A DNA stretch of 64,000 bases from assembly GCA_000611775.1 (NCBI GenBank), contig KK106987.1:1445506-1509505 (forward strand). Reading direction: 5' to 3'. The DNA is from Umbilicaria muhlenbergii. Its lineage: Eukaryota; Ascomycota; Lecanoromycetes; Umbilicariales; Umbilicariaceae. A program made the translations under genes and the position numbers. This document shows positions 1 through 64,000 of the stretch, in pieces. The stretch's first letter is position 1. Each line of letters begins with the position of its first letter. The notes beneath the pieces were generated by a model. It was not told where the DNA came from. It ran no database searches and worked only from the letters and a program-made list of their open reading frames with translations.

Positions 1-1584
1 GTCTACTCACTCACCCTTAAGTGAGGAGATAACAGCTTATATAAGAATGTCTATCAAACAACTTAAATGTACAATTCATACTGAACAGTTGAAAGATGAT
101 TTGATATGATGAGTGTGACAGGGATTAACTACCCCTCTTGAGGATAAAAACAACTTGGCTGAGTCAGAAATGATAAATACAGTGACAATACTCCCTGATG
201 TAATGAAACATTGAGAGGAAATTGAGGATGTTGTATATTATGATGATAAGATCTACATTTCACAGAACTCTGCTCTCTGCAATGTGATGATCAGTTGATT
301 TCATGATGATGTCTTTGCAGGTTATTTTGAGAAGTCAAGAATCACAGAATTAATGCAGTAATCTTATGACTGACCTGATGCTGTCAGAGACATATAATGT
401 TACTGTCATAACTGTGTCAAATGTCAAAAGGTGAAGCCAGCTCATCATAAATCATACAGATTATTAAACTCATTGTCAGTCTCAACTGAGTCATGACATA
501 CAGTGACAATGAACTTCATTACAGATTTATCACTGAGCAGCATATATGAAAGTACAACATGAGATTCAATCCTTGTCATAGTTGATAAGTTGATCAAAAT
601 GACTCACTATATTTCAGTACAGAAGACAATGTCAGTTGCTGACTTCATTGAAGTGTTTATTCAAGACATAGTCAAGCATCATGATGTGTCAAAAGTTTTA
701 ATCACAGACAAAGACAAGCTGTTTACATCAGAGCAGTGAATCAGCTTCTGCTTTCATATGTGATGTTGTCATAACATGTCAACAGCTTTTCACCCGCAAA
801 CTGACAGTCAAATGAAGAGGCAGAATCAGTCCCTGAAGATGTATTTACACATATTCATTAATGAGCAGCAAGAGGACTGAGTGAAGCTTTTACCCTGCAC
901 AGAGTTCTCATACAACAACTTCATACATGCTGCTACAGGAAAGAGCCCCTTTCAGTTTAACTTAAGATGAGACCCTCAGATGAGCTTAAGTAAGCTGTTT
1001 ATACAACACTCACATGAACAAATAAGACTCTATGCAGATGCACAGCAGCTTCAAGATTAAATTACAACAACTCAAGAGCAGCTATGACAGGTTAATGAAA
1101 TATATGTAAACTATTATAATCAGCGCTGAATGAAGATAATGTTCAAAGAAGGTGATTTAGTACTGATCAATGAAAAGAATGTGTCAGTGAACAAGCAGAT
1201 GAAGAAACTGCATTGAAAAAAGCTCAACTCATTCATGATATGATGTGTGATAAGTCAATCATCATATGAACTTAACCTCTCAGAGGATCAAAACATCTAT
1301 AATGTATTTAACATCACTTTATTAAAGTCATTTTAAGACACATGTCATGTGTCCTCTGCATTGACAGGAAAAGACCTACTACTCAACTGAGATGATGAGT
1401 GAGAAGTTAAGGCAATTGTGAATAACTGCATTCATGATGACAGGCTTCAATACCTCATCAAATGAAAGCTGACAGATCAGGTGTGAGATGACACATGAGA
1501 ATCAACACACTTCATTCACAATGCAAAGACAAAAATGTGAAAATTTCATGTTGACAACCCTGACAAACAGAAATCTGAGTGAGC

Positions 1585-1746
1585 CTTAAGATGTGACTCT
1601 TCAAGATTGATTGAGAAGCTGTCACAAAAGTCATGAGCTTTAAGATGTGACTCTTCAAGGTTAATTGAGAAGCTGTCACAAAAGTCATGAGCCTTAAAAT
1701 GTGACTCTTCAAGGTTGATTGAGAAGCTGTTGCAAAAGTCATGAAT
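1585..1746 (+). repeat. three 54-bp tandem repeats after the chromodomain
   Basis: The motif ATGTGACTCTTCAAG recurs at 1591, 1645 and 1699 (one unit has a single difference), a period of exactly 54 bp or 18 codons. The same three-unit array lies at the same place in copy B (63736, 63790, 63844), so it predates both insertions. A 76-residue reverse-strand ORF across it is only a by-product of the repeat. Confidence 0.85.
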
Positions 1747-3546
1747 CTTAAGAATTGAAAACTTTGTCAGCTTTGTTAACTTGATCTCTTATGATGAAAC
1801 CTGTGCTCTACAACAAGTATGACAGAGGCTATAACATTATGATGCTATGACAAGATCTTTAATAAGATTATTGCATGAACTACATTATCACAAACATGTC
1901 ACATTGCAGAGAACACTCAAGCGCAGAAGCATTTCATTTCAAGTTTGAAGATCAAAATGAATCTGAGATCAACATCTTGCACTTGACCTCTCATCAACAT
2001 CATGTTAAGTTATTTTCATTTATCTACTTGTCTTCTGTCATCTTAAACTCTTTTTTATTACTGTTTGATGAAGCCTCTGACCTCATCTCCTCAACACATC
2101 AGCGCTCACAGAGTTTGACGTACTCTTGATGACAACAAGATTAATGAGTGTTGAGGACACAGAGAGCGTGAGCAGTGCTTTTCAGCAAGACAGCAAGAGC
2201 CTGAATGAGCTTCTCAAGACTACTGAATTAACACATTTCAACCTCAAGAGAGTCAAGAAACTCATGTTGAGAAGCAGCTGCAAAGAATGTGAAGAATGTC
2301 AATAATGACTGATAAGAGGTGACAGCATGAGGAATTGATCAATCATCAGATGTTATACAACAATTAGCATATCAATAATACAACAGTGCAACAGTATGAC
2401 AGTATGACAAAATGTTGTATGTATGACAGTATGACAAAATGTCATAAGTATGACAAGTATATCATATTCATATTAAATGAAACAAAATGAAAGAGGATTA
2501 AGAAAAGCAGATTTACAGTGTGCTGTCATCCCTCCTGTCATCATAAGCACATGCGCATAAAACAACAACATCAGAGCTTTCAGAGGCTGAAGCAGTGATG
2601 ATCAGAGGCTTCATCATGCATTAATCATGAGGGTTGTGAAGTGATGTGCAATGAGTGCAGGCTGAATTGACTTGTAATATGAAGCATTGATCAACTTCAG
2701 CTCTTCTGCAAAAGTCACAGTGAACAGTACCTGACAGCATGTGACTGAGATTCTTTTAAATCACATGCTCATGATGATGACTGTGCTGCACGCGCGCCGG
2801 CAGTGAGGTATTATCATGACATCACACAGAGCAGGAACTGCTGTTGAAGACATCATTTAAAGATAAACATCTGACCCTCTTCAGATGTTGAATAGTCAGT
2901 TTTATCACTCTGTTTCCTCATCTCTTTTTGAAGGTGTTGATCATCACAGTTTCATTCATTGACTCTGACTCAGAGCCCTCCTCATCACACTGAGCTCAAA
3001 GATCAACAGGCTTCCTTGATGAAAACAGGTCTTCATCATTATCTGTGATCATGAGTTTAAAAGTTTGAGTATTGATTGCCTATATACCATGTTAGCATTC
3101 ATATGAAGTATGACAGGAAGTATGACATCACAAATGAAGTATGAGCTGCAAGCTTCATGACACTCTCTTCATGAGGTGAACACCTCTGCAATGAGAGATG
3201 ATGTCATGAAGTCATCAGGTCACTCAATGAGCTGTGAAAAAATTATGAGAAGTACAACAACATGTTATAATAAAAATGATGAAGAAGAAACACAAGGGAA
3301 GAGGTGTTTTAAACTTACAGTAAACATTGTGATTTCAATGTTTATATTATGAAGAAAGCTTACTGCTAGCGTGATATCATCACAATTAAGTGAGGCATGT
3401 GATCAACCTTACTTTAGTACAGTTTCACGTGATCACTCTACAAGCTCAACACGCTCACCCTACAACCTCAACTGTTATGACATCATAATGAAGTTTATGA
3501 GTGGTCAGTTGGCTCTGAAGATGGCATCATGAGAAGAGGAATGCTG

Positions 3547-3829
3547 TGTCAAGGTCATCATATAATAATATGACAGTATGACATTAATATGACATTATAG
3601 TATGACACTATAATATGACATTATATAAATATGATGACTCAGCGCCTAGCACCTTGACATCAAGTAAAACTCTTTGCAAGGAGGTTCAGAAACCTGCTTT
3701 CTCAGTGATCAGTTTTATCATTGAATAAAAAACATATAACCCTTGCATTGACCTCATCATGATTATATTGCTTATAACATTTTGTTCAAACATCATTATG
3801 ACACTCTGTCGTACACTCATCTTCTTACA
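3547..3829 (+). repeat. Gy1 3' LTR (copy A)
   Basis: This stretch begins TGTCAAGG and ends CTTCTTACA. It matches 57554-57842, the 5' LTR of copy B, over its whole length. The first 80 bases hold several TATGACA-like heptamers. The right flank begins TATAA inside a Gy2 gag sequence, the presumed target site; the left partner lies outside the window. Confidence 0.8.
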
Positions 3830-6800
3830 TATAAGAACATCTCTTTAAAGTAATGATTACTCTCTGATAATTGATCACTGATCATGAGCAGTCCTTGAAT
3901 GAGACTGACATCATTATAAAGGCACATGAAGAACTATGAGTGAACTATGAAAGAATGAAGAATAAGAACAGAGAATTGAAGAAGAAAGTCATTAAATAAG
4001 CTGATGTGATAACATATCTTGAACAATGAATCACAGTCATTTATACAAGCACCCTCTGACCTGATTTTCCTCAACTCATAATTGAAAAATCATTCAGATT
4101 ATTAAAGCTCTCTGATTCATTAATGTTCTTCAATGATCATTTGAAATATGATGAATGAGTAATGAAGATCAGAAACTACTTACTAACAATGAACAAATAA
4201 TATCTCACTGAGCAGATGAAAATAACATATGTGAAAACAAAAGTTGAGAGTGACTCTGTCAAACACATAAAGCCTCAAATGAATTCAGCATTTTAAACAG
4301 CTTATTTAAATATTATTGAACTGCTAAAACATTTGACTCAGATCTACAGAGACTCAGATTGAAAATGTATCATTACTGATGAATTTTATAAACTTTATTA
4401 AAAATTTAAAGACTTCTCATCCTTCTGAGCTGATTTTTAATAATATGTTACTGAATTGAATGAGTTTCTTAACTTATACTGAATAAGAGAACTTCTGAAC
4501 AAGGTGAATAACATCATTTAATAATAATTAAACATTGACAATGACAGACCTGAAGATCTTTATGAACTCATTAAGTGCTGTCAGTGAATTAATCAGACTT
4601 TATAACTGCTTAATGCAAAGAAGATCATTAAATTTAAATTGAATTAAACATCTCCCTTCACAAGTTAAACTCATACAAGGATTGAACATTTTATTAAAAC
4701 CTCAAAATCAATCATCTGAATGATCACTGAGTCAGTTCCCTGAATACTGAACTGAACATCACACTCAGACGCTGTCAAAGAACAACAGATGAAGAAAAAA
4801 TGATGTTTTAAATACAATGAACAGAGACACCTTGCCTTAAACTGTTTAAACAAGAACAAAAAGAAAGAGACTTCAACATCAAGATGTGTGCAATGAATTA
4901 TATTCAATTTCAATTTCAATTTTAAATTAAACTCAGGAAAAGGCGTTCCTCTATTAAAGTCATGATAAAGAATGATGATAATCTCCTTGTAATATCAATA
5001 TTAATGATTAATGAAGATATTCTATTCACTTGAACATCATTCAAAGTGAATTGCAAGCTCACTCTGAATGAGGTTAAGCTATGAGTCAGAGTCTTACTTG
5101 ATACTGAGTCAATTGAATATGCATTCATTAATGTTAACCTGGCAAAGACTCTGATTGAATGATTTAAAATTAAAGCAGTATCACTGTTAAAGCCCTGAAC
5201 TTTACATGATTTTCAGAAAAAGACAGTGAGATGAGTTACACATGTGATTTATTCAATTATGAAGGTCTGTGATCATTCTCAGTGACTCATTCTCATGATG
5301 ATTGTAAACATGAAAGATCTTGAAATTATACTAAGACTCTTTTGAATGAATCACACTCAGATTTTAATTAACCCTGCAAACCAGGTAGTGATTTTTTCAC
5401 TGAATGAATGAACTGAACTGAACAACTGAAAACTGAATGAATGAACTGAACTGAATGAATAAACTGAACTAAACAACTAAACTGAACTGAATAACTGAAC
5501 ACTGAATGAATGAATAGATCAAATGATTGAATTTAAATTAAATAATTGAATTGAACTCCTGAAACCTTATCAGATCTTGAAAAAATTCATCATAAAAGCA
5601 GATCCTGAATCAGCCTCTGCATCAAAGAGTAATAACCCCTCACATGCAGTCAATATCAAGATGATTGACGCAGCATCATTCATATTGAATATGAAGAAAG
5701 GCAATGAGATCTTTGTTATCTTTATTTAACAAATTGAGGAAGCATTGAACTCTGAATTAAAGTTAAGTGAATTAAATATCAAGATGATTTTTCCTTCTGA
5801 ATATCATGATCTGATTGATGTTTTTTTTAAAAAGACTGCAAATGAACTCCCTTCACATCAACTCTATGATCACAAGATTGTCTTGAAGGATGAGCAAAAG
5901 TTAAAATACACACCTCTTTATAATATGTCACATGAAGAACTGATAGCAGTGAAGAACTACATAGAAGAGAACTTGCAAAAGAATTTTATTAAAGTCAGTT
6001 AATCATCAGTAACCTCACTGATTCTGTTTATACAAAAGAAAGATGAGTCTTTATGACTGTGCATTAATTATCAAAAGCTGAATTCAATTATGAAGAAAGA
6101 CTGATATTCATTACCTTTGATTAAGAAAATCCTGACTCAGATTTTAAAGACAAAATACTTCATCAAGATTAATATACAACAGGCATTTCATCACATATGA
6201 ATAAATCTTGAATCTGAAGACCTGACAATCTTTCAAACAAGGCATGATTTTTACAAATATAAGATCTTGCCTTTTAAACTCATCAACAGATCAATCATCT
6301 TTCAGCACTTTATTAATGATGTTTTATTCAACTTATTGAACACATGCTGTACAACATATTTGAATAATATCTTGATCTATTCAGAGTCTCTGTCTGAACA
6401 TCAAACTCATGTTTGAATCATTCTAAAATGACTGAGAAAGGCAAATTTACAGACTGAAATCAAGAAGTGTGAATTTCACAAGACTGAAACTTAATACTTA
6501 AAATTAATCATAAGACATCATGACATCTGAGTGAACTTTAAAAAGATCACAGTCATTAAAACTTGAGAAATATCAATCAACTTAAAACAGCTGCAGGCAT
6601 TCTTAAGTTTTTGTAACTTTTACTGATGATTCATAAAGGGATATTCTAAAATCACAAAGCCTTTAATCAGACTGATGAGCAAGAACATACTCTTTAATAT
6701 GTAAATTAAATAATGTTTTCAAGCCTTTAATGAACTAAAGAACTGATTGATTAACATGTTAATATTACAATGCTTTGACTGAACTTGAACATATTATCTT

Positions 6801-9162
6801 AAATGTGATTCATCTGATTTGATATTCACAGGAGTACTATCTCAGAAAGATAATTAAAAGTTAATGCATTCAATGACATTTTTCTTTAAGAAACTCATAT
6901 CAGCTAAATGCAATTATGAGATCTATGACAAAGAATTATTAATCATTATTTGAAGTCTCAAAGAATAACGTGCTGAACTAACAGAAACAAAGAATTCAAT
7001 TTAAATTTTAACAGATTATAAAGATCTGAAGTATTTTATGATGATCAAGAAATTGACTCATAAACAAGTCAGATGAGCTGAATTTCTCTTATAATTCAAC
7101 TTTGTGATCACTTATCAAACAGGCAAGGAAAATGAAAAGGTGAATGCATTCATTAAACACTCAAGTGATCAACTAAAGAAGAATGAAGATGATGAGTGAT
7201 TATGATATCAATTTTAAATCATGCTACTAAGTCACTGCTTAAACTCATGCATTATTGCTGAACAAAAGAAAAAAGCTTCTCATCTTTTAAAATCAGCTCT
7301 GAATGAATCAGCTGAACAGGTCTTGAATAAAACTTTAAATGAGTTGATTATCTGTTATGTGAAAGCAGATGATTTCTGTCAGGAAATTCTAAGTTTATTA
7401 CAAATTAAAGCAAGACATTCAATAAAAATCTCTCTCAGTGACTGCATTGAGGACACAGGCTAACTGCTTTATTAAAAACATGTATAAGTCTCAAGTATTA
7501 ATAATGATCTGAATCAGAATGAATTACAATAATAATTAATTCAAGAAGCTCATGAACAGCTGACAGTAAAATATATTAAACATTAAAAGACTCTGAAACT
7601 GCTTGCACACTTCTACTACTAACTCTGAATGAACTGAACAATAAGTCAGTTTGTTCAAAATTGCCACATCTGCCACTAAACAAAGAACATAAATAAGTAG
7701 TATCAAGAAGCCCTGAAATCACTTTTAATTTCAAGTCATTCATGACAAGATATTTCACTCAACTTGATTATCAAATTACTTGAAAGTGAAGGATTCAACA
7801 CAATCTTGATAATCATTTGCAGATTAATTAAAGAGAGACATTATATCTCTTGCTCAACAGATAAAGAAGAAGAAACATTAACTGAATACATTATTAAACT
7901 TTTACTTCACAATGTATGAAGATTTCATAAATTATCACAGACAATTACATCAGACTGAGGATCACAATTTGTAGCATTACTGTGAAAACACTTATGTGAA
8001 CAACTCTGAATCAGATTAAAACCTTCAATCACTTTTCATCCTGAGACAGACAGGCAGTCTGAAAATGTAAATGTGAATATTAAACATTATCTTAAAGCAT
8101 TTGTGAACTATCAGCAAGATGACTGAGTTAAATGATTATCAATGATTGAGTTTACAGCCAACAATGCAGATTCTGACTTTATCAAAGTTTCATCATTCTT
8201 TGCAAATAAAGGATATCACTCTTGAATGAGTTTTAACTTTAAACAGTTGATCACCTCACCTCTGTCAACAAGAGAATGAATTCTAAAGAAAAAAGCTGAT
8301 TTCATAACAAATCATATGAAAGCTCTACATGTGATGTTACAAGAGAACATGACAGCAGCACAACTTCAGCAGAAAGATTTTACAAACTGAACTTGAACAT
8401 TAACCTCAATATATCAAGTAAGAGATTTGATATGATTGTCAACAAAGAATATTTAAATGACTCATTCATTCAAAAAGCTGAATCACAAGAATGAAGGACC
8501 TTTTTGAATTAAGAAGAAAATATCAACTTAAACATATGAGCTTAAATTACTTAAGTTAATGAAAATACACTCTGTATTTCACATCTCTTTATTACAACTC
8601 ACTGTGAATGATTTTTTATTTAAATAAATTGAGTCATCACCGCCACCTGTAATAACTGAACAGGCTGAATCAGAATAAGAAGTTGAACAAATTAATGATA
8701 ACTGTTGATGAAGAAACAGACTACAGTACAAAGTGACATGAAAAAAATACTCACTTGACAAGACCTGATATAACACTGATGAATTTAAACACTCACCTGA
8801 ACTGAAAGAGGTATTTCATGAAAGGTACTTAAACAAGCTGACTGAATCATCAAATACATCAACAACAAAGCAGAAAAGTGAATGATCAGCTTATGAAGCT
8901 CATTAAATAAAAAGAGGAGTAATGTCAGATTTACAAACTGAATGTTGTACTGAACTGAACTTTGTTACTGAACTGAACTTTGTTACTGAACTGAATGACT
9001 GAATGATTTAGCAGTGATTAGACTAGTGAGTTTAGTGCACATAAAGGTTTTAACTTTTGTGCTCTTTCCTCCTTTTGCTTCTTAAACTAAAATTCTTCTC
9101 TGTAGCTAAATGCCAGCTGTTAAAACATATACATTAATTCATAATCTGCATAGTCCTGACAA
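3830..9162 (+). mobile_element. Ty3/Gypsy element Gy2, copy 1
   Basis: This copy aligns to five other Gy2 copies in the window. Its left end is cut by the Gy1 LTR within the gag coiled-coil region. Order of parts: gag (to about 4700) with a CCHC-like knuckle near 4801-4860, protease (about 4930-5350), a TGAA-rich linker (5395-5540), reverse transcriptase (about 5740-6600), RNase H (about 6800-7180), a Leu-Asn-Glu-Ser repeat linker (about 7288-7340), integrase (about 7500-8500), a chromodomain-like tail and the 3' LTR. The short open stretch at 5745-6002 contains the RT N-terminal motif PLYNMSHEELIAVKNY. It is a broken fossil with dozens of changes. Uninterrupted Gy2 copies would be close to 5.95 kb, judged from copies 2 and 5 after subtracting their insertions. 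Confidence 0.85.
8923..9162 (+). repeat. Gy2 3' LTR (copy 1)
   Basis: It begins TGTCAG and ends CCTGACA. The sequence CTTCTCTGTAGCTAAATG and the ACTGAACTGAA repeats are shared with the other Gy2 LTRs. It carries a short tandem repeat of ACTGAACTTTGTT-type units that makes it about 20 bp longer than the copy 2 LTRs. Confidence 0.85.
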
Positions 9163-9489
9163 AGAAGTTGTATGTTAACTGTGTAATTGATAATAAGGCA
9201 GCTCAGTTATCTTATTAATAATTAATATAAAATTGTAAGTATTGTTTTAATATTTAATTTAATTATTCTATTTGCTTGTTTATTTATGAGTGATAAGTTA
9301 TAAATAACTTGTGATGTATTTCTAACTGATTCATGAGTGACTTTCAGAATTTAAATATAAACAACTTGTCTTAATTTAATATAAATTCTTCAGGTATGCT
9401 GTGTTCTGTGATAATTATTTTAAAAACATATATGTTAACTGTTCTGCTGTAGTCACTTCATTATAAGATATGAACTTTTCATACTTTGT
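9163..9489. other. AT-rich spacer between Gy2 copy 1 and the host island
   Basis: The sequence is AT-rich, with no repeat partner elsewhere in the window and no convincing ORF. It lies directly against the Gy2 LTR end and grades into the GC-rich island near 9490. I see no promoter or RNA gene in it. Confidence 0.5.
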
Positions 9490-9510
9490 CAACTTATCTG
9501 TGATGATTTG

Positions 9511-9650
9511 ACCTGCGTCTGGAGTGGGCGGTATTCATAGTTCTTATGCAGAGTCTGGGTCGGGGGAAAGGTCAGGACACAACGGAGGTGAACTTGGCTC
9601 GTGACCTTCGCCTGGAGTGGGCGTCGTACATAATTCTTGTGCAGAGTCGG
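9511..9650. repeat. imperfect 93-bp tandem duplication
   Basis: Positions 9511-9558 and 9604-9650 share CTGGAGTGGGCG and GCAGAGTC in the same spacing, 93 bp apart, with scattered differences. The duplication sits at the edge of the island, just before the microsatellite block. No function is visible. Confidence 0.75.
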
Positions 9651-9718
9651 ATGAGTCGGATGAGTCGGATTCTTCTTATTCGTGTTCGTGTTCTTGTTCG
9701 TGTTCTTGTTCGTGTTCT

Positions 9719-9749
<31 letters not shown>

Positions 9750-9810
9750 CGTTCCCACTCCCATTCTCATTCTCATTCTCATTCCCATTCCCATTCCCAT
9801 TTCCATTCCT
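9643..9810. repeat. compound microsatellite: GAGTCGGAT, TTCGTG/TTCTTG, CATTCT/CATTCC
   Basis: Three 9-mers (GAGTCGGAT) are followed by about a dozen TTCGTG or TTCTTG hexamers (about 9679-9749) and then CATTCT or CATTCC hexamers (about 9758-9809). All frames stay open across it because the units are multiples of three, giving Ser/Cys, Phe/Val or His/Ser runs. Those ORFs are not credible genes. CpG is retained, unlike in the flanking repeats. Confidence 0.9.
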
Positions 9811-10082
9811 GCCCTCGTTCCCGACGCTATTCGCATCTCTCCTCTCTTTGTCTCAACACCTGATTTTGTATGTCACCGCAATTATGACGCATTTGTCCGT
9901 CCGGTTTCCCTCTTTCGGTGCATACCATCATACAGCTCCTCTTTCTTTGCATCACCACCACACAGGGACTCATCCACCGTATGCTGCAATCTCAGTACCT
10001 GGAACGGACGATCGTGAGCTGGTCACCCGTCACCCACGACTGTCAAAGATCCCTCCCCGGACCATTTTTCGCTTCCACCACG

Positions 10083-12411
10083 ATGCAAGGTGATCCCAAC
10101 CAAGCAGATTCCAAAAGGCCAGGTCCCGACAGAAATGCCACTTCGACCGAGGCAATTGTGCGCGAGATGGAAATGGTGGCCAAGCGCTTTGAAGAAACCT
10201 CCTCCCCGTTGAGGCCGGCGAGAATCCTTCCACCCGGAGCGGCAGCGAGAGCACGAAACACACACGCTCCGCCTCCCCTTGCTGTCCCGGCGACACACGA
10301 TACCCATGCCACATCCAAAGCACATCGGGGTCGGCCACGGACTGTGAAAGAAGGTCCACCAAAGGAAGCTTCAGACGTGGCACAAGGCGCAGTCAATGCG
10401 CTCAATACGTACTCAACACCGCCCTCCACCGCTCCTGAGAATCGTGGTCGGACGTCTTCGACAGCATCAGCAGGTTTGTCGAGTGGAGGATCACAGTCCA
10501 GGCTCAGTGCATCCAAGTCAATTCCGGTTGCTCCGACGAGCCCAGAGGAAGCTGATCCAGCAGAGCTGGACAACAACCGGATCACATCAGGGAGACGCTC
10601 GAAGTTCGACGACGAAGATGGAGACAGCGACGTATGTCCGGCGCTTGAGTCACGTTTGTCATGTACACGCGCTGACATTTTCCTAGGTGGTGGACTCCTG
10701 GGACGCCGCTGAAGACTCGGAGGTCGAAGCGGAGAAGGCCAGGGAGGCTGCAGAGGCAAGGGCCAAGAAGGCTGCAGAGGCAAATTCGAAAGCAGACAGA
10801 CATTCAACAGTTCAGCCTGAGACGGTCGGCGCAGCTGAATTCAACTACACCCCCCGAACACGTCGGGCGGCCTTGCCGGAAATGAGAGAAACGGGTGCGA
10901 CTCCTCGAGCTGTCATTGCAAAACTGGGAGAAGTGGTGGCGACTCCACTTGCACATGCGGCAGCTTCCATAGACAACTCAAGTACAGTCACAAATCAAGA
11001 TACTATATCCTCCACCAGAAGCTCTCAATCATACTTGTCGGATGAGCCTTTCACGGAACAGCCTTCAGCGGATCGAAATCTTGCATATGTTTCCCATCAC
11101 ACCATCTTGCCACGCCTGCCGATCGCCTCTTGGACCGATAACAGGGTATTCAACATCATCAAAAACCAAAGCATCGGCATGTTTAATGAAGCCAGCAAGT
11201 CCGCAAACCTTCCCATATCCATATCAGCAGCATCAGACTCTTCGGCATCGTCAGATCCATCAGCATCTCCCTTTACAGTTCTCGGCAGTACAGCTCGATA
11301 CCTCATGGACGCATACAGTGTAGTGCTATCCTGGGTGATTCGATACAATTGGCGGCTTGTGCCACTCCTGATACTGACACTATCCTTTCTTCTTTCCTGG
11401 GTCGGCGGCATGACCTACGCGGAGATTGTCAAGCATGCCATCAAGTATTGCATGTGCCGCACATCCATCTTCCAGTCATGGGACTTTTGCACCTCCATCT
11501 TACCCGCACCATCAATCCTTGAACCAGAGATTGATCACCAAGGAGTCGCTCAGCACGCTCTTTCCCTCGTCCACGATTTAGCCATCACATCTGAGCTTTT
11601 CACCATCGCCAAACAACTTGAACAAGCGCATTATAACCTCTACATGTTCAACGTGGAAGCTAACGACTCAGACCTCATCGCCCTCTCGCAAAACTACATC
11701 GAGAACTCCGACATTCTACAAGATGACCTCCAGGATTTTCTTACTAATATCACAGTGACTGTCCAGTGGATAGAGTACCTCACCTCAGAGCTTGCCAACG
11801 ATCTTACTTACACACTCTCAACCCCCACCAGCGAAGCATGGCCGGTCAATGTATGGAGATGGATTTTCTTTAGTGAACAATCAACAGCCGTCAATGTCAC
11901 TGAGCTGCACAGCCTTTATACCAACTATCTGGTGGCCCTCATCGAAACTACCAGTGAGCAGATCACCGCCCACGTTCAAATCAGCAACTCCTTCAAACTC
12001 ATCTACGAAGTCATCCCCCCTCTCACCGCCAAAACCAACAAGGCTCACCTGCAAGTTCAGTCTGCAGTCGAGAAGCGCAAGTATTTCTGGCTGCTGCTGC
12101 AGCGGTTGTACCCGAGCCAAGACCGCAACGAGTTGGACGAGAAGGCTATAAACGTTGAACTCCTGAGGGCGTATCTTGACCAGGCGGCTCCGAAGCTCGG
12201 GGATGCAAGGCAAGGATTGGAGGGGACCAAGAGGACTCTGAAAGCGTTGTTGCAAAGGGCGCTGAAACGCGAGAAGCAGAGGAAAAGGGGGGTGCGATGG
12301 TATTCGAATGTGGATCAGATGTGGAGCCATGTGCAATTCATCCTGCAGGCGCGCACCGGTATCAAGGCTGTCAAGGAAAAGGTTGCGAAGAGGAGGGTGT
12401 CGGCAGTTTAG
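10083..12411 (+). CDS. hypothetical membrane-anchored protein, two exons
   Basis: Exons 10083-10631 and 10687-12411 join in frame (183 + 574 codons, 757 residues). The ATG at 10083 has A at -3 (CCACGATG). An in-frame ATG at 9981 is possible; the GTG that opens the frame at 9918 is unlikely to be used. Residues 1-183 are Pro/Ser/Ala-rich and look disordered, ending in an acidic stretch (FDDEDGDSD) that continues across the junction (SWDAAEDSEVEAEKAREAAE). An Ala/Lys/Glu-rich helix, then Ser/Thr-rich sequence, leads to one strong hydrophobic segment at about residues 408-424 (LVPLLILTLSFLLSW). The C-terminal third is long, helical and ends strongly basic. I recognise no family, so its function is unknown; a single-pass membrane protein is inferred. 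GC content and CpG are normal, unlike the repeats around it. Confidence 0.75.
10632..10686 (+). other. spliceosomal intron, 55 bp
   Basis: The donor is GTATGT at 10632, a CTGAC branch site lies at 10672-10676, and the acceptor is TCCTAG ending at 10686. Length and signals are typical of filamentous ascomycetes. Removing it joins two phase-0 exons, and the acidic low-complexity composition continues smoothly across the junction. If it were retained, the first reading frame would end shortly afterwards, at 10712. Confidence 0.85.
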
Positions 12412-13026
12412 CTGTTGGCAACACGGTGCACGGGTGGCTGAAGCAGTGGGAATGGTCGGAGTGTAAATGCGTCCGACCTTGGTGTTGAACTGGCTTATGA
12501 AATTCCACCTCTTGCCGGTGGTATGCCGTGGAATTGGCGTCACCATTGTTGTGTGTTTGTGGCATTTGAACTCACTTGATCAGAGAGGTCATTGCTGAGT
12601 AGGTCATTGTTAAGTAGTAGAAGATTATATAAGACCATGTAACACCTTACCACCACTCCAGCCTCAGTCAGCCTCGCACGGCAGATGGACACGTCTATGC
12701 TGCCATCTGGGCTTACACTGCTGGGCGGCCCTCAGCAAGGGTGAAGAGCGGGGACCTGGTTGCCTGCTGTGCAGGTGCACATCACCGCCGCTCATCATCA
12801 CTGCTTTGGCTCACGGAACTCTGCCAGCATAGGAGACAGATGCACGCCTCAATCCAATGAGAATGGCAGACTACCACGCCATGAGCATGCTGCTCTCGAC
12901 TCTCAATGTCATCATGATACCGCCACATTGTCTTCCCTTCCTGCGGGGGCGACCTTGCGTGATCAGTAGCCGGCATTCCAGTGGTTTCTTTGTTTGCCTC
13001 AGTCAAGCATATCCTCCTCTTTGCCG
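12412..13026. other. intergenic region downstream of the 757-residue gene
   Basis: There is no convincing gene. Short open stretches (for example 12760-12969) start at non-ATG codons and show no recognisable features. The sequence AGGTCATTG occurs twice (12587-12612). A TATATAA box lies at 12626-12632. The first gene's 3' UTR and a promoter for a downstream gene may both be here. Confidence 0.4.
12626..12632 (+). promoter_or_regulatory. possible TATA box
   Basis: TATATAA stands alone in a GC-balanced stretch about 400 bp before the first ATG of the downstream low-complexity ORF. No transcript start can be seen from sequence, so this is weak. Confidence 0.2.
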
Positions 13027-13686
13027 ATGACCAGACATCCTGATCAGCATCTTCATGTTCATGTCCTCCACGTTTCAGTGAGAGCACCACGTTCGCAAGC
13101 TCTTCCTTCACCCTCAGCCCGCGCAGAGCCCTTGCTCATAAGATACATGTCCCGCAGTGAAGAGTGGGAGGAGGATATGGCGGGGAAAGAAGAAGAAGAA
13201 GAAGGAGAAGAAGAAGAAGGAGAAGAAGAAGGAGAAGAAGAAGAAGATGAAGGAGGGAAGAGAAGGATGAGGAGAGCAGGGGTATACAGTCTCAGAGCGC
13301 TGCATGCGGCGCAAGCAGAGGGACACGGAGAGTATGAAGGGAATTGTGCTACACAGCATCTATACCAGAGAGCCGGAGTATCCTCACTCTCACCGCCATC
13401 ACCACCGCCCTCACCATCACCATCACCATCAGCTTCCCCTCGCTCGCCCGCCATATCAGCCCGTCGCCATCTGATCACCACGCAGCGATCACCCCCATCC
13501 AGCCAAAGCACAGACAGAAACCACCCCCCTCATCCCCACCACAGAACCCCGCGACCACCTCAGTGCCTGCGTCGCTCAAACCCCCCATCCAGTCCATCAT
13601 CTCCTTCCTTCCACCTATCTTGCCAACGTTCTCCCTCCTCCAACCTCCCCAACAGAGCCGGACGGACCATCTCGACCGCACCATGA
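13027..13686 (+). CDS. low-complexity ORF, doubtful gene
   Basis: The frame is open for 219 residues from an ATG at 13027. An internal ATG at 13148 (MSRSEEWEEDM) begins a highly acidic Glu/Gly run encoded by GAA/GAG repeats, followed by a Ser/Pro-rich tail encoded by CACCAT and CCT-type repeats. No domain is visible. Several overlapping frames on both strands are also open here because the sequence is repetitive and GC-rich, so openness is weak evidence. It may be part of a larger spliced gene running towards the assembly gap, or not a gene at all. Confidence 0.2.
   Translation: MTRHPDQHLHVHVLHVSVRAPRSQALPSPSARAEPLLIRYMSRSEEWEEDMAGKEEEEEGEEEEGEEEGEEEEDEGGKRRMRRAGVYSLRALHAAQAEGHGEYEGNCATQHLYQRAGVSSLSPPSPPPSPSPSPSASPRSPAISARRHLITTQRSPPSSQSTDRNHPPHPHHRTPRPPQCLRRSNPPSSPSSPSFHLSCQRSPSSNLPNRAGRTISTAP
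13187..13252. repeat. GAA/GGA purine microsatellite
   Basis: This is a pure purine run of GAA and GGA triplets (AAGAAGAAGAAGGAG and similar) on the plus strand, of a kind prone to triplex formation and length change. Confidence 0.9.
13390..13431. repeat. CACCAT/CACCGC repeat
   Basis: Short CACCAT and CACCGCC units are repeated in tandem (CACCATCACCATCACCATC near its right end). It gives Ser/Pro, His/His or Thr/Ile runs depending on frame. Confidence 0.8.
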
Positions 13687-13741
13687 CCGTCACACTCTCT
13701 CGCTCATACACAGCGACTGCCCGAGCGTCAAGACGTCAGAC

Positions 13742-14064
13742 ATGCTCTCCGCAATCTCCATCGCGTGTCAGGAATGCATGCAGGTTGGCGCCTCCGTCCA
13801 GCAATACTTGTACAAGCTCGCTCAATGGATTCCCCAACCTCTGCACTCTCTTCTGTCTGCGTAGACACCCACGACATACTCACCCCCCCTCGCTCGATGG
13901 ATCCCACAACCTCCGCACTCTCTTCTGTCTGCATACACACTCAAGACCCACTCACCCCCCCTCACCCACCCGCACCCCCCGGGAAACCCTCCATCTCCCG
14001 CCCCTCCCTCTCCTCCCGTTCGCGCGCCCCCCTCCTCAACCCCGCCCTCCTCGCCCTCCCCCCC
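13742..14064 (+). other. 72-bp tandem duplication and possible coding fragment next to the gap
   Basis: CTCGCTCAATGG at 13817 and CTCGCTCGATGG at 13889 begin two 72-bp units (24 codons) sharing CACTCTCTTCTGTCTGC. In the frame of the ATG at 13742 the peptide MLSAISIACQECMQVG leads into LAQWIPQPLHSLLSA, and the second unit gives LARWIPQPPHSLLSA. This reads more like real protein than the other two frames, but the frame is not open throughout. It could be an exon fragment or a decayed gene. After 13950 the sequence is C-rich up to the gap. Confidence 0.3.
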
Positions 14065-14386
14065 NNNNNNNNNNNNNNNNNNNNNNNNNNNNNNNNNNNN
14101 NNNNNNNNNNNNNNNNNNNNNNNNNNNNNNNNNNNNNNNNNNNNNNNNNNNNNNNNNNNNNNNNNNNNNNNNNNNNNNNNNNNNNNNNNNNNNNNNNNNN
14201 NNNNNNNNNNNNNNNNNNNNNNNNNNNNNNNNNNNNNNNNNNNNNNNNNNNNNNNNNNNNNNNNNNNNNNNNNNNNNNNNNNNNNNNNNNNNNNNNNNNN
14301 NNNNNNNNNNNNNNNNNNNNNNNNNNNNNNNNNNNNNNNNNNNNNNNNNNNNNNNNNNNNNNNNNNNNNNNNNNNNNNNNNNNNNN
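14065..14386. other. assembly gap (322 N)
   Basis: This is a run of N. The left edge is C-rich and the right edge G-rich (GGGGTGGGTGGG type), so the missing sequence is likely a GC-rich simple repeat or hairpin that stopped sequencing. ORFs drawn through the gap are artefacts. Confidence 0.95.
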
Positions 14387-14510
14387 GAGAGGGGTGAAAT
14401 TGGGGGTGGGTGGGTGAGTGGGGGGCGGGAGGGTGAGGGGAGCTGTTGTTGAGGTTTGGGAGGGTGATAGGTAGGTAGGTGGGTGGGTAGGTGAGTAGAT
14501 AAAGTAGTGT
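14387..14510. repeat. G-rich TGGG/TAGG repeat, G-quadruplex-prone
   Basis: Many runs of three to six G with short loops (14402-14440) are followed by TAGGTAGGTGGGTGGG (about 14470-14490). On the plus strand this fits the G-quadruplex pattern repeatedly. Confidence 0.75.
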
Positions 14511-14969
14511 GAGATTGTTATGTTCACTGTCTTGATGCAGGGTTTGAGGTAAAAGGTGCTTTTGTGTGTTATGTCATAATTTTCAGCACTCAGCTAGCAT
14601 ATTCTTTTTCATAGTTTAATAAAGGGGGGAGGATTTTCCTCTCATACAGCCTTACTTTATCAGGTCTGTTGCGTAGAATGATTTTTAAAAGTAATTACAA
14701 ATACATGTATTAATTCTAGTCAAAAATTGATCTAAATTAACTAGTAATAAATATAAAGAAAAAAGCAGTTTATAAATCTTTACTTTTAACTTTTTCAAAG
14801 CTCATTTACAGTGATTAAATATTTATAAATTATGACTAAAGAACTTTAAAGTAATACTCATAATAAACTTTTATATAATTAATACAGATAAATATTTCTT
14901 TATTTGTAATATTTTTACTTTATTATTATAACTTTAAATTTGTTTTTTTCTGATTTTGATAATATTACT
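14511..14969. other. island-to-repeat transition, no gene seen
   Basis: Composition falls from mixed to strongly AT-rich across this stretch (AT-rich after about 14690). I see no ORF of interest and no match to other repeats in the window. It forms the left flank of Gy2 copy 2. Confidence 0.5.
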
Positions 14970-15189
14970 TGTCAGGTTTACGCCTGAATGTTGTATTGAA
15001 CTGAATGTTGAACTGAACTGAATGACTGAATGAGTTAGCAGTGATTAAATTAATGAGCTTAATGTGCACATAAAAATTTAATTTTCATGCTCTTTCCTCC
15101 TTTTGCTCCTTAAACTAGAATTCTTCTCTGTAGCTAAATGTTAACTATTAAAACACATGCATTAATTTATAATTTGCATAATCTTGACA
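14970..15189 (+). repeat. Gy2 5' LTR (copy 2)
   Basis: It begins TGTCAGG and ends CTTGACA, 220 bp. The sequence just after it (TTATTTTAATCTC) is conserved in copies 3 and 5 and is the likely primer-binding region, though I cannot assign a tRNA. Confidence 0.85.
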
Positions 15190-15279
15190 TTATTTTAATC
15201 TCTTTTTTTATCTCCTGCTGCAAGGCATCTTGAATGAATTCTGAATCAGATTGAAACTGAAGTAGGACAGTCAACACAT

Positions 15280-15435
15280 CAGAATTAAAATCAGAATCAG
15301 AATCAAAATCAGAATTAAAATCAGAATCAAAATTAAAATCAGAATCAGAATTAAAATCAAAATCAGAATTAAAATCAAAATTAAAATCAGAACCAGAATC
15401 AGAATCAGAATCAGAATTAAAACTAAAATTAAAAT
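15280..15435 (+). repeat. AGAATC/AAAATC/AGAATT hexamer repeat in the Gy2 leader
   Basis: About 25 hexamers of the AGAATC type lie between the 5' LTR and gag. Copies 3 (30970-31020) and 5 (about 53010-53045) have only a few. The variants differ by C to T and G to A, as expected if an original simple repeat was mutated by transitions. Confidence 0.8.
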
Positions 15436-18400
15436 CAACACAAAAACTCAGAAATTAGTCATGATGATTAAAGAAACTGATAATGAAGTTTACTCATGAA
15501 TTAAAAAGTCTTTATTGACTTTTGTGAATAATGAACAATTTACTTTAAATGAAAATCTGATCAATCAGATCCTGACAGCTTTGACTGCAGAGACTTTAAT
15601 TAATCTTTTATAAAAACATCTCTCTGAAGCAATAACTGCTCTTTAATAATTAATAATTAATCATGAGCAGTCCTTGATTGAAATTGACATCATTATAAAG
15701 GCACATGAAGAACTACAAGCAGATTATGAAAAAATAAAGAATAAGAACAAGAAATTAAAAAAAAGTCATTAAACAAGTTGATGTGATAATATATCTTGAA
15801 TAAAGAATCACAGTCACCTTTACAAGCACCCTCTGACTTGATTTCCCTTAACTCACAGTGAAAAAATCATCAAGATTATCAAAGTTCCCTGATTCACTGA
15901 TGTTTTTCAGTGATCATTTGAAGTACAATGAATGAGTAGTGAAGATCAAAAACTACTTATTAACAATGAATGAATAATACTTCACTGAACAGATAAAAAT
16001 AACATATGTGAAAACAAGAGTTAAAGGTGACTCTGCTAAGCACATAAGATCTTGAATAAATTCAGCATCTTGAACAGCTTATTTAAACATCAGTGAACTG
16101 CTAAAACATTTGACTTGAATCTACAGAGATTCAGATTGAAAACATATCATCATTGATGAATTCTGTAAACTTTATTAAGAATTTAAAGACTTCCTGTTCT
16201 TCTGAGTTGATTTTCAGTAATATATTACTGAACTGAATGAGTTTCTTGATTTATATTGAATAGGAGAACTTCTGAACAAGGTTAATAACATCATTCAATG
16301 ATAATTAAACACTGATAATGACAGACCTGAAGATCTTTATGAACTCATCAAGTGCTGTCAGTGAATTAATCAGACCTTATAACTGCTTGACATAAAGAAG
16401 ATTATTAAATCTTAAATAAATCAAACACTCCTCTTCACAAGTTAAATTCATACAAGGATTAAATGTTTCATTAAGACCTCAAAATCAACTACTTGAATGA
16501 TCACTGAGTCAGTGCCCTGAATATTAAACTGAACATCACACTCAGACGCCGTCAAAGAACAACAGATGAAGAAAGAATGATGTTTTAAATATAATAAACA
16601 GAGACACCTTGCCTTAAATTGTTCAAATAAGAATAAAAAGAAAGAGACTTCAGCATCAAGACATATACAATGAATTATATTCAACTCTGATTTTAATTTT
16701 AAATTAAAGTCAGGAAAAGACGTTCCTCTATTAAAGTCATGATAAAAAATGATGTTAATCTTCTTGTGATATCAGCACTGATAATTAATGAAGACATTCT
16801 GTTCACTTGAACACTGTTTAAAGTAAATTGCAAGCTCACTCTGAATGAGGTCAAGTTATAAGTTAAGGCTTTACTTGATACTGAGTCAACTGAATATGCA
16901 TTCATTAATGTTAACTTAACAAAGACTTTGATTGAATGATTTAAAATTGAGGCAGTATCACTGCCAAAGCCCTAAACTCTACATGATTTTCAGAAAAAGA
17001 CAGTGAGATGAGTTACACATGTGATTTATTCAATTATGAAGGTTTGTGATCATTCTCAGTGACTCACCCTCATGATGATTGTAGACATGAAAGATCTCAG
17101 CATTATATTAAGACTCTTTTGAATGAATCATACCTGAATTTTAATTGACTCTGTGAACTGAGTAGTGATTTTCTCACTGAACAACTGAACTGAACTGAAG
17201 AACTGAACACTGAATGAACAAATAAACTTAACAATTGAACCTGAACTAAACAAATAAACTAAACTGAACAACTGAACACTGAACAAATAAATGAATCAAA
17301 TGATTGAACTTGAATCACTGAAAACTTATCAGATCTTAAAGAAATTTATCACAAAAGCAGATTCTGAATCAGCCTCTGCATTAAAAAGTAATAACCTCTC
17401 ACATGCAGTCAATATCAAGATGATTGATGCAGCATTATTCACATTAAATATGAAGGAAGGCAATGAGATCTTTGTTATCTTTATTCAACAGATTAAGGAA
17501 GCATTGAACCTTGAATTAAAATCAAGTGAATTGAATATCAAAGTAATTCTCTCTTTTAAATATCATGATCTGATTGATATTTTTTTTAAAAAGACTGCTA
17601 ATGAGCTTCCTTCATGCTGACTTTATGATCACAAGATTATTCTGAAAAGTGAATGAACTTTAAGATACACTCCTTTATACAACATGTCACATGAAGAACT
17701 GATAGCAGTAAAGAACTACATAGAAGACAACTTGCAAAAGAGTTTCATTAAAGTTAATTAATCATCAGTAACCTCACTGATTCTGTTTATATAAAAGAAA
17801 GATGAGTCTTTATGACTGTGCATCAACTACTGAAAGCTGAATTCAATTATGAAGAAAGACTGATACTCATTATCTTTAATTGAGGAAACCCTGACTCAGA
17901 TTTTAAAGACAAAATACTTCATCAAGATTAATATACAACAGGCATTTCACTGCATATGAATGAATCCTAAATCTGAAGACCTGACAACTTTTTGAACAAG
18001 GCATGATTCTTACAAATATAAGATCTTGCCTTTCAGATTCATTAACAGATCAGTCACTTTTTAACACTTTATTAATGATGTATTATTCAATCTATTGAAC
18101 ACATGCTGTACAACATATTTGAATAATATTCTGATCTATTCAGAGTTCTTATCTGAGCATTAAAGTCATATTCAAACCGTTTTAGAACAACTGAGAAAGG
18201 CAAATTTATAAACTGAAATCAAGAAGTGTGAATTTCACAAGATTAAAACTTAATACTTAAAACTGATCATAAAATATCATGACATTTAAGTGAATCTTGA
18301 AAAAATCACAGTCATTAAGACATGAGAGGTATCAATTAACTTAAAACAGCTACAAGCGTTCTTAAAGTTTTACAACTTTTATCAGTGATTCATAAAGGAA

Positions 18401-19769
18401 TATTCTAAAATCACAAAGCCTTTAATCAGATTAACAGGTAAAAACATATTCTTTAATATGCAAACTGAACAATGCCTTCAAGCCTTCAAGGAACTGAAGA
18501 ATCAATTGACACAGATGTTAATATTAAGACACTTTAACTGAACTTGAACATGTTACCTTGAATGTGACTCCTCAGATCTGATATCAGTGAGTGTCTTATC
18601 TTAAAAAGATGATCAAGAACTACTGTATCCTGTAGCATTTTTTTTAAAGAAGCTTATATCAGCTGAATGCAATTACAAGATTCATGACAAAGAATTGTTG
18701 ATCATCATTTAAAGTTTAAAGAAATGATGTGCTGAATTAACAGGAACAGAGGATCTGATTTAAATTTTAACAGATTATAAAGCCTTGAAGTACTTTATGA
18801 CAATCAAGAAACTAACTCACAGACAAGTCAAATGAACTGAATTTCTTTTATAATTCAACTTTGTAATCACTTGCTGAACAGGCAAGGAAAATGAAAAGGC
18901 AGATGCATTCACTAAATGCTTAAGTAATTAATTAAAGAAGAATGAGAATGATGAGTGATTATAATATTAATCTTAAATCATGCTACTGAGTCACTGTTTA
19001 AACTCATGCATTAATATTGAACAAAAGGAAAAAGCTCCTCATCTTTTAAATTCAACCCTGAATGAATCAACTGAACAAGCTTTGAATAAAACTTTAAATG
19101 AGTTGATTATCTGTTATGTGAAAGCAGATGATTTCTGCCAGGAAATTTTAAACCTATTATGAATCAAAGCAAGACATTCAACAAAGATTTCTCTCAATGA
19201 CTGCACTAAGGACACAGGCTGACTGCTTTATTAAAAACATGTATGAGTCTCAAGCATTAATAATGATCTGAATCAGAACAAATTATGATGATGATTAATT
19301 CAAGAAGCTCATGAACAGCTGACAGTAAAACATATTAAACACTGAAAAACTCTGAAACTGCTTGCATGCTTCTACTACTAACTCTGAATGAACTGAACAA
19401 TAAGTTAATTTGTTCAAAATTGCCACATCTGCCGCTGAACAAAGAATATGAATGAGCAGTATCAAGAAGCTCTGAAATCACTTTTAATTTCAAGTTATTC
19501 ATGACAAGATATTTCACTCAACTTGATTACTGAGTTACTTGAAAGTGAAGAATTCAACATAATCCTGACAGTCATTTGCAAATTAATCAAGAAGAGACAT
19601 TATATTCCTTGTTCAACAGATAAGAATGAGGAAACATTAACAAAATACATTATAAAATTATTACTTCACAATGTATGAAGATTTCATGAGTTATCACAAA
19701 CAATAACATCAAACTGCAGGTCACAATTTATCACAGCACTGTGAAAACACCTGTGTAAATAACTTTGAA

Positions 19770-20889
19770 CATCAGCAATTTAGCAAGTTAGCTCTGAGCT
19801 AGTTTTTAGCACTTTGAGCGCTCTGAGCTTCTGATCTCATGTCTCAGCTAACAGCCGCTCTTAGCACCCTTTGAGCGCTTTGAGCTCAACCTTAAATCTT
19901 GAGCGGAACATCAAAATTTTGTGATAAAAAAACAGTTATTAAAACAATTGTTTAAACAAGTACACACACAGTGTTATAATAACAGTAAAACTTATAATAA
20001 GTAAACTTTTGCTAAAATTCACTTTTCTGCAATAAAAAATCATGATTTGTTGAGTCTGAAAGCACTGTATAAGTGTTGAGTTCTGAACATTTAAAGAACT
20101 TCAAGATTTTCATCACTTAAAAATCTACACACTTTAATAACTTTTGCACCTCAACAGATACGAAGAAACTTTCAATGCACAAGTTATAAAGAACAGTATT
20201 CTCTATTAATGTAAAACTAAAAGTTTCTTCATAACTGCTGTTGTTCTTAAGTTATATTTAATTCAAGTTTTCAACAGCGAAAAATCTTTCAAAAAAAGTC
20301 ACATACTTTGAATAACTATTGCGCTTTTATACTTATAATATAACTTTCAGTTTATAAGGTGTAGAGAATAAGCTGTTTAAGAGTTTTCTGATACAAAGTT
20401 TCTTTTTATGTGTTGTTGTTATTGAGTTATTCAAAAAGTCATTAAAAATCTGTTTATTAATGTTGTAATTTTCATCACTGAAAGTTTGAAATCAATATAA
20501 CTTTTTAACAACAACAGTTATAAAAAAACTTCAAGTTATAAAACTGTTTAATAGCTTCTTCTCTACAACTTATAAACTGAAAATTATATCATAAGTATAA
20601 AAGCGCAATAGTTATTCAATATGCTAATATATTTATAATTAGTTAAAAGTTTTTTAATTCATAACTATTGCAAATTAAAACTTATAAAGAAATCTTTAGT
20701 TTGTAAAGTGTACAGAATAAAGAGATCTAAAACTTTTCAATAAAAAGTTTTTTATTATTCATAAAGGTATAATAGTTATTTAAAGTGTAAGATTTGTATG
20801 AGCTCATTTACTGCTCAGAGAGTGCTCTGAGCGCATAAAGTACTATTAACTAAAACCTTATTTTTGAGCGGGCTGCCAAGTTGCGGATG
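19770..20889. mobile_element. 1.1-kb non-autonomous element with terminal inverted repeats, copy 1
   Basis: It interrupts the Gy2 copy 2 integrase region. The outer ends are imperfect inverted repeats: the left begins CATCAGCAATTTAGCA, and the right end read in reverse begins CATCCGCAACTTGGCA, 13 of 16 matching. The first and last 120 bp are rich in GAGC/GCTC words (GAGCGCTCTGAGC, GCTCTGAGCGC), resembling the subterminal repeats that transposases of some DNA transposons bind. The interior is AT-rich, non-coding and modular (see the hairpin entry). Unlike its host element it keeps many CpGs, so it is younger or too short to be mutated. The flanks share only a couple of bases (GAA before, AATC after), so the target-duplication size is unclear and the superfamily is unassigned. 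Confidence 0.7.
20131..20722. repeat. modular inverted and direct repeats inside the 1.1-kb element
   Basis: Positions 20311-20390 and 20541-20618 are inverted copies; the left arm holds GAATAACTATTGCGC and TGTAGAGAATAAGC, and the right arm holds their reverse. Diverged direct units with the order AACTWTTGC, then AACTTTCAG-like, then GTRNAGAATA-like words occur at about 20131-20207, 20306-20373 and 20656-20722. A second inverted relation links about 20215-20275 with 20490-20560 (both contain AACAACAG-type words). The interior thus looks built from one roughly 65-bp module in both orientations. Confidence 0.65.
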
Positions 20890-21803
20890 AATCAAATTGA
20901 AACCTTCAATCACTTTTCATTCAGAGACAGAAGGGCAGTCTGAAAATGTAAATATAAATATTAAATGCTACCTTAAAGCATTTGTGAATTATCAGCAAGA
21001 TGACTGAGCTAAATAATTATCAATGATTGAATTTACAGCCAACAATGCAGATTCTGACTTCATCAAAGTTTTATCATTTTTTGCAAATAAAGAATATCAC
21101 TTCTGAATAAGTTTTAACTTTAAATGATTAATTACCTCACCTCTGCTGACAAGAGAATAAATTCTGAAGGAAAAAGCTGATTTTATAATAAATCATATGA
21201 AGGTTCTATATGTGATATTACAAGAGAACATGACAGCAGCACAACTTCAACAAGAAGACTTTATAAACAGAATTTAAATGCTGATCTCAACATATCAAGT
21301 AGAAGACCTGATATGATTGTTAATAAAAAATATTCAAATGACTCACTCATTCAAAAAGCTGAATCACAAGAATGAAGGACTTTTTTAAATTAAGAAGAAA
21401 GTATCAACTCAAGTATATAAGCTTGAACTGTCTGAATTAATGAAAATACACTCTGTATTTCACATCTTCTTACTACAACTCACTGTGAATAATTTTTTAC
21501 TTAAGTAAATTGAGTCATCACCGCCACCTGTAATAACTAAACAGGCTGAACTGAAATGAGAAGTTGAACAAATTAATGACAGCTGTTGATGAAGAAAAAA
21601 ATTACAATACAGAGTGACATGAAAAAAATATTCATTTGACAAGACCTGATACAACACTGATGAATTCAAACACTCTCTTGAACTGAAAAAGGCATTTTAT
21701 AAGAGGTACTTAAATAAGCTAATCAAGTCACTGAATACATCAATGATAAAGCAGAAAAGTGAATAATCAACTCATGAAGCTCATTAAATAAAGAAGAGAA
21801 TAA

Positions 21804-22024
21804 TGTCAGGTTTACATTTAAACATTGTACTGAACTGAATATGATACTGAACTGAATGACTGAATGAGTTAACAGTGATTAGATTAATGAGTTTAACATA
21901 CACACAAAGACTTTAACCTTTGCACTTTTTCCTCCTTTTGCTTCTTAAACTAAAATTCTTTTCTGTAGCTAAATGTTAACTGTTAAAACACATATATTAA
22001 TTCATAATCTGCATAGTCCTGACA
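21804..22024 (+). repeat. Gy2 3' LTR (copy 2)
   Basis: It begins TGTCAGG and ends CCTGACA, 221 bp, and is closely similar to the 5' LTR of the same copy with differences that are mainly transitions. Confidence 0.85.
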
Positions 22025-23300
22025 CTTCTGATCTTTGACTGCTCAGGTGGTATGTTGTTCATTATCAAGACATATGAGGTAATCTTTTATTACAGAAAGA
22101 GATGTTGACTAAATTATTTAAAAAGTCAAGGCAAACTGAAGACAGAGAGTTATCTTGTCTCAGAGATTATTTATACACTGAGTTTCATCATAACTCAGAA
22201 AGGCTGAAAGGTGGCAGAACTCAAGAAAGAAGTTAAAGAACTTAAATAATTCTTGAGTCAGATTAATATAAACTCAGTGATAATTTCTGAGCTTATCTAA
22301 ATCCTCATAGATGTCTTTTAAGTCTCTCAGAATGTCATTGATCATTCAGTATGATTCAGCTGAAGACTCATATGAGGAACAGGATTCAGTGTGTTGAGTA
22401 ATCTTTTCACTCAGTTAAAACAACACATATCTCATGTAAGTAATCTCAATTGAATAGTGATCTTCATTGATGCTCAATTTGATCTTCATCTTACTTACTT
22501 AATCCTCTCACGTAGGCTCAGAGCTGTCATTTAAAAGTGAAGAATCAAGAAGCTTCTGTGAATGCTTATCATCATTTAAACTGTTTGAAATGTTTAAAGA
22601 ATAAGTGTTTTCTCATTCAATTTGTTGTCTTTTCTTCTGAAGGTGGTATTTGACATCTAGAGTGACACAATTGACATTAAGAGATGTCATATGATGTTGC
22701 TCCTTCACAAGAGCATTTGTAAGAGAGTCTTTTTCAATCATGAGGTTGTTGACTTATTTGCTGATTTTCATACCTAGATCTCACTGTTCACATAATGTGT
22801 TAAAAGTTTTTAAAAACTGTTTTAACTTAACCTCTGCTCAGTGCTGAAGCTGCTCAACATTAATAATATTATAAAAAGTACTGATATCATCTTCATTAAT
22901 TCATTCATGATGTCATGTAATTAAAATAAAATACTTTCATATCTTTCTGCCTTTCTTGAGTTCTCTGAGAGTCATATTTAGTTTAAGGTAAATTATTTTC
23001 ACATTGAAAAGAGCTTCTTCTGCTTCATCTCTCTGCTCATGTTAATGAGATAAATTTACCTCAGCAGTCTTTTCTTTCTGAGCTTAACTCAGTGAAATCA
23101 TACTCTCAGTCTCATGTGTCATGTTGATGATGATGTGTTGATAATTCAGTGTTGAAGATATCTGTCTCACAGCATTTTATGTTTAATGCTTTTTTTGAGT
23201 CTCTGTTCAATGTTCAGTTCAGTGATTTCTTTTGATTCAGCTCTTTCACAAGAGCAAGATGAATGCAGGTTATTTAAATTCAACTTAACTGCTTCATGAG
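22025..23300 (-). mobile_element. minus-strand LTR-retrotransposon gag remnant
   Basis: On the reverse strand, the right part (about 22850-23250) has a coiled-coil-like composition rich in Glu, Lys and Leu. The left part (about 22060-22560) has the pattern of a fungal Ty3/Gypsy gag domain: a W-x-x-W-like start, a Ser/Tyr-rich turn, and a block with the spacing of D(I/L)xxIYEDLDK and NLTQELFKFF. No protease or RT follows, because Gy2 copy 2 ends at 22024 and the rest is not seen on its other side. There is no second copy in the window. It is a broken fossil; the gag call is by pattern only. Confidence 0.5.
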
Positions 23301-24939
23301 CTTTTGATGATGATGTGTTTGCTCATTTATCATAACAGGTTCTTTTAACTCAACTGCTTCATGAGCTTTCAGGTTTTTATATGACTTAAGTTGACTGATA
23401 CACATCTGTATAACTTAAAAGATGTAGTTGCAGAGGGTTATGTTATCAGTGTTTTCAGAGTCATCAACACACACAACTCAATGCCTTTCTGAATAAATTA
23501 TTTTAGTTCAACTGTTTCATGAACATTAAGAGAATAAGAATTAATTTAATATCAAGATCATGCAGAGCTTATCATGCAGATATAATGATTAAAAGATTAA
23601 TTTTAAGAAGTCATTAAGTGATGAGCAAAACTACATATGTGAATGTTGCAGAATTAGCTAAACGCGCTAAACTCAATCAGAAGTTAATATAAATTGCTTA
23701 ATCTTATCATGTTTTTAACACTGAGGCCGTGGTTATACCACTGAGTATTTAATTTGATGAAAGAATTACAGATCAGAGTTTAACATCTGATATAATGTAA
23801 AGAATTTAAAGAATGTGAAAGACTTAATCAGAGAGTATGAAGAACATATTATTAAAGAGTAAAATAAAACATTACTTTAAATCAATGAAGTGATGACTTT
23901 TCTTTGTCACTGATAAATTATTATGATCATATCATAATTTTTATGATCATATTATAACTTAATTAAGATTAGCATAGTTTAAATCATATATAACAAGCTT
24001 TAAGACTGTTAAAAAGAATTAACCTTCTTATAAATTAATATTTAAAACATGTTTCACAGCTTATAACTTTTTTAAGTATTAAAGTTTTTTATCATAACTG
24101 TTTTAATAATATTTATTTTATTAAGTAACTGAGTAATATTATTAAATAATTTATTAAAAAATATTAAAATCTTCTTAATTTTATGCTGCTCAAAGCAAGT
24201 AATTAAAGATAATTTAAATAATTTAACAAATCTCAAGTTGCTTAAGTATTTTATTTAATATAGTTAATTATTATACTTTGTGAGTAAAAGTTTTAAAGTT
24301 AAGTGTCAAGTATTAAAAGTATTAATAATTGCTTAATTTAATTAAATATTTAAATTATAACTTAATTTTAATATTCTTGTACTTGCAGAGTGATAATAAA
24401 ATTTTATAAATATGAATAAAAGCCCTGTTAAGGTTTGAGATAAAATGTTCAGTGATTTAACTTCTTAAAATGACTTAATTCTCTTTTAATAATGATTTCA
24501 GCAGATTTAATTATTAATAATTATCAGAAAACTCTTTTTTCTTTAATTATTAAAATATTTAATTTAAGAGTTGATGTTATAATAAGCTTAATCAGCAAGT
24601 AAATGAAGCTGAAACAACTTTAATTTTAATAAACAAAATGAGTGAAGATTATTTAACCTTGATTAATTTACTCACTCTGATTAAAGTGAGTAAAGGGAGT
24701 GAAATATAGATTACATCACTTATTATGAGCAGAAAGCTTATTTTTATTATATAAATAAACTCAACTTTTATGTAATTAAAAGCTTTATACTCAACTTAAT
24801 ATAATAATTATATATTATTAGTAATAATTTTAAATTTAATAACTTTAAGTACTTGATAAGCTTTTAAGTTTACTTAAAGATAACTTTATATAATTAAAAA
24901 TCAATGATTAATTATTACACTTTAAACATTGAAATCAGC
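23301..24939. other. AT-rich stretch, probably 5' non-coding part of Gy5
   Basis: Sequence is weakly repetitive at 23285-23520 (three variants of CAACTGCTTCATGAGCTTT) and becomes very AT-rich from about 23880. There is no credible ORF. The 5' LTR and leader of the Gy5 element should lie here, but its LTR ends cannot be fixed because the 3' LTR is not in the window. GTTAAGTATTAAAAGT-type words recur without a clear period. Confidence 0.4.
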
Positions 24940-26155
24940 TTATTATTTACTTTAAGTTAAAATAATAATTACCTCACAATGAAGCTTTTTTATTATCTTA
25001 ATAAAAAGTAGCCTGCATTTTTTTTTGACATAATTATAATTAAATCACTTAAGATAACTTTACCTGACTCTTTTAAGAGAGAATGCATCAAGTTTTAAAC
25101 TTACTCTCTTCAAGTTAACCTGTATATAAGATTTAATAACATGCAGTTTACAATAAAGCTTAATAAAGTATTTCATGCTATCATGTACCTTCATAATAAA
25201 GCTTTTACTTGAATGAAATCACACTTGAAGAATTATTTAAATAATGATTTAATAAAACAAGAAGATAAAATCAAAAGAGTATTTAAATTTTTAATAATTT
25301 TTAAGAATATAATAATAAGAGTCTTCAAGAATATTAATGAAAAACATATTATAAAAAAGCAATTATATCACTTTACTCAAAAAGGATTCATCATTAAATA
25401 TATAATAAAATTTCAGCATATTGCTGTGTTAATTAACTGAGGAGACAGCACTCTTACTTTTTAATTTCATTAAAAACTGAAAAAAGAGGTAAAGAATGAG
25501 ATTACATAATTAAAGTGATTAAAAAATCTAAAAACAATAATTAATTAAATAATACACATCAACAACTGTTAATATGAATAACAGTTGAAAAAGAAAGAAT
25601 ATTTTCATATAATAATTATGAAAAAAACTTATAAAAAACATCATCACAAGAAGCACTTCTTAAATAAATTATATTATGATTTAAAATTAATAAAACTCAA
25701 CATAACATAGTTAAAGAAAATTAAGAAGAAAGAAAAATATTATAATTATAATAAAATAAAATATTTCATTAAAGATTATCATAAATCAAAACAAATACAG
25801 TCATTTTCAGAAAAGTATATTAAAACAACACTGAAATATTTTCAAGCTATACAGTTAATGAATAACTCAAGAGAAACCTCACACAATGTTATATTATAAA
25901 TTAAATATTATAATAACAACTGCTTTACTTACCTGAGTGAGAAACAAGGCTCAAGATAATACTCATACACATTAAAAAAATACTTTACATGATATAAACA
26001 ACATTAGCTGAAGAAAGTGATGATGAAGATTTTAAATAAAATAAAGACTTTATTAGAAGTAAAACTGAAGAACTGATCAAAATAAAAAAATTCATAATAA
26101 CACTGTCAGTAAAGTTTACTCAAAAGTGAAATGAGAAAATAAATTAAATCATGAG

Positions 26156-26660
26156 TATTCTTGTCACTGTGAACCTGAATGTCTTCAACTGAGTTTATCA
26201 AGTAGTGCAGGAAATCCTGCAGTGAATTGTAACAGGTGATGTCATAGTGATGAGGATAGTACAATCATTCAATGAACTATACCAACATTCATCTAATCAC
26301 GGCGCTTGGTTCAATGAACTACTGGTCACATGTAGACTTGAATAAGCTAGAAGGCAGAAGACCTATGAGATTGCATTTGATACATGAGTTGAGCATGAGC
26401 TCCTAACTATGAATCTACCTGTGATTATATAGTACTTTAGGAGACTCATGTGTGACTGTACTGTTCTACGTGTGTAATCTTACTGCTCAGGGTGCTCATG
26501 CCCTGAGCATCATGAGCGGTAGGGTGCTTGAGGTGCTCATGCTCTGAGCATCATGAGTGATAGGGTGCTCAAGGTGCTCATGCTCTGAGCATCATGAGCG
26601 GTACCACATGTACGCCTGCTACGCGTACCAACCAGGTACCGTCTAGCGGGAGGTGTAACA
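26156..26660. mobile_element. candidate solo LTR, about 505 bp
   Basis: It is flanked on both sides by TGAG (26152-26155 and 26661-26664), a possible 4-bp target duplication. The right end is TGTAACA; the left end reads TATTCTTGTCAC, where TA could be a mutated TG. It keeps CpGs near its right end (TACGCGTACC, CTAGCGGG), unlike the Gy5 sequence around it. No coding capacity and no internal region. An unclassified short insertion is the alternative. Confidence 0.4.
26491..26603. repeat. three 41-bp repeats containing a palindrome-like GCTCATG/CATGAGC core
   Basis: GGTGCTCATGCYCTGAGCAT recurs at 26491, 26532 and 26573, period 41 bp, each followed by CATGAG. Each unit can fold on itself (GCTCATG with CATGAGC). 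One unit carries transition differences from the other two. Confidence 0.85.
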
Positions 26661-26673
26661 TGAGGAATACATA

Positions 26674-27112
26674 ATGTATCTCATGAGGCAACATCACATT
26701 ATAAACAACGCTGCACCCCCCCCCCCCCCCCTGAGGGGAAAAATCAGAATTTCATCAATTGAGCTGTAAATTTTGATCTAAATAAGGAACTTTGAAGCTT
26801 TATATTATAATTTATAACAGAGCTGTAGGATTTTATTCATTTCAGCATCTCTGAGGCTGCTTTTGTTGTGATAATTACAATTTTCACAGTTTGCTTCTTC
26901 TTTTTATCCTGCAGCTGTTTTAACTTTTTAACTTGTGTCTTTAACTGCTTTCTGAATTTGTAAGAGTGTTATTATAAGTTTTAATGATTTTCAGAATACA
27001 CACTTCTTTCTTCATTGAATGCATGCAATTATAATGAAGAAATGAGTAATCTCAATAGTTGAGGAGGAGGTGCAGCATTACTTATAATGTAATGTTGCCT
27101 CATGAACTACAT
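26674..27112. mobile_element. MITE, 439 bp, 44-bp terminal inverted repeats, TA target duplication
   Basis: The left end starts ATGTATCTCATGAGGCAACA; the reverse of the right end starts ATGTAGTTCATGAGGCAACA. The inverted repeats match at 38 of 44 positions, counted by eye, and five of the six mismatches are transitions. Both sides are bounded by TA (26672-26673 and 27113-27114), the hallmark of the Tc1/mariner/pogo superfamily; fungal Fot1-like elements belong there. There is no transposase ORF, so it is non-autonomous. A 16-C run (26716-26731) follows the left repeat directly. It sits inside Gy5, a few bases from the candidate solo LTR. Confidence 0.75.
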
Positions 27113-30100
27113 TATTAAGAAAAGCTGAAAATTTTAAAAGTTACTGTTAACAAAATAATTAAACAAGTGAAAAAGTAAGCACTAAAGTACAAGATTAACT
27201 TTGTGAAAGTTTATAAAAAAGTGTTTTAAACTCTTTATTAATAGAAAAACTTTATGATATTCTTAAATAACCTCATAAGAATTGAGAATATAACTCAACA
27301 ATAACTCAGAAATGCATCAAAAGAAGTTTATTATAAAAACATACTTTAAAAACATTCATTAATAAGAAGTCACTTTATAATATAAGAAGAACATATTACT
27401 CCTGATAAAGATTATATCTTTAAAGAGTTATAAATAAAAGTATAAATAGTATAAACAAAATTTAAGCAGAGAGACTTAAAATAATACTTCATAATATGAG
27501 TTGATTTTGAGAAATTTCAATATATTAAATTTCTTTCAAAAAAAGAATAAGCTCTTGCAGTAATGATTAACTGTTAATGCTTAATCTTAAACCTTTAAAT
27601 AATCAGTCTTTTGAAAATAACAACAGGATAACTTTATATGCAATTAAATCTCATAAAGCATACTTTATAATTGAAGCAAAGTTAACACAGTATGAGATTA
27701 AAGTCATAATTAACTCAGAAGCCTCAGGTGACTTCATGTTATTAAAATTTTTAATTAAAATAAAAGAGAAATTAGTGAAGAAAGTAGTTTTCATATCTTT
27801 AAAAATGATTAATAACATATCAGTCATTTATAATAATGAATAAATAACTTATAAAGTTATCATAAAGTTAAAAATAAAAACATATTTAGAAAAGATAACT
27901 TTAAATATCATTAAGATATTAAAATATAATATTATACTAAACATATCTTGACTGAGAGAGGTAACTCAAGTATTAATTAAAATACTCAATAACTTAATTT
28001 CAATTAAAACTGAGATTACTCTCAGAAGAGTTAATAAAGAATATAATAAAAATATAATTTATTTATCACTACAGAAATCACAGTATCTGATGAGTACTGA
28101 GACTTCACAAAATTATTTAAAGAAGAAACAAAGTTAAATATCTTATTAAGCATTAATTTTGAGATTATGAAATATCATTTATAAAAGGAAAAACACTCTT
28201 CAAGAAGATAATATATTTATTATTCACAGAAAAACTTAACACTCTACAGAAATACATAAAAGAAAATCAGCAAAAAGGTTTTATAAGAGAATTATAATCA
28301 TTAATAAAATACCTCATATTATTTATACTTAAAAAGGATAAAACTCAGCACTTATATATCAATTATTAAAAGTTAAATAACATTATGATTAAGAATAACT
28401 ACTCATTATCATTAATATCAAAACTTCAAGATCAACTTTAAGAAATAAAATAATTCTTAAAGTTCAATATACTCAGAGTGTATAACAAGATATGTATCAA
28501 AAAAGATAATAAATGAAAAACAACTTTTTACATTCAGCTAAAATATTATGAGTATTTGATAATGTCATTTGAACTTATCAACGCATCAGTAATATTTTAA
28601 ATATTTATTAATGATACACTTTAACAATATCTTAACATTTTCATAATAATATACTTGAATAATATCCTTATATACTTGAAAATAATAAAAAAACACTAAA
28701 GAATATTAACCTTTGAGTGAAATTCAAAAGAAATTAATTTTATATATAAGAAGTGAAGTTTTTAAAGTATATAATTACACTTGAAGAACTTAAGATAAAT
28801 TTAGTAAAGATTTAAATTATTAAAGAATAATTGAAATCAATAATAATTAAAGAAGATTAAGCTTTTTTAAGATTTATAAACTTTTATTAACAATTTATTA
28901 AGTAATATTTGAAGGTAGCTGCATCAATAATAAATTTTATGAAAAAGAACTCATCATTTAAATAAACAAAAGAAGCTCAGAATGTGTTTTAATGCTTAAA
29001 AAAAGTATTCATATTTAAATTAATACTGCAAATATTTAATTCAGTTAAAGAAATAACAGTTAAAATAAATACCTCTGACAAAGTAATTAAAACATGCATT
29101 AATCAATTAAAAGAGAAAAGACTGCATTCAGTAATTTTTTACTTTAAAAAGTTTACAGGATCAAAGCTGAACTATAAGATATATAATAAAAAGCTGTTAA
29201 TAATTATGAAAGCTTTTAAGCAGTAAAGAGTATACTTAAAAGAGATTAAACATATAATCAAGATTTACACTGATAATAAAAACTTTTTATACTTTATCAT
29301 GATCAGAATCCTAAATCACAGATAAGTGTAATAATCAGAGAAATTATCCTCATATAACTTTTAAATAATTTATCAAAAAGGAAATCAGAACAATAAAGTT
29401 GATGTGTTAAATTAATAAGTTAATTACTTTCAAGAAGAAGGAAAAACTGAAGAAGTCATATTTAATAATAATAACAACATATTACAATATAACTGAGCTT
29501 TGAAAGTCAGTAGCTTTAAACTTTATAATTAAGTTTTTAAAATTTAAGGACTTATTAATCAAAGCTGTTTACAACTTTATATTAATTATTATAAACAAGT
29601 TAACAAAGTACAGTAAGTTCATATTATATAATAAAGTAATCACAGCAGAACAGTTAATCTACATATTTTTAAAAATAATTATCACAGAACACAGCATATT
29701 TGAAAAATTTATATTAAATTAAAACAAGTTGTTTATATTTAAGTTTTAAAAATCTCTTATGAATATATTGAGAATATATCACATGCTATTAATAACTCAT
29801 CATTCACAGATAAATAAATAAACTGAATAATTAAATTAAATATTAAAACAGTACTTACAGTGTTATATTAATTATTATAAAGATAACTGAGTGACTTTAT
29901 TATTAATTACACAATTAATATACAATATCTTAAAAGTTATTACAACAGAGTGCTCATTATTTTATGTTAATTACAAATTTTATTCAGATGTAACAAGAGA
30001 ACTAAAAGAATTATAACTTATAATAAATTAATTATAAATAAACATCAAATTACTTAAAATAATACTTAAGTAATTAACAGAGAATATTATGTTTCTATTA

Positions 30101-30692
30101 TAATAATCAGCAGTATATTATAATAAGAAAAAGATGTACTTTTAAGAAAAGAGATAAAATATATCTTCTTCAGAAAAATATCAAAATAACAAAATTAAAC
30201 ATGAAATTAAATTATATAAAATTGAGACCTTTTAAAATATCAAAGATAAAGGGAAAGAATAATTATGAACTTCAATTATTAAATGAAATAAAAATATATT
30301 CAGTATTTCATATTTTCCTGCTAAAATCAGTACATTTAAAAATATCAGTACAGTTGTATTCATTAAATCTTAACAATGAGCAAGATTAAAAATATGAGGT
30401 TGAAAAAGTTTTAAATACACAAGAAATTAATGATCAACTTCATTATTTAATAAAGTGAAAAGGGTATAAGGATACTAAAATAATATAAAAGTTATAAAAA
30501 AGCCTCAACTCTTTAAAGTCTTTTCAACAGTTTTATAAGTAAAATTTAAGTTTTCTCAGAAAAACAGAGTCAGCATGACATCCTTATTATTAAATGAAAG
30601 CAAAGAGTTAATTTTAAAAATGTTAAACTTTGAAGTAGTAATACTCTTCACTTTTAACTCATTAATATTGTGAAGCTTGATATAAATCAACT

Positions 30693-30896
30693 TGTCAGGT
30701 TTAAACCTGAATGTTGTATTGAATTGAATAACTGAATGAGTTAGCAGTAATTAAATTAATGAGTTTAATGTGTATATAAAAACTTTAATCTTCATGCTCT
30801 TTTCTTTTTTTGCTTCTTAAATTAGAATTCTTCTCTGTAGCTAAATATTAACTGTTAAAACACATGCATTAATTCATAATCTGCATAATTTTGATA
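30693..30896 (+). repeat. Gy2 5' LTR (copy 3)
   Basis: It begins TGTCAGG, spans 204 bp and aligns to the copy 2 LTR. It is followed by the same TTTTAATCTCTTTTTTTATC leader. Confidence 0.8.
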
Positions 30897-33800
30897 TAAT
30901 TTTAATCTCTTTTTTTATCTTCTGCTGCAAGGCATTTTGAATGAATTCTGAATTAAGATTTTCAGTAAATCAGAACCAGAACCAGAATCAGAATTAAAAT
31001 TAAAATCAGAATTAAAAATTAATCATGATGATCAGAGAAACTGATAATGAAGTTTATTCATGAATTAAAAAGTCTTTATTGACTTCTGTGAATGATGAAC
31101 AATTCATTCTGAATGAAAATCTGATTGATCAGATTTTGACAGCTCTAACTGCAGAGATCTTGATTAATCTTTTACAAGAACATTTCTCTGAAGTAATGAT
31201 AACTCTCTGATAATTAATCATCAATCATGAGCAGTCCCTGAATAAAATTAATATTATTTTAAAGGCACATGAAGAACTACAAGTAAACTATGAAAGAATA
31301 AAGGATAAGAACAAGAAACTGAAGAAAAAAGTCATTAAATAAGTTGATGTGATAACATACCTTGAATAAAGAATCATAATCATTTATATAAGTACCCTCT
31401 GACCTGATTCTCCTCAACTCACAGTTAAAAAATTATTAAGATTATTAAAGCTTTCTGATCTGCTGATGTTCTTCAGTGACTGTTTAAAATATAATAAATG
31501 AGTAATAAAGATCAGAAACTACTTACTAATAATGAATGAATAATAACTTACTAAACAGATGAAAATAATATACATGAAAACAAAAGTTGAGAATGACTCT
31601 GTTAAGCACATAAGACCTTAAATGAATTCAGCATCTTGAATAATTTATTTTAATATTAATAAACTGTTAAAACACTTGACCTGAATTTATAAAGATTAGA
31701 TTAAAAATGTATCATCACTGATGAATTTCACAAGCTTTATTAAGAATTTAAAGATTTCTCATCCTTTTGAGTTGATTTTTAATGATATATTACTGAATTG
31801 AATGAGTTTCTTGATTCATATTGAATAGAAGAACTTCTGAACAAGGTTAATAATGTCATTCAATGACAGTTAAACACTGATGATGATAAACTTGAAGATC
31901 TTTATGAACTTATCAAGTGCTGTCAGTAAATCAATCAGACTTTATGACTGCTTGACACAAAAAAGATTATTAAACTTCAACTGAATTAAACACTCCTCTT
32001 CACAAGTCAAACTCATACAAGGATTGAATATTTCATTAAGATCTTAAAATCAACTATCTGAACAATCACTAAGTCAGTTCCCTGAATACTGAACTAAACA
32101 TCACACTCAGACGCCGTCAAAGAACAACAGATAAAAAAAGAATATTATTTTAAATATAATGAACAGAGATACCTTGCCTTAAATTATTTAAACAAGAACA
32201 AAAAGAAAGAGACTTCAGCATTAAGACATGTGTAATGAATCATATTCAACTCTGATTCTGATTCTGAATCAGATTCAGGAAAAGGCGTTTTCCTATTAAA
32301 GTCATGATAAAGAACAATGATAATCCTCTTGTAATATCAACATTAATGATCAGTGAAGACATTCTGTTTATCTGAACATCATTTAAAGTGAATTGCAAGC
32401 TCACTTTGAATGAGATTAAGCTATGAGTCAAGGCTTTACTTGATACTGAGTTAATTGAATATGCATTCATTAATGTCAACTTGACAAAGACTCTGATTGA
32501 ATAATCTGAAATTGAGGCAGTATCACTGCTAAAGCCTTGAACCCTACATGATTTTCAGAAAAAGACAGTGAGATGAGTTATACACATGATTTATTCAATT
32601 ATGAAGATCTGTGATCATTCTCAGTGACTCACTCTCATGATGATTGTAGACATAAAAGATCTCAGTATTATACTGAGACTCTCTTGAATGAATCACACTC
32701 AGATTAATCAACCCTGTGAACCAGGTAGTGATTTTTTCACTGAATGAATGAGTTAAACTGAACAACTAAACACTGAATGAATGAACAAATCAAATGATTG
32801 AACCTGAATCAAATGACTGAAGTGAATCACTGAAAACCTATCAGATTCTGAAGAAATTCATCACAAAAGCAGATTCTGAACCAGCCTCTGTATTAAAAAG
32901 TAATAACCCTCACATGCAGTTAATATCAAGATAATTGATGCTGCATCATTTACATTAAATATGAAGAAAGATAATGAAGTTTTTGCTGTTTTTATTCAAC
33001 AGATCAAGGAAGCATTAAATTTTAAACTGAAATTAAATAAATTAAATATCAAAGTGATTTTCTCTTCTGAATATCATGATTTGATTAATGTCTTCTTTAA
33101 AAAGACTGTTAATGAGCTTCCTCTGCACTGACTTTATGATCACAAGATTATTCTGAAAAGTGAATGAACTTTAAAATACACTCTCTTATACAACATGTCA
33201 CATGAAGAACTGATAGCAGTGAAGAACTACATAAGAGACAAGTTAAACAACTTGCAAAAGAATTTCATTGAAGTCAGTTGATCATCAGTAACCTCATTGA
33301 TTCTGTTTATATGAAAGAAAGACAGGTCTTCATAACTGTGCATTAATTATTGAAAGTTGAATTTAATTATGAAGAAAGATCAATACCTGTTGCCTTTAAT
33401 TAAAAAAACCCTGGCTCAGATTTTAAAAGTAAAATACTTCATCAAGATTGATATACAACAGGTATTTCACTGTATATAAATAAATCCTGAATCTGAAGAC
33501 CTGATAATTTTTTGAATAAGACATGATTCTTATAAATATAAGATCTTGCCTTTCAGACTTATTAACAAATCAGTCACCTTTCAGCACTTTATTAATGACA
33601 TATTATTCAATTTATTGAACACATGTTGTATAACATATTTAAATAATATCCTGATCTATTCAGAGTTTTTATCTGAACACTAAACTCATGTTTGAACTGT
33701 TCTAAAGTGACTGAGAAAGGCAAATTTACAAACTGAAATCAAAAAGTATGAATTTCACAAGATTGAAACTCAATACTTAAAACTGATCATAAGACGTCAT

Positions 33801-35249
33801 GACATCTGAGTAAACTCTGAAAAGATCACAGTTATAAAGACTTGAGAAGTGCTTATTAATTTAAAACAGTTACAGGCATTCTTAAGTTTTTGTAACTTTT
33901 ACTGATGATTTATAAAGGAATATTTCAAAATTACAAAGCTTTTAATCAGATTAACAGGCAAGAACATACTTTTTAATATGTAAATTGAACAATGCCTTTA
34001 AGCCTTCAAGGAACTGAAGAATTGATTGACATAAACATTAATACTGAGACACTTTAACTGAATTTAAACATGTTACCTTGAATGTAACTCCTCAGATTTA
34101 ATATCAGTGAGTGTCTTATTTTAAAAAAATGATCAAGAACTACTGCATCCTGTAGCATTCTTTTCAAAGAAGCTTATATCAGCTGAATGTAATTATGAGA
34201 TTTATGACAAAGAATTGTTGATCATTTAAAGTTTAAAGAAATGACATGCTGAATTGACAGAAATAAAGAACTCAATTTAAATCTTAATAAATCATAAAGC
34301 CTTGAAGTATTTTATAATGATCAAGAGACTGACTCACAGACAAGTCAAATGAGTTGAATTTTTTTCATAATTCAACTTTGTGATCACCTACTGAACAGGC
34401 AAGGAAAATGAAAAGGTGAATGCACTCATTAAACACTCAGATGATCAACTAAAGAAGAATGAAAATGATGAGTGATTATGATATTAATCTTAAATCATGC
34501 TACTGAGTCACTGTTTAGACTCAGGCATCATTATTAAATAAAAGAAAAAAGCTCCTCATCTTTTAAAATCAGCTTTGAATAAATCAGCCCTGAATAAATC
34601 AGCTGAACAGGCTCTGAATGAAACTTTAAATGAGTTGATTACTCATTATGTGAAAGCAGATGATTTCTATCAGGAAGTCATAAGTTTATTGTAAATTAAA
34701 GCAAGACATTCAATCAAAATCTCTCTCAATAACTGTACTGAAGATGCAAATAGTCAATTACTGTATCAAGAACAGGTATGAGTCTCAGGAATTAATAATG
34801 ATTTAAATGAAAATAAATTATGACTTCAACTGATTCAAGAAGCACATGAACAATCAGTTGCAGAACATATAAAATATCAAAAGACATTAAAAATACTTAC
34901 ATGATTTTATTATTGACCCTGAATGAATTAAATAATCAGTGACTTTGTTTGAAATTGTCATATCTGCTGCTGAACAAAGAACATGAATGAGTGATATCAA
35001 GAAGCTCTGAAATCACTTTTAATTTTAAATCATTCATGACAAGATATTTTATTCAACTTGATTATCAGATTACTTGAAAGTGAAGAATTCAACATAATCC
35101 TGACAGTCATTTGCAGATTAATCAAGAAGAGACATTATATTTCTTATTCAACAGATAAGAATGAGGAAACATTAATAAAATACATTATAAAATTATTACT
35201 TCACAATGTATGAAGATTTCATGACTTATCACAAACAATAACATCAGAT

Positions 35250-35379
35250 CACGGTGAAAGGGTGATTTCAGGCAATAATGATTGAACAGTTTGATTGCTT
35301 AAATATGCTTGAGGTGTTGTTTTAATGAGGAGAAATTCTAGCTAATAAGCAGGTGACTGACTAATCCCTTCACAACAAG
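35250..35379. mobile_element. short insertion with imperfect terminal inverted repeats
   Basis: The other Gy2 copies read directly through this point (for example 45800-45830). Here about 130 bp intervene. The left end has GGTGAAAGGGTGATT and the reverse of the right end has TGTGAAGGGATTAG, an imperfect inverted match. TCAC precedes and follows it. It is probably a tiny MITE, with no coding capacity. Confidence 0.45.
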
Positions 35380-36420
35380 TCACAATTTATCACATTACTG
35401 TGAAAACACCTGTGTGAATGACTTTAAATCAGATTAAAACCTTCAACCACTTTTCATCCTGAGACAGATGAGCAGTCTGAAAATGTAAATGCAAATGTTG
35501 AACACTACCTTAAAGCATTTGTGAACTATCAGCAAGATGACTGAGTTAAATAATAATTAATGACTGAGTTTACAGTCAATAATGCAGATTCTGACTTCAT
35601 CAAAGTTTCATCATTCTTCATGAATAAAGGATATCACTCTTGAATGAATTTTAATCTTAAATGATTGATCACCTTACCTCTGCTGACAAGAGAATGAATT
35701 CTGAAGGAAAAAGCTGATTTCATAATAAATCATATGAAAGTTTTACATGTGATGTTATAAGAGAACATGACAGCAGCACAACTTCAGTAAAAAAACTTCA
35801 CAAACAGAATTTGAATATTAATTTCAGCATATCAAGTAAAAGATCTGATATGATTGTCAACAAAAAACATTTAAACAACTCACTTGTTTAAAAAGTTGAA
35901 TCACAAGAATGAAGGACCTTTTTAAATCAAGAAGAAAGTATTAACTTAAACATATAAACTTAAACTGCTTAAATTAATGAAAATATATTCTGTATTTCAC
36001 ACCTTCTTATTATGACTTGCTGTGAATAATTTTTTACTTAAATAAATTGAGTCATCACTGTTACCTGTAATAACTGAACAGGCTGAACTGAAATGAGAAG
36101 TTGAACAAATTAATGATAACTGTTGATGAAAAAACAGATTACAGTATAAAGTGATGTGAAAAAAATACTCACCTGATAAAACTTAATATAACACTGATGA
36201 ATTTGAACACTCACCTGAACTGAAAGAGGCATTTCATGAAAGGTACTCAAATAAGCTGACTGAATCACTAAATACATCAACAATAAAGCAGAAAAGTGAA
36301 TAATCAGCTCACAGAGCTCATTAAATAAAGAGAAAAATAATGTCAAGTTTACATCTGAATATTATACTGAACTGAATAACTGAATGAGTTAATGATGATT
36401 AAATTAGTGAGTTTAGTGTG

Positions 36421-39400
36421 TGTTATGACATGATCAACTGACATTAACAGATATTGAATTATCTGATGTTAAATTAAATTGAAATTAATATGTCTTGACA
36501 CTCTGATATTTATGTCATGACTGCACTCACAAGACTGCTTCCTTCTTTGTACTTTTTTAAGTTTAAATAATTCATCTCTTGCAACAGTTTTAAGCCTGCT
36601 TATAAAGTGAAATAATTAACTGTAACATTAAAAAAGTACTTACACTCTTTTTGATCTCTGAAGGTGACAAAATATCAGCTGAGATAAACATGTGTGTTGA
36701 TGAAAAAATTCTTCCTCAACATCATCAAACATCTCAACTCACAGTTTACTGAGTGATCAGGAGGTTCTTAAAACATTTTAAATTTATTAATTAATTATTA
36801 ACAATCAATTCTCAAGTCCTGTGAGAAGTAAGCAACAAATGATCAAGAAGTACTATGTCATGATGATGAGTAACTGTAAAAAGTCAACAAATAAAAAAGT
36901 TCTGCAACATGTAAACGCCCTTGAAGACTTATTTATAAGCACAGATAACTGCAGTAAAGGCAGTTAAAAAAGCAAGGTTCTGAATTAAATAATCTCAGCA
37001 TTAAGAGTAGATGTTTGAAGCATTGAAGAAATCATGATTAAATCACATCAAGAGGAAGAGACTTCTTCTTAATTTGAAAAATTATCCTTAACTGAAGAAC
37101 AGTTAGATGATCATGAGAGATCAAAAACAGTAAACATCATGAAGATAAACTCTTAAAGTGATGTGACCTCTGAAAATTTACAGTGATGAGTAACACATGA
37201 TTCAGAGAACACCTGCTGTTTAATGTTGAATGCACTAAATCAGAAAGATTCTTACAAGGCATAGATGCAGAATCTGAAAGAATAAAATAATCAGAAAAAC
37301 TCTCAGATAAAGAAATTATCAACTGAGAAACAAGAACTGAAACAGAATATGTTGAAGTTAACTTAATAACTTAACAACCTTAAAGCAGAGTGATCAAGAG
37401 AAGACACACTTAAATTAAATGTGAATGACACAATGAAGAAGTGTTCAGTGAAGTTTTCAGATTCATCAATTCTGAATGATGATCTTAAACTCACGTTTCA
37501 GGTATGAAATGATCAGATGAAGAGCAAGTTATAAATCAATGATGATTAATTCAATCAGCCAGATCAAGATGAGGCTGAACATATTAAAGTGATTTACATC
37601 AAGACATGAATTAACAGCAAGGCTGCTGAACACCTTTACTCATGATTGAAGGCTCAGTCAGGAAGAGAGATTTATGTTGAAAAAGTTATTTAATGTCTGA
37701 AGAACATCTTTGAGGATTCAGATCATCACTTAAAAACATGAAAGCAATTAAAGAAGTTCAAGATGCTTTATCTTGAGGACTTTAATATGTTTCAGTCAGA
37801 GTTTTTACAGTTAGTGAATTCAGTGAAGATGTCAATGAATCAGTGAAAAAAGAAAATTCATGACAAACTATATGACTCACTGTGAGTTTAAATGAAAATC
37901 TATGTTACTGATGAGGATATGTCATTTAATGTTTATTATAAAAAGGCTCAACAGTTCATAAGAGGTCTTGTTAAAGCTGATGAAAGAATTAAGAAATGAA
38001 AGAATCAATGAAAGCTGCAGAGAAAACAATCAACTTTTAAATTTAAAAAAAAGACAATCACCACAATCACTGCTATCACATGAGAAGTAATTAAGTTAAT
38101 ATTAATTGATGTAATCTGTTACATCTGCAATAAAAAAGAACATCTAGTGAGGGATTATCCTGATAAGTTAAAGAAGGCTGAGGCAAAGGCTGTAAACTTT
38201 AATCATTCAGATTCAGAAAATGAGTTACTTTAAGTGAAGTCTTCACTTTAAAGTCAACAGAGGGAGCAAAGATAAGCAAGATGAAGATGTTAAATATTCT
38301 GAGAAAATCATCATTAATCTGAGATTGTCAACTTGCAGTTAACAGTTTAATCATGAGGATAACAGCTCTGCTAAACATTAACACTGCTGAGAAGACTTTT
38401 ATTCACAAGAAGCACTTTAAATTTATGAAAAAACATCTGCAGTTATACATCAGGACAGCACAGAAGTCAGTTTTTTTAATAAAATATAATAATTAAAAAG
38501 CTGAGATAATCTTCAGAGCATTTACAGTAAACTTAATGATTAATGAAAAATGAATTCTTACTCACTTCTTGTTTTATAATATTAGTAGGCATGATGTTCT
38601 GATTAAGAGGAAATGATTTGAAAAGACTTGAGTCTTAATTGATTATTTCAATTAAAAGCTGATTTGACCTGAGGAGGCTCAATATCAAGCAAGCAAGAAT
38701 TTAATAATATCAAGGTGAGAATTACAGCTATCAGAAGTCAAATCAGAACATTAAACAGATGTTGATCATCAAAATTACTTGCATGAGACAGTAATACTGA
38801 CTCAGATCTTAAAGAGGACAGAAAGAAATGAGATCATGATGATGCTTAATAAAGTTAACTCTGAGAATACTGAACATCTGACAAGGTTAAATGAATGAAA
38901 AAAAATATTCATTGAACCTCTCAAAAAGTCAGTTCTACAACTGTGAGCGCAATCAAAGACTGTGAAAGCTCAGCAGCAAGATGACTCTGAGGAAATGAAA
39001 AAGCAAATGCACACAAAAGAGATAATGTCATCATTAACTTTCAAGGGAAAAAGCTTCAGAAGGGACTTTTATCAAGGAGTAAATATTATACTGCTAAAAG
39101 CAAGTAACTTTCTACACAATATCAGGAAAAAAAGAGTTATTATTAAGATTATCAGCATTCATGAGGTTAATCACCTGATAGAAAACTGAAAAAACCCCTG
39201 TCTGCTGCTGCAGAATGAAATGAAGTTGAATTAAAAAGTAAAGAAAAAATTACCTCATCAGTATTAAGAGTTTGCAGAGGTTTTCAGCAAGATGACATCA
39301 GATCAGCTGCCTCTACATAAGAATAAAATGAATCACAACATTAGTTTAAAAGATAAAAACAACCTGACTTCAAGCCTCTTGTATAGCATATCACTGAAGC

Positions 39401-39790
39401 AGTTGAAGTTAATTAAGGCTTATCTTAAAGGTCACTTGAAGAAGAATTTCATAATTCTTAATGACACTCCTTATGCATCATCATTTCTGTTTGTGAAGAA
39501 GTCAGAAAGGAGATGATGTTTTTGTGTTAATTACTGAAACTCAACATCATTATAAAAAAGATAAATACTCTTTATCTTTGATTAAGGAGACACTGACACA
39601 ACTGTTTAAAATAAAGGTATTTATCAAGCTAAATGTGAGACAGGCATTTTATCAGATAAAGATAAAAAAGTCTATTAAGAATTTGATCACTTTTTGAATG
39701 AGGTATGAATCTTACAAATACAAGATTTTATCTTTCAGTCTTTGCAATAAACCCGCCTTCTTTCAAAGGTACATCAATGATGTTTTGTAA
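36421..39790 (+). mobile_element. Ty3/Gypsy element Gy4 (5' half)
   Basis: A putative LTR (36421-36627, TGTTATGACA to TGTAACA) is followed by a gag region (about 36990-38220) ending in a CCHC knuckle with CYICNKKEHLVRD near 38120, a protease region (about 38280-38730) and the N-terminal half of an RT (about 39240-39790; the open stretch 39292-39516 contains LYSISLKQLKLIKAYL). The rest of RT, RNase H and integrase are not found. It inserted into the 3' LTR of Gy2 copy 3. It is a broken fossil with many changes. Confidence 0.7.
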
Positions 39791-40634
39791 TAAAAGCCTC
39801 AAATATGTTAGTAGCCCTGCAACGCACTGTCTCACAATTTAATAATTGATGATGATAATATTTCTGTCATCTTCACCTGTCAGAACATGTTTTATGTCAT
39901 TGTGAGCACTTTTCCTGAGAATTACTGGCATTACTTATAGACAGGTCAGGAAATGAAGTTATTAACTTTTAATCAACTGAATAAGTATGAATCATTTGAT
40001 ATGAGGGATGCAGAGGATTTTAAGACTATGTGTAGTATTTATCTTGCTCTTGTTCTTCATGTTGAACGGCTTTGTGCTCATCAGGGGTAGTGAATTTAAA
40101 ATTAAGTTTAATCAGACTTCTTTCTCTCCTTAATGTCTTTGTCCTTATTATTACTTAATACAATAAGTGTTAACATATCTGAGGTGAGGCAGTACTCTGC
40201 TATCATATGAGTCTTGTGACTAAGTGAAAATGAAACAAGTTGACATAAGGTTGAGCCTGACAAATGAAAATAGTACAAGTTGACAAGAGGTAGAGCCTTG
40301 TAAATGAAATTTAACAAGAGGTGCAACAAGGTCAAAAAAATATATTGTTTAACTACAAAATTAAAGTTGTATGTATTTTATAAACCTATGAACTCCCCTG
40401 ACTCTGTGTTACAATTCATTATTAAAAATAAAGTCACTATCAGCAATTCACCTGATCCTCACTAGAAGGCAATCATTCAGATTTTAAAAATATTTCCTTA
40501 AAACTCTTTCACTCAACTTAGTCTTCAGAGGAGATTTAAAGGATCTTCATGAATATTCTGTTAAATATATATTTAGAGCTCAAGGGCTCTAAGGCTCAAG
40601 AGCTTAAGTGTAAAGTTAAAACAACTTAATAAGC
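39791..40634. other. unclassified repeat-like stretch
   Basis: There is no match elsewhere in the window. A piece near 40010-40085 has a protein-like pattern on the plus strand (MCSIYLALVLHVERLCAHQG), which I cannot identify. At 40229-40325 a roughly 40-bp unit containing ACAAGTTGACA and GAGCCT is imperfectly repeated. The junction with Gy4 at about 39790 is abrupt. Confidence 0.35.
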
Positions 40635-41821
40635 TGTCACTAGTGATGACTGATGAGGTCACATAGCATGCAGAGTTTGCATCACTTACTTACATATGAG
40701 TTGCATGACATTTATTATATACTTAGATACCTTTTATTTATCTATTTATTTATTTAGCATATTTATTAGATTATGAGCTCAGGGAGCACTACTGCTAAGC
40801 AATAATGTAATCATGAAAGAATCACCTCTGTCATACAGAAATTGCGCTTGACTGCTCACCCCTCATACCCTTAAATCATCATGGCTAACAATGACAATCA
40901 TCATCAAGACTCAGCGTGATGAGAGGAAAAGTTGAAAGGAGTAGAAAACTGATTAAAATGATTTAACATGACAACACTGAATCCTAAGAAGAAGAGGTAT
41001 TGAGATATAATCATTAATGTTCATATGATCAGGACCACGGCAGCAGCAATTATCAATTTCAACTGAGACATCACTGAAGTAGCTGAGATCATCAAGAGAG
41101 AAATAAATGATGACTTGTTCAAGAATATGAAAGACACAGATAACTCATCTGAGATTTAAAGCATTTTGAAGACTGTTTACACACAAGTTGAGCAGAGTGT
41201 GATGTATGCTGAATTACACTCTTTGTTGTTATACCCCTTCACAACAAAGGTTCAAGGCCATGATAAATCAATTAACATGTGAGTCACAGATGTAACAAGC
41301 ATGATAAAGAAAATCAAGGCCACTGTCACTACTGAATGAGATGTGTAAAAAGATATCATCTTGATTACTCTACTTGAGAGCTTATCAGAGGAGTATGACT
41401 TGAGGAAGAATCATATACTTAATTAAAAGAAAACAATTATGACTGATGCTCAACAAATTCTGACCTCTGAAGAAGTACAAATCAAAGTGAATCATGAAGT
41501 TGACCTTATACTGAGCTCAACCTTAGTCATATGAAGAACAGGACAAAGAACAAGATGAGGAATGAAAAAAAAAATGTTACAACTGCAGAAGACTGAGACA
41601 CTTAATGAGAGACTGCATAAGATCTCATTTTGATAATGTTTATATGAATGATTTTACAAAATGACGCAGCACTGTTAGCTATGATATCAGTTGAAAATTA
41701 AAGCATCAGATACAAAGAATGAGGGAGTATAATAATGAGAACAGTGATGCAGAGCTGTTCACACCTGATGAAGAATAAGTGAATATGATTGCAAGCATCA
41801 AGAGCAATTCATATGACTGAT
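40635..41821 (+). mobile_element. Copia-type LTR and gag fragment
   Basis: The start TGTCACTAGTGATGAC at 40635 may open an LTR of about 200 bp. From about 40880 the plus strand encodes a Ty1/Copia-style gag: a start like MANNDNHH, a central region resembling the UBN2 family, and a CCHC knuckle (CYNCRRLRHLMRDC at about 41578-41619). It stops at the inverted-repeat element at 41822; protease, integrase and RT are not found on its other side. It is a broken fossil. Confidence 0.6.
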
Positions 41822-42737
41822 ACATCAGCAATTTAGCAAGTTAACTCTGAGTTAATTTTTAGCACTTTGAGCGCTCTGAGCTTCTGATCTCATGTCTCAG
41901 CTAACAGCCGCTCTTAGTACCCTCTGAGCGCTTTGAGCTCAACCTTAAATCTTGAGCAGAACATCAAAATTTTGTGATAAAAAAACAATTATTAAAACAA
42001 TTCTTTAAACAAGTACACACACAGTGTTATAATAACAGTAAAACTTATAATAAGTACACTTTTGCTAAAATTCACTTTTCTGCAATAAAAAATCATGATT
42101 TGTTGAGTCTGAAAGCACTGTATAAGTGTTGAGTTCTGAATATTTAAAGAACTTCAAGATTTTCATCACTTAAAAATTTACACACTTTAATAACTTTTGC
42201 ACCTCAACAGATATGAAGAAACTTTCAATGCATAAATTATAAAGAACAGTATTCTCTATTAATGTTAAACTAAAAGTTTCTTCATAACTGCTGTTGTTGT
42301 TAAGTTATATTTAATTCAAGTTTTCAACAGCGAAAAATCTTTCAAAAAAAGTCACATACTTTGAATAACTATTGCGCTTTTATACTTATAATATAACTTT
42401 CAGGTTATAAGTTGTAGAGAATAAGCTGTTTAAGAGTTTTCTTATACAAAGTTTCTTTTTAGGTGTTGTTGTTGTTGAGTTATTCAAAAAGTCATTAAAA
42501 GTCGGTTTATTAATGTTGTGATTTTCATCACTGAAAGTTTAAAATCAATGTAACTTTTTAACAACAACAGTTATAAAAAAACTTCAAGTTATAAAACTGT
42601 TTAATAGCTTCTTCTCTACAACTTATAAACTAAAAGTTAATTTGTATGAGCTCATTTACTGCTCAGAGAGTGCTCTGAGCGCATAAAGTACTATTAACTA
42701 AAACCTTATTTTTGAGCGGGCTGTCAAGTTGCAGATG
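41822..42737. mobile_element. non-autonomous inverted-repeat element, copy 2
   Basis: This is nearly identical to 19770-20889, with few differences, and about 200 bp shorter in the interior between the hairpin right arm and the right subterminal GAGC block. The same ends occur: left CATCAGCAATTTAGCA, right end reversed CATCTGCAACTTGACA. It separates a Copia gag (left) from a Gy2 protease region (right), so its two flanks come from unrelated elements. CpGs are retained in the GAGCG words. Confidence 0.75.
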
Positions 42738-43137
42738 AGATTAATAATTAATGAAGACCTTCTGTTCACTTGAACATCATTCAAAGTGAATTGCAAGCTC
42801 ACTCTGAATGAGGTCAAGTTATGAGTCAAGGTTTTACTTGATATTGAGTCAACTGAATATGCATTCATTAATGTTAACTTGACAAAGACTCTGATTGAAT
42901 GATCTGAAATTAAGGCAGTATCATTGTCAAAGCCCTGAACTTTACATGATTTTCAGAAGAAGACAGTGAAATGAGTTACACATGTAATTTATTCAATTAT
43001 GAAGGTCTGTGATCATTCTCAGTGACTCACCTTCATGATGATTGTAGACATGAAAAATCTCAGCATTATATTAAAACTCTCTTGAATGAATCACATCTGA
43101 ATTTTAATCAACTCTGTGAACCAGGTAGTGGTTTTCC

Positions 43138-43320
43138 CACTGAATGAATGAATGAAACTGAATGAATGAATGAAATCAAATGAATGAATGAAACTGAATG
43201 AATGAATGAAATCAAATGAATGAATGAAACTGAATGAATGAATGAAACTGAACAAATGAATGAAACTGAATAAATGAACAAAACTGAACAACTGAACACT
43301 GAATAAATGAATGAACTGAA
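43138..43320 (+). repeat. TGAA-rich linker repeat between protease and RT
   Basis: Arrays of TGAATGAATGAAACTGAA, longest in this copy, also occur at 5395-5540, 17170-17300, 32740-32830 and, reversed, 51125-51290. They produce long spurious reverse-strand ORFs of Phe/Ile/His/Ser. Confidence 0.85.
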
Positions 43321-45069
43321 TAATTGAATTTGAATCACTGAAACCTTATCAGATCTTGAAGAAATTCATCACAAAAGCAGATTCTGAATCAGCCTCTGCA
43401 TTAAAGAGTAATAACCCCTTACATGTAGTTAATATCAAGATGATTAATGCAGCACTGTTCACATTGAATATGAAGAAAAGCAATGAAATCTTTATTATCT
43501 TTATTCAACAAATTGAGGAAGCATTGAACTCTGAATTGAAGTTAAGTGAATTAAATATCAAGATAATTCTTTCTTTTGAATATTATGATCTGATTGATGT
43601 CTTCTTTAAAAAGACTGTTAATGAGCTTCCTCTGCACTGACTTTATAATCACAAGATTGTCTTAAAGGGTGAGCAAAAGCTCAGATACACACCTTTTTAT
43701 AATATGTCACATGAAGAATTGATAGCAGTGAAGAATTACATAGAAGACAACTTGCAAAAGGGTTTCATTGAAGTCAGTCAATCATCAGTAGCCTCATTGA
43801 TTTTATTTGTATGAAAGAAAGATGGGTCTTTATGACTGTGCATCAACTACTGAAAGCTGAATTTGATTATGAAGAAAGACTGATACTCATTATCTTTAAT
43901 TGAAGAAACCTTAACTCAGATTTTAAAGACAAAATACTTCATCAAGATTAATATACAACAGGTGTTTCACTGTATATAAATAAGTCTTGAATCTGAAGAC
44001 CTGACAACCTTTTGAACAAGGCATGATTTTTACAAATATAAGATCTTGCCTTTCAGACTCATTAACAGATCAGTCAGCTTTCAGCATTTTATTAATGATG
44101 TATTATTCAATTTATTGAACACATGTTGTATAACATATTTGAATAATATCTTGATTTATTCAGAGTCTCTGTCTGAACACTGAACTTATGTTTAAACTGT
44201 TTTAAAACAACTGAGAAAGGCAAATTTACAGACTAAAATCAAGAAGTGTGAATTTCACAAGACTGAAACTCAATACTTAAAATTGATCATAAGATGTCAT
44301 GATATCTGAGTGAACTCTGAAAAGATCACAGTCATTAAGACTTAAAAAGTACTGATCAACTTAAAACAGCTGCAGGCATTCTTAAGTTTTTGTAACTTCT
44401 ACTGATGATTCATAGAGAGATATTCTAAAATCACAAAATCTTTAATCAGACTGACAGGCAAGGACATACTCTTTAATATGTAAATTAAACAGTGTCTTCA
44501 AGCATTTAGTGAATTAAAGAACTGACTGATTAATGTGTTAATATTATAACACTTTGACTGAACTTGAACATGTTATCTTAAATGTGACTCATCTGATCTG
44601 ATATTCACAGGAGTATTATCTCAGAAAGATGATTAAAAATTAATACATTCAGTGATATTTTTCTTTAAAAAACTCATATCAGCTGAGTGCAATTACAAAA
44701 TATATAACAAGGAATTGTTGACTATCATTTAAAGTTTAAAAAAATGACGCGCTGAATTAACAGGTATGAAGGATTCAATTTAAATTTTAACAAATCATAA
44801 AGCCCTGAAGTACTTTATAATGATCAAGAAACTGACTCACAGACAAGTCAGATGAGTTGAATTTTTTTTATAATTCAACTTTATGATCACCTACTGAACA
44901 GGCAAGGAAAATGAAAAGGTGAACACACTCATTAAATGCTCAAATAATCAACTAAAGAAGAATGAGGATGATGAGTAATTATAATATTAACCTTAAATCA
45001 TACTACTGAGTCACTGCTTAAACTCATGTATCATTACTGAACAAAAGAAAAAAGCTCCTCAGCTTTTAA

Positions 45070-45185
45070 AATCAACCCTGAATGAATCAGTGCTGAATGA
45101 ATCAGCTGAACAGACTCTGAATAAATCAGCTTTAAATGAATCAGCTTTGAATGAACCAGCTGAACAAGTTCTGAATGAGACTTTA
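45070..45185 (+). repeat. 15-bp coding minisatellite (LNESA type)
   Basis: Units of CTGAATGAATCAGCT type encode Leu-Asn-Glu/Lys-Ser-Ala between RNase H and integrase. Copy 1 (7288-7340) has one or two, copy 3 (34558-34630) about three, this copy about five, and copy 6 (53600-53770) about nine. Confidence 0.8.
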
Positions 45186-46977
45186 AATGAGTTGATTACT
45201 CATTATGTGAAAGCAGATAACTTCTGCCAGGAAATTTAATGCCTACTATAAACTGAAGCAAGACATTCAATCAAATCTCTCTCAGTGACTGTACTGAAGA
45301 TGCAAACAGTCAGTTACTGTATCAGAAATGTGTATGAATCTCAGAAGTCAATAATGACTTGAATAAGAATAAATTATAACTCTGACTGATTTAAGAAGCA
45401 CATGAACAATCAGTTGCAGAACATATTAAACACTGAAAGACTTTAAAACTGCTTGCACGCTCCTACTACTGACTCTGAATGAATCAAACAGTCAATCATT
45501 TTGTTTAAAATTGTCACATCTGCTGCTGAACAAAGAACATGAATGAGCAGTATCAAGAAGCTCTGAAATCACTTTTAATCTCAAGTCATTCATGACAAGA
45601 TATTTCACTCAACTTGATTATTAAATTATTTAAAAGTGAAGGATTCAATGCAATCCTGATAATCATTTACAAACTGATCAAGAAGAGACATTATATCTTT
45701 TATTTAATAAATAAGAATGAGGGAACATCAGCAAAATACATCACAGAATTATTACTTCACAATGTATGAAGATTTTATGATCTGTCACAAACAATAACAT
45801 CAGACTGAGGGTCACAATTTATCACATTACTGTGAAAACACCTTTGTGAATGACTTTAAATCAGATTAAAACCTTCAACTGCTTTTCATCCTGAGACAGA
45901 CAGGCAGTCTGAAAATGCAAATGTGAATATTAAATAGTATCTTAAAGCATTTGTGAATTATCAGCAAGATGATTGAGTAAAATGATTATCAATGATTGAG
46001 TTTACAGTCAACAATGCAGATTCTGACTTTATCAAAGTTTCATCATTTTTTATGAATAAGAGATATTACCCTTGAATGAGCTTCAACTTTAAATAATTGA
46101 TCACTTCACCTCTGCTGACAAGAGAATGAATTCTGAAGGAAAAAGCTGATTTCATAACAAATCACATGAAAGTTTTATATGCAATGTTACAGGAAAACAT
46201 GACAGCAGCATAACTTCAACAAGAAAACTTCATGAACAGAACTTAAACATTAATCTCAACATATCAAGTGAGAGACCTGATATAATTGTTAACAAAAAAC
46301 ATTCAAATGACTCACTTGTTCAAAAAGCTGAATCACAAGAATGAAGGACCTTTTCAAACTAAGAAAAAAGTATTAATTCAAGCATATGAGCTTGAATTGC
46401 TTAAGTTAATGAAAATACACTCTGTATTTCACACCTCTTTACTACAACTCACTGTGAATGATTTTTTACTTAAATAAATTGAGTCACCACTGCCACCTGT
46501 AATAACTGAACAGGCTGAATCAGAATGAGAAGTTAAACAAATTAATGACAGCTGTTGATGAAGAAACAGATTATAATATAAAGTGACATGAAAAAAATAT
46601 TCACCTGACAAGATCTGATATAATGTTGATGAATTTAAACACTCATCTGAACTGAAAGAGGCATTTCATGAGAGGTACTCAAATAAGCTGACTGAGTCAC
46701 TGAATACATCAATGACAAAGCAGAAAAGTAAACAGCCAGCTCATGAAGCTCATTAAATAAAAAAAAAGTAGTGTCAAGTTTACATCTGAACATCAAACTG
46801 AACTGAATGATTCAAACAATGACTGAATGAGTTAACAGTGATTGACTGAACAGGTTAACAGCAATTAAACTAATGAGTTTAACAACACATAAAGATTTTA
46901 ATCTTCATGCTCTTTCTTTCTTTTACTTCTTAAACTAGAATTCTTCTCTGTAGCTAAATGCCAGCTGTTAAAACATA

Positions 46978-47240
46978 TATCAAGACTATACAAATTATAA
47001 ATTAATGCATGTGTTTTAACAGCTGACATTTAGCTACAGAGAAGAATTTTAGTCTAAGAAGCAAAAGGAAGAAAGAGCATGAAGATTAAAGTTTTTATGT
47101 GCATGTTAAACTCATTAATTTAAGTTGCTGCTAACTCATTCAGTCATTCAGTGCTAACTCATTCAGTCATTCAGTTCAGTACATCATTCAGATCATTCAA
47201 ATCATTCAGATCAGTTTAATGTTCAGATGTAAACTTGACA
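46978..47240 (-). repeat. Gy2 3' LTR (copy 5)
   Basis: This 263-bp LTR differs from the 5' LTR of the same copy at about 27 positions counted by eye, all but one being transitions. Confidence 0.85.
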
Positions 47241-48328
47241 CTACCTCTCTCTTTATTTAGTGAGCTTCATGAGTTGATCATTTACTTTTCTGCCTTGTCT
47301 TTGATGTATTTGATGACTCAGTCAGCTTATTTGAGTACTGCTCATGAAATGCCTCTTTCAGTTCAGGTGAGTGTTTGAATTCATCAGCATTATATCAAGT
47401 CTTGTCAGGTGAGTACTTTTTTCATGTCACTTTATACTGTAGTCTGTTTTTTCATCAACAGTTATCATTAATTTGTTTAACTTCTCATTCTGATTCAGCC
47501 TGTTCAGTTATTACTGATGATGATGATGACTTAATTTGTTCAGGCAGAGGATCATTCACAGTGAGTTGTAGTAAAAAGATATAAAATACAGAGTGTATTT
47601 TCATTAACTCAGGCAGTTCAAGTTCATAAGTTTAAATTAATACTTTCTTCTTGATTTAAAAAGGTCCTTCATTCTTGTGATTTAACTTTTTAAATAAGTG
47701 AGTTGTTTGAATGTTCTTCATTAATAATCATATCAGGTCTCTCACTTGATATGTTGAGATTAATATTTAAGTTCTGTTCATGAAGTCTTCTTGTTGAAGT
47801 TGTGCTGCTGTCATGTTTTCTTGTAACATCACATGTAAAACTTTCATGTGATTCATTATGAAATCAGTCTTTTCCTTCAGAATTCATTCTCTTGTCAGCA
47901 GAGGTGAGGTGATTAATCATTCAGGATTAAAACTCATTCAAGAGTGATATCTCTTATTCACAAAGACTGATGAAACTTTGATAAAGTCAGAATCTGCATT
48001 GTTAACTGTAAACTCAGTCATTGATAATCATTTTGCTCAATCATCTTGCTGATAGTTCACAAATGCTTTAAGATACTGTTTAACATTCACATTTACATTT
48101 TCAGACTGCTCATCTGTCTCAGGATGAAAAGCAGTTAAAGGTTTCAATCTGATTTAAAGTCATTCACAGAGGTATTTTCAGAGTAATGTTACAAATTGTG
48201 ATCCTCAGTCTGATGTAATTGTCTGTGATAATTCATGAAATCTTCATACATTGTGAAGTAATAATTCTGTGATGTATTTTGTTGATGTTCCCTCATTCTT
48301 ATCTGTTGAATAAAAGATATAATATCTC

Positions 48329-48778
48329 TGTTATGAATATATAGTATGTTTAGTTGATTCTGTTAACTTAAGCGGGGTCATATGCTTTTTTGACTTAATT
48401 GTGATGATAAACATGTCACTTCTAACAATTGGTAGCAACACTGGTTCAAATCTGAGTGCAGTCATGATGTCAGTTTGAATCTGAGTGCAGTCAGTTAACT
48501 TAGCTAGGTCATTTATTGCTGCACTTAAGTTTAATGAAGGCTCATAACCTCTGTGTCTTCTCTAGCTGTGCATCAGGCTATTAAGTGACTTACAGACTGT
48601 GTACACTCTGAGGAGCTCCTATATAGAAACATACATTTAATCAGTACATGAGGCATATGTTATTTTTCAAAGTGACAATTGTTATGAATATATAGTATAT
48701 TTAGTTGATTCTGTTAACTTAAGCGGGGTCACACGCTCTTTTGACTTAATTGTGATGATAAACATATCACTTCTAACA
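48329..48778. mobile_element. TRIM (terminal-repeat retrotransposon in miniature), 450 bp
   Basis: Two direct terminal repeats, 48329-48427 and 48681-48778 (99 and 98 bp), begin TGTTATGAATATATAG and end CTTCTAACA. Two bases after the left repeat comes TGGTAGC, matching the start of the initiator-Met tRNA primer site used by Ty1 (TGGTAGCGCC), so the element reads left to right. The 253-bp interior has no ORF and contains CTGAGTGCAGTCA twice. Flanks ATCTC (48324-48328) and GTTTC (48779-48783) both derive from GTCTC, the sequence in other Gy2 copies, by one transition each: a 5-bp target duplication. It sits in the integrase region of Gy2 copy 5. Confidence 0.8.
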
Positions 48779-51700
48779 GTTTCTCCTTGATCAGTCTGCA
48801 AATGATTGTCAAGATTGCATTGAACCCTTCACTTTCAAGTAACTCAGTAATCAAATTGAGTGAAATATCTTTTCATGAATGACTTGAAATTAAAAGTAAT
48901 TTCAGAGCTCCTTGATACTGCTCATTCATGTTCTTTGTTCAGCAGCAGATGTGACAATTTTAAACAAAATGACTGACTGTTCAGTTCATTCAGGGTTAGT
49001 AGTAGGAGTGTGCAAGCAGTTTCAGAGTTTTTTAATGTCTTATATGTTATATCATCAGCTGTTCATGAGCTTCCTGAATTAATCATCATTGTAATTTGTT
49101 TTGATTCAGATCATTATTAATGCCTGAGACTCATACATGTTCTTAATAAAGCAGTCAGCCTTTGTTCTCAGTGCAGTCACTGAGAGAGATCTTGGTTGAA
49201 TGTCTTATCTTAATTTGTAATAAGTTTAAAATTTCCTGACAGAAGTCATCTGCTTTCACATAATGAGTAATTAATTCATTTAAAGTCTCATTTGAGACCT
49301 GTTCAGTTGATTCATTCAGAGTTAATTTGTTCAGAGCTGATTCATTCAGAGTTTATTTGTTCAGTTTATTCAGAGTCTGTTCAGCTGATTTTAAAAGATG
49401 AGGAGCTTTTTCCTTTTGTTTAATAATGATGCATAAATTTAAGCAACAGCTCAGTAGCATGATTTAAGATTAATATCATAATCACTCATCATTCTCATTC
49501 TTCTTTAGTTGATCACTTGAGTGTTTAATGAATGCATTCACCTTTTCATTTTTCTTGCCTGTTCAGTAGATGATCACAAAGTTGAATTATGAGAGAAATT
49601 CAACTCATCTGACTTGTCTGTGAGTCAGCTTCTTGATCATCATAAAGTACTTCAGAGCTTTATGATTTGTTAAAATTTAAATCAGATCCTCTGTTCCTGC
49701 TAGTTCAGCACATCATTTCTTTAAACTTCAAATGATGATCAACAATTCTTTGTCATAAATCTCATAATTGCATTCAGCTGATATGAGTTTCTTAAAGAAA
49801 AATGTCACTGAATGTATTAATTTTTAATCATCTTTCTGAGATAGTACTCCTGTGGATATCAGATCAAATGAGTCACATTTAAAATAACATGTTCAAGTTC
49901 AATCAAAGTGTTGTAATACTGACATGTTAATCAATCAGTTCTTTAGTTCATTAAAGGCTTGAACACACTGTTTAATTTACATATTAAAGAGTATGTCCTT
50001 GCCCGTCAGTCTGATTAAAAGCTTTGTGCTTTTGAAATATCCCTCTATGAATCATCAGTAGAAGTTATAAAAACTTAAGAATGCCTGCAGCTGTTTTAAG
50101 TTGATCAGTACCTTTTAAGTCTTAATGATTATGATCTTTTCAAGATTCACTTGAATGTCATGATGTCTTATGATCAGTTTTAAGTATTGAGTTTCAGTTT
50201 TGTGAAATTTACACTTCTTGATTTCAGCCTGCAAATTTGCCTTTCTCAGTTGTTTTAGAACAGTTCAGACATGAGTTTAATGTTCAAATAAAGACTCTGA
50301 ATAAATCAAGATATCATTTAAATATATTATACAGCATGTGTTCAATAGATTAAATAATACATTATTCATAAAATGCTGAAAGGTGACTGATCTGTTAATG
50401 AGTCTGAAAGGCAAGATCTTATATTTGTAAGAATCATGCCTTGTTTGAAAAATTATCAAGTCTTCAGATTCAGGATTCATTCATATATGATGAAATGCCT
50501 GATGAATATCAATCTTGATGAAGTATTTTATCTTTAAAATCTGAGTCAGGGTTTCCTCAATTAAAGACAATGAGTATCAGTCTTTCTTTATAATCAAATT
50601 CAGCTTTCAGTAGTTGATGCACAGTCATAAAGACTCATCTTTCTTTCATATAAACAGAATTGATGAGGCTACTGATGATTGACTGACTTCAATGAAACTT
50701 TTTTATAAGTTGTCTTTTATGTAGTTCTTCACTGCTACCAGTTCCTCATGTGACATATTGTAGAGAAGTGTGTATTCAAGCTTTTACTCACCTTTTAAGA
50801 TGATCTTATGATCATAGGGTTGATGCAGAGGGAGTTCATTTGCAGTTTTTTTAAAAAAGACATCAATCAAGTCATGATATTTGAAAGGGAGAATCACCTT
50901 GATATTCAGTTCATTTAACTTTAATTCAAAGTTCAATGCTTTCTCAATCTGTTGAATAAAGATAATAAAGATTTCATTGCCTTCCTTCATATTCAATGTG
51001 AACAGTGCTGCATCAATCATCTTGATATTAACTACATGTGAGGAGTTATTACTTTTTAATATGAAGACTGATTCAAGATCTGCTTTTGTGATGAATTTCT
51101 TCAAGATTTAATAAGATTTCAGTGATTCAATTCAATCATTTGATTTATTCATTCATTTGGTGTTCAGTTGTTCAGTTTTATTCATTCAGTTTCATTTTAT
51201 TTGTTCAGTGTTCAGTTGTTCAGTTTTGTTCATTCAGTTTCATTTTGTTCATTCAGTTCAGTTCATTTATTCAGTGAGAAAATCATCACTCAGTTTGCAG
51301 GGTTGATTAAAATTCAGATGTAATTCATTCAAGAGAGTTTTAATATAATGCTGAGATCTTTCATGTCTACAATCATCATGAGGGTGAATCACTGAGAATG
51401 ACTGCAGACCTTTATAATTGAATAGATTGCATGTGTAACTCATTTCACTGTCTTTTTCTGAAAATCATGTAAAGTTCAGGGCTTTGGCAGTGATACTGTC
51501 TCAATTTCAGATTGTTCAATCAGAGTCTTTGTCAGGTTAACATTGATGAATGCATATTCAATTGACTCAGTATCAAGTAAAGTCTTGGCTCATAGCTTAA
51601 CCTCATTCAGAGTGAGCTTGCAATTCACTTTGAATAATGTTCAGGTGAACAGATCATCTTCATTAATCATTAATGTTAATATCATAAGAGGATTATCATC

Positions 51701-53136
51701 ATTCCTTATCATGACTTTGATAGAGAAACGCTTTTTCCTGAATCTGATTCAAAATCAGAGTCAGAGTTAAATATAATTCATTACACATGTCTTAATGTTG
51801 AAGTCTCTTTCTTTTTATCCTTGTTTGAACAGTTTAAGGCAAGATGTCTTTATTTATTATATTTATAATAATATTCTTTCTTTATCTGTTGTTCTTTGGT
51901 GGCGTCTGAGTGTGATGTTCAGTTCAGTGTTCAGGGAACTGACTCAGTGATCATTCAAGTAGTTGATTTTAAGATCTTAATAAAATGTTCAATTCTTGTA
52001 TGAGTTTAACTTGCAGAGGAGAGCATCTGATTCAGTTTAATGATCTTCTTTGCATCAAGCAGTCATAAAGTCTGATTAATTCATTAACAGCATTTAATGA
52101 GTTCATAAAGATCTTCAGGTCTGTCATTGTCAATGTTTAATTATCATTAAATGATGTTGTTCACCTTGTTCAGAAGTTTTCCTATTCAGTATAAATCAGA
52201 GAATTCATTCAGTTCAGCAACATATCACTGAAAATTAACTCAGAAGGATGAGAAGTTTTTAAATTTTTAATAAAGCTTGCAGAATTCATTAATAATGATA
52301 CATTTTCAATCTGAGTCTCTGTAGATTCAGGTCAAATATTTTAGCAGTTCAGTAATGTTTAAATAAGCTGTTCAAGATGCTGAATTCATTTGAGGTTTTA
52401 TGTGTTTAACAGAGTCACTTTTAACTCTTGTCTTCACATATGTTATCTTCATCTGTTTAATGAGGTATTATTTATTCATTGTTAATAAGTAGTTTCTGAT
52501 GTTCATTACTCATTCATTATATTTTGAATGATCACTGAAGAACATCAGTGAATCAGGAAGCTTTAATAATCTGAAGTTAAATAATTCTTCAACTGTGAGT
52601 TGAGGGAAATCAGGTTGAAGGGTGCTTGTGAAGATGATCATGATTCATTGTTCAAGATATGTTATCACATCAACTTATTCAGTGACTTTCTTCTTCAGTT
52701 CTCTGTTCTTGTCTTTCATTCTTTTAAAGTCTGCTTGTAGTTCTTCATGTGCCTTTATAACAGTGTCAATTTCATTCAAAGACTGCTCATAATTGATGAT
52801 TAATTGTTGAAGAGCAGTTATTGCTTCAGAGGAATGTTCTTGTAAGAGATCAATCAAGGTCTCTGCAGTTAAAGTGATCAAGATCTGATCAATCAGGTTT
52901 TCATTCAAGGTGAATTGTTCATTATTCACAGAAGTCAACAAAGACTCTTTAATTCATGAGTAAACTCTGTTATCAGTTCCTCTGATCATCATGATTGATT
53001 TCTGATTCAAGTTTTAATTTTAATTCTGGTTCAGGTTCTGATTCTGATGTGTTGATTATTCAACTTCAGTGTCAATTTGATTCAGAATTCATTCAGGATG
53101 CCTTTCAGCAGGAGGTAAAGAAAGAGATTAAAATAA

Positions 53137-53399
53137 TATTAAAATTATACAGATTATGAATTAATGAATGTGTTTTAACAACTGACATTTAACTACAGAG
53201 AAGAATTCTAGTCTAAGAAGCAAAAGGAAGAAAGAGCATGAAGATTAAAGTCTTTATATACACATTAAACTCATTAATCTAAGTCACTGCTAACTCATTC
53301 AGTTGTTCAGTGCTAACTCATTCAGTTGTTCAGTTCAGTACATTGTTCAGATCATTCAGATCATTCAGATCAGTTTAATGTTCAAGTGTAAACTTGATA
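53137..53399 (-). repeat. Gy2 5' LTR (copy 5)
   Basis: 263 bp, partner of 46978-47240. Reading leftwards, the LTR is followed by the same TTATTTTAATCTC leader seen after the 5' LTRs of copies 2 and 3. Confidence 0.85.
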
Positions 53400-53436
53400 T
53401 TATATGCATTAACTCATAATCTGCATAATCCTGACA
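53400..53436 (+). repeat. displaced end of the copy 4 3' LTR
   Basis: Sequence GCATTAACTCATAATCTGCA followed by TAATCCTGACA is the last part of a plus-strand Gy2 LTR. It continues exactly where the copy 4 LTR stops at 46977, showing that copy 5 inserted into it. Confidence 0.85.
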
Positions 53437-54950
53437 CAAGGAAAATGAAAAGGTGAATGCACTCATTAAACACTCAGATGACTGACTAAAGAAGAATGAA
53501 GATGATGAGTAATTATGATATTAATCTTAAATCATACTACTGAGCTGTTGCTTAAACTCATGCATTATTATTAAACAAAAGGAAAAAGCTTCTCATCTTT
53601 TAAAATCAGCTGAATCAGCCCTGAATAAATCAGCTCTGAATAAATCAGCTGAATCAACCTTGAATAAATTAACCTTGAATGAATCAACCTTGAATGAATC
53701 AACCTTGAATAAATTAACCTTGAATGAATCAACCTTAAATGAACAAGCTGAACAGGCCCTGAATGAAACTTTAAATGAGTTGATTATTCATTATGTGAAA
53801 GCAGATGATTTCTGCCAGGAAATTTTAAGCTTATTATGAATCAGAGCAAGACATTCAACCAAAATCTCTCTCAATGATTGTACTGAAGATGCAAATGATT
53901 GATTACTGTATCAAGAATAAGTATGAGTCTCAGGAGTCAACAATGATCTGAATTAAAATAAATTACAACAACAATTGATTCAGAAAGCTCATGAACAGCT
54001 GGTAGTAAAACATATTAAACATTAAAAGACTCTGAAACTGCTTGCATGCTGCTACTACTGACTCTGAATGAACTGAACAATAAGTTAATTTGTTTGAAAT
54101 TGCCACATCTGCTGCTGAACAAAGAACATGAATGAGCAGTATCAAGAAGCCCTGAAATCACTTTTAATTTCAAGTCATTCATGACAAGATATTTCACTCA
54201 ACTTGATTATCAGATTATTTAAAAGTGAAGGATTCAACACAATCCTGATAATCATTTACAGATTGATTAAAAAGAGACATTATATCTCTTGCTCAACAGA
54301 TGAAGAAGAGAGAACATTAATGAAATACATCATTAAACTCTTGCTTCACAATGTATGAAGATTTCATGAATTATCACAGACAATTACATCAGACTGAGGA
54401 TCACAATTTATAACATTACTCTGAAAATACCTCTGTGAATGACTTTAAATCAGATTGAAACCTTCAACTGCTTTTCATTCAGAGACAGACAGGCAGTTTG
54501 AAAATGCAAATATGAATATTAAACACTACCTCAGAGTGTTTGTGAATTATCAGCAAGATGACTGAGCTAAATGATTATTAATGACTGAGTTTACAGCCAA
54601 CAATGCAGATTCTGACTTCATTAAAGTTTCATTATTTTTTACAAATAAAGAATATCACTCCTGAATGAGCTTTAATCTTAAACATTCAATCACTTCACCT
54701 CTGCTGACAAGAGAATAAATTCTGAAAGAAAAAGCTGATTTCATAATAAATCATATGAAGGTTTTACATGTGATGTTACAAGAGAACATGACTGCAACAC
54801 AACTTCAGCAAGAAGATTTCACAAACAAAACTTAAATATTAACCTCAGTATATAAAGTGAGAGACCTGATATGATTGTCAATGAAAAATATTCAAACAAC
54901 TCACTCATTTAAAAAGCTGAATCACAAGAATGAAGGACCTTTTCAAAATG
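53437..54950 (+). mobile_element. Ty3/Gypsy element Gy2, copy 6 (3' internal part)
   Basis: It begins at the end of the RNase H region, carries the longest LNESA-type minisatellite (53600-53770), then integrase (about 53960-54830), and stops at the Gy3 fragment. It is the element into which copy 4 inserted: CAAGG directly follows the LTR end and is part of normal Gy2 sequence. It is a broken fossil. Confidence 0.8.
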
Positions 54951-57553
54951 TAATCTCAAATGATATAACATTCTCACATGTTGATTAACACAGAATGATC
55001 TCAGCTGCTTGTCTTTCAAGTTACAGCCTGATCATGTGAATTCATAAGTAGTAATGAGAGGGTTGAAACTCATGCATGAGTGAAAGTCTTTATTGAGGTA
55101 GAAAGGTGAGAGTGAGATCACTGAGAAATGAGTGTTCTTATCACTGACTTCAATCACAGGCAGTCACTTCACTCAGTCATCTTGCATGTAATTGTAAAAC
55201 ATTCAGAGATCTTGTTTAACATCTTGAGTAACTCATTCTGTCTGATTAGCAGAGAGTACTTACTTAACATGATTCTCTTCTACTTCTTCAACTCACACTT
55301 TCACATGATTTAAAGTAAGAATGATCTGATAAATCAGGTTCTTGTCTTCTAAGTTATTAAATATTCAGGTTAATGCATCTGCCTTGTCATTAATCTTGCC
55401 TGTTCAGAAGATGACTTGAAAGTTGAACTCTGATAAAATATTTAAGTATTTAACTTGATGTTATGTTAATTTCTTATTCTTTATGAATATCTTCAGTGCC
55501 TGATGATCAGTGAAGACTTGTATGAGCAAATCAGTGTGTTCAAGTTTGAGATATCAGTGTTTAAAACAGTGAATAATAGTCAGAAGCTTCTTATCATAAA
55601 TGTAATAATTGCACTCTGCTGATATCATGCTCTTACTGTAAAAAGTCACCAGGTGAAGAACTTCTTCATTATCATACTGAGAGAGAATTTCATCTGTCAC
55701 AAGGTCAGAGGCGTCTGTCTTTAATATAACTTAATGATTGAGATTGAAGTGTCTCAATACAGGAGCTTCAGTAATGATGTGCTTGAGGTGCTTAAAAATC
55801 TGAGTGCAGTTCTCTGTTCAGACAAATAGTACCTCCTTTTTAATTAAAGTGATGAGAGGTTTGATTATTTTGAAGAAGTCATGTATGAACTGTCAGTAGA
55901 AGTTAATAAAGCTTAAAAAGTCTTAAACCTTCTTTAAGTTGATAAGTGTTGTTCAGTCAATGACTGCTTTTACCTTATGAGGGTTCATATGCAGACCTTT
56001 TTCAAAGACAATGACTTCTAGAAAGACAGTCTCAGAAACATTAAATTCACACTTTTTAATGTTGACTTATAAACTCATCTCATGAAGACATTGAAGAATT
56101 AATTTAATGTGAACTCAGTGCTCCTTATGAGTCTTGCTGTAAATGAGGATGTTGTTGAGATAAGTTTAACAGAAATCATTAACATAATTTCATAAGATGT
56201 CATTAATGTACTGTTGAAAGAAGCTTAATTTATTAATCAGCTCAAACAGTAACACCTTATACTTGTAGAAGCTCAGAGCAGTGATAAAAGTAATTAAATC
56301 CTCACTGTCTGAGTGCATACACAGCTTATTGAAGGTGGTGATGACATTTAACTGAGTTAAATGTTTGCAGCTTAAGACCTTCTCAATCACCTCCTCAATG
56401 AGTGATAAAGAGTAACAGCTTCACTTGATGAGAATATTAAGTTTACAGTAATTTAAGCAGAATCTGAGATCTTCATTAATCTTCTGAGTGAACAACACTG
56501 AGGAGGAGTAAGCTGTCTTGTTGAAAGTGATAAAATCTTTAAAAAGATTCTCATTAAGGTACTTCTTAACCTTCTGAAGCTTGTAGAGTGACATACAATA
56601 AACTTAATTTTAAGGTGAGAGCTTGCTGACCTGAGAGTGATCAAAGACATCAAGATACTCATAATATTCAACAGAAAGCTGTTGACAGATCTTCTTAAGA
56701 TGTTCAGAAGTGTTTATTTTAAAGTTTATTTCCTCTGAATAACACTCCTGATTCAACATCAGTTGTCTATCAATGTTTTTCATTAACATGATAAATATGT
56801 GTACCTTCTCTTGATGAGTCAGCACTGCATATGAAGCTGCTCTCACACTGCAGACAGAGAACATGTTATCATTAACAGTCAGAGAAGGTTGAGACAGGAT
56901 TTTAAGTATTATCTGAACAGTTCAAAGAGGTGTTCAGAGAGGAGAAGACAGAGGTGAAGAGGTAAAATGTTAATGAAAAGACTTTTGTGAAAAGATAATG
57001 AAATCATCCTTTATGTTCAACACTAGTTGATTTCAGTTCATTCATGACTTTCTCAGGATAATGTCATGCTGTCTCAGATTAATTATCAACATAAAAATGA
57101 TAATCTTCTTATGCTTCTCCTTCATAAGCAGACCTGAGTAGATGATGTGAGTTATACTGAGCTTGCAGAGCTTGTCATTAAAGCCATGTACTCACTTAAG
57201 CTTGAAGAGAGAAATGAGCTTCAGACTGAGCTGATTACAGATCATATAAGTTAATCAACTATGAATGAGTGAGTAAACTGTGCAACCAGTGTTAACTAAA
57301 GCTCAGAAGAGTATACAGAACCCTTGAGAATAAAGTGAACATGAAGTGACAAAAAGCTGCAGAGAGAAAAACTCTGAGTGAGTATTTAACTTTTTCATCT
57401 CATTGAGGTTTGAGGAACTGTTTGTATTACACAATGAAACAATATCACCCCTGACCATGACTTTGATAGAGGTTACTCTTTTTTCAACTCAGAATCAAAG
57501 TTATCATAGTTAATGTGAACCTCACTGACAGTCTCATCACGTCAGAAGGAAGG
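54951..57553 (-). mobile_element. Ty3/Gypsy fragment Gy3 (minus strand)
   Basis: Reading leftwards on the reverse strand: protease region (about 57480-56980), RT (about 56870-55860; the open stretch 56190-56390 holds its central part), RNase H (about 55800-55340, ending in the usual Lys-Ala-Asp-Ala motif region) and part of an integrase whose C-terminal piece meets Gy2 copy 6 at 54950. It is clearly different from Gy1 and Gy2. Gy1 copy B interrupts it on the right. It is a broken, shortened fossil; no LTR is seen. Confidence 0.65.
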
Positions 57554-57842
57554 TGTCAGGGTCATTATATATATAATATGACAATATGACATTATGATAC
57601 AACACTATAGTACAACACTATGGTACAACACTATAGCTTAAATATGATGACTCAGCGCTTAGCACCTTTACATTAAGTGAAAACTTTTCACAAGGAGGTG
57701 CAGAAACCTGCTTCCTCAGTGATCAGTTTAATCACTGAATAGAAGACATATAATCACTGCATTAACTTTATCATGACTTTACTGCCTGTGACATCTTGTT
57801 CAAACATTATTATGATGACTGTCATACACTCATCTTCTTACA
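57554..57842 (+). repeat. Gy1 5' LTR (copy B)
   Basis: 289 bp, beginning TGTCAGG and ending TTCTTACA, matching 3547-3829. Near its start are repeated units containing TACAACACTATAG and TATGACA-like words. It contains TGATGACTCAGCGC followed by TTAGCACCT, conserved in both copies. Confidence 0.85.
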
Positions 57843-60800
57843 TACTGATCACTCAGTACCTTCAGGTGAACGGTCATGTTGAAAACAAATAAAACATGAT
57901 GACATCAACACTTCAATCTCATCAGGTCAGTGAAACAGTCAATTAAGTTGAATCAGAGCTTTTAATTAACAGATTTATATTATTAACTGTTGACACTCCT
58001 GCTTCTGACATCATCAATGACAATGATAAATATATTGATGCAGGTAACTCTGATGACTTCATTAATAATCTTGAAGCAGTCACTGCTCATAATCAGGAAG
58101 TCATCAAGTGTCAGTGATTACAACTACAATGAGTATGACAAGAAATTGAGTTTAAGGACAATAAAAGAAAGCTTCAGAAGTTTAATTAACATCTGTAAAA
58201 AAATCCTTCAATTATGATAAACTCAGAGAATGACACAGGTTCATCACATAAATTATGATGTTAAGTTATGACAGACATCACACCTCCCCCTTTTTAACAT
58301 CTTATAAAGTCACAAGAGCCTCATCTCTATGCAGGAGGCATCAAAGTCATGAGATGAAAACTTCAAGAATACTTGAATGAAATTAATCAAAACTGAGAGC
58401 TGATGTCAGAGCAATTTCTTACTGAATGAGATTTCATCATCTGAGCAGGCACCTACCTTGAGAAAACAGTCATGAGTGACTGATGAAAGCAAAAAAAGCA
58501 GCATGATCACACTTAAGTCACTTATAACAACTTTTTAAAGATTTTAAAGAAGAACCTATCCTCTGATGAAGACATGAATGAATAAAATATCATCACCTTT
58601 AATGCAGTTGAACTCTGCAGTCATGATACAATCACCTCTTGATATGACAGATTATCAAAACTCTACTGCTTTCTTTCAACTTCACACAAGGAAATCAGTG
58701 AGACACTCATTCAAGACTGTTGATGATCAAGGCTTTCTCATCACATCTTGACTGAACTATGATGTTGAGATCTGACGCAGGTTGCAAGACAGTCAGTGCA
58801 GGAAATTTCAGCACATTTTAACATCATCATCAATCATAAACTGTTCTGAAGCCGCTCAGACACCAAAAAGGATCATTAAAGCAAAACTGACAACAACAAA
58901 AATATGACACAGACGTCATACTACAACAAAAAAGAATCCCTCACTGAATAATAAACAATCTGCACTCAATTCACTCAATTCAGCTGTGAAAGAAAAAACA
59001 ACTCATGAGGTTTCTATCATGAAAGTGACTGCAATCAGAGCCAGAATCTCAATCATATATTAATCACTGAAGAAGCAATTATGATGATGACATGAATATT
59101 CACAACCTCCTCACGCTGACAAGGAGACTTCATCTCAAGGAATGAAGTGAATGCATGAAGATCAACAGGTCTCTGCATTAAATGTGAAGTCATCAGTCAT
59201 TAAACAAATGATTGTATGACTGAATGATCTACAGCCGTCTTCATCACAGTAAATGTGAATAAATGACTCATGAATCACCTTCAGTTTGCCTCACTACTGA
59301 TTATTGATGATATCTCACGTTTGATATCAGGGTAGCTAGAGGTGGAACTGCACATAATGACAATGAGTGATATGATGAGCAAATCTCCACAATATTCATA
59401 TATTATCAACAATGGCAGCCAGGGCAATACAATCACATGAGATGTTGTCAATAAGCTGTCCCTACTGACTGAATCCTATGAGGCTCAAGGCAATGCATGA
59501 GGTAATGTGATTAAGCTATCAGAGTCTGTCATACTGATGATTACAGCATACAACACTGACAGTCACCTCTACTGTTATAATAATCACTTTTTTATCACAC
59601 AAGACAACACATCAGCTTCTTTTGTCCTCAGGTTATCATTTCTAGTACATGCAAACTCAAATCACTATTATGATACAGGTAAATTTCTATGAAGGAAGTT
59701 AAAACATATTATCACACACTGAATATTCATCATCAGTGAAAAGAAGGCGTTGAAGAATGTTCTATGTATGAACAACCTCATTATTACTGATCACTTCATA
59801 GGGCCGGCGGACCTAGTGACTGATATGAAAAAATATACCCTTCAGATGAACTCATTACAGTATGACAGAGGTAGTGATGTGTATGACACATTATCACCTG
59901 AATATAATGAGTACATGAACATATTTTAAACAGCTGAGAAGTAAACTCTGCTTGAGAGAGATTCACATGATCATGTCATTGACTTAAAACTGAGGCAGCA
60001 ACCCTCATTCAGAAAGTTATACTCAATGTCTTCAGCTGAACTCAATGTACTGAAGGTATATTTAGATGATGTTATGAAGATAAGCATAATCTGCAAATTA
60101 ATATCATCTGCAGCTTCATCTGTCATATTCATGCTTAAATCAGATGAAAGCCTGTGACTAATCATTAATTATAGATGGTTGAATGACATTATCATTAAGA
60201 ACTGATATCCCCTATCACTCATATCAGATATGTTGAATCATCTTCAAGGAGTTAAGAAGTTCACTAAGCTGAACTGCAAGAATGCATATAATTGAATATG
60301 AATCAAGGGCGGAGATGAGTGAAAAACAGCATTTCAAACATGATTCAGCTTATTTAAATATCTTGTCATGTTTTTCAGTCTCATGAATGCTCCTGCTACA
60401 TTTCAGGCCTTCATTAATAAGGCTCTTGATGAGTTTCTTGATATAATCTGCATGATTTATCTAGATAATATCTTGATCTTCAGCAAGAATGAATTCAAAT
60501 ATGAGAAGCATGTATCACAAGTATTAATTATATTACAACATCATGATCTTCACTTTAAGATCAGCAAATGCTCATTTAATGCAATGAAAGTGAACTTCCT
60601 AGGGTTTAAGATCAATACTGAAGGCATACATATGAGTTCAGAAAGGATTCATGTTGTTGAAGAATGACTACCCTCAATGAACATTCATGAACTGCAAGTC
60701 TTTTTAAGCTTTGTGAACTTCTTCTGAAGGTTCATAAAAGATTATTCTTGCATAACAGCGCTGCTGTTAAATCTCCTGAAAACAGGAAAGAATAAAAAGA

Positions 60801-61629
60801 AGACTGAAGATACATCAGCATCTCCTCTTCAATCTCAACAGACTGTTATTAAAGAAAAGTGAAACAACTTGACCTCATTGTGAAGGTTCAGTACAGAGTA
60901 TTCAGCATGTAATTCACAAGTCAGAGGAAAGTTACAACAAGAAAACATCATACCTGCCTTTTTTTCACTTTCAAAAGCTGCATTGAAAGTGTTTAATACT
61001 CTGAAGGAGACCTTCATGAGTGTTTCATTATTATGCTATTTCAATGAAAACAAACTCATGAGGGTTGAAACAGACACCTCTGAATTCACAATTAATGAAA
61101 TCTTGACACAACACTTTGAGGTCAATGATTAATTGCACTGATTATTAATTACTTACTACAGTAAGAAGCTGCTAAATACTGAGACCTGATATGATACAAG
61201 TGAGCAAGAGCTCCTTGTCATCATGAAAGTCATGCATCATTGATAACATTACTGTTGAGGCGTTAGACACCTGATCATCATATTGACTGATCACACAAAC
61301 CTTGTTTGATTTATGACTACCTTAAACCTCACATGAAGGCAGCTCAAGTGAGCTGAAAAGCTCACTGAGTATGACTTTAAGGTCACATATCAAGAGGATA
61401 AGAAGAACTCTGCTGATTATCTGTCAAGATGACCTGATTATGAACTGCTGAAAGCTGTTAGTACCTTAATTGTCACTGAAATAATACAACAGTCCTTTCA
61501 TTTAGGAAGCAAGAATTATAAGTCAGTGCAGAAAAAATTATACACACTTGCTGCAATGATGCTGCAGTCAAGATGCTCAGTATGACAGAAGTTATGACAA
61601 AAGAATGTCATATCTGTCACAATGAATAA

Positions 61630-62010
61630 TATGAGTATGATGAATACTGAAGCTGATAACATGATTGAAACATCAGCAGTTCATGACCTACATGCTTAAG
61701 AAGCAAGCCGTGATGAATATGTCAATATGATGTATGCTGAAGCTGATGACATGACTGAAACATCAGCAGTTCATGACCTATATGCTTGAGAAGTAAGTCA
61801 TGATGAATATGTCAGTATGATGTATGCTGAAGCTGATGACATGATTGAAACATCAGCAGTTCATGGCCTACATGCTTAAGAAGCAAGCCGTGATGAACAT
61901 ATTAATATGATGAATACTGAAGCTGATGATATGACTGAAACATCAGCAGTTTATAACTTATATGCTTAAGAAGCAAGCTGTGACTGAATGAGAAAGCTTA
62001 AGTATGCAGA
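61630..62010 (+). repeat. four 90-bp tandem repeats between RNase H and integrase of Gy1
   Basis: AGCTGATRAYATGAYTGAAA recurs at 61651, 61741, 61831 and 61921, exactly 90 bp (30 codons) apart. Units share ACATCAGCAGTT and ATGCTTRAGAAG and differ mostly by transitions. The equivalent region of copy A lies outside the window. Confidence 0.9.
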
Positions 62011-63726
62011 ACCTGAGCAGCACTCAATTAAAAATAATGCAGCAAGCACTGTAATTATGAATGATGACACAAGTCATGTTTTTATTAATTTTTAAATTAA
62101 GGATAATGCTCCTTCTGCTGACACTGTTGAAGTGCTTCAGCTCATGTCTACTCACTCACCTCTAGATGAGGAGATAACAGCTTATATAAGAATGTTTATT
62201 AAACAACTTAAATGTATGATTCATACTGAACAGTTGAAAGACGGTTTAATATGATGAATATGACAGGGATTAACTACCCCTCTCAAGGATAAAAACAACT
62301 TGACTGAGTCAGAAATGACAAATATGATGACAATACTCCCTGATGTAATAAAATGTTGAGAGGAAATTGAGGATGTCATATATTATAATGATAAAATTTA
62401 CATTTCACAGAACCCTGCCCTCTGCAATACAGTGATCAGTTGATTTCATGATGATGTCTTTGCAGGTCATTTCAGGAAGTCAAGAATTATAAAATTAATG
62501 CAATGATCTTATGATTGACCTGATGCTGTCAGAGACGTATGATGTTACTGTCATGATTATGTTGAATGTCAAAAGGTGAAGCCAGCTCATCATAAATCAT
62601 ACAGATTATTGAACTCATTATCAGTCTCAGAAGTGTCATGACATACAGTGACAATGAACTTCATTATGAACCTGTCACTGAGCAGCACATATAAAAGTAT
62701 GACATGAGATTCAATCCTTGTTGTAGTCAATAAGTTGATTAAAATGACTCACTATATTTCTGTACAGAAGACAATGTCAGTTGCTGACTTCATTAAAGTG
62801 TTTATTCAGGACATTATGAAGTATCATAATGTGTTAAAAGTTTTAATCACAGACAGAGACAAGTTTTTTACATCAGAGTAATGAATCAACTTCTGCTTTC
62901 ACATGTGATGCTGTCATAACATGTCAACAGCTTTTCACCTGCAAACTGATGATCAAACAGAGAGGCAGAATCAGTCCCTGAAGATGTATTTATACATATT
63001 CATTAATGAGCAGCAAGAGGACTGAGTGAAGCTTTTACTCTGCATGAAGTTCTCATACAACAACTTCATACATGCTGCTACAGGAAAGAGCCCCTTTCAG
63101 CTTAACTTAAAGTGAGACCCTCAGATGAACTTAAGTAAGCTGCTTATACAGCACTCACATGAACAAATAAGACTTTATGCAGATGCACAGCAGCTTCAAG
63201 ATTAAATTACAACAGCTCAAGAGCAGCTATGACAGGTTAACAAAATATATACAAATTATTATAATCAACACTGAACAGAGATAACATTCAAAGAAGGTGA
63301 TTTAATATTGATCAATGAAAAAAATATGTCAGTGAACAAGCAGATGAAGAAACTGCATTAAAAAAAGCTTAACTCATTCAAGGTATGACATGTGATAAAT
63401 TAATCATCATATGAACTTAACCTCTCAGAGGATCAAAATATTTATAACATGTTCAACATCACTTTATTGAAGTTATTTCAAGACACATGTTATGTATCCT
63501 CTGCATTAACAGGAAAAGACCTACTACTCAACTGAGATGATGAGTGAGAAGTTGAGGCAATTGTGAATAATCATGTTCATGACAGCAGACTTCAATACCT
63601 CATTAAATAAAAGCTGACAGATCAGGTGTGAGATGACACATGAGAATTAACACACTTCATCTGCAATGTAAAGATAAAAATGTGAAAATTTCATGCTGAC
63701 AACTCTGACAAATCAAAATTCAGGTG

Positions 63727-63900
63727 AGCTTTAAGATGTGACTTTTCAAGGTTGATTGAGAAGCTGTCACAAAAGTCATGAATCTTAAGATGTGACTCTT
63801 CAAGGTTGATTGAGAAGCTGTTGCAAAAGTCATGAGTCTTAAGATGTGACTCTTCAAGGTTGATTGAGAAGCTGTCACAAAAGTTATGAGCTTTAAGAAT
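63727..63900 (+). repeat. three 54-bp tandem repeats after the chromodomain (copy B)
   Basis: Units start at 63736, 63790 and 63844 with ATGTGACTYTTCAAGG. It has the same number and period as in copy A. Confidence 0.85.
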
Positions 63901-64000
63901 TGAAAACTTTATCAGCTTTGTTAACCTGATCTCTTATGACAGAGTCTGTGCTCTACAATAAGAATATGACAGGGGCTATGATGTTATGATGTTATGATGA

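Follow-up and report, generated by a model that had tools for sequence, protein, structure and literature searches.

A MITE-like family with Plavaka ends, probably of the PlavakaB type, in the genome of Umbilicaria muhlenbergii

Introduction

KDZ and Plavaka elements have been called understudied (PMC8290104). A 2025 survey describes PlavakaB elements by termini of the form 5'-CATCA..TGATG-3' and a target-site duplication (TSD) of 2 or 3 bp (Kojima, 2025, PMC12730594), and PlavakaA elements by the termini TGT..ACA (PMC12730594). The genome paper of Marasmius oreades characterises the terminal inverted repeat (TIR) motif of KDZ/Plavaka elements in its supplement, with methods that extend to non-autonomous elements, and the transposable element library of a later Marasmius study includes unnamed elements of up to ~42 kb (PMC9674265). 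In the paper listings and passages that we searched there was no published ~23-kb helicase-bearing Plavaka, and no published non-autonomous Plavaka family with the ends described below; a relative may have been described in Repbase or in supplementary compilations of Plavaka ends.

Fungal repeats are also shaped by mutation. RIP is described as acting on repeats longer than 400 bp, and in a wheat pathogen its bias was absent from families of short MITEs (PMC4522978). Such hypermutation was undetected in agaricomycete-type basidiomycetes according to the 2025 survey (PMC12730594). Here we describe a 1.1-kb element that, when only its own letters and open reading frames had been considered (the sequence-only reading), could not be assigned to any named superfamily. 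It can now be assigned to a passenger family whose ends and TSD are known to single-base precision and which shares its genome with a large relative.

Results

Borders and target sites

The window, i.e., the whole stretch of 64,000 nucleotides that was analysed, corresponds to positions 1445506-1509505 of contig 7 in a genome of 34.8 Mb and 7 contigs, all of which was searched. The coordinates of the features within it are collected in Table 1. The element begins with CATCAGCAATTTAGCA and finishes with TGCCAAGTTGCGGATG, and these same start and stop bases were identical in eight copies (the one in the window plus seven others) whose flanks are unrelated, the last letters of the right end being mutated in copy L008. 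In the copies compared, no longer element runs past these borders.

Table 1. Features of the element and of related sites, in window coordinates.
Feature	Position	Strand	Basis
Complete non-autonomous element, left to right end, 1,120 bp	19770..20889	+	Borders compared in 8 copies, including the window's own
5' TSD copy, AA	19768..19769		Single AA in 12/12 empty sites cut out
3' TSD copy, AA	20890..20891		Same 12 empty sites
Left terminus, CATCAGCAATTTAGCAA	19770..19786	+	Giant Plavaka 3' terminus: 17/17 with copy B, 13/17 with copy A
Right terminus, read inward, CATCCGCAACTTGGCAGCCCGCTCA	20865..20889	-	Giant Plavaka 5' terminus: 23/25 with copy A, 21/25 with copy B
Left GAGC/GCTC-rich subterminal block, candidate transposase-binding region	19787..19906	+	Aligns with giant 3' subterminus; motif counts
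Right GAGC/GCTC-rich subterminal block	20799..20864	-	Comparison with giant ends; motif counts
Internal inverted-repeat arm 1, 123 nt, 84% complementary to arm 2	20308..20430	+	Self-comparison; shuffle test
Internal inverted-repeat arm 2, 123 nt	20497..20619	-	Self-comparison
Diverged further module copy, 98 nt, 70% to 20312-20409 (family D2)	20661..20758	+	Self-comparison
Second copy in the window, element positions 818-1022 deleted	41823..42737	+	96.6% over 817 bp, 98.0% over 98 bp
Host repeat interrupted by the element	15609..22024		Two parts match 3830-9161, self-BLAST
Empty site of the 19770 insertion in another host-repeat copy, AA once (locus L065)	8009..8010		Joined-flank match
Empty site for family member L004, TA once	26416..26417		Target-site analysis

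When the two flanks of the window copy were joined, they matched across the junction at 40 places, and all 12 of the empty sites that were cut out carry a single AA (three of them, L061-L063, are alike over the stretch compared). The comparison of borders and empty sites that had been proposed earlier fixed the ends and gave a target duplication of 2 bp. A wider view of the target sites came from 32 copies with both borders, found via a search for these termini or for the window copy, one spurious 33rd row having been dropped from the table. An exact 2-bp duplication was present in 17 of them, against 4.0 expected when the flanks were re-paired, and the figure rises to 24 (9.55 expected) if duplications differing only by transitions are included. 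The exact duplications were AA (4), TA (4), TT (3), AT (2), TG (2), and CA (2). The exact TSD was absent from the other 15 copies, 8 of which differ by more than transitions, and none of the 32 had a duplication of 3 bp or more.

Anatomy of the element

No ORF of 40 aa or more is found within the element, and the window gave no Rfam match at the gathering threshold. The TIRs are short (~16 bp) and imperfect, with 13 of 16 positions identical as counted by eye. The motifs GAGC and GCTC together occur 10 times in the left 150 bp, 6 times in the right 150 bp, and not once in the 820-bp interior. The best inverted match of the element to itself scores 145 bits (maximum of 49.1 in 100 dinucleotide shuffles) and the best direct one 43.6 bits (maximum of 30.7 in as many shuffles). 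The picture of a mobile, ORF-less 1.1-kb inverted-repeat element with imperfect TIRs and GAGC-rich blocks at both ends, as drawn in the sequence-only reading, is borne out by these data, and the hairpin of nearly 80 bp that it had pointed to (20311-20390 with 20541-20618) lies inside the two longer arms. The direct and inverted modules that it put at roughly 65 bp do exist in both orientations, but that size was loose: they range from ~35 to 123 nt and are 60-85% alike. It was also right that CpGs are kept here inside a CpG-stripped host repeat, the observed/expected ratio being 0.51 in the element and 0.00-0.27 in the 2-kb bins between 14 and 64 kb of the window.

In the rest of the window, positions 10001-14000 form a gene-like island (49-57% G+C, near-normal CpG) amid AT-rich, CpG-poor repeats, and a direct repeat of ~1.85 kb, 89% identical, lies at both ends of the window (1-1850 and 62146-63997). 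Between 24001 and 31000 there are ~7 kb of 18-22% G+C (37% at 26-27 kb), lower than in the repeats around them. This region was considered as a possible relative of the 1.1-kb element and rejected, as the end scan gave no paired ends there. Within the very AT-rich stretch, at 26484-26603, there are 2.9 copies of a 41-bp tandem repeat that is GAGC/GCTC-rich and contains some CpG.

Copies and structural variants

Scoring of 40 among 312 first-look candidates gave at least 41 places of near-full length, that of the window among them, at 90-100% identity. A pattern for the left end occurs 277 times genome-wide (0 for the reversed-pattern control) and one for the right end, with up to 2 mismatches, 271 times (control, 9). 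The genome therefore holds hundreds of ends, with differing flanks in the copies that were read, and not merely the two copies seen in the window. Among 30 right-end loci that were cut out, 8 align from end to end (L022 and L027 being copies L004 and L007 again), and the remaining 22 have lost their interiors or have internal inversions, duplications, or deletions. Several copies, for example L013, L014, L026, and L034, lack a whole internal arm and keep both ends.

Most of the copies with both borders (30 of 32) have a left and a right end with the same short termini. The left terminus is CATCA in 29 of these 30, in a search that tolerated up to 5 substitutions, and the right one, read inward, is CATCC or CATCT, sharing four of five letters with CATCA; giant copy A (see below) has CATCC at this place. 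Two copies are palindromic by their sequence, namely L011 (right-right, 851 bp) and L041 (left-left, 1,389 bp). Three more inward-facing left-left pairs, 1,387-1,409 bp apart (C2:5233252-5234638, C2:5798096-5799483, and C1:513701-515109), are known from their borders alone. None of these five palindromes has an exact target duplication (one is off by a transition) vs. 17 of the 30 left-right copies. So small a contrast would fit, and does not establish, a pairing of like ends of two copies; the near-equal length of three left-left forms suggests rather that these derive from one another by copying.

Candidates for a helper were sought as well. Three loci whose ends stop matching the 1.1-kb family (L023, L024, and L037, refetched as L039-L041) were rejected: L039 and L040 seem to be broken ends that became fused to another repeat, and the interior of L041 is the left-left palindrome. 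One match of an end pattern that excluded the family and one odd match of the right-end pattern were set aside as chance; both are in gene-like DNA of ~46-58% G+C, with the second end absent within 5 kb.

Giant Plavaka elements with similar ends

The PF18759 (Plavaka) profile gave 11 matches in the genome, corresponding to 10 places since two rows were adjacent, and none in the control genomes. Stops, mostly TGA, interrupt all 11, so that a working helper was not found among them. Six of the 10 places belong to one family at 90.9-94.5% identity (four compared with short flanks, two as 10-kb stretches). Two copies could be delimited by contiguous extension up to the points where their homology stops on both sides: copy A (C5:2581004-2603914, + strand, 22,911 bp, TSD GA) and copy B (C3:542700-565846, - strand, 23,147 bp, TSD TT). 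They are inserted in a related host repeat, and each shows the empty site of the other. Besides the transposase with its stops, copy A has matches to Helicase_C (E 2e-18) and, as a fragment, to DUF6532 (E 3e-8). No domain above the cut-off appeared in the other stretches scanned (six of ten near-open segments, six frames of L042, L046, and L047, and three of L054), nor a TET/JBP domain in the scanned stretches of the C5 copy, which cover part of its frames.

The comparison with autonomous-type transposons of the same genome, which the sequence-only reading had proposed, led to these ~23-kb elements, whose termini match those of the small one (Table 1, identities counted by eye). At the mismatches of the left terminus copy A has TG where copy B has CA, as if both had once had CG, and some of the identity to copy B may therefore derive from decay. 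Beyond the TIR, the left subterminus resembles the giant 3' subterminus (z 5.7, 300 shuffles). The right subterminus beyond 25 bp gave a weak z of 2.4 with the giant 5' end, under the best shuffle, and a higher one, 3.7, with the giant 3' end, so that the terminal 25 bp alone link the right end to the giant 5' end. Since the interiors of the small and giant elements are unlike, the small one did not come about by deletion alone from any giant found here.

Mutation pattern of giants, host repeat, and small family

Copies A and B of the giant differ by 6.7% transitions and 0.18% transversions (1,560 to 41), i.e., ~38 transitions per transversion, and copy A differs from two further copies by 8.3% and 0.34%, and by 8.4% and 0.17%, respectively. 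A pair of host-repeat copies showed 11.6% transitions and 1.47% transversions (~8 per transversion). The small family, with 12 copies and 66 pairs, had 2.3% and 0.87%, only 2.6 transitions per transversion. Left out of these pairs were 3 of the 15 full-length copies (the second copy of L005, L010, and L038), an older subfamily that differs from four others by 3.4-4.8% transitions and 1.5-4.1% transversions. C-to-T change in the giants follows the order CpG > CpC > CpT > CpA and does not favour a preceding T; the same order, weaker, was seen in the small family.

These ratios have to be read with the way in which they were obtained. Counted per cytosine, C/T differences are 12.3% in the giants (1,011 of 8,252 usable sites), 8.2% in the small family (1,575 of 19,197, pooled over the 66 pairs), and 27.7% in the host repeat (318 of 1,147), a smaller gap, so that the contrast comes mostly from transversions, whose rate may vary with composition. 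Selection also biases the set to less mutated copies, since similarity guided the choice of L001-L008 and a perfect right end that of L009-L038. Such selection did not affect the second copy in the window, a copy next to the C3 giant, the L041 palindrome, L061, and L064, which, summed by hand, gave 84 transitions to 24 transversions (~3.5). That sum omits L062 and L063 (whose values equal those of one piece of L061), the L059/L069 repeats of a single place, and a 7:4 arm piece; it becomes 159 to 110 once two comparisons between inverted arms are counted in.

Per transversion, the small family is far less hit by RIP-like C-to-T change than the giants or the host repeat. The sequence-only reading had offered two explanations for the retained CpGs, recent movement or escape from the mutation process, and each holds in part. 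The family does have fewer transversions than the host-repeat pair (0.87% vs. 1.47%), but recency alone is insufficient, since the giants have fewer still (0.18%) and yet more transitions. Escape agrees with 2.6 vs. 38 transitions per transversion, but a full escape was rejected because the family's own CpGs decay: CA or TG stands at 64 of 225 cells of once-CpG sites in the 15 copies. A length threshold is the simplest reason for the milder hypermutation; as 1.1 kb is above 400 bp, the low G+C, a different threshold, or amplification at a different time are alternatives to it. The ~23-kb and ~1-kb elements, which resemble each other at their ends and contrast in mutation pattern, offer a test of whether a RIP-like process has a cut-off in length or composition.

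Discussion

Placement of the family

The element has exact ends, 2-bp target duplications, empty sites, and many copies, and a transposase domain lies between the matching ends of the giants. Contrary to the sequence-only reading, it can thus be placed: the termini, the 2-bp TSD, and ends that match those of transposase-bearing elements point to Plavaka, probably PlavakaB. We consider the element a member of a MITE-like non-autonomous cut-and-paste family with Plavaka ends, probably PlavakaB (a CACTA/EnSpm-like CMCT clade), with a probability of about 0.9. Judged from its termini, it would be PlavakaB rather than PlavakaA. The kind of element is known, and the family itself is probably new.

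Another lineage with a 2-bp TSD (EnSpm/CACTA proper, ESTA, Mirage, or Tc1/mariner) might have acquired Plavaka-like termini by convergence, which we regard as very improbable. Subterminal repeats are found in CACTA elements too. CA..TG termini and TSDs of 2-5 bp are common to most CMCT lineages in the 2025 survey (PMC12730594), but the termini here are CATCA and CATCC, not CAC, and they match the ends of transposase-bearing Plavaka elements of the same genome. EnSpm/CACTA proper has CAC..GTG and a 3-bp TSD, whereas the element has CATC..GATG and 2 bp. The TA duplication of Tc1/mariner, ESTA, and PHISTA occurs in only 4 of the 17 exact duplications, and six kinds among these mean that insertion is not TA-specific. 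Zisupton (KDZ) would give an 8-bp TSD, and nothing above 2 bp was seen in the 32 copies. Neither PF02992 (Transposase_21) nor PF18758 had a match in the genome, but as none of the controls matched either, this is no sign that these domains are absent.

The strong internal inverted repeat, together with the existence of palindromes (right-right L011, left-left L041, and three more left-left by borders), could be taken to indicate a Foldback-like element, in which the inverted modules would be the working ends and the short TIRs incidental. There is an even slimmer chance of this, given that nearly all copies with both borders, in a set found via these termini or the window copy, have the left-right form with the same short termini, that the arms sit hundreds of bases inside the ends, and that several copies (e.g., L013, L014, L026, and L034) dispense with one of them and keep both ends; the long TIRs that serve as working ends in Foldback elements are replaced here by TIRs of ~16 bp. 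That copies are non-coding and number in the hundreds would also suit a static, satellite-like repeat or a segmental-duplication block, an option with next to no probability as it is contradicted by the exact ends, unrelated flanks, 2-bp TSDs, and empty sites.

A possible helper and passenger system

As a Plavaka family, these elements were most likely mobilised in trans by the machinery of a much larger Plavaka. The transposase of the ~23-kb relative would recognise termini of the type CATC(A/C)GCAA... and the GAGC/GCTC subterminal blocks, the latter being candidate binding sites, cut at CATC/GATG, and insert the element into a 2-bp staggered cut, which would leave the 2-bp duplication. The mover may have been the transposase of the giants or a close relative that was not found. 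Faulty gap repair or template switching could have produced the internal deletions, duplications, and inverted modules, and its shortness and AT-richness may be why the family was less hit by the RIP-like process.

A broader view can be put forward tentatively, and we hold it to be rather less probable than its opposite. The ~23-kb Plavaka, with its helicase-like and DUF6532 fragments, and its ~270 short relatives might form one helper and passenger system, in which a RIP-like C-to-T process acting in all contexts, with a cut-off in length or composition, would quickly kill the helper (~38 transitions per transversion) and spare the passengers more (2.6-3.5). The left-left and right-right palindromes without target duplication would be a side product of the transposase pairing like ends of two copies.

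Comparison with described systems

With PlavakaB as described in the survey (PMC12730594) the element shares the left CATCA and the 2-bp TSD, and PF18759 lies between similar ends of giants of the same genome. It differs in that the small element has no transposase and has a right terminus of CATCC or CATCT, and in that the large relative here is ~23 kb long with Helicase_C and a DUF6532 fragment. Like MITEs and non-autonomous CACTA-like elements, the family is short, ORF-less, and present in many copies, with motif-rich subtermini and a series of internal deletions, but it is long for a MITE at 1.1 kb, and the inverted modules and the left-left and right-right palindromes set it apart. The internally repetitive, inverted, and variable structure recalls that reported for the Foldback-like Galileo, an element of the P-element superfamily (PMC3573991), from which it is distinguished by its short working termini and its TSD of 2 bp.
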